DNA of 64,000 bases from an uncultured Sphingomonadaceae bacterium (GTDB taxonomy: Bacteria > Pseudomonadota > Alphaproteobacteria > Sphingomonadales > Sphingomonadaceae): NCBI GenBank assembly GCA_913060895.1, contig CAJXSN010000003.1:1-64000 (forward strand), read 5' to 3'. Shown in pieces: positions 1 to 64,000 of this stretch (within the stretch, counting starts at the first letter, position 1; the number at the start of each line of letters is the position of its first letter). The position numbers and the translations under genes were made by a program. The notes under the pieces are model-generated. The model did not search any database, had not been told where the DNA came from, and was given only the letters and a program-made list of their open reading frames with translations.

Positions 1-47
1 GAGATAGGAGTCCGTCTCGTGGGCTCGGAGATGTGTATAAGAGACAG
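1..47 (+). other. Illumina Nextera adapter at contig end (artefact)
   Basis: Bases 14-47 match the Nextera read-2 transposase adapter, ending in the 19-base mosaic end AGATGTGTATAAGAGACAG at 29-47. Bases 1-5 (GAGAT) match the end of the P7 primer and bases 6-13 (AGGAGTCC) sit where the i7 index belongs. They equal the reverse complement of GGACTCCT, which I recall as index N705. The order P7 tail, index, read-2 adapter is exactly that of a library molecule, so this stretch is untrimmed adapter and not biology. Genomic sequence begins at 48. Confidence 0.97.
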
Positions 48-60
48 GTGTAGGACAGCA

Positions 61-93
61 TAACTTCACACTAACTTCGCGCTAACTTCACTT
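61..93 (+). repeat. Three tandem 11-base repeats upstream of bamD
   Basis: Three consecutive 11-base units, each starting TAACTTC, lie at 61-71, 72-82 and 83-93. The variable positions are A or G, and the last two bases of the third unit differ. The 11-base period puts TAAC on the same helical face three times. The block lies 36 bases before the bamD start and may be regulatory, but it is also only 14 bases from the adapter junction, so its upstream extent is unknown. Confidence 0.6.
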
Positions 94-128
94 GGCGTTC
101 ACGCCAGCGCTGGCTATAGGCTGTTCCC

Positions 129-923
129 ATGACGACAAAGCCCCTTCGCAACGCTCTGGGCGCCAGCATTCTGGCGCTATCCCTCACCGCCTGTGCATCG
201 CTGGGGGGCGGGGGCGGACCAAGTGACACGGCCTATATCGCGCGTGATGTGGAAACGCTGTATGCCAATGCGAAGCAGCGGCTCGATGCCGGAAACGCCC
301 GCGTCGCCGCGCCCTTGTTCGACGAGGTGGAGCGCCAGCATCCCTACAGCCCGTGGGCCCGCCGTGCCCAGTTGATGAGCGCGTTCAGCTATTACGTCGG
401 TCAGGACTATACGAAGGCAATCCAGAGCGCGCAGCGTTTTCTGACGATCCATCCGGGTAACAAAGACGCGCCCTATGCCTATTACCTCATCGCGCTCAGC
501 TATTACGAGCAGATCAGCGATATCCACCGCGACCAGAAGACGACCGAGCAGGCGTTGGCCTCTCTGAACGATGTGCAGCGCCGCTTCCCCAACACGCAAT
601 ACGCCGCCGATGCGCGGCTGAAGATCGATCTGGTGAACGATCATCTGGGCGGCAAGGAAATAGAAATCGGCCGATTCTACCAGCGTACCGGCAAATGGCT
701 GGCTGCGCAGCTGCGGTTTCAGAACGTGGTCGAGAATTACCAGACCACCAGCCACGCGGCAGAGGCGCTGTATCGTCTGACGGAAACCAGCCTCGCGCTG
801 GGCCTGCCGACAGAAGCAAAGAAATACGCCGCCGTTCTGGGCGCGAACTATCCGGGCAGCGACTGGTACGACAAGGCGTTCGATCTGGTGGAGCGCCACG
901 CCGCGGATGTCACCGTCAGCTAA
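129..923 (+). CDS. bamD: Outer membrane assembly lipoprotein BamD
   Basis: This is the BamD subunit of the Bam complex, which inserts beta-barrel proteins into the outer membrane. The 264-residue protein starts with a lipoprotein signal peptide ending in the lipobox LTAC, so Cys22 would be lipidated and the mature protein held in the periplasmic leaflet of the outer membrane. After a glycine-rich linker it is built of helical TPR-like repeats typical of BamD/ComL (for example the stretch around residues 75-125 with YYVGQDYTKAI and APYAYYLIALSYY). Length and repeat layout fit the family. recN follows 81 bases downstream on the same strand, an order common in alphaproteobacteria. The identification is secure; the promoter region is partly lost at the contig end. 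Confidence 0.95.
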   Translation: MTTKPLRNALGASILALSLTACASLGGGGGPSDTAYIARDVETLYANAKQRLDAGNARVAAPLFDEVERQHPYSPWARRAQLMSAFSYYVGQDYTKAIQSAQRFLTIHPGNKDAPYAYYLIALSYYEQISDIHRDQKTTEQALASLNDVQRRFPNTQYAADARLKIDLVNDHLGGKEIEIGRFYQRTGKWLAAQLRFQNVVENYQTTSHAAEALYRLTETSLALGLPTEAKKYAAVLGANYPGSDWYDKAFDLVERHAADVTVS

Positions 924-1004
924 GGCGCACCTGTATTATTGCCGTGGGAAGCAGTGCAATAGGCGCTGACTTGCCGTGCAGGCTGGGCTAGGGTTGCTCC
1001 AGCC

Positions 1005-2668
1005 ATGCTGACCCGCCTCTCCATCCGCAATATCGTCCTGATCGAAGCGCTCGATCTGGATTTCGGCCGCGGGCTGGGTGTGCTGACCGGCGAAACGGGC
1101 GCGGGTAAGTCCATTCTGCTCGATGCGCTGGGGCTGGTGCTGGGGAACCGCGCGGATACAGGGTTGGTGCGGGCAGGAGAGGCCAAGGCCAGCGCCACCG
1201 CCAGTTTCGAATTTGCCCGGCTGCCCGGTGATCTGGCGCGGGCGCTGGACGATGCCGATATCGAAATCGAACCGGGCGAGGCACTGGTAATCCGCCGCCA
1301 GGTGAAGGCCGATGGCGGCTCCAAGGCATTTGTGAACGATCAGCCGGTGGGCGTGGCCTTGCTGCGCACTCTCGCGTCATCGCTGGTGGAATTGCACGGC
1401 CAGCATGATGACCGCGGCCTCGTCAATCCGCGCGGGCACCGCCTGCTACTGGACCGGTACTCCGGGGCCGATACCGCCCGTGTGGCAAAGGCGTGGACCG
1501 CGTGGTCCCATGCGCGCGAGGCACTGGAAGCAGCGCGCACCGCAATCGAGGATGCAAAGGCGGAGCAGGATTTGCTGATCGCTCATCTGGCCGAACTCAC
1601 AACTCTGGAACCGCAGGCAGGCGAAGAAGCCCGCCTCGCCGAAACGCGCAGCCGTATGCAGAAGGGTGAGAAGCTGGCCGGCGATCTGGAGGAATTGCGG
1701 CATATCTGGGAAGGCTCGGATTCGCCGCTGGCCGAACTGCGGAGTGCCGCGCGCAGGCTGGACCGGATTGGCGGAGAACACCCGCTGCTGAAGGAAGCGC
1801 TCGACGCCCTGGACCGCGCCGTGATCGAGGCGGGTGAAGCAGAGGACAAACTGGCCGCCGCTGCCGAAGCGCTGGTGCATGATCCGCAAGCGCTGGACAT
1901 GGCTGAAACGCGCCTGTTCGAACTGCGCGCACTGGCCCGCAAACACCGCTGCGAAGTGGATGAATTGCCCGGCAAGATGCGCAGCTTCCGTGCCGCGCTG
2001 GATGCCATCGAAGGCGGGGAGGCGGAGCTGGATGCGCTGGAACTGGCAGCGAAAGAAGCCGCCGCAGCGTATCGCAGCGCGGCAGAGAAATTGCACGGGC
2101 TCCGGGTGAAAGGCGCAGGCAAGCTGGACAAGGCGGTTGCCGCCGAACTCGCCCCGCTGAAACTGGATGCGGCGCGGTTCCAGACTGCAATCGAGGTGCT
2201 GCCGGAGGATAAGTGGGGCCCCACCGGCATGGACGCGGTCGAATATCTGATCGCCACCAATCCCGGCGCTCCGTTTGCGCCGCTGAACAAGATTGCCAGC
2301 GGCGGCGAATTGTCGCGCTTTATTCTGGCGCTGAAAGTCGCTCTGGCTGAACAGGGCGGGGCGGCCACTGTGATATTCGATGAGATCGACCGGGGCGTAG
2401 GCGGCGCGGTGGCTAGCGCTATTGGCGAACGCTTGGCGCGTCTGGCGCAGGACGGGCAGTTGCTGGCCGTCACCCACAGCCCCCAAGTCGCGGCGCGCGG
2501 GATGACACATTATATGATCGCGAAATCCTCCGAAGGCACGGTGACCAAGACCAGTGTCGCGCGGCTGGATGACGCAGGTCGCCAGGAAGAAATCGCGCGG
2601 ATGCTGTCTGGCGCGGAGGTTACGCCCGAGGCGCGCGCGCAGGCGGACCGCTTGCTGGAGGGGGCGTG

Positions 2669-2669
<1 letters not shown>
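1005..2669 (+). CDS. recN: DNA repair protein RecN
   Basis: RecN is an SMC-like ATPase that acts early in recombinational repair of double-strand breaks in the cytoplasm. The 554-residue protein begins with the typical N-terminus MLTRLSIRNIVLIE and has a Walker A motif GETGAGKS at residues 29-36. A long charged, Ala/Glu/Leu-rich coiled-coil middle follows. The C-terminal head contains the signature region near ASGGELSRF and a Walker B motif ending in FDEIDRGVGG. Its TGA stop overlaps the ATG of the next gene by one base (TGATG), and the operon continues to ligA, so repair functions are grouped. Length matches the family and I see nothing missing. Confidence 0.96.
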
Positions 2670-5687
<3,018 letters not shown>

Positions 5688-5688
<1 letters not shown>

Positions 5689-6188
5689 TGCTGGCCGAGC
5701 TTCATCCGCAAGCTCTGCGTATTGCAGAGCTGCTCCGCAAACGGGGCGAAAAAATTGCCGTGGCCGATGGCGCGACCGGCGGGATGATTGCCGCTTCGCT
5801 GCTGACCGTGCCGGGCGCGCTCGATTTCTTTGTCGGGGGCGGGGTGGTCTATTCGCTGCGCGCGCGAGATATATTGCTTGCTCAGCCACGCGAAGCCTAT
5901 CGCGGAATGCGCGGCGCTAGCGAGGATTACGCGCTGCTTCAGGCGCGCTCCCTGCGGGACAACTTCCACGCCGATTGGGGACTGGCAGAAAGCGGGTCTG
6001 TGGGCGGATCGACCCATCCCACCGGCGCGCCGGCAGGGCAAAGCTGTGCGGCGCTTGTCGGGCCGGGGGACGGGCCGGCAAGCGAATGGACCCAGATGAC
6101 GCAAACCGGCAGCGATGACCGGATTGCGAATATGGAGGCTTTCACGAGAGCCGCCCTCGATCATCTCGAGAGCGTGCTCTCGCGGTAA
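5688..6188 (+). CDS. CinA C-terminal domain family protein with altered active site
   Basis: The 166-residue protein aligns over its whole length with stand-alone CinA C-terminal (PncC-type) nicotinamide-nucleotide amidases, which recycle NMN formed by NAD-dependent DNA ligase. That makes its position directly after ligA meaningful. The usual AESCTGG motif reads ADGATGG (residues 26-32), so the serine is replaced by glycine. The later Tyr-Ser-Asn-x-x-Lys motif reads YSLRAR (55-60): tyrosine kept, lysine replaced by arginine. The fold therefore looks retained but the classical catalytic residues are not. It may be inactive, regulatory or use another chemistry. The ATG overlaps the ligA stop by one base. 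Confidence 0.85.
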
Positions 6189-6202
6189 AGCCCCGGCGAT
6201 GC

Positions 6203-6886
6203 CTAGTCCGCAGGCATCAGGTGAACTTCGCGCACTGCGCTGGTTTCCGGCTGTTCCAGGGCGAACACCACAGCATCGGCAATATCGGCGGGCTGCAGTT
6301 TGGTCGGCTTGGCCTCGTCAAAGAAATCGGTGTTGACCATGCCCGGCGTGATGACAGTGCAGCGGCCACCCCATTCGCGCATTTCCTCGGCAAGATTGCC
6401 GGCGAAGCCCTGCACGAACCATTTCGTCGCGCTGTAGACAGAGCCTTTGAAATGCTCGCGTCCGGCCTTGGAGCCGGTGACGACGAACGTGCCCTTGGTT
6501 TTCTTCAGTTCCGGCAAAGTGGCGTGGGCGGTGTACAGCACGGCGAGGATATTGACGTGGATCATGTCGTGCCATTCTTCCGGGTCCCCCTTTTCCATCC
6601 CGGGGGTTTCCACGCCCTTTCCGGCATTGGCGTACACAGCATCGAGGCTGCCGAATGTGTCGACCGTTTTGGTTACCGCTTTGTTCAGTGCATCGCGATC
6701 CGTGACGTCGCATTCCACAGCGAGCGCTTGATCGCCGATTTCATCTGCCAGTTCTTCCAGCCGGTCTTTTCTGCGGGCCAGAAGCACGACATTCCAGCCC
6801 TTGCTGGCTGCCGCACGGGCAGTGGCTTCGCCGATGCCGGATGAGGCACCGGTAATCATAAGTGTGCGCGATGGTTTGTCCGACAT
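6203..6886 (-). CDS. Short-chain dehydrogenase/reductase (SDR)
   Basis: This is a classical NAD(P)-dependent oxidoreductase of 227 residues. The nucleotide-binding motif TGASSGIG is at residues 12-19, the NAG motif near residue 87, the catalytic serine in VVTGSKAG (Ser139) and the YSATK motif at 151-155. The frame is open further upstream to 7021, but only the start at 6886 has a plausible ribosome site (GGAG just before it) and begins with the motif-bearing domain. The C-terminal part resembles the YdfG/NADP-dependent serine or 3-hydroxy acid dehydrogenase branch; the substrate cannot be told from sequence. It converges on the CinA-like gene with a 14-base gap and diverges from the beta-lactamase-like gene. 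Confidence 0.9.
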   Translation of the reverse strand: MSDKPSRTLMITGASSGIGEATARAAASKGWNVVLLARRKDRLEELADEIGDQALAVECDVTDRDALNKAVTKTVDTFGSLDAVYANAGKGVETPGMEKGDPEEWHDMIHVNILAVLYTAHATLPELKKTKGTFVVTGSKAGREHFKGSVYSATKWFVQGFAGNLAEEMREWGGRCTVITPGMVNTDFFDEAKPTKLQPADIADAVVFALEQPETSAVREVHLMPAD

Positions 6887-7011
6887 TTGGGAAACTCCAT
6901 TAATTCGGGTTGTGTAAGGGATATAGCTCGGCAATGCGGGAAGCCGTTCGCAGGTTCCGCGATTGGCGGCGTAAATACCTCGCGCATATGAAAAAGGGGC
7001 TTGGGAAGGGC

Positions 7012-8187
7012 ATGGCAACACGGGGCAGAATTTTAGCGGCGATCGCTGCTTTTGCTGCGCTGGCCGGGCTTGCGACGTGCCATATGTCGGGTGTGGAGGA
7101 GCAGTCCGGCGCCGCTATTGCGCCTTCGATTGAAGAGCGGGTGGAGGAAGCAGCCGAAGAGCTGACCGAAACGATAACGCAGCCGCGATCGCCGCAGGAA
7201 AGCTGGCTGGACGACCGGTTCTACGCCATCGGCAGCACGTTCGACGGGTTTCTGGGCATTGCGATGGTGGATGTCGATCGCGGCGCGGTGGTTCATTTCA
7301 ATGGCCATGAAACCTTCCCGCAGCAAAGCGTGAGCAAGCTGTGGGTCGCGCTGACTGCCTTCGATCAGGCGGACAAGGGCACGCTGGATCTGACAGAGAG
7401 CGGCACGGTGCGGATGGCGGACCTGACCGTGTTCCATCAGCCGCTGCGCAAGCGGGTGATTGCGCAGGGCAGCTTCACCACAACCTATGCGGACTACATC
7501 CGCCGTGCTCTGACGGAGAGCGACAACACAGCCAATGACATGGTGTTGAAACGCATCGGAGGGCCGGATGCCGTGCGCGCCATGTTGGCGGAGAAGGAAC
7601 TGGCGGATATCCGTTTTGGTCCCGGAGAGCGGGCCATGCAGGCGGCCATTGCGGGGCTGGAGTGGGACCAGAGTTACTCTATCGGCAAGACGTTTTTCGA
7701 AGTGCGCAAGACCGTTCCGCATGATCTGCGCCGGACGATATTCGACAACTATGTCGGCGATCCCGTCGACGGCGCGCGGCCTGTCGGAGCGGCGCGGGCG
7801 CTGGCACGATTGGCGGAGGGAGAATTGCTATCGGAAGGCAGCAACGCGCGGCTGCTGACCCTGCTGGGCGAGGTGAAGAGCGGGCCGAACCGGCTGAAGG
7901 GCGGACTGCCCGCAGGATGGAGCATTGGCCACAAGACCGGCACTGGGCAGGTGCTGGATATCGTCCCGCCGGGCGCGATCGGAGAACAGGCGGGCTATAA
8001 CGACATCGGTATTCTGACAGCGCCCGATGGCAGCCGGTATGCTGTCGCGGTGATGATCGGGCGCACTGCGCGGCCCGTGCCGGAGCGGATGGAGCTGATG
8101 CACGAAGTGGTCGCAGCGATTGCAGAATATCACACGCTTGTCAGCGGCGCGGCCGCGACTGAGAGCGGTGCCTCGGCCGAGCTTTAA
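7012..8187 (+). CDS. Class A beta-lactamase-like serine hydrolase
   Basis: The protein carries all three penicillin-recognising motifs. With the ATG at 7012 these are SVSK at residues 106-109 (nucleophile Ser106), SDN at 170-172 and KTG at 308-310. I chose this start because GGGAAGGG lies just upstream and it leaves a signal peptide ending in LATC, a possible lipobox; ATG 6988 is an alternative. The Glu of the class A ExxLN omega-loop aligns with an E in ERAMQ near residue 206, so that motif is divergent. About 30 extra residues separate it from KTG. It is either a divergent beta-lactamase or a related acyl hydrolase acting in the envelope. Its stop overlaps the convergent prmA stop. Confidence 0.85.
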   Translation: MATRGRILAAIAAFAALAGLATCHMSGVEEQSGAAIAPSIEERVEEAAEELTETITQPRSPQESWLDDRFYAIGSTFDGFLGIAMVDVDRGAVVHFNGHETFPQQSVSKLWVALTAFDQADKGTLDLTESGTVRMADLTVFHQPLRKRVIAQGSFTTTYADYIRRALTESDNTANDMVLKRIGGPDAVRAMLAEKELADIRFGPGERAMQAAIAGLEWDQSYSIGKTFFEVRKTVPHDLRRTIFDNYVGDPVDGARPVGAARALARLAEGELLSEGSNARLLTLLGEVKSGPNRLKGGLPAGWSIGHKTGTGQVLDIVPPGAIGEQAGYNDIGILTAPDGSRYAVAVMIGRTARPVPERMELMHEVVAAIAEYHTLVSGAAATESGASAEL

Positions 8188-9089
8188 AAGCTGCGCCTGC
8201 GACGCAGCCACAGGATCGACCAGTCGCCATTGACGATGCGTCCGGCCAGTCGGAAACCCGCCTTGCGATAGGCGGCGCGCACCGCAGCTTCCTGCGTTTC
8301 GAGCAATCCGGCCAGAACAAGATGGCCGCCCGCAGTTACGCTGTTCGCAAAATCCGGCGCAAGGTCGATCAGCGGCTGAGCGAGGATATTGGCGATCAGA
8401 AGATCGAACGGCCCGCGCAACTGTAGCAGGGGGTCGTCCATTCCGTCTGCCACCACCATCAGCAATTCGCCCGTGCGCCCGCCCAATGGGACGGTGTTGG
8501 TAAGCGCATTGTCCAGCACCACGCCTTCGCATATCGGATCGATGTCCGATGCTGTGACGAGGGCGCCGGGCCACAATGCCATCGCGCCAAACGCCAGCAG
8601 GCCCGTGCCGGTGCCAATGTCGGCAATGTTGCGCGCATTCACGCCGCTGACACGAAGGCCAGACAGCATGGCCAGGCAGCCCGCAGTTGTTTCGTGCTGG
8701 CCGGTCCCGAATGCCATGCTGGCGGGGATTACCAGATCGAGCCATTCGTCTTCCGGAGGGGCATGATCGGGGGTGCGGACATGGAACGGGCCGGCACGGA
8801 TCGGATCAACGCCTTGCTGGCTCAATGTCAGCCAATCCTCGTCCGGCAGTTTTTCCGGCACCATCTGCGGCGCGCCACCGTCGAACAGGGCAGCGATCGT
8901 GGCACGGTCGGCCTTGGTAGGTCGGCGATGAAGCCATGCTTCGAACACCCAGTCTTCGGGACGGTCCTCGGCAATCTCATGGCCTGAAACGACGATGCTG
9001 TAGTCCCAGTCGACCGCATTATCCTGAGCGTCGAGCGCTTGAGAGACGACGCCTTTCGGCGCATGAATGGTAAGTTTCCACGATGGCAT
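8184..9089 (-). CDS. prmA: Ribosomal protein L11 methyltransferase PrmA
   Basis: PrmA trimethylates ribosomal protein L11 using S-adenosylmethionine in the cytoplasm. The 301-residue protein has the PrmA hallmarks: FGTGQHETT before the methyltransferase core, the SAM motif ADIGTGTGLLAFGA, an acidic SDIDP loop and the catalytic-region motif LLIANILAQPL. The open frame runs upstream to 9209, but MPSWKLTIHAP at 9089 is the natural N-terminus, since the upstream part is arginine/cysteine-rich and low in sense. An SDR gene lies 47 bases upstream on the same strand and may share the transcript. The last bases overlap the stop of the convergent beta-lactamase-like gene. Confidence 0.94.
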   Translation of the reverse strand: MPSWKLTIHAPKGVVSQALDAQDNAVDWDYSIVVSGHEIAEDRPEDWVFEAWLHRRPTKADRATIAALFDGGAPQMVPEKLPDEDWLTLSQQGVDPIRAGPFHVRTPDHAPPEDEWLDLVIPASMAFGTGQHETTAGCLAMLSGLRVSGVNARNIADIGTGTGLLAFGAMALWPGALVTASDIDPICEGVVLDNALTNTVPLGGRTGELLMVVADGMDDPLLQLRGPFDLLIANILAQPLIDLAPDFANSVTAGGHLVLAGLLETQEAAVRAAYRKAGFRLAGRIVNGDWSILWLRRRRSF

Positions 9090-9136
9090 GGGCGGCCATC
9101 TACCAGCGAGCGGCCCGGCGGGGAAGCGGCCGCACG

Positions 9137-9856
9137 CTAGCGGACGTAACTTGCACCGTTGGCATCCAGCGTAGCGCCTGTGAGACTGGGCGGGGCATCC
9201 AGCGCGCAAAAGGCGATCAGAGTGGCAATCTCCTCTGGCTGAGCCACAGCGCCCAGCGGAATATCCTGCAACAAGCCGGGACCGCCCCTGCTGGCCAGAT
9301 AATCGCCTGCCATCGATGTGTCGGTAAAGCCGGGCGCGATGGCGTAGGACAGAATCCCATCGCCGGCATAGGCGCGCGCAATGGTCTTATGCAGCGCCAG
9401 CATCCCGCCCTTTGCCGCTGCGTAATGCCAGTGAGTGGGCGAATCACCCCTTTGGCCTGCCCGGCTGGCGACATGGACAAGCCGCCCCCGCTGCGCGCCT
9501 TCTGCTTTATGCTTCAGCCAATGCTGCACGGCAAACCGGCTGAGCTGGGCGGACGCTGTCAGGTTGATACGCAGGGTATCCTCCCACGAATCGAGCCAGA
9601 TGATGTCTGCACTGTTTACCGGATTGGCATCGAACAGCCCGGCATTGTTCACCAGTATGTCAATTCTACCGCCCGCTTCTTCCAGCGCCTGTTCCCACAG
9701 CATTTGCGGGGCGGTGGGCTCGGTAAAATCCGCTGCAATCCGGCCATCGCCGCCAGCAGTCGAATGGCCGATAACGGTACAGCCGCGCGCCTCCAGCGCA
9801 GTATGCGCAGCAGCGCCGATGCCCCGGCTCGATCCTGTCAGAAGAATTGTCGTCAT
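9137..9856 (-). CDS. FabG-like short-chain dehydrogenase
   Basis: A 239-residue classical SDR. The cofactor motif is TGSSRGIG at residues 7-14, NNAG at 70-73, the catalytic serine at 131 and Tyr145/Lys149 in YAAAK. The C-terminal APGF and LTGATLDANG segments are typical of the FabG/3-oxoacyl reductase branch. The chain is complete and near the usual 240-250 residues. It lies upstream of prmA on the same strand, which gives no clue to the substrate. A role as a general ketoacyl or quinone reductase is possible; which one cannot be decided here. Confidence 0.9.
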   Translation of the reverse strand: MTTILLTGSSRGIGAAAHTALEARGCTVIGHSTAGGDGRIAADFTEPTAPQMLWEQALEEAGGRIDILVNNAGLFDANPVNSADIIWLDSWEDTLRINLTASAQLSRFAVQHWLKHKAEGAQRGRLVHVASRAGQRGDSPTHWHYAAAKGGMLALHKTIARAYAGDGILSYAIAPGFTDTSMAGDYLASRGGPGLLQDIPLGAVAQPEEIATLIAFCALDAPPSLTGATLDANGASYVR

Positions 9857-10027
9857 GGCTTACAAGCATAAAGGCATGGGGTAAGCTGTCGAGAACCGTC
9901 TTTGAACTTCGCGGTTTGGATGTTTACAGGACTAGGCCCTGCTTGCATGGACCGCATGGTTCGCTAAGTGCGTATCAGAACCATCACTCGCGCGGCACAT
10001 CGCGCCTGACCGGAAGACTTCGAGCCT

Positions 10028-10408
10028 ATGGCAAACCGTCCGCTATCCCCGCATTTGCAGATCTGGAAATGGGGGCCGCATATGCTGATCTCCATCCTTC
10101 ACCGCGCCACCGGAGACGGTATGGCGCTGGTCGGTCTGGGTGTCTTCTTGTGGTGGCTGGGTGCGCTTGCCAGCGGGCCCGATGCCTATGACTTGTTCCA
10201 GACCCTCATGACATCGCCAGTCGGCTATATCGTACTGGTCGGGCTAAGCTGGGCATTCTTCACCCATATGATGAGCGGGCTGCGCCACTTCGTGTTGGAT
10301 ATGGGTGCCGGGTATGAGCTGGACACGAACAAGTTCTGGTCCGTTGCCAACCCGATTATCGCCATTCTTCTCACCATCGCCTTCTGGGCGCTGATCCTCT
10401 TCGTATAA
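10028..10408 (+). CDS. sdhC: Succinate dehydrogenase cytochrome b556 subunit SdhC
   Basis: SdhC is one of the two membrane anchors of complex II; with SdhD it binds haem b and ubiquinone. The 126-residue protein begins with the family motif RPLSPHLQIW and then SILHRATG (residues 22-29), the signature of SdhC. Three hydrophobic helices follow, and His87 in SGLRHFVLD is the likely haem ligand. The upstream gap of 171 bases contains no gene and must hold the operon promoter. A weak TTGAAC at 9902-9907 with TACAGG 17 bases later is the only candidate I see. sdhD follows after 12 bases. Confidence 0.95.
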   Translation: MANRPLSPHLQIWKWGPHMLISILHRATGDGMALVGLGVFLWWLGALASGPDAYDLFQTLMTSPVGYIVLVGLSWAFFTHMMSGLRHFVLDMGAGYELDTNKFWSVANPIIAILLTIAFWALILFV

Positions 10409-10420
10409 GGACGCAGGGTT

Positions 10421-10807
10421 ATGGGTAACGGTACATCGATCGGCCGCGTTCGCGGTTTGGGCAGCGCGCATGAAGGCACACATCACTGGTTGATTCAGCG
10501 CTTCACCGCGATTGGCAACCTGGTTCTGATGATCTGGCTGCTGGCCAGCATCATCATGCTGCCTGACATGAGCTATAGCACTGTCAGCGACTGGCTCGCG
10601 GAGCCGATCCCGGCAGCAGCTATGGTCCTGCTGATAATCAGCATTTTCTGGCACGCCCGACTTGGTCTCCAGGTCATGATCGAGGATTATGTCCATGAAG
10701 CAGGTACGAAATTCGCGGTCATTGTACTGCTTAACCTTACTGTAATTGCAGGCAGCGTCTTCGGCATTTTCTGTGTCGTACGTCTAGCCTTTGGAGGAGC
10801 TGCCTGA
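10421..10807 (+). CDS. sdhD: Succinate dehydrogenase membrane anchor SdhD
   Basis: The second membrane anchor of succinate dehydrogenase, 128 residues. It has the short N-terminal [16 protein letters not shown] segment characteristic of alphaproteobacterial SdhD, then three transmembrane helices. A histidine in [16 protein letters not shown] is conserved in the family and lies near the quinone/haem site. The TGA stop overlaps the sdhA ATG by one base, which suggests coupled translation and equal subunit production. Confidence 0.93.
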
Positions 10808-12687
10808 TGGCAAGCCAGAACCCTAACGATACCGGTGCCACCCAGCGTCCCCGCGCAAGTGGCGAAGCCTATCCAATTATCGAGCACCAGTTCGACGTCG
10901 TAGTCGTCGGTGCTGGCGGCTCTGGCCTGCGCGCCACGATGGGCGCTGCCGAGGCGGGCCTGAAAACGGCGAACATCTCCAAGGTTTTCCCGACCCGCAG
11001 CCACACGGTTGCGGCGCAGGGCGGCATTGCGGCATCGCTGGGCAACAACACGCCCGATCACTGGTCATGGCATATGTATGACACGGTGAAGGGTGCCGAC
11101 TGGCTGGGCGATCAGGACGCGATCGAATATCTTGCGCGTGAAGCTCCGCAGGCCGTGTACGAACTGGAGCACGCAGGCGTTCCTTTCTCCCGCAACAAGG
11201 ACGGCACGATCTATCAGCGTCCGTTCGGCGGCCATATGCAAAATATGGGCGAAGGCCCGCCGGTGCAGCGTACTTGTGCCGCAGCCGACCGTACCGGCCA
11301 CGCCATGCTCCATGCGCTGTATCAGCAGAGCCTGAAGTATGACGCGGACTTCTTCATCGAATATTTCGCACTCGACCTGATTATGGAAGACACCGCCGAC
11401 GGCAAGGTATGTCGCGGCGTGATTGCGATGTGCCTGGATGATGGTACGCTGCACCGTTTCAAGGCGCAGTCTGTGGTGCTGGCAACCGGCGGCTATGGTC
11501 GCTGCTACTACACCGCGACCAGTGCCCACACCTGCACAGGCGACGGTGGCGGCATGGTGCTGCGCGCTGGCCTGCCGATGCAGGACATGGAATTTGTCCA
11601 GTTCCACCCCACCGGCATTTACGGTGCAGGTGTTCTGATCACCGAGGGCGCACGTGGCGAAGGCGGGTATCTGACCAATTCCGAAGGCGAGCGATTCATG
11701 GAACGCTACGCGCCGAGCGCCAAGGATCTGGCATCGCGCGATGTTGTCTCCCGCTCGATGGCGCTGGAAATGCGCGAAGGGCGCGGCCACGGGGCGGACG
11801 GGGATCACATCCACCTCCATCTCGATCATATTGATCCCGACGTGCTGGCCGAGCGGCTGCCCGGCATTACAGAAAGCGGCAAGATCTTTGCCGGTGTCGA
11901 TCTGACCCGCCAGCCGCTGCCTGTCACTCCGACGGTGCATTACAATATGGGCGGAATTCCTTGCAATTATCACGGCCAGGTTGTCGCGGGCACGAAGGGC
12001 GATCCTGACAAGGTTGTGCCCGGTCTGTATGCAGTGGGCGAAGCGGCCTGTGTTTCGGTCCACGGCGCAAACCGCCTCGGCTCCAATTCGCTGATCGATC
12101 TGGTGGTGTTTGGCCGTGCAACCGGCCTGCACCTGAAGGAAACCATCAAGCCCCACGCAGCGCAGGATGCCCTGCCGAAAGACAGCAGCGATATGGCGCT
12201 GGCCCGGCTGGACCACTTCCGTCACGCCAATGGCGGGTCGCCCACTGCGCGCATCCGCGAAGATATGCAGAAAACGATGCAGAAACACTGTGCCGTTTTC
12301 CGTGACACGGAAACGCTGGCGGCGGGCAAGAAGCATCTGGCCGAGGTCAATACGCGGATGCAGGACATTCATGTGACCGACCGCTCGATGATCTGGAACA
12401 GCGATCTGATTGAGACGCTGGAACTCGACAATCTGATGGCGCAGGCCAGCGTAACCATCGCCAGCGCCGACAACCGTAAGGAAAGCCGCGGTGCCCACGC
12501 GCACGAGGATTTCCCCGATCGCGACGACGCCAACTGGATGAAGCACACCATCGCCTGGTTCGACGGCTGGGGCGGCGGCGTAGGCGGCAGTGGCAAGGGC
12601 GATATGACAATCGATTACCGCCCGGTCCACGAATACACGCTGACCGACGATGCGGAGTATATCGAGCCGAAGAAGCGGGTGTATTGA
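10807..12687 (+). CDS. sdhA: Succinate dehydrogenase flavoprotein subunit SdhA
   Basis: SdhA oxidises succinate to fumarate in the TCA cycle and passes electrons to the iron-sulfur subunit. The 626-residue protein has the FAD-binding motif VVVGAGGSG at residues 32-40 and the [10 protein letters not shown] segment in which His66 carries covalently bound FAD. The substrate-site segment [12 protein letters not shown] follows, then a C-terminal helical domain and the terminal [15 protein letters not shown] region. Length fits the family of about 600 residues. The usual order is sdhCDAB, but no sdhB follows: the next gene is a convergent cyclophilin. The iron-sulfur subunit must be encoded elsewhere. 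Confidence 0.97.
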
Positions 12688-12706
12688 TCGCGCGACTGCC
12701 TGTTTA

Positions 12707-12732
12707 GCAATGATAAGAGTTGCTATCATTGC
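12707..12732 (+). terminator. Perfect 9-bp hairpin after sdhA
   Basis: GCAATGATA (12707-12715) and TATCATTGC (12724-12732) form a perfect 9-base stem with an 8-base loop, 20 bases after the sdhA stop. There is no T tract, so it may protect the 3' end of the sdh transcript rather than end transcription. Confidence 0.5.
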
Positions 12733-12829
12733 CGGGATATTGCCCGCATTGTGCCGCGGCCTTTGACCAATGCAATTTGCCTAATGGTCGCCCGCAATTC
12801 GGTACAGATGGTTTGGCAAAGCTGACTAT

Positions 12830-12863
12830 GCTTGCGCGCTCTTGACTGAAGAGCAGCGCAAGC
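12830..12863. terminator. Hairpin between convergent sdhA and cyclophilin genes
   Basis: GCTTGCGC (12830-12837) pairs with GCGCAAGC (12856-12863). Inside it CTCTT pairs with AAGAG around a five-base loop, separated by a small internal bulge. It stands 17 bases from the stop of the minus-strand cyclophilin gene, in the gap between two converging genes, where a two-way transcription stop would be expected. A T tract is lacking. Confidence 0.5.
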
Positions 12864-12879
12864 GACTTATCTAATCGCG

Positions 12880-13527
12880 TCAGTCCCCAGCCGCCCGCCG
12901 CGCTTTCACTATCACCACGGGCTCCGCCAGCATCTGGCCGACCATCCAGCCTTCGCCCTTGTCCGGATCGATAGGCGCGGCGTGGATGCCTTCCACTACG
13001 TCCATTCCTTCGATCACAGTGCCAAACGCGGCGTAGCCGTTTTGCCAGACAGGGTCCGCCGCATCCGGATTGGCGTCCATGCCGGGCTGGTCTTGCAGCA
13101 TGATCGAGAAATCGCCGGTCGCGGTGCCGGGATCGCCCATTGCCATCGAGATCGTTCCGCGAGAGTGGGTCAGGCCGGTAACGGTGGTCGGCTCGTGCGC
13201 GATAGGGGGCAATAATCGGTTGGGATCATTTTGCGCACCCCCCTGAATCAGGCCGTTCGGCTGATCGCCCCAGTCGAGGCTCATCGCGCGGTAGAACACG
13301 GCACCGTCAAAGCGACCTTCGTCCACATAGCGCAGGAAATTGGCGGTGGTGATCGGCGCAGCGTCCGCCGCCAGGGCGATGGTGATTTCCCCCATCGTGG
13401 TTTCGAGCACGACCTGGATTTCAGGCACGCTGTCGCCGGGTTCACCAGCGGGGACACTCTGCTGCGCCAGACCGGCGGCAGGGACGAACAGGGCAATCAG
13501 GGTAACGAAACGGGCGAATATATTCAT
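12880..13527 (-). CDS. Exported cyclophilin-type peptidyl-prolyl isomerase
   Basis: The 215-residue protein has a signal peptide with a likely cleavage after AGLA (about residue 21), so it should act in the periplasm. It then carries a cyclophilin domain: TTMGEITIALAADAAPITTANFLRYV, FYRAM and LIQGGAQND. Later come ISMAMGDPGTATGDFSIML and the C-terminal YAAFGTVIEGMDVVEGIH. These folding enzymes isomerise bonds preceding proline in exported proteins. The classic FFITL reads FSIML here, and the FHR stretch is FYRAM, with the catalytic arginine retained. It converges on sdhA across a hairpin-rich gap. Confidence 0.92.
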   Translation of the reverse strand: MNIFARFVTLIALFVPAAGLAQQSVPAGEPGDSVPEIQVVLETTMGEITIALAADAAPITTANFLRYVDEGRFDGAVFYRAMSLDWGDQPNGLIQGGAQNDPNRLLPPIAHEPTTVTGLTHSRGTISMAMGDPGTATGDFSIMLQDQPGMDANPDAADPVWQNGYAAFGTVIEGMDVVEGIHAAPIDPDKGEGWMVGQMLAEPVVIVKARRAAGD

Positions 13528-13643
13528 GCCCGCAGGCTGACGTGATAGAACACTCTGTGCAAGATAAAGCGTGAGATGACAGGTTCAACGGCCATTCAGT
13601 TCGCCGCTTCCAGAGAACGCTTCATCGAACAGAGGAGGAAGTG

Positions 13644-15080
13644 ATGCGCGTTGAACGATCGCCCGGGGTGAAGCTGCTTTTCGTGGGATTGGTCGGGTTC
13701 GCTCTGCTTGTTCCGCTGCTAATGGTCTATGCGTTGGTCAGTGACCGTCAGCATCAGGCGCGCACTGCGCAGAACAGCATTACGCAAGGGTGGGGCGGTG
13801 CGCAGACACTGGCAGGGCCGGTTCTGGTCATTCCTTATGACGAAGAGAGCACGGTATCTGAGACACGCAACGGGCAAAGCATTACCCGGCGCGTGACATC
13901 TCGCCGCGAGCTGTTTCTGGCACCGCAAACGCATGAGGCAACCACCGAGCTGGAGCCGGAGCGGCGCAAGAAGTCGATTTACGAAACCGTCATCTATCTC
14001 GCCAAAACAAACGGGACGGCCAGCTTTACCTTGCCGGATGATCTGCCCCGGTTGGGCGTGGAGCGCGATGCTCTGCGTCTGGACGATGCCGAGCTGCGCT
14101 TCGGCATTTCCGATCCGCGCGGATTGCAGGGCGATGCAAGCGCCACAATCGATGGACAGAAACTTGTCCTGAAACCGGGGAAGGGGACCGATGAGACGTC
14201 AGGTTCTGGTTTCCACGGCTATGCCGGGTGGGATGCAGCCGAACCGCTGGAATTGACCTACGCCTATTCGCTTCGGGGCAGCCGTTCCATATCGCTCGTC
14301 CCGAGGGGCGGACGCACCGATTGGGCGGTCACATCGCCTTGGCCGCATCCCAGCTTCGCGGGCGGTTTCCTGCCTGACGGGCGCGAAGTGGATGATGGGG
14401 GCTTCAGCGCCCGCTGGTCGATTGCCAATCTGGCGCTCGGCCAGTCGATTGCAACAATCGGCGGAAACAGCGCAGCGCCGCAGCAAGCGATGCCGGCCGA
14501 CTATCCTGTTGTGTCCCTTCCGCAAACCTATGCCGGAACAGGGGGTTCGGGCCAGATGGCAGAGGTGCGTCTGGTGGAGCCGGTCGATCTCTACAGCCAG
14601 GTGGACAGAAGCGTGAAATACGGATTTCTGGTTATCGGATTTACCTTCCTGACTTTCCTGATGTTCGATCTGGTCGCTGGCGCGCGCGTTGCTGCGGCGG
14701 AATATCTGCTGACAGGGGCCGGGCTGGTGCTGTTCTTCGTCCTATTGCTGGCTTTTGCCGAAGTGATCGGGTTCGCTGCCGCCTTTGCCGGAGCAACGCT
14801 GGCGATTGTCGGCCTGTTGACGGCGTATAGCATGGCCGTGCTGGGCACGAGGAAGCGCGCGCTGACCGTTGGTGCCATCCTGCTTGGGCTCTACGCCATG
14901 CTTTATGTGCTGCTCAGCCTGGAAGACCTGTCGTTACTGATTGGCTCGGTCATACTGTTCGTCGCGCTTTCCGGCGTGATGTACGCCACACGCTCGATCG
15001 ACTGGTCGAGTGTGGGCGGACGCAAGAACCCGGTAGAACGGGATGGGGTAGAAACCGCTGCGGAGGAAGCCCCCGCCTAA
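13644..15080 (+). CDS. creD: Inner membrane protein of the CreD family
   Basis: CreD family proteins are inner-membrane proteins linked in other bacteria to envelope stress; their biochemical function is not settled. The 478-residue protein has an N-terminal transmembrane helix and a large periplasmic domain (about residues 40-330) with the family segment WGGAQTLAGPVLVIPY. Five or six transmembrane helices follow, then a short polar tail. I chose ATG 13644 over the GTG at 13641 because the strong ribosome site AGGAGG at 13633-13638 is then five bases away. No CreBC two-component genes are adjacent, so the regulatory partner known from enterobacteria is absent here. Confidence 0.92.
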   Translation: MRVERSPGVKLLFVGLVGFALLVPLLMVYALVSDRQHQARTAQNSITQGWGGAQTLAGPVLVIPYDEESTVSETRNGQSITRRVTSRRELFLAPQTHEATTELEPERRKKSIYETVIYLAKTNGTASFTLPDDLPRLGVERDALRLDDAELRFGISDPRGLQGDASATIDGQKLVLKPGKGTDETSGSGFHGYAGWDAAEPLELTYAYSLRGSRSISLVPRGGRTDWAVTSPWPHPSFAGGFLPDGREVDDGGFSARWSIANLALGQSIATIGGNSAAPQQAMPADYPVVSLPQTYAGTGGSGQMAEVRLVEPVDLYSQVDRSVKYGFLVIGFTFLTFLMFDLVAGARVAAAEYLLTGAGLVLFFVLLLAFAEVIGFAAAFAGATLAIVGLLTAYSMAVLGTRKRALTVGAILLGLYAMLYVLLSLEDLSLLIGSVILFVALSGVMYATRSIDWSSVGGRKNPVERDGVETAAEEAPA

Positions 15081-15092
15081 CCATTACGCAGT

Positions 15093-15123
15093 GCGGGGGA
15101 GGATGGGATTACTCCTCTCCCGC
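15093..15123. terminator. Hairpin at the convergent creD / 15109 gene junction
   Basis: GCGGGGGAGGA (15093-15103) pairs with TCCTCTCCCGC (15113-15123) with one wobble pair and a nine-base loop. The stop codon of the minus-strand gene lies in the loop. It sits between two converging genes and may stop transcription from both sides, although no T tract follows. Confidence 0.5.
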
Positions 15124-15681
15124 AGGCTCCATGTCTGAATTGGCGGCATCGGCCGTATCTTCAACGGTTGCCGGAGCGGTCGACATGGGCCGTGCCGGAA
15201 TCATGCAGCCCTGCTGCGCGCCCAATCCCTTCAGATAGCCACGGCGGGTCGATCCGGCGAGAATGGCCAGCCGCAGGTCGCGTTGGCGGTCTGCTGCGCC
15301 GGTAATCTCGCGGATGATACCGTCGAACGGAATCAACATTCCCAATGCACCCTGAGCGACCCGTTCCGGTGTCAGCCCGTCACTCCGGGCCTGCAATGTA
15401 TCGAAATCAGGCCCCAGCACCCGGGTCAGACGCGTAATCTCGATATTGATGTCGGCGCATCCGGACAGGTGATCACTCGCATAAGGATTGACCAGAGCTT
15501 CCACCAGCACATCGGGCAGTTCGTCTGCATCGATGTTCAATATCTCCAGTGGGGTCCGTGCCACATCCTGAATATCGGGACCGTCGGTCACGACATCGCG
15601 ATCCTGCGCTGCCGCGGGTAGGGCAGACGCAGCGACGACCGCACCTGCAAAAAGCAATTTAAAGGTTTTGAAAATAGGCAT
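15109..15681 (-). CDS. Exported protein of unknown function
   Basis: I do not recognise this 190-residue protein. The start at 15681 gives a clear signal peptide (MPIFKTFKLLFAGAVVAAS, cleavage near PAAAQ), whereas the longer frame to 15807 does not. The mature protein holds an acidic first half, two cysteines that could form a disulfide (in SGCADINIE and QQGCMIP) and a region IDGIIREITGAADRQRDLRLAIL-like in character, with helical content. The tail is alanine- and glutamate-rich. The start codon overlaps the 3' end of the upstream metalloprotease gene by 23 bases, so the two are probably co-transcribed. It looks like a conserved hypothetical of the group and may act in the periplasm. Confidence 0.8.
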   Translation of the reverse strand: MPIFKTFKLLFAGAVVAASALPAAAQDRDVVTDGPDIQDVARTPLEILNIDADELPDVLVEALVNPYASDHLSGCADINIEITRLTRVLGPDFDTLQARSDGLTPERVAQGALGMLIPFDGIIREITGAADRQRDLRLAILAGSTRRGYLKGLGAQQGCMIPARPMSTAPATVEDTADAANSDMEPAGEE

Positions 15682-16531
15682 CGCACACTCCATCATCTGC
15701 ACTGTCCAGCCCGCTGCGTAGCGCCTGCATCCGCTGCTGGCTGGTTCCGTGGGTAAAGCTTTCGGGATTAACACGCTGGCCGGCATTTCGTTGCAAAGTA
15801 TCGTCACCGATGGCGCTGGCTGCCGTCATACCTTCCTGCATATCGCCCGGCTCGATCAGATTGCGGTTCTTACCCGCCCATACCCCGGCATAGCAATCGG
15901 CCTGCAATTCCATGCGGACCTGCAGTTCATTGGACCGGCGCGGATTTTGTTGCTGCACGCTGCGCACTTGCCCGGCAAGACCCGTCAGGTTCTGGATATG
16001 GTGACCATATTCGTGGGCCAGAACATAGAGCCGCGCGAAATCGCCGCCTGCGCCCATCTGCCGGTCCATCTGGTCATAAAATTCGGTGTTGATGTAGATG
16101 CCCTTGTCAGCAGGACAATAGAACGGACCGGCAGAGGAGGGCGCATTGCCGCATCCCGAACGGACGCCTCCCCCTGTGTAAAGGTCCAGAAAGGGTTGCT
16201 CGAACGTGATATTGACCCGCTGGAATTCGGGCGCCCATGTCTGGTTGAGTGATTGCAGGGCATTGCAGGCCTCGTTCGCATAAGGGCCTCGGGTGCAGAT
16301 CTCCTGTTCGTCGGTGCTGGAGGCACGGCCGCTTCCGCCGGTGGTCTGCTGCACGCTTTCGACGACACCTATGGTCTGCATCGGGTCTATCCCGAAGACG
16401 AGCGCGCCGATTGCCGCGATCACCAGGGTGCCGCAGCCGAGCTTGCCTCCTCCGCCACCGGGGAAACCGCCGCCTCCTCCACCGCTGGAGCGGACATTGA
16501 TATTGCCGGTGTTGAACGGATTAAGCCGCAT
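15659..16531 (-). CDS. YpfJ-type neutral zinc metallopeptidase
   Basis: The 290-residue protein belongs to the YpfJ/KPN_02809 family of putative zinc proteases. It starts with MRLNPFNTGNINVRSS, followed by a long glycine-rich stretch (residues 17-30) and one transmembrane helix (about 33-48). The catalytic part therefore probably faces the periplasm. The zinc motif HEYGH is at residues 173-177. Further conserved segments are FYCPADKGIYINTEF before it and ELQADCYAGVWA after it, the latter supplying the third zinc ligand. Cysteines in SGCGNA and FYCPA may be paired. The natural substrate of this family is not known. The length is typical. Confidence 0.92.
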   Translation of the reverse strand: MRLNPFNTGNINVRSSGGGGGGFPGGGGGKLGCGTLVIAAIGALVFGIDPMQTIGVVESVQQTTGGSGRASSTDEQEICTRGPYANEACNALQSLNQTWAPEFQRVNITFEQPFLDLYTGGGVRSGCGNAPSSAGPFYCPADKGIYINTEFYDQMDRQMGAGGDFARLYVLAHEYGHHIQNLTGLAGQVRSVQQQNPRRSNELQVRMELQADCYAGVWAGKNRNLIEPGDMQEGMTAASAIGDDTLQRNAGQRVNPESFTHGTSQQRMQALRSGLDSADDGVCDAYFQNL

Positions 16532-16642
16532 GACATTCCCCTAAGTGCACTTTTCGTTTCCGCCGGGACTGGACAGCGGCGATATTGACCGCAAGACACG
16601 TCCCACAAATGCTTCGCAAATCAAACCTTAAAGAGGTCATCC

Positions 16643-17398
16643 ATGTTTCTTTCCGGCAAACGCGCACTTGTTACAGGGTCCACTTCGGGCATCGGTCTGG
16701 CGGTGGCGCGTGCGCTTCATGCGGAAGGAGCGGATATCATCCTGAACGGTTTTGGCGAGGCGGACGATATTGCCAAGCTGACGGCAGAGCTTTCGGCGAG
16801 TCATTCGGGTGCAGACCTGACCGATGCCGGTGCGATTGCCGGGATGATGGAAGAGGCCGGCCCAGTCGATATTCTGGTCAATAATGCCGGAATGCAGCAT
16901 GTGGCTCCGGTGGAGGATTTTCCGCCAGAGCAGTGGGACAAGATCATCGCATTGAACCTGACGGCAGCTTTTCACACCACCCGTCACGCTGTACCCGCGA
17001 TGAAGGAGGCGGGCTGGGGCCGTATCATCAACACTGCCAGCGCCCATTCGCTCACCGCATCGCCGTTCAAAAGCGCATACAATGCAAGCAAGCACGGCAT
17101 TGCCGGTTTTACCAAAACCATTGCTCTGGAACTCGCGCAGACCGGTGTTACGGCAAACTGCATCAGCCCCGGCTACGTCTGGACGCCGCTGATCGAAGGA
17201 CAGATCCCGGATACAATGAAGGCGCGAGGACTGACCCGCGAAGAGGTGATCAATGATGTCCTGTTGGCCAAACAGCCAACCAAGAAATTTGTCCAGCCAG
17301 AGGAAGTGGGCGCCTTGGCAGTGTTCCTTTGCCGCCCCGAAACGGGCAACGTGACCGGCGCGAACTGGAGCATAGATGGCGGCTGGACAGCAGAGTAA
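16643..17398 (+). CDS. bdhA: 3-hydroxybutyrate dehydrogenase
   Basis: This SDR enzyme interconverts 3-hydroxybutyrate and acetoacetate with NAD, as in turnover of polyhydroxybutyrate or ketone bodies. The 251-residue protein has TGSTSGIG at 11-18, NNAGMQHVAPVEDFP (the MQHVAPVEDF stretch is typical of 3-hydroxybutyrate dehydrogenases), a serine in NTASAHSL and Tyr146/Lys150 in YNASK. The segment ISPGYVWTPLIEGQI and the ending NWSIDGGWTAE also match this branch. A ribosome site AAAGAGG precedes the ATG. No other PHB genes are near. The M28 peptidase gene follows 46 bases downstream. Confidence 0.92.
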   Translation: MFLSGKRALVTGSTSGIGLAVARALHAEGADIILNGFGEADDIAKLTAELSASHSGADLTDAGAIAGMMEEAGPVDILVNNAGMQHVAPVEDFPPEQWDKIIALNLTAAFHTTRHAVPAMKEAGWGRIINTASAHSLTASPFKSAYNASKHGIAGFTKTIALELAQTGVTANCISPGYVWTPLIEGQIPDTMKARGLTREEVINDVLLAKQPTKKFVQPEEVGALAVFLCRPETGNVTGANWSIDGGWTAE

Positions 17399-17444
17399 CC
17401 ACGCAAAGGGCAGAAGAGATTTTCTGGTGGGGCAAGGACGGTCA

Positions 17445-18488
17445 ATGGGACGATTGTTGAAATGGGCCGGGAAACGGCCTTTGGCGCGTGTTGCCGGACT
17501 GTCCCTGATGGCTACCGGCCTTGGTGCGTGTGCCACGATTGCAGATAATGGCGATGAACTGACGCGCATCGAAGCAGTGCTGGGCAAGCACATCGCCGAA
17601 TTGTCCGGCCCTGATTATGGCGGGCGAATGCCAGGCACGCCAGGTGGAGCTGCAACGCAGGATTATATCGTCGCTGCGCTTGAATCCTACGGTTTCAAGC
17701 CGGGTATGCGCGGCCAGTGGCGTCAGGATGTCACCGTTCCCACCAAGCGGTATCGTGAGCTGCTGGTCGATGTGCCCGAGGGCGCAGATAGCATCGCCAG
17801 CGCCAATGTGATCGGTGTACTGCCGGGCACCATCGCCGACAGCGGCGCTGTGGTATTGCTGGCCCATTGGGACCACCTGGGCACCTGCGGTCCGCCAGCC
17901 GCCCCCGATCGCCTGTGCAATGGCGCTGTGGACAATGCCAGCGGTGTCGCCGTGATGCTGGAAATCGCGCGACGTATTGCCGAGCACGGCCCGCTGGAAC
18001 GTGATCTGTATGTTGTAGCGACCACGGCAGAGGAGGCGGGGCTGGTCGGCGCAGAAGCTTTTGCAGATGATCCGCCCGTGCCGCTGCCGATCATCGTGGC
18101 CGCTTTCAATCTGGACAGCGTTGCCATTGCTCCGCGCGGTGCACCTGTTGCTGTTATCGGCTGGGGACGAACCGGGCTGGATGCAGGGATCGTAGAAGTC
18201 GTGCGGGCGCAGGGACGGCGCCTGTCCAACACCCAGCAACAGGCGCGCTGGATAGCACGGCAGGATGGATATGCGCTGCTCAAACGCGATGTCCCCTCCG
18301 TGCTCGTATCCAGCGCGTTTGCCGACGAGCGGCGACTGGGACAGTTTGTCGACAAAAACTATCACCGCGCCACCGACGACTGGAGCGCTGCCATAGAACT
18401 GGGCGGTGCAGCACAGGATATGCTGCTTCAGATCGCGCTGCTCAGACATTTCGGCAACACAGCATCCTACCCCGTCGGGGACGATTAA
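17445..18488 (+). CDS. M28-family metallopeptidase, predicted lipoprotein
   Basis: A zinc-dependent aminopeptidase-like enzyme of the M28 family with a lipoprotein signal. The ATG at 17445 has AAGGA seven bases upstream and gives a signal peptide ending in the lipobox LGAC; an earlier in-frame start at 17376 overlaps the dehydrogenase gene and is less likely. The zinc-ligand motifs are in order: HWDH (His141), NGAVDNASG, the TTAEEAGLVG pair of glutamates, NLDSV and a final histidine in KNYHRATDD. A protease-associated domain is not evident. It should act in the periplasm on small peptides; the exact substrate is unknown. Length of 347 residues is usual for single-domain members. Confidence 0.9.
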   Translation: MGRLLKWAGKRPLARVAGLSLMATGLGACATIADNGDELTRIEAVLGKHIAELSGPDYGGRMPGTPGGAATQDYIVAALESYGFKPGMRGQWRQDVTVPTKRYRELLVDVPEGADSIASANVIGVLPGTIADSGAVVLLAHWDHLGTCGPPAAPDRLCNGAVDNASGVAVMLEIARRIAEHGPLERDLYVVATTAEEAGLVGAEAFADDPPVPLPIIVAAFNLDSVAIAPRGAPVAVIGWGRTGLDAGIVEVVRAQGRRLSNTQQQARWIARQDGYALLKRDVPSVLVSSAFADERRLGQFVDKNYHRATDDWSAAIELGGAAQDMLLQIALLRHFGNTASYPVGDD

Positions 18489-18556
18489 TGCGTTGGCACT
18501 AGCGGCGCGCGCGCGCACGGGTTAGAGGGCGGCGCACGATTCTCTCCCCCATATGA

Positions 18557-20047
<1,491 letters not shown>

Positions 20048-20062
20048 ACGTAAGGCAAGCCC

Positions 20063-21244
20063 ATGACCCCCGCAGCACGCGTCCAGTCCGCGATTGAAAT
20101 TCTCGATACCATCATAGAGGCGGCGCGCAGCAATGGCGCTCCGGCAGATCGCATTATTGCCAATTGGGCAAAGTCGAACCGTTACGCTGGAAGCAAGGAT
20201 CGGCGCGCAGTTCGCGAGCTGGTGTATTCCGCCATCCGCGCTTGCGGCCCTGTGCCCAAAACGGGGCGCGGTGCGATGCTGCGGCTGGTCGAAACAGGCG
20301 AGGCCCTCGCGCCATTGTTCGATGGCTCGCAATACGGCCCGCCCGCTATTGGCCGTAACGAGAAGCCAGCCGAAGGCGGCATCGCGCCAAAGTGGCTCGC
20401 AGAGAAGCTGGTGGCTTCGGGACTGGACGAAAGCGAGCAGGAAGCGCTGCTAGGCCGAGCGGCGCTGGATGTGCGGATCAACACGCTGAAGGCAGATCGT
20501 GGCAATCTCGATCTGCCGGTTGCTGGTGAGCCGCTGGCAGCACCGCAGGCCGTGCGCTTGCCATTGGGCACACAGGTCGAACAATGGGGAATCTTCCGTG
20601 ACGGCCAGGTCGAAGTGCAGGATCACGGCAGCCAGATTGCCTGCCTTGCCGCGCAGGCGCAGCCGGGCGAAACCGTGATCGATCTGTGCGCCGGGGCCGG
20701 GGGCAAAACTCTGGCGCTGGCGGCGGCGATGGACAATGCGGGCACTCTGATCGCCAGCGATACCGACCGGGGCCGCCTGACAAAGCTCGGCCCGCGTGCG
20801 AGCCGGGCAGGGGCGGGCATGGTGCAGGCCCGTCTGCTGGATGCAGGGCGCGAACTGGAAGCTCTGGCTGAATATCGCGGGATGGCGGATTGCGTGTTCG
20901 TCGATGCGCCATGCTCGGGCACCGGTACCCTGCGCCGCAAGCCAGAGGCGAAGTGGCGGATCGATGAGCGCAGCCTGTCGCGCTATGCCGGAATACAGGA
21001 CAAGCTGCTCGATATCGCGGCGGAATTGGTGAAACCGGGCGGGCGGATTGTTTTTGTTACCTGTTCCTTGCTGGACGAGGAAGGCGCGGGCAGGCTTGAC
21101 GCATTTCTCGAACGTAGCCCGGGATGGGAAGCGGATTTGCCCAAACTGCCCGCCGGTCGGAAACACGGCAAGGGAATGCGTCTGACCCCGTATCACGACG
21201 GGACTGACGGGTTTTTCATCGCTCGTGCAGTATTGCCGTGCTAA
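20063..21244 (+). CDS. RsmB-like RNA (cytosine-5) methyltransferase
   Basis: A member of the NOL1/NOP2/Sun family that methylates cytosine C5 in RNA, most likely 16S rRNA (RsmB/RsmF type). The 393-residue protein has an N-terminal NusB-like RNA-binding helical region, then a SAM-binding motif VIDLCAGAGGKTLALAAAM near residue 207. The two cysteines used by this family are Cys284 in DAPCSGTGTLRRKPEAKW and Cys334 in VTCSLLDEEG. The C-terminus MRLTPYHDGTDGFFIA is typical. It lies in line with guaB. Which cytosine it modifies cannot be told from sequence. Confidence 0.93.
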   Translation: MTPAARVQSAIEILDTIIEAARSNGAPADRIIANWAKSNRYAGSKDRRAVRELVYSAIRACGPVPKTGRGAMLRLVETGEALAPLFDGSQYGPPAIGRNEKPAEGGIAPKWLAEKLVASGLDESEQEALLGRAALDVRINTLKADRGNLDLPVAGEPLAAPQAVRLPLGTQVEQWGIFRDGQVEVQDHGSQIACLAAQAQPGETVIDLCAGAGGKTLALAAAMDNAGTLIASDTDRGRLTKLGPRASRAGAGMVQARLLDAGRELEALAEYRGMADCVFVDAPCSGTGTLRRKPEAKWRIDERSLSRYAGIQDKLLDIAAELVKPGGRIVFVTCSLLDEEGAGRLDAFLERSPGWEADLPKLPAGRKHGKGMRLTPYHDGTDGFFIARAVLPC

Positions 21245-21300
21245 CCTGCTAATCTATGGTCGATACAGACCCCAAACACACTCCCCTGAAGGAAGTCTTG

Positions 21301-21807
21301 ATGCGTTTCGCTCCCGCTGCTGCTGCTCTTTCGCTGGTTTTTGCCGTTCAGGCGAGCGTGGGCTACGGTGCGGATCGCGATCCTGCACCCCGTGCTGCCA
21401 TGTTGATTACGGAAGGCCGGGCTGCGCTGGATGCTGGAGAGCCACAAAAAGCAATCGACGCGTTCGAAGCGGCTCTGGCCGTCGATCCGGGCTATACTCC
21501 GATTTATCTCGATCTGGCGAAGACTGCACGGATCGAAGGTCTGCAGGGCAAGGCCATCTCCTATTACCGCGAAGTGCTGGATCGCAATCCGAACGATTTC
21601 GCGGCGATCGCAGGCGAAGGCGAGGCTATGGTCGAGAAAGGCGCAGTCGAGAAAGCGCGGACCAATCTGTCGCAGCTGGAATCGCTCTGCGGTTCGAACT
21701 GCGCAGAGACACAGGCATTGGCAGCAACTATTTCGCAGGGGCCGCAGCCCCGCGTGCTGACGGCAGAAGCGGTTTTGCCCGATGCGCAGGTTACGCAATC
21801 GAATTGA
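21301..21807 (+). CDS. Exported TPR-repeat protein
   Basis: The 168-residue protein starts at ATG 21301, preceded by AAGGAAG; an upstream in-frame start at 21256 is less likely because it would place residues before the signal peptide. The signal peptide MRFAPAAAALSLVFAVQAS is followed by two to three TPR-like units (residues about 30-130), with the motifs AAL-AGEPQKAIDAFEAAL, DPGYTPIYLDLAKTARIEG and GKAISYYREVLDRNPND. TPRs bind partner proteins, so this is probably a periplasmic scaffold. No enzyme domain is visible. Similar proteins in sphingomonads are annotated only as tetratricopeptide proteins. Two cysteines near the end (LCGSNC) may form a disulfide. Confidence 0.88.
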   Translation: MRFAPAAAALSLVFAVQASVGYGADRDPAPRAAMLITEGRAALDAGEPQKAIDAFEAALAVDPGYTPIYLDLAKTARIEGLQGKAISYYREVLDRNPNDFAAIAGEGEAMVEKGAVEKARTNLSQLESLCGSNCAETQALAATISQGPQPRVLTAEAVLPDAQVTQSN

Positions 21808-21919
21808 GCCAGGGCGATCTTTGATCTGGATCGGATCATGCGCGTAAACGCGCAGTCTGCTTGAGCTAATCAATGTCAAATGTTAATCTGATCGTGCATT
21901 CAAGCGAGGATTGACCAGA

Positions 21920-22753
21920 ATGAAAATTTCAATTGCGACCGATTTCAGCAGCCGGTCTGACCGTGCAATGGACCGCGCGCTTCAATTGGGTGAAGCGAAG
22001 GGATGTACTGTACGGGTAATAAATGCGCTCGAACATCTCGATGCCAGCCAAGCGGATTGGGATAAGCTTGAGCGCAAAATGAGCGAGTATATTGGCGATC
22101 CGCCGTGCGACACCGAAAGCGCATTTCTCGAAGGCGCGCCGCCGCTTGCTATCGCGCGCGATTGTGAAAACCAGAAGCCTGAAATGCTCCTGATTGGACC
22201 GGCGCGGTATAACTCGCTTGGCGATTACTTTCTCGGCACTTCAGTCGATTACGTTCTGCGCAATACGCGTCGTCCGGTAATTGTGGTGAAGCAGCGCCCT
22301 CGCTCTCCCTATCGGCACATATTTGCGGGGACCGACTTTTCTGCCGGCTCTGCCCATGCCATCGAAAAGGCCGTAAAATTATTTCCGAAGGCTGAAATGC
22401 ATATCGTTCATGCCTGGCGAATTCCCTACGCGGGCTTTCAGGGCGATGCGTATGTAGGAGACGAAATCGAGCAAGGTGCGCAGGAGAAAATGAAGAGATT
22501 TATTGACGTCCTCACCGATCGCGTCCCGGCTTTGAAAGAGGCGACTACTTCGGTCGTCAAAGGCAACACGCAGTATGCCATAATGCAGGAAATCGACAAG
22601 CGTAGCGACCATGCAGGGGAAGCTTTGGTTGCTGTCGGTAGCCACGGAACCAGCGGTTTCCGGCAGGCTACCTTGGGAAGCCAGACAAGCGATCTGCTAC
22701 GATATCTTCGTCACGATATTCTGGTCGTCAACACAGCAGAGGCTGACAATTGA
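21920..22753 (+). CDS. Tandem-domain universal stress protein
   Basis: The 277-residue protein contains two UspA-type domains in tandem. The first (about 1-140) begins MKISIATDFSSRSDRAMDRAL. The second (about 141-277) begins HIFAGTDFSAGSAHAIEKAV and ends with VAVGSHGTSGFRQATLGSQTSDLLRY, a typical nucleotide-binding G-2x-G-9x-G(S/T) pattern. Such proteins are induced by stress and stationary phase. The start is at ATG 21920, with AGCGAGGA upstream; a TTG nine bases earlier is not favoured. The 113-base upstream gap holds a short TGCGCG/CGCGCA hairpin (21839-21854). The gene converges on rppH. Confidence 0.92.
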   Translation: MKISIATDFSSRSDRAMDRALQLGEAKGCTVRVINALEHLDASQADWDKLERKMSEYIGDPPCDTESAFLEGAPPLAIARDCENQKPEMLLIGPARYNSLGDYFLGTSVDYVLRNTRRPVIVVKQRPRSPYRHIFAGTDFSAGSAHAIEKAVKLFPKAEMHIVHAWRIPYAGFQGDAYVGDEIEQGAQEKMKRFIDVLTDRVPALKEATTSVVKGNTQYAIMQEIDKRSDHAGEALVAVGSHGTSGFRQATLGSQTSDLLRYLRHDILVVNTAEADN

Positions 22754-22788
22754 CATGGAATAGCGGCAATACTTTTTGCGAGAGAACG

Positions 22789-23274
22789 CTAGACCAACTT
22801 CCGAAACGCTTTCACCACCGCGCGGTAAACGTCGCGTTTGAAAGGCACGATCAGGTCCGGCAATTGTTCCGGATCGGCCCATTTCCAGGTTGAAAACTCA
22901 GGTGGATCATGCGCTTCCAGATCAATATCGCTGTCTTCGCCCATAAACCGGGCGAGAAACCAGTGCTGTTCCTGACCACGATATTTTCCGCCCCACAGCT
23001 TGCCCAGCAGTTCTTCCGGTAGATCGTAGCGCACGGGATCGTCCATCCGGCCGATGATTTCTGCCTTGTCGCCCGAAACGCCGGTTTCCTCGGCAAGCTC
23101 CCGCAGGGCGGCGGCTTCAAGGTCTTCGCCCTTGTCAACGCCGCCCTGAGGCATTTGCCAAGCGTCATACCCGCGCGAATCGATCCGCTGGGCCACAAAT
23201 ACACGCCCCTCTCGGTTCGCCAGCATCACGCCTGCGCACAAACGATAAGCCGTAATCGTATCGCTTTTGCTCAA
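22789..23274 (-). CDS. rppH: RNA pyrophosphohydrolase RppH
   Basis: RppH removes pyrophosphate from the 5' end of mRNA and so triggers RNase E-dependent decay. The 161-residue Nudix protein starts with YRLCAGVMLANREGRVFVAQR. The Nudix box GX5EX7REUXEEXGU runs from Gly44 to Val66 (REL-AEETGV). The WQMPQGGVDKGED and FLARFMGEDSDI segments are characteristic of RppH/IalA enzymes. The ATG overlaps the stop of the upstream esterase gene by four bases (ATGA). Length is typical. Confidence 0.95.
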   Translation of the reverse strand: MSKSDTITAYRLCAGVMLANREGRVFVAQRIDSRGYDAWQMPQGGVDKGEDLEAAALRELAEETGVSGDKAEIIGRMDDPVRYDLPEELLGKLWGGKYRGQEQHWFLARFMGEDSDIDLEAHDPPEFSTWKWADPEQLPDLIVPFKRDVYRAVVKAFRKLV

Positions 23275-24224
23275 GCTACGATCCGGTTCAGCTTGACCTT
23301 GATCGCGCCCAAAAATGCCTCGAGATCGGCTTGACCACTGGGAATGGCTTTGCGCAATGTGGTGAAGCCGTGAATGATGCCGGAGAATTCGAAATAGCTT
23401 ACTTCGGTCCCCAGCTGGACAAGGTGTGCGGCATATTCACGCCCTGAATCGCGCAAGGGATCAAGGCCCGCCGCGCAGATCACGGTTGGTGGTGTGTTGC
23501 TGCAATCGCCCAGCATCGGCACATTGCGCGGATCGTTGTCATCCGGCGCATATTGCTGCGTGAACCAAGTCATTGCTGCACCTGTAAGCAGAAAGCCGTC
23601 ACTGAAATCAGCAAAGCTCTGGTGCTGGGTAATATCGCTGGCAACCGGATAGATCGGAGCCTGCACCAGCACGGGAACATCGGCCGGATTGGCCATCAGC
23701 TGATTGGTGGTGACGATGGTCAGATTGCCGCCTGCACTGTCACCGGTAATCACCAGCCCGGTGACTTCGCGGTCCAGTTCCTTTGGCGAGGAGGCAACCC
23801 AGCGCGCTGCCGCTTCGCAATCGTCGGGCGCGGCGGGGAAGGGATGTTCCGGCGCCAACCGATAATCGACCGACACGACGGGAAGATCGAGAATATGCGA
23901 AATCTCTGTGCACAGATTGTTGTACACTTCCAGATCGCCAATCACGAAGCCGCCGCCATGTAGGAAGAGCACGACAGGGGATGGCCCGCGCTGCGCTTTG
24001 ACGTCGTAAAACCGCAGCGGGATATCTCCCAGCGATCCGGGACAGGACAGATCTTTCTGCACGGCCATCTCGCGTGCCGGTGCTTCGGCAATTGCGCCCA
24101 TCGCGCGCATCTGCTCGCGGCCGGTTACCGCGCCGACTTCCTCGACGCCCTGTCCGCCCATCTGCTCCAGCATATCGAGGAAACCGCGCACGTCATCGCG
24201 CACATAATGTTCACTATCGGCCAT
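23271..24224 (-). CDS. HSL-family alpha/beta hydrolase (esterase)
   Basis: A 317-residue esterase of the hormone-sensitive-lipase family (bacterial family IV). The oxyanion motif HGGG is at residues 89-92. The nucleophile elbow GDSAG is at 161-165 with Ser163. The acid is likely the Asp in AGLDPLRDSG and the catalytic His lies in IIHGFTTL. An N-terminal cap region of about 75 residues precedes the core. No signal peptide is seen, so it is probably cytoplasmic and acts on short-chain esters. It shares a transcript with rppH through a four-base overlap and diverges from korA. Confidence 0.93.
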   Translation of the reverse strand: MADSEHYVRDDVRGFLDMLEQMGGQGVEEVGAVTGREQMRAMGAIAEAPAREMAVQKDLSCPGSLGDIPLRFYDVKAQRGPSPVVLFLHGGGFVIGDLEVYNNLCTEISHILDLPVVSVDYRLAPEHPFPAAPDDCEAAARWVASSPKELDREVTGLVITGDSAGGNLTIVTTNQLMANPADVPVLVQAPIYPVASDITQHQSFADFSDGFLLTGAAMTWFTQQYAPDDNDPRNVPMLGDCSNTPPTVICAAGLDPLRDSGREYAAHLVQLGTEVSYFEFSGIIHGFTTLRKAIPSGQADLEAFLGAIKVKLNRIVA

Positions 24225-24411
24225 TGATCTTCTCCCAAAGTTTTACCCGGATACTCTCTGCTTTAGCAGTATCGATACAGCGCACTGCGCAGGCAATTCA
24301 ACCACTCTAGACGCGTGGGACAGAAAAACTTGATTGCTCAGCCTCAGGCGCGCACCTAGGTCGCCAACACAACACACACCCGCAAACCCTCGCGGATGGA
24401 CAGGAAATACT

Positions 24412-26364
24412 ATGGCTACGCTGGCGGCACCCCGCGAAGAATATACCGACGCTCCCGAAGCAGTTGTGGTCCGCTTTGCGGGCGATAGCGGTGATGGAAT
24501 GCAGTTGACGGGGGGGCAATTTACGCTGTCCACCGCACTGGCGGGCAATGACCTAGCGACCTTTCCCGATTTTCCGGCAGAGATTCGCGCACCGCAAGGC
24601 ACGCTGTTTGGCGTCTCTGCGTTTCAGATTAATTTCGGCAGCCGGGAAATCAATACGGCGGGCGATGCGCCCGATGTGCTGGTGGCCATGAACCCTGCCG
24701 CGCTGAAGGTGAATATCGCTGCGTTGAAGCCCGGCGGCTTGATTATCGCCGACACCGGCGCGTTCACGAAGCGTAATCTGGACAAGGCGAAATACGATAC
24801 CAATCCGCTGGAAGATGGCAGCCTGGCGAAATTCGACGTGCTGGCCTTCGACATTTCGGAGCGTACCATCGAGGCGGTGAAGCCGTTCGGCCTGGGTAAC
24901 AAGGATGCCTTGCGGTCCAAGAATATGTGGACGCTGGGCCTTGCGCTGTGGATGTTCGAGCGTTCGCGCGATCCAATCCATGCGTGGCTAAAGGACAAGT
25001 TCAAGCGTAAGCCCGACATTGCCGACGCCAACATTGCGGCGCTGGATGCGGGCCATGCATATGGTGAAACGGCGGAACTGTCCGGTCCTCGCGCCACCCC
25101 GCTTAGGCAGCAAGCCATGCTGCCTGTCGAAAGCAGCCCCGGCCTGTATCGCACGATCACCGGCGCCGAAGCTGTGTCGCTGGGTTTGGTTGCAGGTGCG
25201 CAGCTTGCCGAACTGCCGATGTTCTTCGGCGGCTATCCGATCACGCCAGCGTCTGCGATCCTTCATCACCTGGCGCGGCTGAAAGAATTCGGCGTAACTA
25301 CGTTTCAGGCGGAGGACGAGATTGCCGCGATCTGCGCATCCATTGGTGCCAGCTATGCAGGTTCCTTGGGCGTAACATCCTCTAGCGGCCCGGGTATTGC
25401 GCTGAAGACAGAGGCGATGGGCCTTGCCATTATGACCGAGCTTCCGCTGGTTATTGTGAACAGCCAGCGCGGCGGTCCTTCGACCGGTCTCCCAACCAAA
25501 ACCGAGCAAAGCGATCTGTATCAGGCCGTTTATGGCCGCAATGGCGACGCGCCTATGCCGGTCGTATCCGCCAGCACCCCAGGTGATGCGTTTGAATGCG
25601 CCATCGAGGCGTGCCGGATCGCGACTGAATATATGACTCCGGTGATGCTGCTGACAGACGGCTATATCGCCAATGCGGCCGAACCGTGGAAAGTGCCGGA
25701 CCCGGCCACCTTCACGCCGTTCCCTGCGAAATTCCTGACCGAGAAGAACGGTGTGGAAGGTGGTGAGGAACTGCTGCCATACGCCCGAGACGAAAAGGGC
25801 GCACGCCCTTGGATCAAGCCGGGCACGCCCGATTTGATGCACCGTATCGGCGGCATCGAAAAGGCGGAGGGCACCGGCCATATCGACTATGCCCCTGACA
25901 ATCACCAGACGATGACCGACAGCCGCCGGAACAAGGTGCTGAATATCTCCGTGCCCGATCAGGAAGTGTGCCTCGGCGAAACTTCCGGCACGCTGGCCGT
26001 GGTCGGTTGGGGCAGCACGTACGGCCCGATCCATCAGGCCGTGCGCCGCGCTATCGCGAAGGGCTGCAAAGTCTCCCACATCCATGTGCGCCATATCTGG
26101 CCGATGCCCGCCAATCTGGGCGATCTGCTTAGAGGCTTCGACAATGTTCTGGTGCCGGAAATGAACACCGGCCAGTTCAAGACCGTACTGCGCGATCAGT
26201 TCTTGGTGGACGCGAAACCGCTATCCAAGACGAGCGGACAGCCCTTTGCCATCGCCGAACTGGAAGCGGCGATTGCGAAATTCTTCGACGACATTCCCGG
26301 AAACGAAGGCGGTCAGGTCGCGGTCAATGATGACCAGCTGCCTAGCCCAATGCTGGACGGTTGA
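24412..26364 (+). CDS. korA: 2-oxoacid:ferredoxin oxidoreductase, alpha subunit (gamma-alpha fusion)
   Basis: The large subunit of a two-subunit 2-oxoacid:acceptor oxidoreductase, most like the 2-oxoglutarate type (KorA). The 650-residue protein starts at ATG 24412 with CAGGAA upstream. It joins the gamma domain (about residues 10-195, VVVRFAGDSGDGMQLTGGQ) to the alpha pyrimidine-binding and C-terminal domains (MFFGGYPITPASAILHHLARL, FQAEDEIAA, SSGPGIALKTEAMGLA). The enzyme decarboxylates a 2-oxoacid with CoA and passes electrons to ferredoxin. korB follows, separated by a palindromic repeat. The 2-oxoglutarate assignment is by family resemblance and not proven. Confidence 0.93.
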   Translation: MATLAAPREEYTDAPEAVVVRFAGDSGDGMQLTGGQFTLSTALAGNDLATFPDFPAEIRAPQGTLFGVSAFQINFGSREINTAGDAPDVLVAMNPAALKVNIAALKPGGLIIADTGAFTKRNLDKAKYDTNPLEDGSLAKFDVLAFDISERTIEAVKPFGLGNKDALRSKNMWTLGLALWMFERSRDPIHAWLKDKFKRKPDIADANIAALDAGHAYGETAELSGPRATPLRQQAMLPVESSPGLYRTITGAEAVSLGLVAGAQLAELPMFFGGYPITPASAILHHLARLKEFGVTTFQAEDEIAAICASIGASYAGSLGVTSSSGPGIALKTEAMGLAIMTELPLVIVNSQRGGPSTGLPTKTEQSDLYQAVYGRNGDAPMPVVSASTPGDAFECAIEACRIATEYMTPVMLLTDGYIANAAEPWKVPDPATFTPFPAKFLTEKNGVEGGEELLPYARDEKGARPWIKPGTPDLMHRIGGIEKAEGTGHIDYAPDNHQTMTDSRRNKVLNISVPDQEVCLGETSGTLAVVGWGSTYGPIHQAVRRAIAKGCKVSHIHVRHIWPMPANLGDLLRGFDNVLVPEMNTGQFKTVLRDQFLVDAKPLSKTSGQPFAIAELEAAIAKFFDDIPGNEGGQVAVNDDQLPSPMLDG

Positions 26365-26388
26365 TGGCATGAATCTATCGCCATCACC

Positions 26389-26467
26389 GTTATCCCAGCG
26401 AAAGCTGGGATCTGTTTTCGCACCGAACGACCTTTCTGCACGAGATTCCAGTTTTCGCTGGGATGAC
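26389..26467. repeat. Palindromic interspersed repeat between korA and korB
   Basis: A 79-base element with 25-base imperfect inverted ends at 26389-26413 and 26443-26467 (22 of 25 positions pair). The core TCCCAGC-GAAA-GCTGGGA is itself a small palindrome. Repeats with this core are common in sphingomonad genomes, as I recall. The right end touches the korB ribosome site GAGG at 26468-26471. In the transcript it would form a stable hairpin between the two cistrons. Confidence 0.85.
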
Positions 26468-26478
26468 GAGGTAAAGCT

Positions 26479-27540
26479 ATGAATGCACCCGTAAAAATCG
26501 AAACCACGCTCAAGGACTGGGAAACCGATCAGGAGGTGCGTTGGTGCCCCGGGTGCGGGGACTACGCCATTCTGAAGGCTGTGCAGCGCACTTTGCCGCA
26601 GCTGGGTGCGGACCCGTCGAACACGGTGTTCATTTCCGGCATCGGCTGCTCCAGCCGCTTCCCGTATTACATGGAAACCTATGGGTTCCACACCATCCAC
26701 GGCCGTGCACCTGCGCTGGCGACGGGGGTGAAGCTTGCCAATCCCGATCTCGATATCTGGCTGGTGACCGGCGACGGTGACGGCTTGTCGATCGGCGGCA
26801 ACCACATGCTCCATGTCCTGCGCCGCAATGTCGATATGCAGATCATGCTGTTCAACAACGAAATTTACGGTCTGACCAAGGGGCAATCCTCGCCCACTAG
26901 CCGGGTCGGCACAAAAAGCCCGTCGAGCCCTATCGGCAGCGTTGATTACCCCGCCAACCCTTGCGCCTTTGCGCTGGGTGCAGGCGCACGGTTCGTGGCG
27001 CGTGGGTTCGATGTGTCGAAGAAGCTGCCCGAGGTTTTGAAGGCCGCGCATGGCCACCGGGGGGCAGCCTTCATCGAGATTTTCCAGAACTGCATCGTGT
27101 ATAACAAGGATGTGTTCCACGATTTCGCCGCGCCCAAGGGTGTGGAGGACAGCCAGTTATGGCTCGAAGATGGCCAGCCCATGCTGTTCGGCAGCGAAAA
27201 GACAGGCGGTATGAAGGGCCTGAAGCTCAATACCAACACGCTTGGTTTCGAAGTAGTCGATGTGGCTGCCAATGCGGTCGGCGAGCCCGATTGGCAGGCC
27301 GCCGGGGTTCGGGTGCACAATGTGAAAGACAAGATGGTGGCGCACCTGCTGTCCGAACTGGTCTTCGGGGAATTTCCGATGCCGATGGGCGTTCTGTACG
27401 ATGACCCCGCACCAACATTTGGCGAAGCTGTGAGCGCGGAGCGGGAACAGGCCAGCGCGGGCAAGGAAGCGAACCTCGCCAAACTGCTTGCTACCGGCCA
27501 GACCTGGACCGTCGATGGAACAGCGCAAGATCCGGTCTGA
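26479..27540 (+). CDS. korB: 2-oxoacid:ferredoxin oxidoreductase, beta subunit
   Basis: The thiamine-diphosphate-binding subunit partnering KorA. The 353-residue protein has RWCPGCGDY at residues 21-29, with two of the cluster-type cysteines. The SGIGCSSRFPYYM segment follows, then the TPP/Mg motif GDGDGLSIGGNH beginning at residue 98 and LFNNEIYGLTKGQ (125-136). The segment QSSPTSRVGTKSPSSPIGS is typical of the 2-oxoglutarate/pyruvate two-subunit class. No ferredoxin-type delta subunit is encoded, as usual in this class. GAGG upstream of the ATG lies right at the edge of a palindromic repeat. Confidence 0.94.
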   Translation: MNAPVKIETTLKDWETDQEVRWCPGCGDYAILKAVQRTLPQLGADPSNTVFISGIGCSSRFPYYMETYGFHTIHGRAPALATGVKLANPDLDIWLVTGDGDGLSIGGNHMLHVLRRNVDMQIMLFNNEIYGLTKGQSSPTSRVGTKSPSSPIGSVDYPANPCAFALGAGARFVARGFDVSKKLPEVLKAAHGHRGAAFIEIFQNCIVYNKDVFHDFAAPKGVEDSQLWLEDGQPMLFGSEKTGGMKGLKLNTNTLGFEVVDVAANAVGEPDWQAAGVRVHNVKDKMVAHLLSELVFGEFPMPMGVLYDDPAPTFGEAVSAEREQASAGKEANLAKLLATGQTWTVDGTAQDPV

Positions 27541-27648
27541 CTATTTGCCTTTTGCTTACTCACGGCCTTTTTTTGAACAAATTGCAATTCCGTGCATTGA
27601 TTAAGTGAAGCCGCCCGGATGGCGGCCAAATTTAATACGGAGTATACT

Positions 27649-28257
27649 ATGAAACGCCTTTCCATCATGACCGCCTCTGCACTCGCCCTCACGCTCGCCG
27701 CGTGCGGAGAAGACGTCGAAGAGTCGGTTGTCGAAGATACGAGCGTAGCCGAAGTCGATGAATACGATCCGATGACCCGTGATTACACATTGAGCGAAGA
27801 AGCGACGACCCGGCGCTCCGAGTTCGATGAAGATGCTTTCAACACCGAATATGACGGCTATCGCGAAGATGTCCGGTCCGAACAGGTCCGAATGGGCAAC
27901 GATGCCGACGCGAAAGCCGAAATGACCGATGACGACCGGGAAGAGATGGCGGCGGCTTCAGAGGCGCGCGAGCCTTCCACAAACATGCGGGCCCGTGAGA
28001 ACATGACCTGGAGCTATCTCGACCGGAACGACGATAACAAGCTCTCGGTTGCAGAATACGCGATCTGGGCCGTGCCGCTCGATCCGAATGCAAAGGCTGA
28101 AAACGATCAGGGCGAACCGCAGCTGAAGGCCGATACTGCCAATAAGGCAGCCGACAGCTTTTTCTATTACGATATTGACGGCGACACTTACCTTGATCGC
28201 CGTGAATTCACCTCCGCGCGACGTGGAGAGAATTTTGACGACACATCCGATTCGTAA
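27649..28257 (+). CDS. EF-hand lipoprotein
   Basis: A 202-residue acidic predicted lipoprotein. The signal peptide ends in LAAC with Cys19 as the lipidation site. Two canonical calcium-binding EF-hand loops are visible: residues 125-136 (D, N, D, then S133 and E136) and 175-186 (D175, D177, D179, D183, E186). The region between the lipobox and the first loop is rich in Asp and Glu. ATG 27649 is preceded by ACGGAG. A GCCGCC/GGCGGC hairpin (27610-27626) lies in the leader, and TTGAAC (27573-27578) with ATTGAT 17 bases on is a weak promoter candidate. A strong terminator follows. Likely a calcium-responsive envelope protein; the partner is unknown. Confidence 0.9.
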   Translation: MKRLSIMTASALALTLAACGEDVEESVVEDTSVAEVDEYDPMTRDYTLSEEATTRRSEFDEDAFNTEYDGYREDVRSEQVRMGNDADAKAEMTDDDREEMAAASEAREPSTNMRARENMTWSYLDRNDDNKLSVAEYAIWAVPLDPNAKAENDQGEPQLKADTANKAADSFFYYDIDGDTYLDRREFTSARRGENFDDTSDS

Positions 28258-28280
28258 TTGAACCGTTATGTTTAAAAAAA

Positions 28281-28308
28281 GGCGGCAGGGATGACCTGCC
28301 GCCCTTTT
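28281..28308 (+). terminator. Rho-independent terminator after the EF-hand gene
   Basis: GGCGGCAGG (28281-28289) and CCTGCCGCC (28295-28303) form a perfect 9-base GC-rich stem with a five-base loop, followed by CTTTT. A run of seven A precedes the stem. It lies 23 bases after the stop codon and is the clearest intrinsic terminator in the window. Confidence 0.93.
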
Positions 28309-28349
28309 GCTGTCTGGCCGGTGCGAAATTTGCGTGGCAAGGGCTGTGA

Positions 28350-29336
28350 ATGGACAATCTCACCCATTCCCTCGTTGGCGCGCTGCTGGGTCAAGCCGGG
28401 CTGAAGCGTAAGACGGGGCTGGCGATGCCAGCGCTGATTATTGGCGCGAACCTGCCGGATATCGACGCGGCGTGTTTCTTCTGGCTCGACGGGCAGGAGC
28501 ATCTGGGCTTTCGCCGGGGGATTACCCACGGCCCACCTGCGCTGGTTTTGTTGCCGTTGATGCTAGCGGGGCTGCTGTATGGGTTCGACCGCTGGCAGGC
28601 CAAGCGCGGGAAACGGCCCGAGGGGCGGCTCTCGGTCAATTTCAAATGGCTGTACCTGCTCAGCTTCATCGGCTGTCTGACCCACCCGGCGCTCGACTGG
28701 CTGAATGTCTACGGCATCCGCCTGCTGGAGCCGTTCTCCAGCGAATGGTTCTACGGCGATACGCTGTTCATCATCGATGTGTGGCTGTGGGCGCTGATGG
28801 GGTTTGCGACGTGGTGGTCGCTGCGGCGAGAGAAGCGAGGCGGGGAGTGGCGGCGGCCTGCGCGTGTGGCGATAGCGGCGGCTCTGGCGTATATTGGGAT
28901 GAATGGGGCGATTACTGTCGCTGCTGAGTATCATGCAAACAAACGCATTCCAGAAATATCCGCAATTGCATCGCCCCTTCCGTTGGCTTTTTGGGATCGA
29001 GAGATAATCTGGCATGCGGGCGAAGCCTCTGTTGAAGTCGCGCGTCCGCTATGGGGCGATTGGACATTGGCTCAAGGCCTGGCTCACGACTTGCGTTCTA
29101 GTAAAGCAATTGTCTTCGTGGAGGAGCAGGGGGTGCCCCCGAAGTCGGCTGCTGAACTTTCAGGAGAGGATGCTGATCTTGCAGCCTTTCTGTTTTGGTC
29201 GCGCACTCCTTTTGTAGAATGCGGTTCCGGCGGGACGGTCCTCCTCCGCGATGCCCGTTTCTATGACCCGATGGCCCGGGATCGGTTCACCGTCGCCTTA
29301 CCCGATGTCGAATGCGTGGAACTGCCCTCTGAGTAA
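28350..29336 (+). CDS. YdjM-type membrane-bound metal-dependent hydrolase
   Basis: The 328-residue protein belongs to the YdjM/DUF457 family of predicted membrane metal-dependent hydrolases. The N-terminus MDNLTHSLVGALLGQAGL and the motifs ANLPDIDAA, RRGITH and CLTHPALDWLN carry the conserved His and Asp residues that probably bind metal. Four or five hydrophobic segments lie within residues 1-195. A soluble C-terminal part of about 130 residues follows, which YdjM proper lacks. Base composition changes there: 73% GC in 28801-28860 against 52% in 28981-29040 by hand count. In E. coli ydjM belongs to the SOS response; here it sits beside a photolyase gene. Confidence 0.88.
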   Translation: MDNLTHSLVGALLGQAGLKRKTGLAMPALIIGANLPDIDAACFFWLDGQEHLGFRRGITHGPPALVLLPLMLAGLLYGFDRWQAKRGKRPEGRLSVNFKWLYLLSFIGCLTHPALDWLNVYGIRLLEPFSSEWFYGDTLFIIDVWLWALMGFATWWSLRREKRGGEWRRPARVAIAAALAYIGMNGAITVAAEYHANKRIPEISAIASPLPLAFWDREIIWHAGEASVEVARPLWGDWTLAQGLAHDLRSSKAIVFVEEQGVPPKSAAELSGEDADLAAFLFWSRTPFVECGSGGTVLLRDARFYDPMARDRFTVALPDVECVELPSE

Positions 29337-29353
29337 GCGCGTTTCCCTCACAA

Positions 29354-29447
29354 CCCGCTCGTCCTGAGCCTGTCGAAGGACCGCACTTTCTTCGGGTGCC
29401 ATGCGGAAGGTGAAGGGCACCCCTTCGACAGGCTCAGGGTGAGCGGG
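29354..29447. repeat. Nested palindromic repeat upstream of phrB
   Basis: A 94-base element with 26-base inverted ends at 29354-29379 and 29422-29447 (24 of 26 pair), carrying the CCTGAGCCTGTCGAAGG core that I recall as widely repeated in sphingomonad genomes. Inside, GGGTGCC (29394-29400) and GGCACCC (29416-29422) form a second stem. The GGGG at its right end is the only ribosome-site-like sequence before the photolyase ATG at 29458. Confidence 0.88.
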
Positions 29448-29457
29448 GACTTTTGAG

Positions 29458-30858
29458 ATGACCAAACCACAAATCGTCTGGCTGCGGCGCGATCTGCGCT
29501 TACGGGATCAGCCCGCGCTTTACACCGCCGCTCAGGCGGGACCGGTGGTGCCGGTCTATGTGCTGGATGACGAGCGAACCGGCGACCGCAGCCTTGGCGG
29601 TGCCTCGCGCTGGTGGTTGCATCACTCTCTCCAAGATTTGTCCAAGAGCTTTGGCCGCCATAATAGCCGCATCATCCTGCGCCGGGGCGATAGTGTGAAG
29701 CAGTTTGCCGCCATTGCCAAGGAACTGGGCGCAGGCGCGATCCATGCGAACCGGCATTACGAACCGTGGTGGCGCAAGGCTCAGGGCGATTTGAAAGACG
29801 CGCTTGAGGGCATGGACTGCGAGCTGGAGTTGTATGACGGCAATTACCTGATGCCTGCTGGCACCGCGACCACCGGCAGCGGCGATCCGTACAAAATCTA
29901 CACGCCGTTTATGAAGGCGATGAAGAACCTGTTCCCTCCGCGTGAGGAACTGCCCGCGCCGGAGAAACTTACCTCACCCGATGCTTGGCCTGCCAGCGAT
30001 GATCTGGCGGACTGGGATTTGCTGCCGACCAGACCGGATTGGTCCGGCGGTTTCTCCGATCACTGGATTGTGGGCGAGGGCGCGGCGCACGATCGACTGG
30101 ATTGGTGGGACGATACTATTGATGAGTATGACGATGGCCGCAATCTGCCCAGCGTCGACAAAACCTCACAGATGTCCCCGCACCTGCATTGGGGTGAAAT
30201 CAGCCCGGTCAGCATCTGGCACGCTTTTAAGGACAAGCGCAGCGATGGCTGGCAAACCTATGAGAAGGAGCTGATCTGGCGCGACTACGCCCAGAACGTG
30301 ATCTGCCAATTCCCCAAATACGCAAGCGAGAGCTACCGCGATCAGTTCGACGATCTACAATGGCGCAATCCCAATCGCGGCCATCTGATTCAGGAAGATC
30401 TGGAGGCATGGCAACGGGGGCAGACCGGCTACCCGATCGTCGACGCAGGTATGCGCCAGCTGTGGCACATCGGGTGGATGCACAATCGTGTGCGGATGAT
30501 TGCGGCCAGTTTCCTGATCAAGCATCTGCTGATCGACTGGCGCCACGGCGAGAAGTGGTTCTGGGACACGCTGGTCGATGCCGATTACGGCAGCAATGGC
30601 GCGAACTGGCAATGGGTCGCAGGCACTGGCGTCGACAGCAATATGTTCGTTCGTATCATGGCCCCGCTCAGCCAGAGCGAGAAGTTCGATGCGGCCGGTT
30701 ACATCCGCGAATGGGTGCCAGAACTGGCGCAACTTTCCGATAACGAGATTCACGATCCGGCAGATGAGAAGCGTGGGGATTATCCGGTAAAACGTATCGG
30801 CCACCGCGAAGCGCGAGAGCGGGCCCTGGAAGCATACCGGCAAATGAAGGACGGCTAG
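29458..30858 (+). CDS. phrB: Deoxyribodipyrimidine photolyase
   Basis: The enzyme repairs UV-induced cyclobutane pyrimidine dimers using blue light. The 466-residue protein has an N-terminal antenna domain beginning IVWLRRDLRLRDQPAL. The FAD-binding C-terminal half carries LHWGEISPVSIWH and ELIWRDYAQNV, then GYPIVDAGMRQLWHIGWMHNRVRMIAASFLIKHL-type sequence and WFWDTLVDADYGSNGANWQWVAGTG. These are class I CPD photolyase signatures, including the Trp-containing electron-transfer region. Length fits. The start is at ATG 29458, 10 bases after a palindromic repeat. It follows the YdjM-like gene on the same strand. Confidence 0.95.
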   Translation: MTKPQIVWLRRDLRLRDQPALYTAAQAGPVVPVYVLDDERTGDRSLGGASRWWLHHSLQDLSKSFGRHNSRIILRRGDSVKQFAAIAKELGAGAIHANRHYEPWWRKAQGDLKDALEGMDCELELYDGNYLMPAGTATTGSGDPYKIYTPFMKAMKNLFPPREELPAPEKLTSPDAWPASDDLADWDLLPTRPDWSGGFSDHWIVGEGAAHDRLDWWDDTIDEYDDGRNLPSVDKTSQMSPHLHWGEISPVSIWHAFKDKRSDGWQTYEKELIWRDYAQNVICQFPKYASESYRDQFDDLQWRNPNRGHLIQEDLEAWQRGQTGYPIVDAGMRQLWHIGWMHNRVRMIAASFLIKHLLIDWRHGEKWFWDTLVDADYGSNGANWQWVAGTGVDSNMFVRIMAPLSQSEKFDAAGYIREWVPELAQLSDNEIHDPADEKRGDYPVKRIGHREARERALEAYRQMKDG

Positions 30859-30896
30859 CTTGCCGCCCGCGTGCAGGCGCGCCATAGGCGTTGGCG

Positions 30897-32162
30897 ATGG
30901 CGACGCAGCTTCACAATAACGCAGACAGTCCAGCCACCGGAGCACGCGGTGGTGGGCTGATTGATGGCGCACAGCGCTTCGCGCGGCGACCCGGACTGTT
31001 TGCACGGCTTGCCGCGCCCGCATTGGATAAAATGCTCGACCGTATCGATACCGCTCTGGTCAGCGGCACTATCCACGGAACGCTGCCAGATGGCACACCC
31101 CGAACTCTTGGTGGCCACGCGCCGGGCTTTGAATGCACGTTTGAGTTACGCAGCTGGAATGCACTGGTTCGGATTGCCAGCAACGGTTCTGTGGGGCTTT
31201 ATCAGGCGTGGGAAGCGGGTGAGTGGTGGAGCCCCGACCCTGTGCCGTTGTTCGCAATGTTTGTGCAGCACGCAGACCGGTTGGGTGACACTGCGCGGGC
31301 CAAGGGTCCGTTCCGGCACGCGCTGCGACTGGCGCATTTGTTCAACCGCAATACGCCGGAAGGCGCGCAGAAGAACATCTCTGCGCATTACGATCTGGGC
31401 AACGATTTCTACGCCGCTTGGCTGGAAGAGACGATGGCTTACTCCAGCGCGCTTTATACCGACCCCGAGCAGTCCATGTCGGATGCGCAGATCGCGAAAT
31501 GGAGGGCGCTGGAAGACCGCATCGGTGAAGCGAACTCGGTGCTGGAAATCGGCTGCGGGTGGGGCGGCATTGCAGGGCATATGCAGACACAAGGCCGTGA
31601 CGTGACTGCGATCAGCCTGTCGGACGAGCAGTTGCATTGGGCCGAGGATCACAATCCCGGCCCCGACTATCGCAAGCAGGATTACCGCGATTGCACAGGC
31701 AGTTTCGACGCCATTGTTAGCGTGGAAATGGTCGAGGCGCTGGGCCGCGAATACTGGCCGACCTTCATGGACTGTGTTGAACGCAATCTGAAACCGGGCG
31801 GGCGCGCGGCGATCCAGTATATTTCCTACCGCGAAGACCTGTTCGAGAAATACGCGGCCAGTGCCGACTTCATCCAGGCCTATGTCTTCCCCGGCGGACT
31901 GCTGATTCACACATCGGAATTCCGCAAACTGGCGGAGGAGCGGGGGCTGGCGTGGCAGGATCAGTACGATTTCGGTCTGGATTATGCCGAAACATTGAAA
32001 ACATGGCGGACCAATTTCGACACCGCAGCAAAAGAAGGCCGTTTGCCAGCAGGCTTCGATGCACGCTTTATCGATCTGTGGCGCTACTATTTAATGTATT
32101 GCGAAGGCGGTTTTCGCGGGCGCGGTATTGACGTGCATCAGGTAACGCTGGTGAAGAAATGA
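30897..32162 (+). CDS. Cyclopropane-fatty-acyl-phospholipid synthase family methyltransferase
   Basis: A SAM-dependent enzyme of the CFA synthase family, which modifies unsaturated acyl chains of membrane phospholipids by methylene or methyl transfer. The 421-residue protein has an N-terminal lipid-binding domain. The family signature follows: AQKNISAHYDLGNDFYAAWLEETMAYSSALY. Then come SAM motif I VLEIGCGWGGIAGHM and a late VEALGREYWPTF segment. The C-terminus YYLMYCEGGFRGRGIDVHQVTLVKK is typical. ATG 30897 was taken; a TTG two codons earlier is an alternative. The serine hydrolase gene follows after 16 bases. Confidence 0.93.
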   Translation: MATQLHNNADSPATGARGGGLIDGAQRFARRPGLFARLAAPALDKMLDRIDTALVSGTIHGTLPDGTPRTLGGHAPGFECTFELRSWNALVRIASNGSVGLYQAWEAGEWWSPDPVPLFAMFVQHADRLGDTARAKGPFRHALRLAHLFNRNTPEGAQKNISAHYDLGNDFYAAWLEETMAYSSALYTDPEQSMSDAQIAKWRALEDRIGEANSVLEIGCGWGGIAGHMQTQGRDVTAISLSDEQLHWAEDHNPGPDYRKQDYRDCTGSFDAIVSVEMVEALGREYWPTFMDCVERNLKPGGRAAIQYISYREDLFEKYAASADFIQAYVFPGGLLIHTSEFRKLAEERGLAWQDQYDFGLDYAETLKTWRTNFDTAAKEGRLPAGFDARFIDLWRYYLMYCEGGFRGRGIDVHQVTLVKK

Positions 32163-32178
32163 TTTGGGGAGAGTGACG

Positions 32179-33420
32179 ATGAAAACTGCTTTCGTACCGG
32201 GCCTGATGGCGGCTCTCGCACTTTCGGGATGCGCCGCAGCTTACAGCGCGCCAGAGACCAGCACCGCCTTCAATGCAGCCCCTGCGGTTGACGCAGAGAA
32301 AGAGCCAGTCACCTTCTCAATGCCCGATGGGGGCATCGATCTGGAGGGCGCTGCGGTGCTCTCGTGGGACGATGCGACCCGCGCAGACAATTTCCGACGG
32401 ATGGAAGATTTCTTCCCCGGTTACGAAGTGCAGCCTGCCGCCGAACACCGCGTTCTGGCTTCGGGCGCTGCCTTGCCTGCCGACACAATCGCGTCAATCG
32501 ATGCCTACATGATGCGCGGCGATATAGCCGGCATTATGGTGCTGCAAAACGGACTGGTGCGGTATGAAAAATATGGAATGAATTTTGGACCGGAGCAGCG
32601 CTGGACCAGTTTCTCCGTGGCTAAAAGCCTGACGTCCACCCTGTTGGGGGCAGCAGTGAAGGACGGATTTATTGCTTCACTGGATGATCCTGTCTCCAAG
32701 TATATTCGTGAGCTTGCCGGCAGTGCTTATGACGATGTTACAGTTGAGCAGCTGGCTACCATGACCTCCGGCGTGAAGTGGGACGAGAGCTACACTGACC
32801 CTAGCAGCGATGTCGCGCGGATGTTCGATATGCAGCCGGGACCGGGCGAAGATCAGGTCGTCGAATATATGAAAACTCTGCCGCGCGAAGCTCCGGCAGG
32901 GGAAAAATGGGTCTATAAGACCGGCGAAACCAACCTGATCGGCGTTTTGGTTGAAAACGCTGTCGATATGAAGCTGGCGGAATACGCGAAGAACAAGTTG
33001 GTCGATCCGGCAGGCTTGGCGCAGCCTCTGTTCTGGCAGGTCGATCTGTCGCAGCGTAATATCGGCGGTTGCTGCCTGTCGATGGCGCTGTCCGATTATG
33101 CCCGGATCGGCCAGTTCGCACTGGAAGGCGGTAAGGGCGTGGTACCCGAGGGCTGGTTCGATGCCGCCGGCGCGCCGCAGGTGGATTTTGGCGAAACATT
33201 CGGCCGACCGGGCTTTGGATATGGCTACCAATGGTGGACATATCCGGGCGGCAATTTCGGCGCGCAAGGCATTTTTGGCCAGTCGATTACCATCGCGCCA
33301 TCGCAGAACATGGTGGTCGCGATATTGAGCAATTGGCCCAAGGCCAGCGATTCGGCTCAATCAGCCGAACGCCTGGAGCTTCTCGCAGCAATTTCCGCCG
33401 GAGCCGGAGCGGGAGATTGA
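32179..33420 (+). CDS. Serine hydrolase of the class C beta-lactamase fold, predicted lipoprotein
   Basis: The 413-residue protein starts at ATG 32179, with GGGGAGAG upstream, and has a signal peptide ending in LSGC. Its catalytic domain shows SVAK (Ser146, Lys149) in WTSFSVAKSLTSTLLG, then YKTGETNLIG and a late GYGYQWWTYPGGNFGAQGIFGQ segment. This is the pattern of 6-aminohexanoate-dimer-hydrolase-like and EstB-like esterases rather than true AmpC. It probably acts in the periplasm on small esters or amides. It may be co-transcribed with the CFA-synthase-like gene, and it converges on the PilZ gene. Confidence 0.9.
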   Translation: MKTAFVPGLMAALALSGCAAAYSAPETSTAFNAAPAVDAEKEPVTFSMPDGGIDLEGAAVLSWDDATRADNFRRMEDFFPGYEVQPAAEHRVLASGAALPADTIASIDAYMMRGDIAGIMVLQNGLVRYEKYGMNFGPEQRWTSFSVAKSLTSTLLGAAVKDGFIASLDDPVSKYIRELAGSAYDDVTVEQLATMTSGVKWDESYTDPSSDVARMFDMQPGPGEDQVVEYMKTLPREAPAGEKWVYKTGETNLIGVLVENAVDMKLAEYAKNKLVDPAGLAQPLFWQVDLSQRNIGGCCLSMALSDYARIGQFALEGGKGVVPEGWFDAAGAPQVDFGETFGRPGFGYGYQWWTYPGGNFGAQGIFGQSITIAPSQNMVVAILSNWPKASDSAQSAERLELLAAISAGAGAGD

Positions 33421-33446
33421 ACAATCCGTACCGCTGAACTGATCGG

Positions 33447-33794
33447 TCAGATGCTACGAAAGATCATCGCCTGCCCGTGACGGGCCATGATATTGTCGTG
33501 GACGATGGGGCTGAGCAAGTCGTAGAAGGCGCAGCCGACGATCGAATTGTCCCACCAGACGACGGTGGCCATACGCACTTCGAGGCCGGGCAGGGTCAGG
33601 AAGCATCTCTGCCCCTCGACCAGCCGGTTGACAGCCGCTGCACTGAAGCCGCTGATGGACAGGTCATGCACAACAGTCTGGAACGCCCGCCCACCGCTGA
33701 CGCGCATTTGCGCAGGGATCGTCAAGTTGGTGCGCGGTGCGCTCCGATCTTCCTGGGCGGCAAGTTCATAACGGTCAATCGAATGCAGCGCCAT
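33447..33794 (-). CDS. PilZ-domain protein
   Basis: A 115-residue single-domain PilZ protein. The arginine pair is seen in EDRSAPRTNL (about residues 16-23). The second motif DLSISGFSA (D-x-S-x-x-G) is at about 44-52. Together these bind cyclic di-GMP in the family. The strands FLTLPGLEVRMATVVWW and VGCAFYDLL complete the barrel. Single-domain PilZ proteins act as c-di-GMP receptors for motility, adhesion or polysaccharide output. No cyclase or phosphodiesterase is adjacent. The 105-base leader holds GCAAAAGC/GCTTTTGC inverted arms (33821-33864) with a long loop. Confidence 0.9.
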   Translation of the reverse strand: MALHSIDRYELAAQEDRSAPRTNLTIPAQMRVSGGRAFQTVVHDLSISGFSAAAVNRLVEGQRCFLTLPGLEVRMATVVWWDNSIVGCAFYDLLSPIVHDNIMARHGQAMIFRSI

Positions 33795-33899
33795 TTAACC
33801 TCCTGTCGGGTTCGTGCCAGGCAAAAGCTGACTGACACGAGGGTCTCACGATAGGGGCTTTTGCGGTGCGGGCGCTTACCTCCCGGTAAGGACACTTGC

Positions 33900-34619
33900 C
33901 TAAGCGGGATTAACCCTCTCACGGTGGCCAGTTGCGAAATCCTCATTCAACAGCGCAACGATCCGGTCGGCCACGACTTCGGGTGGCTTCACTGTCGTCG
34001 GATCCTCTCCCGGATAGGCTTTCTCCCGCATCGCAGTGCGAGTGGCACCGGGATCGATAATAGCCACGCGGATGTGGCCGATCTTCTCGACTTCATGCGC
34101 GTAGGAGATGAGGATATTGTCAAACGCTGCCTTGCTGGCGCCGTATCCTGACCAATAGGCCCGCGGAGCCGCGCCGACACTACTGGTCAATCCGATGACG
34201 ACAGCATCGTCGGAGCGTTTCAGCAGCGCGTCGAAATTGGCTAAAAGCGCCTGTGTGGCCATCACATTGATAGTCATTGCCTGCCCGAACTGCTTCGCAT
34301 CAATCTGCGTTACCGGCGTGAGGTTGGGAAAATAAGCCCCTGATATGACCAGATAGTCTAACGTATCCCAACGGCCGCGAATCGCAGCGGCCAGACGTGC
34401 TACGCCATCTGTTTCGGTCAGATCGACAGGCGCAATGGTAGAGGCGCCTCCGCCAGCATGGATATCGTCCTCGACCGCTTCCAGGGCTCTCACGTCGCGC
34501 GCCGTCAGAATGACATGGGCACCCTGCGCAGCCAAAGCCTTGGCAGTAGCCGCGCCAATCCCTCTGGATGCTCCGGTGACGACGGCCAACTTGCCCTCGA
34601 GCGGCTTCTTATCAGACAT
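33900..34619 (-). CDS. Short-chain dehydrogenase downstream of purF
   Basis: A 239-residue classical SDR with TGASRGIG at residues 15-22, a catalytic serine at 147 in GLTSSVG and YGASK with Tyr159/Lys163. The usual NNAG reads VISGAYF here (about 91-97), a departure also seen in some alphaproteobacterial members. The ATG directly follows the purF TAA without any gap, so it is probably read from the purF message and translationally coupled. Nothing connects it with purine synthesis by sequence; the substrate is unknown. Confidence 0.9.
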   Translation of the reverse strand: MSDKKPLEGKLAVVTGASRGIGAATAKALAAQGAHVILTARDVRALEAVEDDIHAGGGASTIAPVDLTETDGVARLAAAIRGRWDTLDYLVISGAYFPNLTPVTQIDAKQFGQAMTINVMATQALLANFDALLKRSDDAVVIGLTSSVGAAPRAYWSGYGASKAAFDNILISYAHEVEKIGHIRVAIIDPGATRTAMREKAYPGEDPTTVKPPEVVADRIVALLNEDFATGHRERVNPA

Positions 34620-36107
34620 TTACGCTACCTTGTTTACAGGAAATGATAGCTGCGCTGCGCCGTCTGCTTTTTGGGAAAGATCGGTCAGCGAAGTGGGGTA
34701 ATCGCCGGTAAAGCAAGCGTCGCAGAATTGTGGGCAAGAGGCATTGCGCGGTTCTTGCCCGACTGCCTGATACAGGCCGTCGATCGAGATGAAGGCTAAG
34801 CTGTCGGCTTTGATGAATTCGCGCATCGGCTCCAGATCCATTCGCGCAGCAAGCAGTTTCGAGCGTTCCGGCGTATCGACGCCGTAATAACAGCTATTGG
34901 CGGTGGGTGGGCTGGCCACGCGGAAGTGCACTTCGCTGGCCCCGGCCTCGCGCATCATTTCGACAATCTTCAGGCTGGTCGTGCCGCGGACAATGCTGTC
35001 GTCGATCAGGACGATCCGCTTGCCTTCCACCAGCCCGCGATTGGCGTTGTGTTTACGCTTCACACTCGAATGGCGGACTGTATCGGAAGGTTGAATGAAG
35101 GTACGGCCGACATAATGGCTGCGGATAATTCCCAGCTCGAACGGCAGGCCGGACGCCTGCGAGTAACCGATCGCCGCAGGAACACCGCTGTCGGGAACCG
35201 GAACGACAAGATCGGCATCGCACGGGGTTTCCAGCGCCAGCTGCGCGCCAATGGCCTTCCGGGCCTCGTACACGCTGCGCCCGTCGAAAATCGAATCCGG
35301 CCGGCTGAAATAGACATGCTCGAAAATGCACGGACGGGGGCGATGGTCACCGAAAGGGCGGAAGCTGGTGACATTACCATCGTGATCGACCTCGATCATC
35401 TCGCCCGGTTCGACCTGACGTTCAAACTTCGCACCGATGACATCGAAAGCGACCGTTTCGGAAGCGAAAGTCACCGCCTCGGCCATACGGCCCATTTGCA
35501 GCGGACGGATACCCAGCGGATCGCGGACCGCGATCATGCCCTGCGGCGTCATGACTATCAGGGCATAAGCGCCCTCGACCAGACGCAGCGCATCGACCAA
35601 ACGATCGCGCAATGTCGGATATCGGCTTGTAGCGACCAGATGGATGATGACTTCGGTGTCGGACGTGGACTGGAAAATTGCGCCCTTCTGCACGAGTTCG
35701 CTGCGCAGGGTGGCGGCGTTGGAAATATTGCCATTATGCGCGATGGCGAAGCCGCCGCTCGCCAGATCCGCATAAAGCGGTTGCACGTTGCGCAGGCCCC
35801 CTGCGCCGGTAGTGGAATAGCGGACGTGGCCCGACGCCATCGATCCAGGCAATTCGGCGATGGCTTCCGGCGTACCGAAATTTTCCGACACATGGCCCAG
35901 GCCCCTGCGCGAGGTGAAATAGGTGCCGTCGAAACTGGTAATGCCGACCGCTTCCTGACCGCGATGCTGCAAAGCATGGAGGCCCAGAGCAGTCGCCGCC
36001 GCAGCGTCGGTTGCCTTTATCACGCCAAAGACGCCGCACTCTTCGCGCAGCTTGTCGTCCATATTCAAAGTGTTGGGTTCGTCATGGAAAGAATGTGAAA
36101 CCGTCAT
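34620..36107 (-). CDS. purF: Amidophosphoribosyltransferase PurF
   Basis: PurF makes phosphoribosylamine from PRPP and glutamine, the first step of purine synthesis. With the start at 36107 the protein has 495 residues and a short propeptide. The N-terminal nucleophile Cys24 in EECGVFG would be exposed by processing. The glutaminase domain shows GHVRYSTTGAGGLRNVQPL and AHNGNISNA. The PRTase domain carries VVPVPDSGVPAAIGY and the PRPP loop VLIDDSIVRGTT. Cysteines near YYGVDTP and CPQFCDACFTGDYP may hold an iron-sulfur cluster. Starts at 36167 or 36062 are possible; 36107 has GGCGG upstream and gives a usual length. Confidence 0.95.
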   Translation of the reverse strand: MTVSHSFHDEPNTLNMDDKLREECGVFGVIKATDAAAATALGLHALQHRGQEAVGITSFDGTYFTSRRGLGHVSENFGTPEAIAELPGSMASGHVRYSTTGAGGLRNVQPLYADLASGGFAIAHNGNISNAATLRSELVQKGAIFQSTSDTEVIIHLVATSRYPTLRDRLVDALRLVEGAYALIVMTPQGMIAVRDPLGIRPLQMGRMAEAVTFASETVAFDVIGAKFERQVEPGEMIEVDHDGNVTSFRPFGDHRPRPCIFEHVYFSRPDSIFDGRSVYEARKAIGAQLALETPCDADLVVPVPDSGVPAAIGYSQASGLPFELGIIRSHYVGRTFIQPSDTVRHSSVKRKHNANRGLVEGKRIVLIDDSIVRGTTSLKIVEMMREAGASEVHFRVASPPTANSCYYGVDTPERSKLLAARMDLEPMREFIKADSLAFISIDGLYQAVGQEPRNASCPQFCDACFTGDYPTSLTDLSQKADGAAQLSFPVNKVA

Positions 36108-36327
36108 AAAACCGCCGCGCCAGCCGCCCCGCTCGGACAAGGACGCAATGGCCATGTTACGTTTCAATTACAAGCCTAGCAGTCAGGCTTGCCCGAGTCA
36201 TCCTGGGCCACGCATTCCGGTCCGCAGCCGGCAATGCCGCGGGGGACGGGCGCACACGCTTCATTGCGCAGCAAGGCCCGTCTGACTAAAGGGACGGCCA
36301 ACCGACCACTATTTGCGGCATCGACCC

Positions 36328-37569
36328 TTGTTTCTCAGCCAGTTTGAACGGACAATTGCACGCCGGTATCTCCTACCGGGCAAAGGCGAGGCGTTTATTG
36401 CGCTGGTCGCAGGGATCAGCGTGGGCGTGGTCATGCTGTCCGTCGCCATGCTGGTTATCGTGATGAGTGTGATGAACGGCTTCCGAGCGGAGCTGCTGGA
36501 CAAAATCGTCGGGCTGAACGGCCATGCCATCGTACAGGCCTATGGTGGCAGACTGGATGACTGGGAGGATGTGCTGGAAGAAATCCGCGCAACCCCCGGC
36601 GTCGTCGATGCCTCCCCCCTGATCGAACAGCCATTATTGGTTACGTTTCAAGGGCGGGTCGAGGCAGCGCTGGTGCGCGGCAATACGCAGGACGATATCG
36701 AGGAACTGGGCGACAAGGTTTTGCTGGGCCAGATGTCTCGCCTGCAGCCTGATGCCAGTGTGGTTGCGATCGGGGCACGCATGGCCGAGAATATTGGCGC
36801 ACGGGTGGGCGACACCGTTACTATAATCAATCCACAAGGGCGCACTACGCCGTTCGGCACTGTACCTCGTCAGGTGGGCTATGAAGTTGGCGCGATTTTT
36901 GAAGTCGGCCTGTATGACTATGACCAGTCTTTCATAATCATGCCGATCCCTGACGCGCAGACCCTGCTGCTGACGGGCGACAGGATTGGGATGATTGAAG
37001 TGACCACCGAAGATGCGGACCGGGTTGAGGAAATCATGGCGCCTATCACTGCCAGCCTGACCGGCAGGGCCATCGTATCTGACTGGAAAACGATCAATTC
37101 GACAATTTTCGAGGCGCTTCAGGTGGAGCGGGTGGCAATGTTTTTCGCTCTCAGCTTTATGGTGCTGGTTGCTGCCTTCAATATATTGTCCAGTCTGGTG
37201 ATGCTGGTGCGTGCCAAAACGCGTGATATCGCGATCATGCGGACAATGGGCGCTACGCGGAAAAGTCTGCTGAAAATTTTCGTAACCACCGGCTTTACGA
37301 TTGGTGCGATTGGTACGGTGGCAGGGCTAGCCCTTGGCTTCCTCGTCCTGTTTTTCCGCCAGCCGATTGTGAAAGTCATTGAAGTGGTCACGGGGCAAAA
37401 TCTGTGGGACCCATCAATTCGTTTTCTGACCATGCTTCCGGCCAAGACCGATCCGATGGAAATCGTGGGTATCGTCGCGCTGGCCCTGGTGCTCAGCTTT
37501 CTTGCCACGCTTTATCCGGCGCTCAAGGCATCGGGCACCGATCCGGTTCAGGTGCTGCGTTATGAATGA
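36328..37569 (+). CDS. lolC: Lipoprotein-releasing ABC transporter permease LolC/E
   Basis: The integral membrane subunit of the LolCDE-type system that extracts lipoproteins from the inner membrane for transfer to LolA. The protein of about 413 residues has four transmembrane helices: one near the N-terminus ([20 protein letters not shown]), then three at the C-terminal end. A periplasmic domain of about 220 residues lies between them. [23 protein letters not shown] is a strong family signature. I see no ATG: TTG 36328 gives the family's usual N-terminus and TTG 36313 is an alternative. One permease with LolD suggests the single-permease (LolF-like) arrangement. lolD overlaps by eight bases. 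Confidence 0.93.
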
Positions 37570-38245
37570 TTTTTCCGGCCCGGTGATTGAGCTGCGACGG
37601 CTGACTCGCAGTTTCCAGCAGGGCGATGTTCGTATCGATGTGCTGCGCGGTGTCGATTTAAAAGTGCAGCCGGGCGAAATCGTCGCGCTTTTGGGGCCTT
37701 CGGGATCGGGCAAGTCGACATTGCTTCAGGCGGTCGGCCTGCTCGAAGGCGGGTTTGGCGGAGAAATCGTGATTGCCGGACAGGCGGCAGAGAAATCCGA
37801 TAGCGCCGCACGGACTGAACTGCGGCGCAACCATCTGGGCTTCGTCTATCAGTTCCATCATCTTCTGCCTGATTTCAATGCGTTGGAAAACGTCGTTCTA
37901 CCCCAGCTGGTGGCCGATGTGGACAAGCCCGATGCGGAAGCGCGGGCGGAAGATCTGCTCACAGCGCTGGGTCTGGGGGAGCGCCTGACACATAGACCCA
38001 GCCAGCTTTCTGGCGGTGAGCAGCAGCGCGTCGCAGTAGCTCGCGGCCTTGCCAACCGGCCAAAGCTTGTTCTGGCTGACGAGCCGACCGGGAATTTGGA
38101 CGAAGCAACCGCTGACAAGGTGCTGGAGCAATTTTTGGGGCTGGTGCGCGGCGAAGGCAGTGCAGCCCTTATTGCCACTCACAATGAACGGCTCGCAGCC
38201 AGGATGGACCGTGTGGTGCGGCTGCATGACGGATTGCTTGCCTGA
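37562..38245 (+). CDS. lolD: Lipoprotein-releasing system ATP-binding protein LolD
   Basis: The ATPase of the lipoprotein release transporter. The 227-residue protein has Walker A GPSGSGKS at residues 45-52, Q-loop [20 protein letters not shown] signature LSGGEQQR at 149-156, Walker [13 protein letters not shown] at 169-180 and the H-loop histidine in IATHNE. The QFHHLLPDF segment is typical of LolD and distinguishes it from other small ABC ATPases. It starts at ATG 37562 inside the end of lolC (eight-base overlap). Confidence 0.95.
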
Positions 38246-38295
38246 TAATTGGAAACCGGCCGTCTTTTATGCGTTATTCCCCGAAGGAGATATTT

Positions 38296-38577
38296 ATGAG
38301 CGACCATCCAAGCACTTACGAAGGTACCCCCGAAGATACCGCAGGCGTGAATTGGGCCGACCGTGCAGCGCTTCACCGCAAGAACGAGGGTGACGGTGTC
38401 TTGGACGGAGCGACTGCCTTGCGGCGAGGTACCTTTGCCGACATGATCCGGCATATGATGTTGCTGCCTGAAAGTGAGCGCAGTGATTATGTGATCGAAA
38501 AGGCTGGTGACCGCGAGTATTCCGCTACGGAAGTGGCCAGCCTCTCCCAGCACAGTAATTTTCCGCGAAACAACTAG
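38296..38577 (+). CDS. Small protein of unknown function
   Basis: I do not recognise this 93-residue protein. It starts at ATG 38296 with a good ribosome site AAGGAGA at 38284-38290, which supports it as a real gene; the frame opens further upstream but inside lolD-proximal sequence. It has no signal peptide, membrane segment or cysteine. The composition is polar with a central helix-like stretch (ATALRRGTFADMIRHMMLLPESERSDY). It lies between lolD and the glutathione peroxidase gene, 50 bases from each, and may be part of the lol transcript. Function cannot be inferred. Confidence 0.75.
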   Translation: MSDHPSTYEGTPEDTAGVNWADRAALHRKNEGDGVLDGATALRRGTFADMIRHMMLLPESERSDYVIEKAGDREYSATEVASLSQHSNFPRNN

Positions 38578-38628
38578 ACCGCTGCGAGCGTGGCTTAAAC
38601 AAAGACCGGTCGCCGCTAGGAACCTGAC

Positions 38629-39108
38629 ATGACAACGATTGCCGATTTCACTGTCGAGACGAACAAAGGCGAGGTGCTTGATCTGTCGGAGAAGCTGGGC
38701 AACGTCCTGCTGGTCGTCAATACCGCCAGCAAATGCGGCTTTACCCCGCAGTATGATGGGCTTGAGGAGCTGCAGAAAGAGTATGCAGAGCAGGGGTTCG
38801 AGGTAATTGCCTTCCCCTGCAACCAGTTCGGCGCGCAGGAGCCTGGCAATGCAGAGGAAATCGCTCAGTTCTGTAAGCTCAACTTTGACACCAGCTTCCC
38901 GTTAATGGGCAAGGTTGATGTAAACGGCCCCGCCGCATCGCCGCTATATGACTGGATGAAGAGCGAGGCGAAGGGCCTGATGGGCAGCACCGCCGTCAAA
39001 TGGAACTTCACCAAATTCCTGATCGACCGCGAAGGCAAGGTGGTGCGCCGTTTCGCCCCGCAGGACGCGCCCAAATCAATCAAGCGCCATATCGAGAAAC
39101 TGCTGTAA
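38629..39108 (+). CDS. Glutathione peroxidase family protein
   Basis: A 159-residue thiol peroxidase of the glutathione peroxidase family that reduces hydrogen peroxide and lipid hydroperoxides. The active-site segment VVNTASKCGFTPQYDGL has the peroxidatic Cys36 in place of selenocysteine. FPCNQFGAQEPG supplies the conserved Gln and a possible resolving cysteine, and KWNFTKFLIDREG supplies the Trp and Asn of the catalytic tetrad. Bacterial enzymes of this type often prefer thioredoxin to glutathione. No signal peptide is seen. Length is standard. Confidence 0.94.
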   Translation: MTTIADFTVETNKGEVLDLSEKLGNVLLVVNTASKCGFTPQYDGLEELQKEYAEQGFEVIAFPCNQFGAQEPGNAEEIAQFCKLNFDTSFPLMGKVDVNGPAASPLYDWMKSEAKGLMGSTAVKWNFTKFLIDREGKVVRRFAPQDAPKSIKRHIEKLL

Positions 39109-39141
39109 CCTTCGGCGTTGGACAGGCAAAGGCCGGGCATC

Positions 39142-39483
39142 ATGCTAGAATCGATAAATCAGTGGTTTCTTTCGCTTGGCTCGGAATACGGGGTTAATCC
39201 GTATGTTTTCGGCGCGATCTATGTCGGAGCAATTCCTTTTTTCATCCTCAGCATCGGCTGGCTGGTACGGCGAGCGAAAGCTGGAAAATCGACGGTCCTG
39301 CCGACTATGAGTGCGGGTTTCTTTTTTGTGTCCGCGTATCTTTATCTTGCAGTCGCAGGGCGTAATATTCCTGTATGGGTGTGGGTATTTCTGGCTGCAC
39401 TGATCGTTTACGGCGCGTGGTCGAGCATTCGCGACACTCGGAAGAAAATCGCTGCGGCCAAGGAAGAGGCCGAAGCCCGATAG
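39142..39483 (+). CDS. Small membrane protein, three helices
   Basis: A 113-residue protein of unknown function, starting at ATG 39142. Three hydrophobic segments can be seen: about residues 22-42 (YVFGAIYVGAIPFFILSIGW), 55-75 (LPTMSAGFFFVSAYLYLAVA) and 78-95 (IPVWVWVFLAALIVYGAW). A charged C-terminal tail DTRKKIAAAKEEAEAR then probably faces the cytoplasm. It lies 33 bases after the glutathione peroxidase gene and 109 before dnaE. No ribosome site is obvious before the chosen ATG, so the start is tentative. No family function is known to me. Confidence 0.75.
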   Translation: MLESINQWFLSLGSEYGVNPYVFGAIYVGAIPFFILSIGWLVRRAKAGKSTVLPTMSAGFFFVSAYLYLAVAGRNIPVWVWVFLAALIVYGAWSSIRDTRKKIAAAKEEAEAR

Positions 39484-39592
39484 CTGGCCGATTGGCGGCT
39501 ATGATTTCGAGAGCGGGCGGCTATCCACAGCCTGCCGATTTTCAGCGCTAGCGGGCCTTTCCGATTGAGCTTGGCTATCCCATAGTATTGCG

Positions 39593-42500
39593 ATGGCATT
39601 TGTTCCTTTCATTCCCTTGCGCGTCCTTTCCAGTTATTCGATGCTCGAAGGCGCGATCGATCCGAAAGATTTTGCCAAATTGGCGGCGGACCGGGGTGTT
39701 CCAGCCATCGCTATTTGTGACCGCAATGGTCTCTATGGCAGCGTTGCCTTCGCCAAGGCGTGTTTTGACGGTGGGGTTCAGCCCATCGTTGGCACTTTGC
39801 TGGGCGTGGCGCGGGGCGAAGATTTCGGCGGTGAACAGGCCATCGATTATCTACCACTCTATGCGCAGGACGAAGCAGGATACGACAATCTTTGCCATCT
39901 GGTCAGCCGCGCGCATCTCGAACGGCCGCTGGAGCTGGAGCCTCACATCGCGCTGGGTGATCTGGAAGGATATACCGATGGCTTGATCGCGCTGACCGGC
40001 GCCAGCGAAGGCGGGTTGACGCGGCTGTACGCAGGCGGACAGGACAAGCATGCGCAGACCTATGCCGACCGGTTGCAGACGCTGTTTCCCGATCGTCTTT
40101 ATGTTGAACTGGCACGCCGCGGCAATAAGGTCGAAATAGCGGCTGAGAAAGGTCTGCTGGAGCTAGCCTATGACCGCGGCCTGCCACTGGTGGCCAGCAA
40201 CCCGGCAAATTTTGCCGATCCCCATTTTCACCGTGCGCACGACGCCATGCTGTGCATCGCCAGCAGTCACAAGATGTTCGAGGAAGACCGGCCAAAAACG
40301 GACAAACAGGCCTTCGTAAAATCACACCCGATGATGGTGGATGCCTTCAGCGACTTGCCGGAGGCATTGGCCAACACTCTCGTTATTGCGCAGCGCTGCG
40401 CCTATGCGCCGCCCAATCGTGATCCGATCCTGCCCAGCCTGGCCGGTGATATCGAAGGCGAGGCGCGGATGCTGGCGGAAGAATCGCGCAAGGGGTTGAA
40501 CGCGCGGCTCGAAGCCTATGACGAAATGTCTGCCGAGGATCGCAAGGTTTACGACGACAGACTGGATTACGAACTGGGTATCATCAATCGGATGGGCTTT
40601 CCCGGCTACTTTTTGATTGTTGCCGATTTCATCCAGTGGGCGAAAGACAATGGCATTCCCGTGGGTCCGGGGCGTGGATCGGGGGCAGGCAGTCTTGTCG
40701 CCTGGGCGCTGACCATCACCGGGCTAGACCCGATCCGGCTGGGTCTGCTGTTCGAGCGGTTTCTGAACCCGGAACGTGTGTCGATGCCCGATTTCGACAT
40801 CGATTTCTGCGAAACGCGACGCGGTGAAGTGATCCGCTATGTGCAGGCGAAATACGGCGCTGACCACGTCGCCCAGATTATCACATTCGGCAAGATGAAG
40901 GCCCGCGCAGTTCTGCGCGACGTGGGCCGGATTTTGGACTTCGGCTATGGCCGGACAGACCGGCTGTGCAAAATGATCCCGAACCACCCGACCGACCCGT
41001 GGACGCTACCACGCGCTCTCAACGGATCTGCGGAATTCAAGGCCGAGTATCATAACGACAATGATACGAAGGCGCTGATCGATCTGGCGATGCAGCTTGA
41101 AGGGCTGCCGCGTAATTCTTCCACCCATGCGGCCGGGGTGGTGATCGGTGATCGTCCTCTGGAAAAACTGGTCCCGCTTTACCGTGATCCGCGTTCCGAT
41201 ATGCCGGTGACCCAGTTCGATATGAAATATGTCGAAAGCAGCGGTCTGGTGAAGTTCGACTTTCTCGGGCTGAAGACGCTGTCGGTATTGCAAAAAGCAG
41301 TCGATCTGCTGGCGAAGCGGGGGATCGACGTCGATCTGGATGCACTGGTATGGGACGATCCGGCGGTGTTCCAGCTGTTGAAACAGGGCAACACAGTGGG
41401 CGTGTTCCAGCTCGAATCAGAGGGTATGCGGCGCACACTGACCGCTGTTAAGCCGACCAAGTTCGAAGATATTATTGCGCTAGTCTCGCTCTATCGTCCC
41501 GGCCCTATGGACAATATTCCGCTGTTCGGGAAGCGTAAGGCTGGCGAAGTTGCGATCGAATATCCGCATCCGAAACTGGAGGGTATCCTAGAGGAAACCT
41601 ACGGAATCTTCGTCTATCAGGAGCAGGTAATGCAGGCCGCGCAGATCCTCGCCGGATATTCGCTTGGCGATGCCGATATTCTGCGCCGTGCAATGGGCAA
41701 GAAGAATCAGACCGAAATGGATTCGCAGCGCCAGCGGTTTATCGAAGGCTGCGCGGAAGTGTCGGGCATCACTGCGAGTAAAGCCAACGAACTGTTCGAC
41801 TTGATCGACAAATTCGCCGGCTACGGTTTCAACAAGTCGCACGCTGCAGCTTACGCCTTGCTGGCATACCAGACCGCATGGCTGAAGGCGCATTATGCAG
41901 AGGAGTTTTACGCCGCGTCAATGTGCTTCGACATGCACCAGTCGGAAAAACTGGCGGTGTTTGTAGATGATGCGCGCCGTTATCCGGGACGGGAAGGCGG
42001 GGTGATAGTTGCACCGCCCTGCATCAATCATTCCGAATCTGAGTTTACGGTCGAGCGCGGTGATGATGGCTATGCCGTGCGCTACGCCCTCGCTGGCATC
42101 CGCAATGTCGGTGAAAAGGCGATGCGCGTCATTGTTGCAGAGCGTGAAGCAAATGGCCAGTTTGAAACCCTGGCCGATATGTTCGACCGGCTGCCGCAAG
42201 GATCGATGAACTCGCGTCAGCTGGAGGGTCTGATCGCGGCGGGTGCATTGGACGGGTTGGAGCCGGATCGCGGCAAGCTGGCGGCGAATGTCCCGCTGCT
42301 GCTGGCCACTGCCGATGCCGCAATGCGGGAGCGGACCAGCGGTCAGGAAGCCTTGTTCGGCGGTGATATGGCGCAAACCGATACTTTACGCCTGAAAGAC
42401 GCGCCGGAATGGACCCGGGCAGAGCGTATGGCGAAGGAGCGGGAAAATTTCGGCTTCTATTTTTCCGCCCATCCGGTCAGCGCCTACCGCGAGGCTGCCA

Positions 42501-43084
42501 GCGCCAATGGCGCGCGTTCCTACGTCGCATTGATGGAGGGTGGGGCGCCTGCCGGGGGCAGCACCAAGGCCGTGATGGCCGCAATGGTAGAAGCTGTGAA
42601 CATCGGCAAAACGCGTAAGGGAAAGGATTTCGTGCGCGCCGATTTCTCCGACAACACAGGCCAGTTCAGCGCGGCCTGTTTCGAGGATGGATTGGTGGAA
42701 AGCTTCCGTAAATGGGCGGCTGAGGGCACATGCATTCTGTTGAATGTGGAACTCGACAGTCCATCTCCAGACGAGCCCCCGCGCATTACTGTTCGGGGGG
42801 GGAGGCCGCTGGACGGGGTGGTCAGCAATCAGCGGATGCTGCTGACCCTGCAGGTTGCTCATCAGGCCGCTCTGTCGGAACTTGCAGCGTGCCTCGTTCC
42901 CGGCCAGCCTGGATTTGGCGAAGTGCTGGCACGATTAAACGGGGCCGAGGGGCAACCGCTGCTCAGTCTGGGCAATGACTTCAAACTTGGCGGCGATCTG
43001 GCGGACAGGCTGGCCGAGATTGATGGGCTGTCCGATATCAAGCTGGTGCCCAAGGCTGGGCCGCGCCTCCACCGAGCCGCATGA
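39593..43084 (+). CDS. dnaE: DNA polymerase III alpha subunit DnaE
   Basis: The replicative polymerase catalytic subunit. The 1163-residue protein begins with a PHP domain (about 5-270). The palm domain carries the catalytic aspartates in PDFDIDFC near residues 400-407. VGPGRGSGAGSLVAWAL lies before it. Further DnaE signatures are YVQAKYGADHVAQIITFGKMKARA-type sequence, LPRNSSTHAAGVVI and the YGFNKSHAAAYALLAYQTAWLK stretch. C-terminal HhH and OB domains follow. This is the dnaE1 type of normal length. The N-terminal metal-binding histidine of the PHP motif is replaced by serine (SSYSMLEGA where many have SDYSMLDGA or H-containing forms), so proofreading by this domain is unlikely. Confidence 0.96.
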   Translation: MAFVPFIPLRVLSSYSMLEGAIDPKDFAKLAADRGVPAIAICDRNGLYGSVAFAKACFDGGVQPIVGTLLGVARGEDFGGEQAIDYLPLYAQDEAGYDNLCHLVSRAHLERPLELEPHIALGDLEGYTDGLIALTGASEGGLTRLYAGGQDKHAQTYADRLQTLFPDRLYVELARRGNKVEIAAEKGLLELAYDRGLPLVASNPANFADPHFHRAHDAMLCIASSHKMFEEDRPKTDKQAFVKSHPMMVDAFSDLPEALANTLVIAQRCAYAPPNRDPILPSLAGDIEGEARMLAEESRKGLNARLEAYDEMSAEDRKVYDDRLDYELGIINRMGFPGYFLIVADFIQWAKDNGIPVGPGRGSGAGSLVAWALTITGLDPIRLGLLFERFLNPERVSMPDFDIDFCETRRGEVIRYVQAKYGADHVAQIITFGKMKARAVLRDVGRILDFGYGRTDRLCKMIPNHPTDPWTLPRALNGSAEFKAEYHNDNDTKALIDLAMQLEGLPRNSSTHAAGVVIGDRPLEKLVPLYRDPRSDMPVTQFDMKYVESSGLVKFDFLGLKTLSVLQKAVDLLAKRGIDVDLDALVWDDPAVFQLLKQGNTVGVFQLESEGMRRTLTAVKPTKFEDIIALVSLYRPGPMDNIPLFGKRKAGEVAIEYPHPKLEGILEETYGIFVYQEQVMQAAQILAGYSLGDADILRRAMGKKNQTEMDSQRQRFIEGCAEVSGITASKANELFDLIDKFAGYGFNKSHAAAYALLAYQTAWLKAHYAEEFYAASMCFDMHQSEKLAVFVDDARRYPGREGGVIVAPPCINHSESEFTVERGDDGYAVRYALAGIRNVGEKAMRVIVAEREANGQFETLADMFDRLPQGSMNSRQLEGLIAAGALDGLEPDRGKLAANVPLLLATADAAMRERTSGQEALFGGDMAQTDTLRLKDAPEWTRAERMAKERENFGFYFSAHPVSAYREAASANGARSYVALMEGGAPAGGSTKAVMAAMVEAVNIGKTRKGKDFVRADFSDNTGQFSAACFEDGLVESFRKWAAEGTCILLNVELDSPSPDEPPRITVRGGRPLDGVVSNQRMLLTLQVAHQAALSELAACLVPGQPGFGEVLARLNGAEGQPLLSLGNDFKLGGDLADRLAEIDGLSDIKLVPKAGPRLHRAA

Positions 43085-43191
43085 CGGGCTATAGCCCTGC
43101 TTTAGACCACATAACGCGCTTTTTTCTTGCGGGCAGCGCGCGCATTGCCCACTCTCTCGTCAATAAAAACTGATGAGAGGAAGCCTGCAAA

Positions 43192-44790
43192 ATGCTCGGA
43201 CAGATGCAAGAATGGACCATGCGGATCACACACGTGATCGATTACGCGGCGAAAGAAAGCGGTACGCGTGAAATCGTGACCCGATGGGCCGATGGCAGTG
43301 AAACCCGCACGAACTGGGCCGACGTTCGCACCGATGCCAAGAAGATGGCGCAGGCATTGCAAGCACTGGGCATCAAAAAGGGTGAGCGCGTTGCCAGTCT
43401 GGCGATGAATCATTCACGGCATCTGGTCAGCTGGTACGGCGTCGCCGGTATGGGCGGGGTGCTGCACACAGTGAACCCGCGCCTGTTCGAGGATCAGCTG
43501 GAATACATCGTCAACCACGCCGAAGATAAGGTGATGGTGTACGATGCGGCATTCCAGCCGATCATCGACAAGATGCGCGACCGATGGACCACGGTGGAGC
43601 ACTATATCTGTTTCGATTCCGGCGAGCATAGCCCAGCCTTTGAAGACTGGATCGGAGCGCAGGATGGCGATTTCGATTGGGTACAGGGCGAGGAAACCGA
43701 CCCTTGCATGATCTGCTATACCAGCGGGACTACGGGCAACCCCAAAGGCGTACAGTACGAACACCGCAGCACGCTGATGCATGCTCTGTCGGGCCTGCAG
43801 CCAGCGGCATTCAATTTCAGCGCATCGAGTGTAATGCTGCCTGTTGTGCCGATGTTTCACGCCGCCAGCTGGGGCCTGCCTTATGCAGGTGGGATGGCGG
43901 GCATCAAGTTCGTGTTCTCTGCTGTCAACGACCCTGCCGTTCTGCATGAGCTGATGGAGCGCGAAGGCGTAACCGATAGCGCGGGCGTGCCCACGGTATG
44001 GCTCGCGCATTTTCAGTATTGCGACAAGGAAGGCATCGATCTTCCAAACCTGAAAGCCGCGACCATTGGTGGGTCCGCAGCGCCGAAATTCATGATCGAA
44101 CGCCTTATGAAAAATGGCATCCGCGTGCAGCATGCATGGGGTATGACGGAAACCAGCCCGATTGGTACAGTTGGCGGCCCGACCTGGGATTGGGACGAGC
44201 TCAGCTTGGAAGAAAAGGTCGACAAAACCGCGATGCAGGGCCGCCCGACCTTTGGGGTGGAACTGCGGACCGTTGATCTGGACGACATGAGCACTCAGCT
44301 GCCGCGCGATGGCAAAACCAGCGGAGCGCTTCAGATTCGTGGCCCATGGATTATCAAACGCTACTTCAAGGCAGAGAAGGACGCGGTGGATGCGGATGGC
44401 TGGTTCGACACCGGCGATGTCGGAATCATCCATCCCGACGGCACGCTGCAACTTACCGACCGGACCAAGGACGTGATCAAATCAGGCGGTGAGTGGATCA
44501 GCTCTGTCGAACTGGAAAACGCCGCTGTGGGCCATCACGGAGTGGCCGAAGCAGCAGCCATCGGGATGTACCATCCCAAATGGGAAGAACGGCCGGTGCT
44601 GTTCGTCGTGAAAAAAGAAGGCGAGGACGTCTCAGCCGATCAGGTGATTAACTTCCTGTCAGACAAGGTTGCCAAATGGTGGCTGCCCGACGCGGTCGAA
44701 TTTGTGGACGATATTCCACACACAGCGACAGGCAAGATCAGCAAGAAGGACCTGCGCGACAGGTTTGTGGATTACAAACTGGAGGTTTAG
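43192..44790 (+). CDS. AlkK-like acyl-CoA ligase
   Basis: An AMP-forming acyl-CoA synthetase of the AlkK branch, which activates medium- to long-chain fatty acids to CoA thioesters. The 532-residue protein begins [20 protein letters not shown], close to AlkK. It has the AMP-binding P-loop [13 protein letters not shown] (about residues 178-190), the core motif [25 protein letters not shown], the hinge [15 protein letters not shown] and the catalytic lysine in TGKISKKDL near the C-terminus. GAGAGGAAG precedes the ATG. It likely feeds beta-oxidation, and the ETF-ubiquinone oxidoreductase needed for that pathway is in the same window. Confidence 0.94.
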
Positions 44791-44930
44791 ATCCTCCTTA
44801 TAAAGGGGAGGGGGACCACCGAAGGTAGTGGAAGGGTGCGCCGCAGTTCGTCTGCCATTTTCAGGGCGCCCCTCCACCCCCGCGTTTTGCACGAGGTTCT
44901 CCTCTCCCAACCGGGAGGAGTTAGAGGATA
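44791..44930. repeat. Imperfect palindromic interspersed repeat before the DUF1330 gene
   Basis: The 140 bases between the acyl-CoA ligase stop and the next start consist of G-rich then C-rich blocks with imperfect dyad symmetry. ATCCTC at 44791-44796 mirrors GAGGAT at 44924-44929. The AGGGGAGGGGGACCACC block is mirrored by CTCCTCTCCC, and the GTGGAAGGGTGCGCC block by GGCGCCCCTCCAC. Similar elements recur between genes in sphingomonads as I recall. Its end provides the AGAGGA ribosome site of the following gene. Confidence 0.7.
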
Positions 44931-44933
44931 CAA

Positions 44934-45368
44934 ATGACCGAAACCTACATCGACCCGTCGCCCGCCAATTTTCAGGCATTCAAGGATCTGCCGCGCGATC
45001 AGCCGATCCATATGCTGAACCTTCTGCTGTACCGTGATCATGCCGAATATCCCGAAGGGCATGAGCATCACGGTAATGGCTGGACCGGTCGCCGTGCTTA
45101 CGAGGAATATGGCAAGACCAGCGGACCGATCTTCCGCCGAGTAAAAGGCAGCATCGTGTGGCGCGGGACATTTCAGACGATGGTGACTGGCCCCGACGAC
45201 CGCGAGTGGCACGACGGCTTTGTGGCAGAGTACCCCAATGCGGGCGCATTCTTCGAAATGATCAAGGATGCGGATTACCAGAAGGCCGTGGTCAACCGCA
45301 CCGCCGCGCTGGTGGATAGCCGCCTGATACGGTTCGCCCCAGGTGAGGGCGGAGATGGGTTTGGGTGA
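44934..45368 (+). CDS. DUF1330 domain protein
   Basis: The 144-residue protein matches the small dimeric alpha+beta barrel family DUF1330. The first strand is in QPIHMLNLLLYRDHAEYP. A helix with AYEEYGKTSGPIFRRVKG follows. The middle strands are GSIVWRGTFQTMVTGPDDREW and FVAEYPNAGAFFEMIKDADY, and the closing segment is RTAALVDSRLIRF. The typical charged residues of the family pocket (Tyr-Gly and the Arg after it) are present. The biochemical role of DUF1330 proteins is not known. AGAGGA upstream comes from the end of the preceding repeat. It converges on the AT-rich gene with only seven bases between the stops. Confidence 0.88.
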   Translation: MTETYIDPSPANFQAFKDLPRDQPIHMLNLLLYRDHAEYPEGHEHHGNGWTGRRAYEEYGKTSGPIFRRVKGSIVWRGTFQTMVTGPDDREWHDGFVAEYPNAGAFFEMIKDADYQKAVVNRTAALVDSRLIRFAPGEGGDGFG

Positions 45369-45375
45369 CTCGTGG

Positions 45376-45819
45376 TTAATGTATTTTCGGGGTTTGTATT
45401 AATTGTATTAAAGCCTCGGCCAATCTCTGCGCAACTTGCCAAGCGTTGAAAAGCCTCATGTGAAGAATTTCGAGATCATTAACCATTAGGGTTCGCCCTT
45501 CATCGGTCTGTATTCTAAAGTTATGACGTTCGAAAAACCCATGATTTAATTTGTTGCGCGCCTGAAGCCCCGATTTGAACAAAGCCTCAGTTTCCTCTGC
45601 GATCTTTACACGAGTCCTAAGTTTACCGAGTGTTCGCCCTAAAGTGTCGCGAGAAAGTGCAGCGTAAAATTTGGTTGCCTCGTCCTGATTAAGATCTTTG
45701 TGCCAACCGTTGATAATGGCTTCGGCAGTAAGCAACATGGTACCAAGATCGGTTTCAAATAATTGAGCTGCTTCGGCAGTAAGTCCGAATTTTTGATAAA
45801 GTTCACTTCGCGTCGTCAT
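45376..45819 (-). CDS. AT-rich HEPN-like protein
   Basis: I do not recognise a named family for this 147-residue protein. It is all-helical in appearance and carries RNKLNH at residues 88-93, which fits the R-x4-H motif of HEPN ribonucleases and antiviral/toxin proteins (Arg88, Asn89, His93). GC is about 44% in a hand count of 45421-45600 against roughly 60% around it, and codon use differs (many TTA/AAT/ATT), which points to transfer. It starts nine bases after the radical SAM gene stop, in the same direction. No antitoxin-like partner or nucleotidyltransferase is visible nearby. The HEPN reading is an inference from one motif and helix content. Confidence 0.75.
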   Translation of the reverse strand: MTTRSELYQKFGLTAEAAQLFETDLGTMLLTAEAIINGWHKDLNQDEATKFYAALSRDTLGRTLGKLRTRVKIAEETEALFKSGLQARNKLNHGFFERHNFRIQTDEGRTLMVNDLEILHMRLFNAWQVAQRLAEALIQLIQTPKIH

Positions 45820-45828
45820 GACATTGTC

Positions 45829-46926
45829 CTATAACAGCCGCATCTGCCCGCCAATTTCTGGCTTCCTGAATTGCGTACAATCCAGCTTGAGCTTTGCCTT
45901 TCCTATTCCCGCCCGCTTGCACGCCAGATGAAACCTTGCCCGAAATAAGTCGGCCCAGACTCCGCTTGGCTTGAATCGCGTGAAGAAATCGGGATCGTTG
46001 TCTTTTCCGCCACGGATCGAGCGGACGATGCCCATCACCTTGTCGCCGCGTTCGGGGTAGTGGACGCTTAGCCATTCGCGGAAAAGGGGCGCAACTTCGT
46101 GGGGCAGGCGCAGGGGTATCCAGCCGATGCTCTCCACGCCCAAGGCTGCTGCGCGGGTGACGATTTCCTCCATGAATTCATCGGTGATGGCCGGGATGAT
46201 GGGGGAGATGGAGCAATGTGTCGGCACACCAGTCTCCGCCAGTTTGCCCAACGCTGCCAAACGCTTGGCAGGTGAAGCTGCGCGAGGTTCCAGCTTGCCG
46301 GACAGCTTTGGGTCCAGACTGGTGACTGATATCGCCACCGCCACCAGCCGCCGCCGAGCCATCTGTTCCAACAGGTCCAGATCGGCGAGCACACGGTCCG
46401 ATTTGGTAGTGATGGTAACCGGGTGCCGCGCGTCCAGACACACTTCCAGCAATTCGCGAGTGATTCGGTAGCGGTTCTCTATCGGTTGATAGGGGTCGGT
46501 ATTGGTGCCCATAGCAATCGGTTTCGGGCGATACTTAGTCCGTGCAAGCGTCTCGCGCAGCAGCTCCGCCGCGCCGGGTTTGGCGAACAACTGCGTTTCG
46601 AAATCGAGCCCCGGTGAGAGATCGTGATAGGCGTGGGTCGGCCGTGCAAAGCAATAGACGCAGCCATGCTCACACCCGCGATAGGCATTGATCGAGCGGT
46701 CGAACCCGATGTCGGGCGACTGGTTGAAAGAGACGATGGATTTGGGGCGTTCCTCCGTCACAAGGGTGCGGATTTTCGGCGGGCTGCCGTCGAGCGTTTC
46801 CATGTGGTCGCGCCAGTCACCGTCTGTTTCGCGACTCGCCAAGCCGAAACGGGTGGGAACGGCGGAAGACTGCGCTCCTCGCCCATTCGTAGCTGGTTCT
46901 TTCCGTCGTTCCATAAACCGGAACAT
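45829..46926 (-). CDS. PA0069-type radical SAM protein
   Basis: A radical SAM protein of the PA0069/SplB-like family. The 365-residue protein has CEHGCVYC with Cys85, Cys89 and Cys92 holding the 4Fe-4S cluster. The N-terminal KGRGAQ-like segment reads NGRGAQSS (about 14-21), characteristic of this family. Further motifs are FARPTHAYHDLSPGLDFE, IAMGTNTDPYQPIE and ITTKSDRVLADLDLL. The reaction is not established, although the nearest characterised relatives repair spore photoproduct in DNA. ATG 46926 is taken; ATG 46914 is possible, as neither has a clear ribosome site. moaB lies 28 bases upstream on the same strand. Confidence 0.92.
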   Translation of the reverse strand: MFRFMERRKEPATNGRGAQSSAVPTRFGLASRETDGDWRDHMETLDGSPPKIRTLVTEERPKSIVSFNQSPDIGFDRSINAYRGCEHGCVYCFARPTHAYHDLSPGLDFETQLFAKPGAAELLRETLARTKYRPKPIAMGTNTDPYQPIENRYRITRELLEVCLDARHPVTITTKSDRVLADLDLLEQMARRRLVAVAISVTSLDPKLSGKLEPRAASPAKRLAALGKLAETGVPTHCSISPIIPAITDEFMEEIVTRAAALGVESIGWIPLRLPHEVAPLFREWLSVHYPERGDKVMGIVRSIRGGKDNDPDFFTRFKPSGVWADLFRARFHLACKRAGIGKAKLKLDCTQFRKPEIGGQMRLL

Positions 46927-46954
46927 AGAAAGAACATTCGTGGTGGGAAAGCGC

Positions 46955-47482
46955 TTATTTTTCTCTTAAACGCGGCATCAATTCGACAAAATTGCAAGGT
47001 CGGTTGCGGCTATCGAGTTGCTCTGCAAGGATACCGTCCCAGCCATCTTTCACAGCGCCGTTCGATCCGGGTAGCGCGAAAATATAGGTACCGCGCGCCA
47101 CCACGCCGCAGGCGCGGCTCTGGATCGTGCTGGTGCCGATAGTCTTCAGGCTCAGATAACGGAACAGTTCGCCAAAGCCGGGAATGTCGCGGGTTTTTAC
47201 CTGCTGCAGTGCTTCGGGCGTTACATCGCGCCCTGTCAGGCCGGTGCCGCCAGTAGTGACGACGGCATCGATTTCCTCGTCATCGATCCAGCGATGAAGA
47301 TGGGCGGCGATTTCTTCCGCGCTATCCTTGCTGATTTCACGTGAAGCCAGTTCATGACCCGCACCTTCGATCCGTTCGGCCAGGATATCGCCCGACGTAT
47401 CATCCTTTGCCGTACGTGTGTCGGAAACGGTCAGCAACGCGATCCGGATGGGCTTGAACGGGCGGTCCGGATCGATAGCCAT
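46955..47482 (-). CDS. moaB: Molybdenum cofactor biosynthesis protein MoaB
   Basis: MoaB/MogA family proteins adenylate molybdopterin in molybdenum cofactor synthesis. The 175-residue protein has VSDTR at 19-23, the TTGGTG motif (76-81) of the MPT-binding fold, GRDVTPEA and the segment [19 protein letters not shown]. The frame is open to 47539, but the start at 47482 lies in a TAATG overlap with the upstream transglycosylase stop, which is a typical coupling signal. No other moa or moe gene is nearby. Its presence implies molybdoenzymes elsewhere in the genome. Confidence 0.93.
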
Positions 47483-49272
47483 TAGTGGTTCGTGTCCAGC
47501 GCGGCAAAGCCTTGCCCGGTGCCGGGGAAGGCGGGCCATAGCCCCTGCGCGAGTGCAGTGCGGGTGGGCGACCGGGTGGCCGCCTGCCGTTCATACATCC
47601 AGTAATTGCGCATTACGATCGCAACATAGCCGCGCGTTTCCCAATACGGGATCGATTCCATATAAAGCAGTGGATCATCCTGATCGTGCACTTCGGTGTT
47701 CCAGCGCCCGACGGGCCGCAGGCCAGCATTGTATGCTGCCATAATCTTTGGCAGCTTGCCCTGCGTCGCCCCGCTATCACGCAGCATCTGGAGGTGCCGC
47801 TGACCGAAAGCGAGATTGACCTGCGGGTCGGACAGATCGCGGGCATTGCCGCGCACGCCCAGCGAACCGGCATGGTCTTTCGCAGCGGCGGGCATGATCT
47901 GCATCAGACCGCGCGCACCGGCAGGGCTGACGACTTTTGCGCGGAAGTTCGATTCTTGCAGCGTGTGGGCATAGGCGAGAGCAGGATCGACCTTCCACCC
48001 GTCGATTGGTTTCCAACGCGGTGTGGGGAAGCGCAGGGCTGGCTCACGCTGAGCGCCCGAGGGGGCATTATGCGCCATCCAAAGCTGGGTGGCAGGAAGG
48101 CCCAGTTCGCGGGCCAGACGCGACAGGGCAGCATATTGCGACGGATCGCCGATACGCGCCTGATGACGCAGCACTTCGTCGGCCAGATCGTCGCGGCCAA
48201 TCTCGGCCAGCGCCACGGTGGTGCGGACATTGGCCACGCCCCGCAGGTTTTGCCAGTCGGTTGCATCCAGATCGGGGGTTGAGCCGCCTTCGGGAAGCGC
48301 CTGACCAAGCGCCTCACGCGCCAGCATACCGTACAGCGTTTCATCCATGAGTGCTGCACCGCGCAACTGTTCCGCCGCGGCTTCTGGCTGGCGGCAGCGG
48401 ATCAGGGCCCGGTTGGCCCAGTAATGAGCAGCTGCAGCCAGCTCGACATTGACAGCACCGGCGGCTGCACTGCGGAAAGCGTTGGCTGCGGTGTGGCAAT
48501 CGCCAAGCCGCCATGCGGCCAAACCGTTGACCCAGTCACCTTCGGCAACCCATGCTCCAGTGCCCTCGGCAACGGTCTGGGCCATCGCCATAGCGGCAGC
48601 GTCCTGGTTCTCTATATAGTAGCTCCACGCGACCTTCTGCCGCCATTCGGCACGGGCTGCGGTGGACAGCGAGGCATCGACCCCGTCGAGCAGCTGACGA
48701 GCACCATCGGGATCGTCGTTCTTGATACGCTCGTAAATGGCGTTGCTGACGCTGGAAGGCATCGTACCATCTGCAACAGAACGCGGGCGAAGGCGCTTGG
48801 AGGCGTATGGTTGGCGGACCAGGCTTTGTTCACGCGGCAAATATGGCGCGGACATCAATCCGCGTTTGAGGCCAAGGCTGCTGATATTTTCGGCCTGCGG
48901 CAGATTGCTGCCTTCGGCCAGCCACGACTGAATGGCGGGCAGTTCCACGCGCGGACTGTTGGCGTGAAGGTAATACTCAGCCTTCGCTACAACGTGCAGC
49001 GGGCCGTCGGCGCGCTGGGCCAGCATGTTTTCGACATCGCCCCAGCGTTCTGCATCGATGGCGCGGAACAGATCAGCGTAATACTGCTGGTCTGAACTGT
49101 TGAGCAATTGCGGGACATTGTTCGACACGCTTTTTGCACGAAAGTAATCGGCGCTGGTGTTGGCCGATGCGGGCAGGGCAGCGCCGGTAGCGCACAAAGC
49201 CGCTATCCCCAGAAAAATCGGGCGAAGGGAAGGCTTCGAGAATTTGCCTGACTTAACCATTTTTACGGTCAT
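47482..49272 (-). CDS. slt: Soluble lytic murein transglycosylase (Slt-like)
   Basis: The enzyme cleaves peptidoglycan glycan strands to give anhydro-muropeptides during wall growth and recycling. The 596-residue protein has a basic N-terminus and a signal peptide (cleavage near ALPASA), a superhelical repeat domain of paired helices (about 30-400) and a C-terminal SLT domain. The catalytic glutamate is Glu440 in LQESNFRAK. The SPAGARGLMQIMPAAAK, AAYNAGLRPVGRW and IPYWETRGYVAIV segments are diagnostic. The ATG at 49272 shares a base with the TAA of the upstream gene (TAATG). Confidence 0.93.
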   Translation of the reverse strand: MTVKMVKSGKFSKPSLRPIFLGIAALCATGAALPASANTSADYFRAKSVSNNVPQLLNSSDQQYYADLFRAIDAERWGDVENMLAQRADGPLHVVAKAEYYLHANSPRVELPAIQSWLAEGSNLPQAENISSLGLKRGLMSAPYLPREQSLVRQPYASKRLRPRSVADGTMPSSVSNAIYERIKNDDPDGARQLLDGVDASLSTAARAEWRQKVAWSYYIENQDAAAMAMAQTVAEGTGAWVAEGDWVNGLAAWRLGDCHTAANAFRSAAAGAVNVELAAAAHYWANRALIRCRQPEAAAEQLRGAALMDETLYGMLAREALGQALPEGGSTPDLDATDWQNLRGVANVRTTVALAEIGRDDLADEVLRHQARIGDPSQYAALSRLARELGLPATQLWMAHNAPSGAQREPALRFPTPRWKPIDGWKVDPALAYAHTLQESNFRAKVVSPAGARGLMQIMPAAAKDHAGSLGVRGNARDLSDPQVNLAFGQRHLQMLRDSGATQGKLPKIMAAYNAGLRPVGRWNTEVHDQDDPLLYMESIPYWETRGYVAIVMRNYWMYERQAATRSPTRTALAQGLWPAFPGTGQGFAALDTNH

Positions 49273-50069
49273 TATTGATCTGTCCATTCGAGCCATTGTT
49301 GCCAAAACCGTTTGCGTTGACCGGCGCTGCGTAGAAGCGATCCGAGATCAGGTGCGGCTAATACAGGGATGCTGCGACCATCATGGTTAATTTCACGTAA
49401 ATTCGCAGTGTCTTGCGCCGGTTCGTGCGCAATCAGCGGCAGGACGCGTCGGCCAAAGACTATAATGCGGTGCGGAGCCGCCAGTAGGAGATGATGGCGG
49501 ACCAGTTTGCCATATCCGTTCGCTGCCAGATCATCCCAGTCCGGCTGTAGGGAGTGCGTGGGCAGAGCCGATGCGAGGTAAGTATCTTCTTCGCCAAGAC
49601 CCATTGCCCGCGTGATTGCGCTCAAGAAAGCGCCGCGCGGGCCTTCCAGCAGGCGCTCGATGTCTTCCGCTTCAGGCTGGGCCACAAGAAAGAGCGTGTT
49701 CGCATTGGCTGCCCCGCGTGGTGCAACACGCTGCGGTGCGGACCCGGCATCACCATTTTTTTCGCCTGCCCACCATGTCTGGAACAGGGTCAGCTCCTGC
49801 GGCCAATTTTCAGGCGAACCGGCCATCGGCTGCGCCTTGGTAACGGTAATCCGATCGCCGCCCACAGGTTTGACAGGTGGTGGCATTTTTTTGCGCACCA
49901 CCCTCTGTTCCGTAACGTCGGGCGCGGGCTTAGCCGTCTCGGTATCAAGCCAAACATTCGCCTTGTCCGCCGTATCGACCGACAATCCGGCCAGTCGCCA
50001 CCAATCAAGTGCAGCCTCTATCTGGCGTTTCGCATCATGGGCGCTGGGAAGGGTTTCGCTGGGGGGCAT
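49272..50069 (-). CDS. Uracil-DNA-glycosylase-fold protein without cluster cysteines
   Basis: A 265-residue protein whose C-terminal half (about 120-265) resembles the family 4/5 uracil-DNA glycosylase superfamily: LFLVAQPEAEDIERLLEGPRGAFLSAITRAMGL, then YLASALPTHSLQPDW and RIIVFGRRVLPLI. Classical members carry four iron-sulfur cysteines; this chain contains none. The catalytic GEAPG-type motif is replaced by AQPEAED. The N-terminal half is a charged, proline-rich extension with no recognised domain. It may still bind DNA but glycosylase activity is doubtful. Its TAA overlaps the next ATG (slt), so it is the first gene of the UDG-like/slt/moaB unit. Confidence 0.8.
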   Translation of the reverse strand: MPPSETLPSAHDAKRQIEAALDWWRLAGLSVDTADKANVWLDTETAKPAPDVTEQRVVRKKMPPPVKPVGGDRITVTKAQPMAGSPENWPQELTLFQTWWAGEKNGDAGSAPQRVAPRGAANANTLFLVAQPEAEDIERLLEGPRGAFLSAITRAMGLGEEDTYLASALPTHSLQPDWDDLAANGYGKLVRHHLLLAAPHRIIVFGRRVLPLIAHEPAQDTANLREINHDGRSIPVLAAPDLGSLLRSAGQRKRFWQQWLEWTDQ

Positions 50070-50194
50070 GGCCGTAGGCAGGTCTTGACCTCAAGCAGTC
50101 CGGCAATCAAGGGTTTCTGCCAGAAAGCGTGAGGTTTTATACTCCGTATGACGCGCCATTATTGAGGCGCTGACAGACAGGAAAGAATATAGTC

Positions 50195-51841
50195 ATGAGC
50201 GAACGGGAATCCATGCCATGTGACGTCGTCATCGTAGGCGGCGGTGTAGCGGGTCTTGCAGCGGCTATCCGGCTAAAGCAGATCAACGAGGAACTTGAGG
50301 TCGTCCTGCTGGAGAAGGGCTCTGAAATCGGGGCGCATATCCTTTCGGGTGCTGTGGTCGATCCCAAGGCTCTGGATGAGCTGCTGCCTGAATGGCGCGA
50401 TATGGATTGCCCAATGGCAGAAACGCCTGTCACTGATAACCAGCACTGGCTGCTGGGCAAAACCGGCAAGTGGGAAATGCCGCATCTGATGATGCCGCCG
50501 TTCATGTCCAACGATGGCAACTATACAGGATCGCTCGGTAATCTTTCGCGCTGGATGGCGGAACAGGCCGAGGGGATGGGCGTGATGGTATTCCCCGGCT
50601 TCCCGGCCAGCGAAGTGATGTACAACGATGCGGGTGCTGTCTCCGGCGTAATTACCCAGGATATGGGCATTGCCGAAGATGGATCGCACAAGGGCGATTA
50701 TCAGCCGGGTATGGAAATCCACGCCAAATACACGTTGTTTGCAGAAGGGGTGCGCGGCAACCTGACGAAGAAGTTGAAGGCGCGCTACGACCTAGAGGCA
50801 GATTGCCAGCCGCAGGTTTACGGCCTTGGGATCAAGGAATTGTGGGATGTCGACCCGGCGAAATATGTTCCGGGCCGCGTTATTCATACACAGGGTTGGC
50901 CGCTAACTGAAAGCGACAGTTGGGGCGGCGGGTTCATCTACCACCAGTCCAATGGGCAGGTCGCCGTCGGTTTTGTTACGGCACTGGATTATCACAACCC
51001 TTATGTCTCACCGTTTCAGGAATTTCAGCGCTGGAAGACACACCCCAAAGTTCGTGAAATCCTGGAAGGCGGCAAACGTGTTGCCTACGGTGCGCGGGCC
51101 ATCAACGAAGGCGGCTGGCAGTCTGTGCCAAAGCTGGCTTTCCCGGGCGGGGCGCTGATTGGCTGCGCGGCAGGCTTCGTCAATGTGCCGCGGATCAAGG
51201 GCAGCCATACGGCGATGAAGAGCGGCATGCTGGCTGCCGAAAGCATTGCAGAGGCGGTGGCGGCTGGTCACGAGCATACCGAACTGATGGATTACGATAC
51301 AGCGGTGCGCGAAAGCTGGATCGCCAAAGAACTGAAGCTGGTGCAAAACGCCCAGCCTGCCGTCAGCAAGTTCGGCGGCGATGTCGGCACGATCGTTGCC
51401 GGGGTCGATATGTGGATGCGCACCCTGAAAATCGGTCTGCCGATCGCGATGAAGCACAAGCCGGATTACGAGCACTTGCACCGTGCCGACTTGTACCAGC
51501 CTATCCAATACCCCAAGCCCGATGGCGAATTGACGTTCGACCGCCTGACTTCGGTTTCGTTCAGCTATACCAACCATGCAGAGGACCAGCCGGTTCACCT
51601 GAAGGTATGCGACCGCGAATTGCAGCGTGAAAGTGAGCTGGGTGTCTATGGTGGACCATCTACCCGCTATTGCCCCGCGGGCGTTTACGAGTGGCTGATC
51701 GAGGAGGGCAAAGAGCCTAAATTCCAGATCAACGCCCAGAACTGCGTCCACTGCAAGACCTGCGATATCAAGGACCCGAACCAGAATATCGAATGGGTTA
51801 CTCCGGAAGGTGGCGGCGGGCCGAATTACCCGAATATGTGA
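50195..51841 (+). CDS. Electron transfer flavoprotein-ubiquinone oxidoreductase
   Basis: ETF-QO carries electrons from ETF (reduced in beta-oxidation and amino acid breakdown) to ubiquinone at the inner membrane. The 548-residue protein has the FAD motif VVIVGGGVAGLAAAIRL near the N-terminus. GSHTAMKSGMLAAESIAEAV follows, then the 4Fe-4S cluster cysteines: Cys493 in YCPAGVYEW and Cys517, Cys520, Cys523 in NCVHCKTCDIKDP. Length fits the family. AGGAAAG lies before the ATG. A TATACT at 50138-50143 is a possible minus-10 element, with only a weak minus-35. ETF subunit genes are not in the window. Confidence 0.96.
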   Translation: MSERESMPCDVVIVGGGVAGLAAAIRLKQINEELEVVLLEKGSEIGAHILSGAVVDPKALDELLPEWRDMDCPMAETPVTDNQHWLLGKTGKWEMPHLMMPPFMSNDGNYTGSLGNLSRWMAEQAEGMGVMVFPGFPASEVMYNDAGAVSGVITQDMGIAEDGSHKGDYQPGMEIHAKYTLFAEGVRGNLTKKLKARYDLEADCQPQVYGLGIKELWDVDPAKYVPGRVIHTQGWPLTESDSWGGGFIYHQSNGQVAVGFVTALDYHNPYVSPFQEFQRWKTHPKVREILEGGKRVAYGARAINEGGWQSVPKLAFPGGALIGCAAGFVNVPRIKGSHTAMKSGMLAAESIAEAVAAGHEHTELMDYDTAVRESWIAKELKLVQNAQPAVSKFGGDVGTIVAGVDMWMRTLKIGLPIAMKHKPDYEHLHRADLYQPIQYPKPDGELTFDRLTSVSFSYTNHAEDQPVHLKVCDRELQRESELGVYGGPSTRYCPAGVYEWLIEEGKEPKFQINAQNCVHCKTCDIKDPNQNIEWVTPEGGGGPNYPNM

Positions 51842-51942
51842 CGATTTCAGGTTCGCCACTGCGAGAAGCGTGGCGACGATGAATTCCAGAACAGGCGTGA
51901 TACTCTGGATCGCGCCGCTGTGCTTGTGATGACGAGAATTTT

Positions 51943-52761
51943 TTGGCTATTACTCAAACCGCTTACGCCAAGATCAATCTGGCGCTGCATTTGCAGCGGC
52001 GGCGAGATGATGGGTATCAAGAGCTGGAAACCCTGTTCGCCTTTGTCGATACCGGCGACACCTTGACGGCTGACAGATCGGAGCATGACAGCGTCGAAAC
52101 CTTCGGTGAGTTTGCCGGCGGAATCGATAGCCCGTTCGACAATCTCGTTGCGAAGGCGCTGAACGTGTTGCCGCGGCCGGATGGCTTGTCGGTCTCACTG
52201 GAGAAGAACCTGCCGGTCGCCGCCGGACTGGGTGGTGGTAGCGCAGATGCCGGTGCGGTGTTTCGTATGGTACGCGAACGCTACGGCTTGCCGGATGACT
52301 GGCAAGAGCGCGCCGCCGGTCTGGGCGCCGATGTTCCTGCCTGCGTCGATAGCGTAACCTGCATAGGACGCGGTACCGGCACGGAATTAACGCCGCTGAA
52401 TAATGATCTGGCAGGCGCGCCGGTCCTTTTGGTGAACCCTCGCGTGCAGATATTCACGAAGCAGGTGTTTATCGAATGGAGAGGCATAGGGCGGGGCCGC
52501 CTGCAAGGGGGAACTGCGCGAGAAATCATGATGGCGAATGGCAATGACCTGCAAACGATCGTCACTGACGATCTGCAGATTATCGAAGTCGTTCTGGCGT
52601 TGAACTCTCTATCCGACACCGATCCGGTAATTCACCGCATGTCCGGTTCCGGAGCGACGTGTTTCGCTCTATATACCGATAACGCCGCGCGCGACGTTGC
52701 GCTTCAGGAAATCAATACGCGCCACCCCGACTGGTGGACGATGGCAGGAAATCTAAGATGA
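51943..52761 (+). CDS. ispE: 4-diphosphocytidyl-2-C-methyl-D-erythritol kinase IspE
   Basis: IspE phosphorylates CDP-methylerythritol in the MEP pathway to isoprenoids. The 272-residue GHMP kinase begins AYAKINLALHL with the catalytic-region Lys10. It has the ATP-binding motif PVAAGLGGGSADAG at residues 91-104 and the C-terminal MSGSGATCFALY glycine-rich motif. It starts at TTG 51943; no ATG fits before the conserved segment, and ACGAGAA lies upstream. The stop overlaps the next ATG by four bases (ATGA). Confidence 0.95.
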   Translation: MAITQTAYAKINLALHLQRRRDDGYQELETLFAFVDTGDTLTADRSEHDSVETFGEFAGGIDSPFDNLVAKALNVLPRPDGLSVSLEKNLPVAAGLGGGSADAGAVFRMVRERYGLPDDWQERAAGLGADVPACVDSVTCIGRGTGTELTPLNNDLAGAPVLLVNPRVQIFTKQVFIEWRGIGRGRLQGGTAREIMMANGNDLQTIVTDDLQIIEVVLALNSLSDTDPVIHRMSGSGATCFALYTDNAARDVALQEINTRHPDWWTMAGNLR

Positions 52762-53486
52762 TCGACGGACTACCGTATCGCCAGGTTGGCGAGCCTGTTC
52801 CCGGGCGTATTGTATGCGTTGCTGACCATGCCTCCAACCATGTGCCTGAAGACGTGCCGCTGGGTGTGCCTGCGCATTTGCTGGACACCCATATCGCCGT
52901 CGATCTGGGGGTGGAAGGCGTGGCCGACCGGCTGGCCCGCCGCCATGCCATTCCCGCACATATCGCCTGTGTCAGTCGCCTCGTTTGCGATCTGCACCGG
53001 CATGAAAACGATGATGCTGTCGTCCCGTTCAGTAGCGATGGCCACACTATCCCTGGTAATATCGGCGCAGATCTCGAGAAGCGTCTGGAGCGGTTTCATC
53101 GCCCTTATCACACCGCTCTTGGCGAATGGCTGGAAGCGGCCCGGCCGGAACTGATACTTGCCCTGCATAGCTTTACCCCGAAGCTGGAAACGAACGACGA
53201 GGAACGCCCGTGGGAGGTGGCACTGCTGTATAATCAGGATGACCGCGCGGCACGGCAGGCGATCCGTCTGTTCAGTGAAGAGGGGCTGACGGTGGGCGAT
53301 AACCAGCCTTATTCGGGCAAGCAGCTCAATGCGACGATGGATCGTCATGCAGAAGCGCATGGCCGCCCTTATCTGACCATCGAAATCCGGCAGGACCTAC
53401 TGAGGAATGAAGCCGGTCAGGCACGCTGGGCTGCACTGATTGGTGATATCGCCAACCGCACGGCGCTGGCGCTTAAAGGCGCCTAG
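52758..53486 (+). CDS. N-formylglutamate amidohydrolase family protein
   Basis: The 242-residue protein belongs to the N-formylglutamate amidohydrolase family, which removes formate or acyl groups from N-acyl amino acids with a metal ion. Recognisable segments are CVADHASNHVP (with the metal-type His), DTHIAVDLGVEGVADRLA, VSRLVCDLHRHEND and PYHTALGEWLEAA, then LALHSFTPKL and YLTIEIRQDLL near the end. No histidine-degradation genes are nearby, so an actual role in that pathway is unproven. The start at 52758 overlaps the ispE stop (ATGA). Confidence 0.92.
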   Translation: MIDGLPYRQVGEPVPGRIVCVADHASNHVPEDVPLGVPAHLLDTHIAVDLGVEGVADRLARRHAIPAHIACVSRLVCDLHRHENDDAVVPFSSDGHTIPGNIGADLEKRLERFHRPYHTALGEWLEAARPELILALHSFTPKLETNDEERPWEVALLYNQDDRAARQAIRLFSEEGLTVGDNQPYSGKQLNATMDRHAEAHGRPYLTIEIRQDLLRNEAGQARWAALIGDIANRTALALKGA

Positions 53487-53538
53487 AAAATCAGGTTCGG
53501 GCAAGGCCAAGCTTTCCTGCGCTTGACCAGCCTTGTAT

Positions 53539-53568
53539 CCCGCGCAAGTAACAGCGTGAGAGCGCGGG
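53539..53568 (+). other. GC-rich hairpin in the ilvD leader
   Basis: CCCGCGC (53539-53545) and GCGCGGG (53562-53568) form a seven-base stem with a 16-base loop, about 38 bases before the ilvD start. It has no T tract and no branched-chain leader peptide is evident. It may terminate the preceding transcript or shape the ilvD leader. Confidence 0.35.
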
Positions 53569-53605
53569 TTGCTTACTGACCGGCGGCGTAAGGGAATAGC
53601 ACTGC

Positions 53606-55327
53606 ATGACCGAAAAATTCGACAAATCGAAACTGCCCAGCCGCCATGTCTCGGTCGGACCGGAACGTTCGCCGCACCGGTCCTATTATTATGCGATGGG
53701 ATTGAGTGAGGAAGAGATTGCGCGCCCCTTCGTAGCACTGGCCAGCGCGGGCAATGATAGTGCGCCTTGCAACACGACGCTGGATGCGCAGGCTGATATA
53801 TGCCGCACCGGAGTGGAGCAGGGTGGCGGTATGCCCCGCCGCTTTAACACGATCACTGTGACAGACGGTATCGCGATGGGCCATCAGGGCATGAAAAGCT
53901 CGCTCGTCAGCCGCGAAGTAATTGCTGACTCGGTGGAGCTTTCGGTGCGTGGCCACTGCTATGATGCGCTGGTCACTTTTGCCGGATGCGACAAAAGCCT
54001 GCCCGGAATGATGATGGCGATGTTGCGTCTGAATGTGCCCAGCATATTTGTTTATGGCGGGTCGATCCTGCCCGGCACCTATCGCGGCGAAGACGTCACG
54101 GTGGTCGATGTATTTGAAGCCGTAGGCCAGCACGCGGCAGGCAATTGCCCGCTCAAAGACCTGACCGCGCTGGAGAAAGTCGCATGCCCGGGGCACGGCG
54201 CCTGCGGTGGCCAGTTTACCGCAAACACTATGGCCTGTGTGGGCGAGGCGATCGGGCTGTCGCTGCCCAACAGTAATATGGCACCTGCACCGAACCGTTC
54301 GCGCGAGGAAGTCGCGGTGGCAGCGGGCAGGCAGGTAATGACACTGCTGGAACAGAACCTGCGCCCGCGCGACATTTGCACGCGCGCCGCCTTTGAAAAT
54401 GCGGCCCGCGTCGTTGCTGCAACCGGTGGTTCCACCAATGCGGCCCTGCATCTACCCGCGATGGCCAGCGAAGCAGGTATCGATTTCGATCTGTTCGATG
54501 TCGCCGAAATCTTCAAATCGACGCCTTACATTGCCGATCTGAAACCCGGCGGGAAATATGTTGCGAAGGACATGCACGAGGCAGGCGGTGTCTATATGGG
54601 GATGAAAACCCTGCTGGATGGCGGCTTTATCGATCCTGAGCCAATGACGGTAACCGGCAAAACACTAGGCGAGAATATCGACGAGATCACGTGGAACCCC
54701 GATCAGAAGGTGTTCTATGATGTGAAGAACCCTATCACACCAACTGGCGGCGTGGTCGGCCTGAAGGGCTCGCTCGCTCCGGAAGGCGCGATTGTGAAAG
54801 TTGCCGGGATGGAGCGGCTGGAGTTTACCGGCCCTGCGCAGGTATTCGAATGCGAAGAAGATGCCTTTGCCGCAGTGGAAGCGCGCACCATTCGAGAAGG
54901 CAGCGTCATCGTAATCCGCAATGAGGGCCCCAAGGGCGGGCCGGGAATGCGCGAAATGCTTTCCACCACAGCCGCGCTGTACGGACAAGGCATGGGCGAG
55001 AAAGTCGCGCTTATTACAGATGGACGGTTCTCCGGCGCGACGCGTGGTTTTTGCATCGGTCATGTTGGCCCCGAAGCTGCGGAGGGAGGCCCCATTGCTC
55101 TTGTCCGCGATGGCGACAGTATCTCTATCGACGCGGAAGCAGGCACGATCGACCTGTTGGTGGACGAGGGCGAGCTGGCTGAACGGCGCATGGCATGGAA
55201 ACCATATGGCAATGACTATGGTTCAGGGGCTTTGTGGCGGTTTGCACAAAATGTCGGCCCTGCATTCCGCGGGGCAACGACGCATCCCGGGGCGGCTGCG
55301 GAAAGCCATGTTTATGCGGATATCTGA
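53606..55327 (+). CDS. ilvD: Dihydroxy-acid dehydratase IlvD
   Basis: IlvD dehydrates dihydroxy acids to the oxo acids that give valine, isoleucine and leucine. The 573-residue protein has the three cluster-binding cysteines of the family: Cys55 in [10 protein letters not shown], Cys128 in GCDKSLPG and Cys200 in [15 protein letters not shown]. Further signatures are [13 protein letters not shown] and the C-terminal [25 protein letters not shown]. Three cysteines fit the 2Fe-2S or 4Fe-4S IlvD type. No other ilv gene is adjacent. The last 14 bases overlap a lipoprotein gene in another frame. Confidence 0.97.
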
Positions 55328-55757
55328 CCTCATTCTTCTGGTATCGGCCATCTCGCTGGCCGCGTGCAGCGAGGCAGAGCAAGTAAGCCCCGATCCGGTG
55401 GAAGAACCGGGCGCAGAAGTGGTCGAATGCGCGATCGGTGCTGGCAGCAGCTATGCCGCAGAGTGCTCGGTCGAACGGTTCCGGATAGACGGCGATGACG
55501 TGCTGATCGTCAACCATCCCGGCGGCGGTTTCCGGCGCTTTACACTGGAAAGCGACGGCAGTGGCTTGATGTCTTACGATGGCGCTGACGAAACCACGCG
55601 CTCTCTTGTTGGCGATGTTCTGGAATTAGCCGTCGGGACAGATCGCTATCGTTTTCCCGCTCGCCGGGTTGGCAGCACGCCCGCTAGCGAAGGCGGCAAG
55701 GATAAGCCGGATGCCGATGCACCGGATACCAACATTGCGGACAATGCCGGTTCGTGA
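55314..55757 (+). CDS. Predicted lipoprotein overlapping ilvD and nnrD
   Basis: A 147-residue predicted lipoprotein I do not recognise. ATG 55314 has GGAAAG eight bases upstream and gives a signal peptide ending in LAAC (Cys18). The mature part is acidic, with two cysteines (VECAIG and AECSVERF) and a strand-rich segment [27 protein letters not shown] that suggests a compact beta domain. The tail is rich in Asp, Lys and Ala. The gene overlaps the end of ilvD and the beginning of nnrD by 14 bases each, so the three are probably one transcript. Function unknown. Confidence 0.8.
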
Positions 55758-57162
55758 TCCAGTCCTGAGCGTTGCTGCGACACAGGCGGCGGAGCAGGCG
55801 GTGTTCGATACAGGAACGCCCCCGTACAGCCTGATGCAGCGCGCCGGGGATGCTGCTGCGCGATGGATTTGGCGCATTGCCGCCGGGCGCGGCGTCACCG
55901 TGCTGTGCGGCCCGGGCAACAATGGCGGCGACGGATACATCATTGCCGCACGGTTGCAGCAGTTGGGGTCCGACGTTGCTGTAATCGCGGCGATGAACCC
56001 TGCCACCGAAAGCGCAAAAAAAGCGCGAGCCGCTTACAGCGGAAAAGTTTGCTCTTCTGATGAACTGCGCAACGCCGGCGTTTTTGTCGATTGCCTGTTC
56101 GGCTCCGGGCAAAACCGGGCATTGTCAGACACTTTGCATGGGCTCGTTCAAACACTGCGTGCTCGTCACGACCATCATGTAGCGATTGATTTGCCCTCAG
56201 GGGTGCAAAGCGATAGCGGCGCGCTCCTAAATCGCGTCACGCCATATGATACCACTCTTGCGCTGGGCGCTTGGAAATGGGCACATTGGACCATGCCAGC
56301 CCGCGAAGCGATGGGACGGCAGGTACTGGTCGATATCGGCCTGGATGCTGGAGATGAAACCGGCGAACTAATCGGCAAGCCAGATCTCGGCAGTCCCGCC
56401 GCCGACGCGCACAAATATACGCGCGGCTTGGTAGCCGTAGTTGCAGGCGCAATGCCGGGCGCTGCTGCATTGTGTTCTCGCGCAGCGCAGCATGGCGGGG
56501 CAGGGTATGTGAAACTACTGTGCCAAGGGAGCGCGCCGCCTCTGCCCGACAGTGTCGTAATCGACGACCGACCACTGAGCGAAGCCTTAGCCGATAAGCG
56601 CATCGGCGCGATTGTCGTAGGGCCAGGGCTGGGCCGGGATGATACGGCTCGCGATTTAATGGCTCAAGTGCTGGAGACAGACGGCGATATTCCGACGGTT
56701 CTTGACGCCGACGCCCTGCATCTTCTTGGCCCTGACTTATGCGCTCAGAATAAGCGCCCACTAGTCCTCACTCCGCACAAGGGGGAGCTCAACGCTCTTG
56801 CTGCCTCTTTCGATTGCAGCGAGCTGCTCCAGCCAGATTGTCCAGCAAAACTGGCCAAGGCGATGGACATTGCGCAAGCGATCGGAGCGACGGTAGTGGC
56901 CAAGGGGCCTGACACATTCGTTTACAGCGAAGCAAATGGCGCGGCTGTAGCGTGCGGCGCATCACCATGGCTTTCCACTGCAGGAACCGGCGATGTTCTG
57001 GCGGGATTGATCGCCAGCCGCCTTGCGACCGGCCGCGATCTGCACACCGGCGCTTGCGACGCGGTATGGCTGCATGGCGAGGCCGCACGTCTGGCCGGCC
57101 CGGCTTTTTCCGCAGACGGGCTGGTAGCGCGCCTGCAGGACGCCTACGCGGCGTGCCTGTGA
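55744..57162 (+). CDS. nnrD: Bifunctional NAD(P)H-hydrate epimerase/dehydratase
   Basis: The enzyme repairs damaged, hydrated NAD(P)H. The N-terminal YjeF domain epimerises and the C-terminal ADP-dependent domain dehydrates. The 472-residue protein starts at ATG 55744. It has GPGNNGGDGYIIA at 56-68 and DLPSGVQSDSG in the epimerase half. In the kinase-like half it has IVVGPGLGRDD, LDADALHLL, LTPHKGELNAL and the catalytic STAGTGDVLAGLIASRL. It is a little shorter than most (about 490). The start lies within the preceding lipoprotein gene; an ATG at 55711 is an alternative. The stop overlaps the next gene (GTGA). Confidence 0.93.
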   Translation: MPVRDPVLSVAATQAAEQAVFDTGTPPYSLMQRAGDAAARWIWRIAAGRGVTVLCGPGNNGGDGYIIAARLQQLGSDVAVIAAMNPATESAKKARAAYSGKVCSSDELRNAGVFVDCLFGSGQNRALSDTLHGLVQTLRARHDHHVAIDLPSGVQSDSGALLNRVTPYDTTLALGAWKWAHWTMPAREAMGRQVLVDIGLDAGDETGELIGKPDLGSPAADAHKYTRGLVAVVAGAMPGAAALCSRAAQHGGAGYVKLLCQGSAPPLPDSVVIDDRPLSEALADKRIGAIVVGPGLGRDDTARDLMAQVLETDGDIPTVLDADALHLLGPDLCAQNKRPLVLTPHKGELNALAASFDCSELLQPDCPAKLAKAMDIAQAIGATVVAKGPDTFVYSEANGAAVACGASPWLSTAGTGDVLAGLIASRLATGRDLHTGACDAVWLHGEAARLAGPAFSADGLVARLQDAYAACL

Positions 57163-58364
57163 CTGATCCGAACACCATAATCCGCATTGCCGCACGCGGC
57201 GACGGCATTACCGCCGACGGCCGCCATGCGGCTGGCGGTGTCACTGGCGACACGCTGCTGCCCGATGGCTCGCTCGAACATGGTCCACACCACGTGATCG
57301 CACCTTGCCGCCATTATGCGAAATGCGGCGCCTGCCAGTTGCAGCATGCGGACGAGACGGCGCTGGCAGGGTTTGTGCAGGACCGGGTGGTGCTGGGCGC
57401 GGAGGGGCAGGAGATTGCCGCTCTATCGGTCACCGCACCGCATCTATCCCCCCCGCGCTCCCGCCGCAGGGCAACGCTGCATTTCCAGCGCGCCGGCAGG
57501 CGGATCGTACTGGGTTTCCGCGAAGGCGGATCGCATCGCATCGTAGATATGGCAGAGTGCCATATTCTGCATCCCGATTTGTTTGCTGCGGTTGCACCGA
57601 TAAAGGCAATGCTGGCCAGATGGCCACAGGCCAAAGCAGGCGATGTCTCGCTGACGCTGGTGGATCAGGGCGTCGATCTGGGCCTGACGGGCGCAGCGCC
57701 GGAAGGGCTGGAGCAAACAGAGGCTCTACTCGATTTCGCGCGCGACCTGTCGCTTGCACGGCTTAGCGTCGATCATGGCTACGGCCCTGAAACCGCATGG
57801 GAGCCGGAGCCTGCCACTGTCACTCTGGGCCAGACAATCGTGCCCTTTCCAGTTGGTGCCTTTCTGCAGGCGACCAAAGACGGCGAGCAGGCGCTGGTTG
57901 CTGCTGCGAGGCACTGGCTGGGCAGCTCGGCGCGTATTTCAGATCTTTTTGCGGGGCTCGGCACTTTTGCATTCGCCCTGTCGGATAAAGCGCAGGTCGT
58001 GGCCATAGAGGCCGCGCGCGATGTGGTGATGGCAGCCAACGGCCCCGCGCGTCGATTGGCAAGACCTGTGGACTATATCCACCGCGATCTGTTCCGCAAT
58101 CCACTGGACGCGAAGGAGTGCAGCACATTCGATGCCATACTGCTGGATCCGCCCCGCGCCGGAGCCCGCGAACAGGTTGGCCAAATTGCGGAGAGCGATG
58201 TCGGGCGGGTAGTCTATATCAGCTGCAACCCCGCCAGTTGGGCACGCGATGCCAAGACTTTGGTGGAGGCGGGATTCGTGTTGGAGGAGCTGCGCCCGGT
58301 CGGTCAGTTCCGCTGGAGCACTCATGTGGAACTGGCCAGCCTGTTCGTGCGCTCGGGCACCTGA
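57159..58364 (+). CDS. RNA (uracil-5) methyltransferase, RlmD-like
   Basis: A SAM-dependent enzyme of the RlmC/RlmD/TrmA family that methylates uracil C5, most likely in 23S rRNA. The 401-residue protein starts at GTG 57159 in a GTGA overlap with nnrD. The N-terminal TRAM-like region is short. It contains cluster cysteines Cys50, Cys56 and Cys59 (CRHYAKCGAC) with the fourth in AECHIL. The methyltransferase part has ISDLFAGLGTFAFAL, LLDPPRAGAREQV and the catalytic Cys in VYISCNPASWARD. Which uracil it modifies is not determined by the sequence. It converges on the exosortase-associated genes with a four-base gap. Confidence 0.92.
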   Translation: MTDPNTIIRIAARGDGITADGRHAAGGVTGDTLLPDGSLEHGPHHVIAPCRHYAKCGACQLQHADETALAGFVQDRVVLGAEGQEIAALSVTAPHLSPPRSRRRATLHFQRAGRRIVLGFREGGSHRIVDMAECHILHPDLFAAVAPIKAMLARWPQAKAGDVSLTLVDQGVDLGLTGAAPEGLEQTEALLDFARDLSLARLSVDHGYGPETAWEPEPATVTLGQTIVPFPVGAFLQATKDGEQALVAAARHWLGSSARISDLFAGLGTFAFALSDKAQVVAIEAARDVVMAANGPARRLARPVDYIHRDLFRNPLDAKECSTFDAILLDPPRAGAREQVGQIAESDVGRVVYISCNPASWARDAKTLVEAGFVLEELRPVGQFRWSTHVELASLFVRSGT

Positions 58365-58368
58365 GGGG

Positions 58369-59163
58369 TCAAACGCTCCTCAGCGCGTCCAGTATCTGCA
58401 TGTCGTACCACTTACGGGCATGATCTTCGACAAAGGCATGGCTCGCACCATCACAGCTCATTACCCTGTCATCATCGGAGGGCCATGAGGCAGTGAATAT
58501 CTGTGCCGTCCTGTCTGCGCCGGCGAGCAGGAACCGCACAGGGCCATCATAACCCGCGATGCCGCCGGCCATACGTCCGGCCAGACCGCTGGGGGCAGAG
58601 CCCTTGCCGACAGAGCCGAGAATGCCGCCTGCCAGCTTGCGCAGATTGACTCCACCACTGACCAGTCGCCACAGTTCGCGCGGGTTTTTCAGTTTGGCGA
58701 GATAGCGCGCGCGAATGGCTTCCGGGGGCAGGGGGCTTTCATTGCCGGCACCGTCCGCCGCTTGTTCGATCGTCCACGGATTCGACAGTATCAGCCCGTC
58801 GCAGCCTGCCCCGCCAGCCAGCATCAGCGCGCTGGCGGCATCGCAATTTCCCAGACCGACGACCTTTTCAATCGCAGGGGCAATGGCGCGGAACGCATCG
58901 AGGGCTGCGCGAATATCTTTTGTGCTGGCCTCGAAACCGCGGTTCTCGCCCTCGCTATCGCCGATACCGCGGCGGTCGAAGCGGAAGACCGGGAAGCCCG
59001 CCTTGGCGATCCGCGCAGCCATTTGTGCTTGTCCGGAAAACGCGCCGGAGCGCAATTCATTGCCGCCACTGACTAGCAACAGCCCGGTTTTTGCAGGTGC
59101 CGTGTCCAGTGTACCGGCCAGCATGGATTGACCGCATCCGAAGGCAAGGTGAAGGCGGCTCAT
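58369..59163 (-). CDS. Alpha/beta hydrolase 1, exosortase A system-associated
   Basis: A 264-residue alpha/beta hydrolase matching the family found with exosortase A (hydrolase 1 type). The N-terminal strand and oxyanion part read LLLVSGGNELRSGAF, then FRFDRRGIGDSEG. The nucleophile elbow is GNCDAA (105-110), so the nucleophile would be Cys107 rather than serine, as is usual in this family. The catalytic His is in SHAFVED. Its actual substrate is unknown; a thioesterase or transferase role on carrier-bound intermediates fits the neighbourhood. The start overlaps the stop of hydrolase 2 (ATGA). Confidence 0.92.
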   Translation of the reverse strand: MSRLHLAFGCGQSMLAGTLDTAPAKTGLLLVSGGNELRSGAFSGQAQMAARIAKAGFPVFRFDRRGIGDSEGENRGFEASTKDIRAALDAFRAIAPAIEKVVGLGNCDAASALMLAGGAGCDGLILSNPWTIEQAADGAGNESPLPPEAIRARYLAKLKNPRELWRLVSGGVNLRKLAGGILGSVGKGSAPSGLAGRMAGGIAGYDGPVRFLLAGADRTAQIFTASWPSDDDRVMSCDGASHAFVEDHARKWYDMQILDALRSV

Positions 59164-59852
59164 TGGGCGCGCTCCGCATCGCCCAGACCCATCGCCAGGG
59201 TAGCAGCCAGTGCGTCGGCCTGGTCGGTATCGAAATCCGGTTCTGCCCTAAGCCATAGCGCTCCGCCGCCCAGTTCCGATTGTTCAATCAGAGAAAGCTG
59301 GTCTGGAGCAGGTTTATTCGCCTCTTCCAGTTGCACGAACATCTGCGCGCCAATGGGCCACCCTGCCAGAGTGATGCCATCTGCGTGAGCCATATCGGTC
59401 AGCGTTTCGATGTTTTCCTCATGGCCCGCTTCACGCGAGGCAATTGTGCGGGCGCGCAGCATGGATCTCAGCAATTGCTTGCCGGCAACCGGACCGTAGA
59501 GCCAGCCGGGCAAACCTGCTGGCACCAGCAGCCCTCCACCGCGCACGGCCAGAACGTGGCTTATACGAAAATGCTCCACAGCAGCCTGCACTGCGGTGCG
59601 CCAGCTATCGAGCGTATGGTTCGTTAGGCAGGCTGTGCTCTCGTTACAGCCGGGCAGATCGGGCAGGAAACAGTCCACTCCGGATGCGTCCAGCCGCTGC
59701 ATTACCTCGACCAATTGATGCCGCAGCTTGTTATGTTCGTCGAACAAAGGTGGGATGAACAGCAGGCGCGACTGGCGACCGGCATCAAAAATGCGTGCGT
59801 TTTCCTCTGCAACTCCCCCGCCGGGTAGAGGACAGGGCCAGAGCGCAAACAT
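59160..59852 (-). CDS. Alpha/beta hydrolase 2, exosortase A system-associated
   Basis: A 230-residue protein of the hydrolase 2 type that accompanies exosortase A. Recognisable parts are RLLFIPPLFDEHNKLRHQLVEVMQ and CFLPDLPGCNEST, with a later VLAVRGGGLLVPAGL where the nucleophile elbow should be. No serine or cysteine stands at the elbow (VRGGG), so catalysis by the usual triad is unlikely, which agrees with the family being atypical. It overlaps hydrolase 1 by four bases and follows the acyl carrier protein by nine, so it belongs to one transcript with both. Confidence 0.9.
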   Translation of the reverse strand: MFALWPCPLPGGGVAEENARIFDAGRQSRLLFIPPLFDEHNKLRHQLVEVMQRLDASGVDCFLPDLPGCNESTACLTNHTLDSWRTAVQAAVEHFRISHVLAVRGGGLLVPAGLPGWLYGPVAGKQLLRSMLRARTIASREAGHEENIETLTDMAHADGITLAGWPIGAQMFVQLEEANKPAPDQLSLIEQSELGGGALWLRAEPDFDTDQADALAATLAMGLGDAERAQ

Positions 59853-59861
59853 GATCCTGAG

Positions 59862-60182
59862 TCAGCTTTCCGCGACTTTGGCTTCTGCGAAGGCGAGGAG
59901 GCCACCATAAGTTTCCAGCATTTCGCCATCGACATCATCATCTTCTATGATGATGTCCAGCCGGTCTTCCATTTCGGTCAGCAGCCCTGCGACAGCCATA
60001 GAATCGAGTTCGGGCAGATGTCCGAACAGGCCGGTATCGGAGTCGAATATTTCGACTTCGTCGGGGTCAAGACCCAGCACATCGCACAGGATTGAACGCA
60101 AATCGCGGTCTATAGACACACGGCTGCGCAGTGCATTGTTCTCTGGCCCAGTGTTCGTTGGCGGAGCGGACTGTTCGGTCAT
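59862..60182 (-). CDS. Acyl carrier protein of the exosortase A cluster
   Basis: A 106-residue acyl carrier protein. The phosphopantetheine attachment site is Ser61 in PELDSMAVAGLL. The helices before and after it are typical of the fold, and the C-terminus is acidic (DRLDIIIEDDDVDGE). An N-terminal tail of about 25 residues is low in complexity. ATG 60182 is chosen over a start six residues earlier. It lies between the FemAB-like gene and the hydrolases. It would carry the acyl or aminoacyl intermediate that the divergent ligase activates; that role is inferred from context. Confidence 0.92.
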   Translation of the reverse strand: MTEQSAPPTNTGPENNALRSRVSIDRDLRSILCDVLGLDPDEVEIFDSDTGLFGHLPELDSMAVAGLLTEMEDRLDIIIEDDDVDGEMLETYGGLLAFAEAKVAES

Positions 60183-60220
60183 GATGGAAATTCTACCCAC
60201 GGTCGAAAGTGGGCCGCTCC

Positions 60221-61222
60221 CTAGCTTTCCGCGCCTTTCGACGCAAGGCGCGCGCCTAGGGCGGAGATGGTTCGTTTTGCCAGCGGAGGCCAGGCAGCGG
60301 GCTGTAAAGGATCAAGGCAGTCAATCCGGAATCGCGGGCGCACCTCTTCCATCCAGTCAGCCTTGTAGCGATCATTGCCTGTTCCGAAGTCGACAAACTC
60401 TACGCCATCGATGTCGATAACATGTTCGAAGAGGGCTGCACTTAGGGTCGTGCCGGCAGACAGGGTCTTGCGCGCTTCCAGATGGGCGAGCTTGTGAATA
60501 TAAGCGACCCCGTTTTCAACGGTCCAGAACTGGGCCGCCACCGGCTCGCCGTCGTGGCGGGCCACAGCGAGGCGGATACGGCCCGCTGCGCCTTCTTCGG
60601 CGGCAAAGCGCCTGAGGAGGTCCGGCGTGCCTTCTTCCGGTTTCCAGCTCTCACTATAGATCGCCTGATAGGCTTCCCATGCGGCCGCGTCGAAATGCGT
60701 TAGCAGTTGAACCTCGACCTTCTTGGCCTTGCGTTTCAGCGTTGTACGCATCCGGCCCGGACGGCTGGCCCAATAGTCGGCAAAGCTGCGCCCAGCTACT
60801 CTCAGTACATGATTGTGGTCGCACTGCTCTCGGCGAACTTGCCAGCCTGCGCCTCTGAAGGCCTTTACCAGCCGGCTTGCCGATCCGTCTTCGTCAGGGA
60901 CAGGCCACAAGGTTACTCTGTGCGAGCGGCTGCGCAAATCGCGCGCGATACTCGCTAGCAGGCGGTCCCCTTCTGCGCCCTCGGGTGCAAGTTGCCGCCA
61001 TGTGAAGCTGTACCAGTTGCGTAAGGGCTCTATCCTGCCCTGTGTCTCGGTCAGCGCCATGGCGGCCAGCGTATCCCCATCGCTCGCCATCGCAACCAGT
61101 GGCCGCGTATCGCTGGCGAGCAATTCGAACCATTCAGGCCTGTCGAACGGAGACGATGCAAAAGCACGTGTTCCTTGCAAGACGTTAACCCTGTCGTGAT
61201 AGCTGGCAGCAATCGCATTCAC
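60221..61222 (-). CDS. FemAB-like acyltransferase, PEP-CTERM system-associated
   Basis: The 333-residue protein matches the FemAB-related, GNAT-fold family associated with PEP-CTERM/exosortase A systems. Recognisable segments are WYSFTWRQLAP, FRGAGWQVRREQCDHNHVL and RMRTTLKRKAKKVEVQ (the RTTLKRK stretch is typical of the family). The late core FWTVENGVAYIHKLAHLEARKTLSAGTTLSAALFEHVID and FGTGNDRYKADWMEE follow. FemAB-type enzymes transfer aminoacyl groups, which fits a carrier-protein pathway. The start at 61222 lies only 20 bases from the start of the divergent ligase gene. The acyl acceptor is unknown. Confidence 0.93.
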   Translation of the reverse strand: MNAIAASYHDRVNVLQGTRAFASSPFDRPEWFELLASDTRPLVAMASDGDTLAAMALTETQGRIEPLRNWYSFTWRQLAPEGAEGDRLLASIARDLRSRSHRVTLWPVPDEDGSASRLVKAFRGAGWQVRREQCDHNHVLRVAGRSFADYWASRPGRMRTTLKRKAKKVEVQLLTHFDAAAWEAYQAIYSESWKPEEGTPDLLRRFAAEEGAAGRIRLAVARHDGEPVAAQFWTVENGVAYIHKLAHLEARKTLSAGTTLSAALFEHVIDIDGVEFVDFGTGNDRYKADWMEEVRPRFRIDCLDPLQPAAWPPLAKRTISALGARLASKGAES

Positions 61223-61242
61223 GAGGACACTTCTCCATTCCC

Positions 61243-62769
61243 ATGCAGCTATCGCCTGATACTCTCGCCAAACCGCTCGACCATCTGGCGATGCGCGGTG
61301 CCGACAATGACCCTGCGCTCGTGCTGCGTTCAGGCACGCTTACCTATCAGGGCTTAAGAAGCCGTATCGCGCTGCTGGCGGCATGGCTGGCCTCCGAGGT
61401 GCCCGATAGGGGCGCTCGGGTGGCGAGCTGGGCGGCGAAGGGCGAACTGACTTGCCTGCTACCCCTCGCATGTGCGCGAGCAGGGCTGGTCCATGTACCG
61501 GTCAATCCACTGCTGAAGCGGGCTCAGGTGGCGCATATTCTGGGCGATTGCGGTTCTGCGATGCTGCTGGGAACGGCTGCCCGGCTGAAAACGCTGGATG
61601 ATAGCGATCTGCCTGCCGGATGCCGCGTATTCGACGAGAACGCAGTATGGGCTGCTGCCGAAGCGAACTGCGGATCTATGGGTCCTTCATCGGCTGACCC
61701 GGATGATCTAGCCGCGATTCTTTACACCAGCGGCTCCACAGGGCGCCCCAAGGGTGTGATGCTCAGCCACACCAATATGTGGCTCGGCGCGGAAAGCGTC
61801 GCGGCTTATCTCGATATGGCGGCAGATGACGTGGTGCTGGGCGTTCTTCCGCTCAGTTTCGATTACGGCCAGAACCAATTGCTGAATGCCTGGTATGCGG
61901 GGGCCTGCGTCGTCCCGCTCGATTATCTGTTTGCACGTGATGTGGTGAAGGCCTGCGCGAAACATGGGGTAACTACGCTGGCGGCGGTTCCGCCGCTGTG
62001 GGTTCAGCTTATCGAAGCCGACTGGACTGCTGAATCTATAGCCCCAATGCGCCGGATGACCAATTCGGGCGGCGCGCTGACTAGGCAGGTTGTGAGCGAG
62101 CTTCGCAGCCTGTTCCCTGAAGCGCGGCTGTTTCCAATGTACGGGTTGACCGAGGCGTTTCGCTCGACATTTCTCGACCCCGGTCTGGTCGATAAACACC
62201 CAACCTCTATGGGAACTGCGATTCCGCATGCCGAGATTTTGGTGATCGCCGATAACGGCGCTGTCGCTGCTTCTGGCGAAGAGGGCGAGCTTGTCCATTG
62301 CGGACCATTGGTGGCGCAGGGTTACTGGCAGGATGCCATCCGGACTGCCGAGCGTTTCAAATCCGCGCCCTCCGTTTCACGGTATGGCGGCACAGCCGTC
62401 TGGTCCGGCGATCGGGTGATACGCGACGAGAAGGGTCTGCTCTATTTTGTCGGACGGCGCGATGCGATGATCAAAAGTGCTGGCAACCGGATCAGCCCAC
62501 AGGAAGTGGAAGAGGCAGCCTTGGCAACGGGGCTGGTAGCCGAAGCTGTCGCTTTGGGCGTGAAGGACGAGCGGCTGGGGCAGGCGGTCCATCTGGTCGT
62601 CCGGGCGGAGCCGGATGCGATGAACGCCGAAACTGCGCTGCCAGGCGCACTGGCCAGAGACCTTCCCAATTTCATGCAGCCGCAGACTATTCACTGGCGT
62701 GAGACAATGCCGCTAAATCCCAATGGAAAACTGGACAGAACTGCGCTTGCGAAGGAGGTTGGGGCATGA
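61243..62769 (+). CDS. AMP-forming acyl ligase, exosortase A system-associated
   Basis: A 508-residue AMP-dependent ligase of the family found with exosortase A. It has the P-loop LYTSGSTGRPKGV at residues 160-172, the YGLTEAFRST motif, GEEGELVHCGPLVAQGYW, the hinge GRRDAMIKSAGNRISPQEVEE and the catalytic Lys in NPNGKLDRTAL near residue 499. It would activate a carboxylic acid as an adenylate and load it on CoA or, more likely here, on the nearby carrier protein. The stop overlaps the start of the PLP decarboxylase (ATGA). ATG 61243 lacks a clear ribosome site; 61288 is an alternative. Confidence 0.93.
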   Translation: MQLSPDTLAKPLDHLAMRGADNDPALVLRSGTLTYQGLRSRIALLAAWLASEVPDRGARVASWAAKGELTCLLPLACARAGLVHVPVNPLLKRAQVAHILGDCGSAMLLGTAARLKTLDDSDLPAGCRVFDENAVWAAAEANCGSMGPSSADPDDLAAILYTSGSTGRPKGVMLSHTNMWLGAESVAAYLDMAADDVVLGVLPLSFDYGQNQLLNAWYAGACVVPLDYLFARDVVKACAKHGVTTLAAVPPLWVQLIEADWTAESIAPMRRMTNSGGALTRQVVSELRSLFPEARLFPMYGLTEAFRSTFLDPGLVDKHPTSMGTAIPHAEILVIADNGAVAASGEEGELVHCGPLVAQGYWQDAIRTAERFKSAPSVSRYGGTAVWSGDRVIRDEKGLLYFVGRRDAMIKSAGNRISPQEVEEAALATGLVAEAVALGVKDERLGQAVHLVVRAEPDAMNAETALPGALARDLPNFMQPQTIHWRETMPLNPNGKLDRTALAKEVGA

Positions 62770-64000
62770 GTGTGAAACCCAAACCTGTCGGCCCTATCCC
62801 TTCGGGCTACGAAACTGTTGATGGCGAGTTGGCCATTGCGGGCAAGCCTGTAAGCTCGCTGGTAGAGGAAGCTGGTGGATCGCCGCTATTTGTCTATTCG
62901 CGCGACAGGCTGACTGCGCGCATGGAAATGCTGCGTTCTGCCATGCCGAAACGGCTGGCCATTAACTATGCCATCAAGGCCAACCCTTTCGAACCTCTGC
63001 TGCAACATATGGCGCCGCTGGTCGATGGTTTCGACATCGCTTCCGGCGGAGAGCTGGAAATACTGCGCGGGGCCGGAATTGATCTGGCACGCGTCAGTTT
63101 TGCCGGGCCGGGCAAGCGTGACGATGAATTGAACGCAGCCATTGCGGCTGGGGTTACGCTGAACCTGGAATCCGAAAACGAAGCACGGCGTGCTCTGACA
63201 ATCGCGGACAAGCTGGGCATCACCCCCCATCTGGCGATCCGCGTCAATCCCGACTTCGATATGAAGGGGTCGGGTATGAAGATGGGCGGCGGGGCCAAGC
63301 AGTTCGGTGTGGATGCGGAGCGCGTTCCCGCTCTGGGCCGCGAACTGCTGGCTGCGGGTGCGAAGTGGCTCGGCCTGCATATCTACACCGGATCCCAGGC
63401 GCTTTCTGCCGAGGCGATTATCGAAACACAGGCCAATGTGCTGGCTCTGGCAGACCGCATCGCAAGCGACATCGGGCAGCCTTTACCAAAGCTCAATATG
63501 GGCGGCGGGTTCGGGATTCCCTATTTTCATGGGGATGAAGAACTGGATGTTTCTGCCATCGGTTCTGCCTTGTCTGCACGCTTCGATGCTTTGCCCGATA
63601 CGCTTAAAGACGCGCATTTATGTATCGAATTGGGTAGGTATCTGGTGGGGCTTGCGGGGGTGTATCTGACCCGGATTGTTGACCGGAAAGACAGCCACGG
63701 CGAAACCTTTCTGATTACCGATGGCGGCTTGCATCATCAACTGGCCGCATCGGGCAATTTCGGAACCGTGGTGCGGCGCAACTATCCTGTTGCTATCGCA
63801 AGCAGATTCGGCGCGCCAGCCGATGATTTGGCGAGCGTGGTCGGATGCCTGTGCACTCCGCTGGACCGGCTCGCCGACCGGGCGCACCTACCACGCGCCG
63901 AAGTGGGCGATCTGGTCGCGGTTTTCTGCGCCGGGGCATACGGGGCTACGGCATCGCCAGCAGCCTTTCTGGGGCAGGGCCCGGCAAGGCAAATGCTCGC
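62766..64000 (+). CDS. PLP-dependent decarboxylase, exosortase A system-associated (partial, runs off window)
   Basis: The first 411 codons of a fold-type III PLP-dependent decarboxylase of the diaminopimelate/ornithine decarboxylase class, of the subfamily that accompanies exosortase A. The PLP lysine is Lys71 in INYAIKANP. Further motifs are FDIASGGELEIL, LGLHIYTGSQ, the glycine loop NMGGGFGIPYF, the CIELGRYLV arginine segment and VGCLCTPLDRLAD. VFCAGAYGATASPAAF near the end supplies the active-site tyrosine. The open frame has no stop up to the window end; about 5-10 residues are probably missing. It starts within the ligase stop (ATGA). The substrate is an unknown amino acid. Confidence 0.94.
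   Translation, partial: MSVKPKPVGPIPSGYETVDGELAIAGKPVSSLVEEAGGSPLFVYSRDRLTARMEMLRSAMPKRLAINYAIKANPFEPLLQHMAPLVDGFDIASGGELEILRGAGIDLARVSFAGPGKRDDELNAAIAAGVTLNLESENEARRALTIADKLGITPHLAIRVNPDFDMKGSGMKMGGGAKQFGVDAERVPALGRELLAAGAKWLGLHIYTGSQALSAEAIIETQANVLALADRIASDIGQPLPKLNMGGGFGIPYFHGDEELDVSAIGSALSARFDALPDTLKDAHLCIELGRYLVGLAGVYLTRIVDRKDSHGETFLITDGGLHHQLAASGNFGTVVRRNYPVAIASRFGAPADDLASVVGCLCTPLDRLADRAHLPRAEVGDLVAVFCAGAYGATASPAAFLGQGPARQML

Follow-up and report, generated by a model that had tools for sequence, protein, structure and literature searches.

A candidate carrier-protein route to beta-alanine beside the exosortase A locus of sphingomonads

Six genes at the end of a 64,000-nucleotide stretch from an uncultured Sphingomonadaceae bacterium (contig CAJXSN010000003.1, positions 1 to 64,000; hereafter the window) raise the question of what is made by TIGR03098 and TIGR03099, two NCBIfam families so far named only by their association with exosortase. 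The initial annotation described four minus-strand genes diverging from two plus-strand genes, and all six open reading frames were found in those orientations:

58369..59163, minus strand: hydrolase 1, an alpha/beta-hydrolase with a Cys nucleophile (TIGR03100, 211 bits versus a cut-off of 168)
59160..59852, minus strand: hydrolase 2-like protein, of doubtful hydrolase role (46 bits against TIGR03101, cut-off 203)
59862..60200, minus strand: acyl carrier protein (ACP; PP-binding domain, 29.7 bits versus a cut-off of 20.8)
60221..61222, minus strand: FemAB-like tandem-GNAT transferase (Pfam Acetyltransf_6, 75 bits)
61243..62769, plus strand: AMP-forming ligase, a putative L-aspartate:ACP ligase (TIGR03098, 636 bits versus a cut-off of 592)
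62766..64000, plus strand: BtrK-like PLP decarboxylase (TIGR03099, 572 bits versus a cut-off of 478), truncated by the window edge, with its true end at C3:64004

The annotation had also tied these genes to exosortase A, an association that calls for an exosortase and a PEP-CTERM protein in the genome. Both are found: xrtA (TIGR03109, over cut-off) lies in the same locus at C3:73485-75110, starting 9.5 kb downstream of the window, and the genome contains one PEP-CTERM match. In the bacterium's own family, 60 of 70 regions taken around the FemAB-like gene as centre contain all six genes, and in all 159 loci where ACP and ligase lie no more than 4 kb apart the two are encoded on opposite strands (a count that applies our script's score limits and enters some genomes twice, as a G locus and as a named locus). 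The conserved six-gene grouping thus exceeds chance. The 60 of 70 complete regions favour a single exosortase A/exopolysaccharide decoration pathway, in which the FemAB-like protein attaches to the polymer an aminoacyl group built on the ACP, with no role in CoA synthesis; panD would then be missing through a coincidence of lineage, and beta-alanine would be obtained by uptake, through GAD or from the breakdown of pyrimidines. Pointing the same way are the occurrence of the FemAB-like gene in 67 of 76 XrtA-positive versus 3 of 43 XrtA-minus genomes (XrtA-minus meaning below the TIGR03109 cut-off), the fusions of FemAB-like protein and ACP described below, and the general scarcity of panD across alphaproteobacteria, put at 17% in figures given in PMC7142369.

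The module formed by ACP, ligase and decarboxylase (the trio) is nevertheless not tied to XrtA. Dependence of the whole six-gene set on XrtA was rejected because 27 of 100 decarboxylase-positive family genomes are without XrtA above the curated cut-off; of these, 17 have an exosortase match of lower score (127-159 bits), and the other 10 show none at E 1e-30. The trio stands alone, with the other genes of the XrtA locus missing, in 13 of the 20 XrtA-minus loci examined, and the active sites are intact in 13/13 of these (an ACP was not found nearby in three); two XrtA-minus genomes (G270, G351) retain most of the polysaccharide locus. The six genes are therefore two modules, the trio and a largely XrtA-linked set of the FemAB-like protein and two hydrolase-fold proteins. 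The proposed six-gene exosortase A pathway holds insofar as the genes adjoin the XrtA locus and fails as a unit, since the trio persists without XrtA, FemAB-like protein and hydrolases. This separability argues against a single decoration pathway, as does the mutual exclusion of panD and decarboxylase inside two genera, once at an identical site (see below), and we regard that pathway as unlikely.

Several comparisons bear on what the trio acts upon. The best PDB match of the decarboxylase is BtrK (220 bits, against 151 bits for the best diaminopimelate decarboxylase), with which it clusters away from LysA at a split support of 100/100 in a 54-row tree where BtrK forms a long branch. A CT[PTS]xD motif is found in 163/163 and 18/18 relatives, and in 0/20 LysA-level sequences. 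Assignment to a BtrK-like, ACP-dependent type is well supported by these comparisons. The genes could otherwise encode a second diaminopimelate decarboxylase for lysine synthesis and an ordinary acyl-CoA ligase, as both proteins belong to broad superfamilies and TIGR01048, the model for LysA, gives 237 bits; this score falls short of the LysA cut-off of 298, LysA motifs are missing from the same 163/163 and 18/18 relatives, and a distinct LysA-level match is present in carrier genomes (e.g. G010, G125, G207), which together make this reading highly improbable. A LysA paralogue was rejected on the missing motifs, and a plain fatty-acid ligase because the best PDB matches of the ligase are amino-acid adenylation enzymes.

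For the pocket region of the ligase the best PDB match is VinN, whose Asp230, Ser299 and Arg331 are described in PMC7756342 as the residues that hold aspartate. Their equivalents are Asp in 158/158 ligases, Ser in 141 and Thr in 17 of the 158, and Arg in 158/158; the position of VinN Lys330 is Phe, which counts against the parallel. The ACP is dedicated and stand-alone next to the ligase, except in the two species with fusions and the three lone loci where none was seen, and its Asp-Ser attachment site is kept in 152/152 aligned relatives. Taken with the decarboxylase assignment, these residues lead us to infer a course from aspartate through aspartyl-ACP to beta-alanyl-ACP. The suggestion that the ligase loads an acid and the decarboxylase makes an amine is well supported by homology as to loading and decarboxylation, and needs amending as to the product, probably a beta-aminoacyl thioester rather than a free amine. 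A different omega-aminoacyl-ACP could be made for another cell component, for example gamma-aminobutyryl-ACP from glutamate, with the panD exclusion being indirect. BtrK, the nearest solved relative, acts on glutamyl-ACP, and the Asp/Arg pocket could also accommodate glutamate; the pocket residues agree, however, with VinN, an aspartate-type enzyme, and GABA does not explain the same-site replacement of panD. We consider a glutamate line improbable.

Related combinations are known from antibiotic biosynthesis. The VinN-VinL-VinO (vicenistatin) and BolO-BolC-BolN (bolagladin) sets share with the trio a stand-alone ligase, a stand-alone ACP, a PLP decarboxylase and the Asp/Ser/Arg pocket. These sets feed antibiotic-type products, whereas the sphingomonad set is found at core sites of the chromosome, is mutually exclusive with panD within the family and often lies with an exosortase locus. 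According to PMC11284099 and PMC7756342, the thioester is formed first and decarboxylation follows. The nearest solved decarboxylase, BtrK, which works with the BtrI ACP in butirosin synthesis, has the CTPxD motif and tree clade in common with the window decarboxylase and differs from it in substrate, glutamyl-ACP rather than the predicted aspartyl-ACP. The butirosin ligase belongs to the ATP-grasp enzymes and not to the AMP-forming ligases.

The distribution of the decarboxylase bears on the fate of the product. In genome-wide counts, which are of the decarboxylase only (the full trio was checked at fetched loci), panD is present in 12 of 397 family genomes, and 0 of those 12 have a decarboxylase above cut-off. 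In a draw of 119 genomes, panD occurs in five (0/100 with a decarboxylase above cut-off, 5/19 without). Both states occur among congeners (g239, G288 vs G364 and G563; g265, G315 vs G568), and in one genus panD occupies the truA-trxB gap that houses the trio in a congener (L153 vs L274). Within the family, panD and the decarboxylase are thus mutually exclusive, with an in-place swap in one genus. Outside the family panD is found in 0/14 carriers, and likewise in 0/5 controls drawn from among the non-carriers of those families (f31, f140).

PanC uses beta-alanine. Its gene is present in 113 of the 119 family genomes, and the four near-complete genomes without it are all without the decarboxylase. 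Many sphingomonads are catalogued with PanC and no ADC in Table A2 of PMC7142369, which for Erythrobacter sp. SD-21 and Novosphingobium capsulatum lists PanC with no ADC, GAD or PYD3; we find the trio in both, in SD-21 as a lone trio. Eight family genomes have panC and neither panD nor decarboxylase, so a further beta-alanine route exists, and the same table places GAD in two Erythrobacter strains and PYD3 in two sphingomonads, so other sources are possible. The exclusion between decarboxylase and panD points to a vitamin-precursor role, which is absent from the initial annotation.

Comparison across relatives establishes the families, the pocket residues and the separability of the trio. On this footing we propose, with a probability of roughly 0.6, that the trio replaces PanD as a source of beta-alanine and probably also feeds the XrtA polymer through FemAB-like transfer. 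The ligase would adenylate the side-chain carboxyl of L-aspartate and load it on the dedicated ACP, and the decarboxylase would strip the alpha-carboxyl from the tethered substrate to give beta-alanyl-ACP. Beta-alanine freed from the ACP would then supply PanC, and through pantothenate CoA, in place of PanD in sphingomonads. In genomes with the XrtA locus, an amine acceptor belonging to the exopolysaccharide system would probably also receive the beta-alanyl group from the FemAB-like protein. The proposed net outcome, aspartate to beta-alanine for pantothenate, is that of PanD (TIGR00223) and PanP-type enzymes such as DVU0867, which work in a single step with no carrier, unlike the carrier-protein line of the trio; family profile searches found no homology between these enzymes and the window gene set. 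PanD relies on a pyruvoyl group, and PanP/DVU0867 use PLP and belong to PF00282, according to PMC10102598.

This proposal gives a specific, testable answer to how panD-less sphingomonads obtain beta-alanine, assigns a candidate function to TIGR03098 and TIGR03099 and would explain why these families persist without exosortase. The chances are about even that the "exosortase A system-associated" genes are an unrecognised carrier line of antibiotic-type chemistry supplying CoA, with beta-alanyl-ACP common to vitamin synthesis and surface-polymer decoration; since the phosphopantetheine arm of the ACP itself includes the beta-alanine product, the pathway would be autocatalytic. In the open PMC literature we found no paper joining exosortase, beta-alanine and decarboxylase, and none using the TIGR numbers or the phrase "exosortase A system-associated"; other papers, judged by title and opening of the abstract, did not describe this link either, though subscription papers could.

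How beta-alanine would leave the ACP draws attention to the two proteins annotated as hydrolases. In the first, the nucleophile is Cys in a G-x-C-D-A-A motif in 121/121 ungapped rows (alignment of 124), with Asp in 119/119 and His in 118/119 ungapped rows. The second is probably not a hydrolase because Arg replaces the nucleophile (126 of 127 rows, one gap); in its model (pLDDT 96), which matches alpha/beta-hydrolase folds, this residue, R104, sits at the strand-to-helix turn. Release by two hydrolases as a required step was rejected, as they are missing from lone-trio loci, where we see no hydrolase 1 and no dedicated release enzyme, and the second is without a nucleophile.

The FemAB-like protein matched no NCBIfam model at E 1e-3 and no PDB sequence at E 1. 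It does not reach the cut-off of the canonical XrtA FemAB (TIGR03019); the TIGR03019 gene is separate, about 10 kb downstream (L002:13278-14342). Its model (pLDDT 93) has FemX, MprF and streptothrisamine-binding peptide synthases as best PDB folds (TM 0.55-0.66). These aminoacyl-tRNA-dependent enzymes share its fold and differ in donor, aminoacyl-tRNA versus a suggested ACP-bound group. An ACP-bound donor is suggested because FemAB-like protein and ACP form a single open reading frame in two species (L036/L175 and L119/L224). Fold and fusions lend support by homology to the annotation's view that the FemAB-type enzyme is a transferase, and beta-alanyl is a candidate chemical identity for a step in XrtA exopolysaccharide clusters.

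The six genes that the initial annotation assigned to one exosortase A-associated pathway are all present, in the orientations it described:

minus strand: hydrolase 1 (TIGR03100), a hydrolase 2-like protein, an acyl carrier protein (ACP) and a FemAB-like transferase
plus strand: an AMP-forming ligase (TIGR03098) and a PLP decarboxylase (TIGR03099)

The window covers bases 1-64000 of contig 3 in a genome of 2.7 Mb that is 99.99% complete, and the relatives identified by name belong mainly to Erythrobacteraceae and Sphingomonadaceae. The FemAB-like gene and the ligase diverge, with 20 bp (61223-61242) between their called start codons. This is too short for two promoters; the true starts may lie further inside or the promoters may overlap coding sequence. 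The xrtA and glycosyltransferase genes anticipated downstream of position 64000 are there, and the PEP-CTERM protein sought genome-wide has one match, at E 0.1. The genes 3' of the decarboxylase on contig 3 (C3) run in this order:

export protein, chain-length determinant, tyrosine kinase (185 bits, under its cut-off of 231)
C3:67522-69237 (L002:9523-11238 in the window's fetched locus), 571-aa protein kept across the family
ATPase, deacetylase, canonical FemAB (TIGR03019), glycosyltransferase
C3:73485-75110, exosortase A (XrtA) with an EpsI-type C-terminal domain
asparagine-synthase-like amidotransferase, then ZapE

The 571-aa protein has no NCBIfam match at E 1e-10 and, judged by eye, looks like an outer-membrane beta-barrel.

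Co-occurrence was assessed in the same 119 drawn Sphingomonadaceae genomes, of which 100 encode the decarboxylase and 76 XrtA (both over curated cut-off) and 70 the FemAB-like protein (E 1e-10). Decarboxylase and XrtA coincide in 73 genomes, 27 have the decarboxylase only (17 with a weaker exosortase match, 10 with none at E 1e-30), three XrtA only and 16 neither. The FemAB-like protein occurs in 67 of 76 XrtA-positive versus 3 of 43 XrtA-minus genomes. Decarboxylase neighbourhoods fetched for 20 of the 27 decarboxylase-only genomes include 13 with a lone trio of ligase, ACP and decarboxylase (L141-L143, L145, L146, L149, L151-L153, L155-L158), defined by all remaining locus genes scoring at most 30 bits in the stretch, except a second ligase-like ORF in L152. 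L148 is similar save for a 38-bit ATPase match, L144 and L160 have retained the majority of the polysaccharide genes, and L147, L150, L154 and L159 retain remnants. In L149, a match to the decarboxylase end (C3:63999) is followed after ~30 bp by a match to ZapE (C3:77231-77954); the 13 kb from export protein to amidotransferase is thus missing between flanks that each match the window's surroundings. All 13 lone loci preserve the pocket and active-site residues, and in three (L143, L145, L157) no ACP is recognisable near the ligase and decarboxylase. All six genes occur in 56 of the 67 named loci that span 15 kb or more, the trio only in 10 and the trio plus the FemAB-like gene in one. L090 (genome G330) encodes XrtA, amidotransferase, FemAB-like protein, ACP and hydrolases, but of the ligase only a 24-bit remnant is left and the decarboxylase is missing, through either a deletion or an assembly fault. 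Instead of a single pathway, the six genes form two modules, and the trio is separable from XrtA (27 of 100 decarboxylase genomes are XrtA-minus).

The trio constitutes a separable line that most likely replaces the aspartate decarboxylase PanD, a reading we judge more important than the exosortase pathway first proposed. Within the 119 genomes, panD (TIGR00223) is found in five, all among the 19 without a decarboxylase over cut-off (Fisher p 6e-5, without kinship correction). None of the 12 panD genomes (seven genera) in a draw of 397 has a decarboxylase over cut-off, their best matches (at most 205 bits) being at LysA level. Two genera exist in both states: g239 (decarboxylase in G288, panD in G364 and G563) and g265 (decarboxylase in G315, panD in G568). 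In the genome of the window itself, panC is present and panD absent. Of the 119 genomes, 113 encode panC; among the 12 panD genomes, five have the two genes no more than 3 kb apart. The near-complete panC-less genomes (G256, G283, G346, G347; 96-100% complete) all lack the decarboxylase, and the panC-less G257 and G320 (85% and 66% complete) have it. Eight genomes have panC and neither panD nor decarboxylase (G252, G259, G261, G263, G301, G330, G343, G355), G261 being only 67% complete.

A comparison within g265 reveals an in-place exchange. In G568 (L274), panD (181 bits against a cut-off of 106) sits directly after truA (6330-7064) and before trxB. The congener G315 (L153) has decarboxylase, ligase and ACP, in that order, between truA (8570-9304) and trxB. 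The flanks are 75% and 83% identical, so the 3.3-kb trio segment corresponds to the 0.9-kb panD segment. We regard this swap as the strongest single evidence for the putative replacement. L146, L151 and L156, like L153, have the trio between trxB and truA; the two names, confirmed in L153 and L274, presumably apply in the other three, where we assigned them by similarity. The panD of G364 (L273) occupies a different site.

The decarboxylase resembles an ACP-dependent enzyme. Its top match among all PDB sequences is BtrK, the L-glutamyl-[BtrI ACP] decarboxylase (220 bits, versus 151 for the best diaminopimelate decarboxylase). The motif CT[PTS]xD occurs in 163/163 distinct relatives from fetched loci, in 18/18 more distant ones and in BtrK (as CTPED), whereas LysA-level proteins have CE[ST]xD (20/20). 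Another motif, the RPx[LIMFY]Y of LysA, is found in 17 of 20 LysA-level proteins and in 0/163 and 0/18 of these relatives. A maximum-likelihood tree (54 rows) splits TIGR03099-like proteins and BtrK, a long branch, from LysA with 100/100 support. More distant TIGR03099-like decarboxylases in L275-L277 (338-350 bits on a model built here) adjoin several adenylation-type ORFs, arranged as in peptide-synthetase clusters.

Over its whole length, the ligase best matches amino-acid adenylation domains in the PDB (LgrA first, the vicenistatin ligase VinN second among distinct proteins); over the pocket region, VinN ranks first. In VinN, the pocket residues that hold the aspartate-type substrate are Asp230, Ser299 and Arg331, in the numbering of PMC7756342 (PDB chain numbers are 16 higher, an offset deduced from residue identities). 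Their equivalents here are Asp in 158/158 rows, Ser in 141 and Thr in 17, and Arg in 158/158, whereas Lys330 is replaced by Phe in 158/158. PMC11284099 includes the statements that VinO decarboxylation requires prior thioester formation and that FlvN recognises Asp; together with the VinN-like pocket, these suggest beta-alanyl-ACP as the line's probable product. The carrier-protein chemistry initially sketched was in good part right; the substrate identity, beta-alanine release and polymer acceptor are parts of the proposal that we infer.

Beyond the family, the decarboxylase exceeds cut-off in 7/241 class genomes (four of the seven from the family) and 32/397 phylum genomes (21 from the family). 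Twenty-kilobase stretches from 11 outside carriers contain ACP (10), ligase (10), hydrolase 1 (9), hydrolase 2 (8) and a FemAB-like gene above 100 bits (1). panD is found in 0/14 outside carriers (10 families), 4/15 genomes with lower-scoring decarboxylase relatives and 13/51 without (two of the 13 slightly below curated cut-off). This pattern points in the same direction as the family, but weakly, because all five f31 and f140 genomes used as non-carrier controls likewise lack panD and the comparison leaves out beta- and gammaproteobacterial genomes without any decarboxylase relative. According to PMC7142369, aspartate decarboxylase (ADC) occurs in 17% of 204 alphaproteobacteria, and Rhizobium etli has a pyrimidine-derived beta-alanine route. 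Table A2 there lists Erythrobacter sp. SD-21 and Novosphingobium capsulatum with PS = 1, ADC = 0, GAD = 0 and PYD3 = 0; both encode the trio (L177, L229), SD-21 the trio alone. Counter-evidence in the same table is GAD = 1 for Erythrobacter litoralis HTCC2594 and sp. NAP1, and PYD3 = 1 for Novosphingobium sp. PP1Y and Sphingobium chlorophenolicum.

In ungapped alignment rows, hydrolase 1 has Cys in 121/121, Asp in 119/119 and His in 118/119. The hydrolase 2-like protein has Arg at the elbow in 126/126 ungapped rows, and its alignment contains no invariant His. A predicted model of the FemAB-like transferase (pLDDT 93) best matches FemX, MprF and aminoacyl-tRNA-dependent peptide synthases (TM 0.55-0.66, identity 12-16%). 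Its gene and the ACP gene share a frame in the window, with a stop and then a short gap between them, and form one ORF in two species:

L036:6472-7797, minus strand, FemAB-like + ACP, Alteraurantiacibacter aquimixticola (L036/L175)
L119:7378-8763, plus strand, FemAB-like + ACP, Blastomonas marina (L119/L224)

These fusions suggest that the transferase takes an ACP-bound donor.
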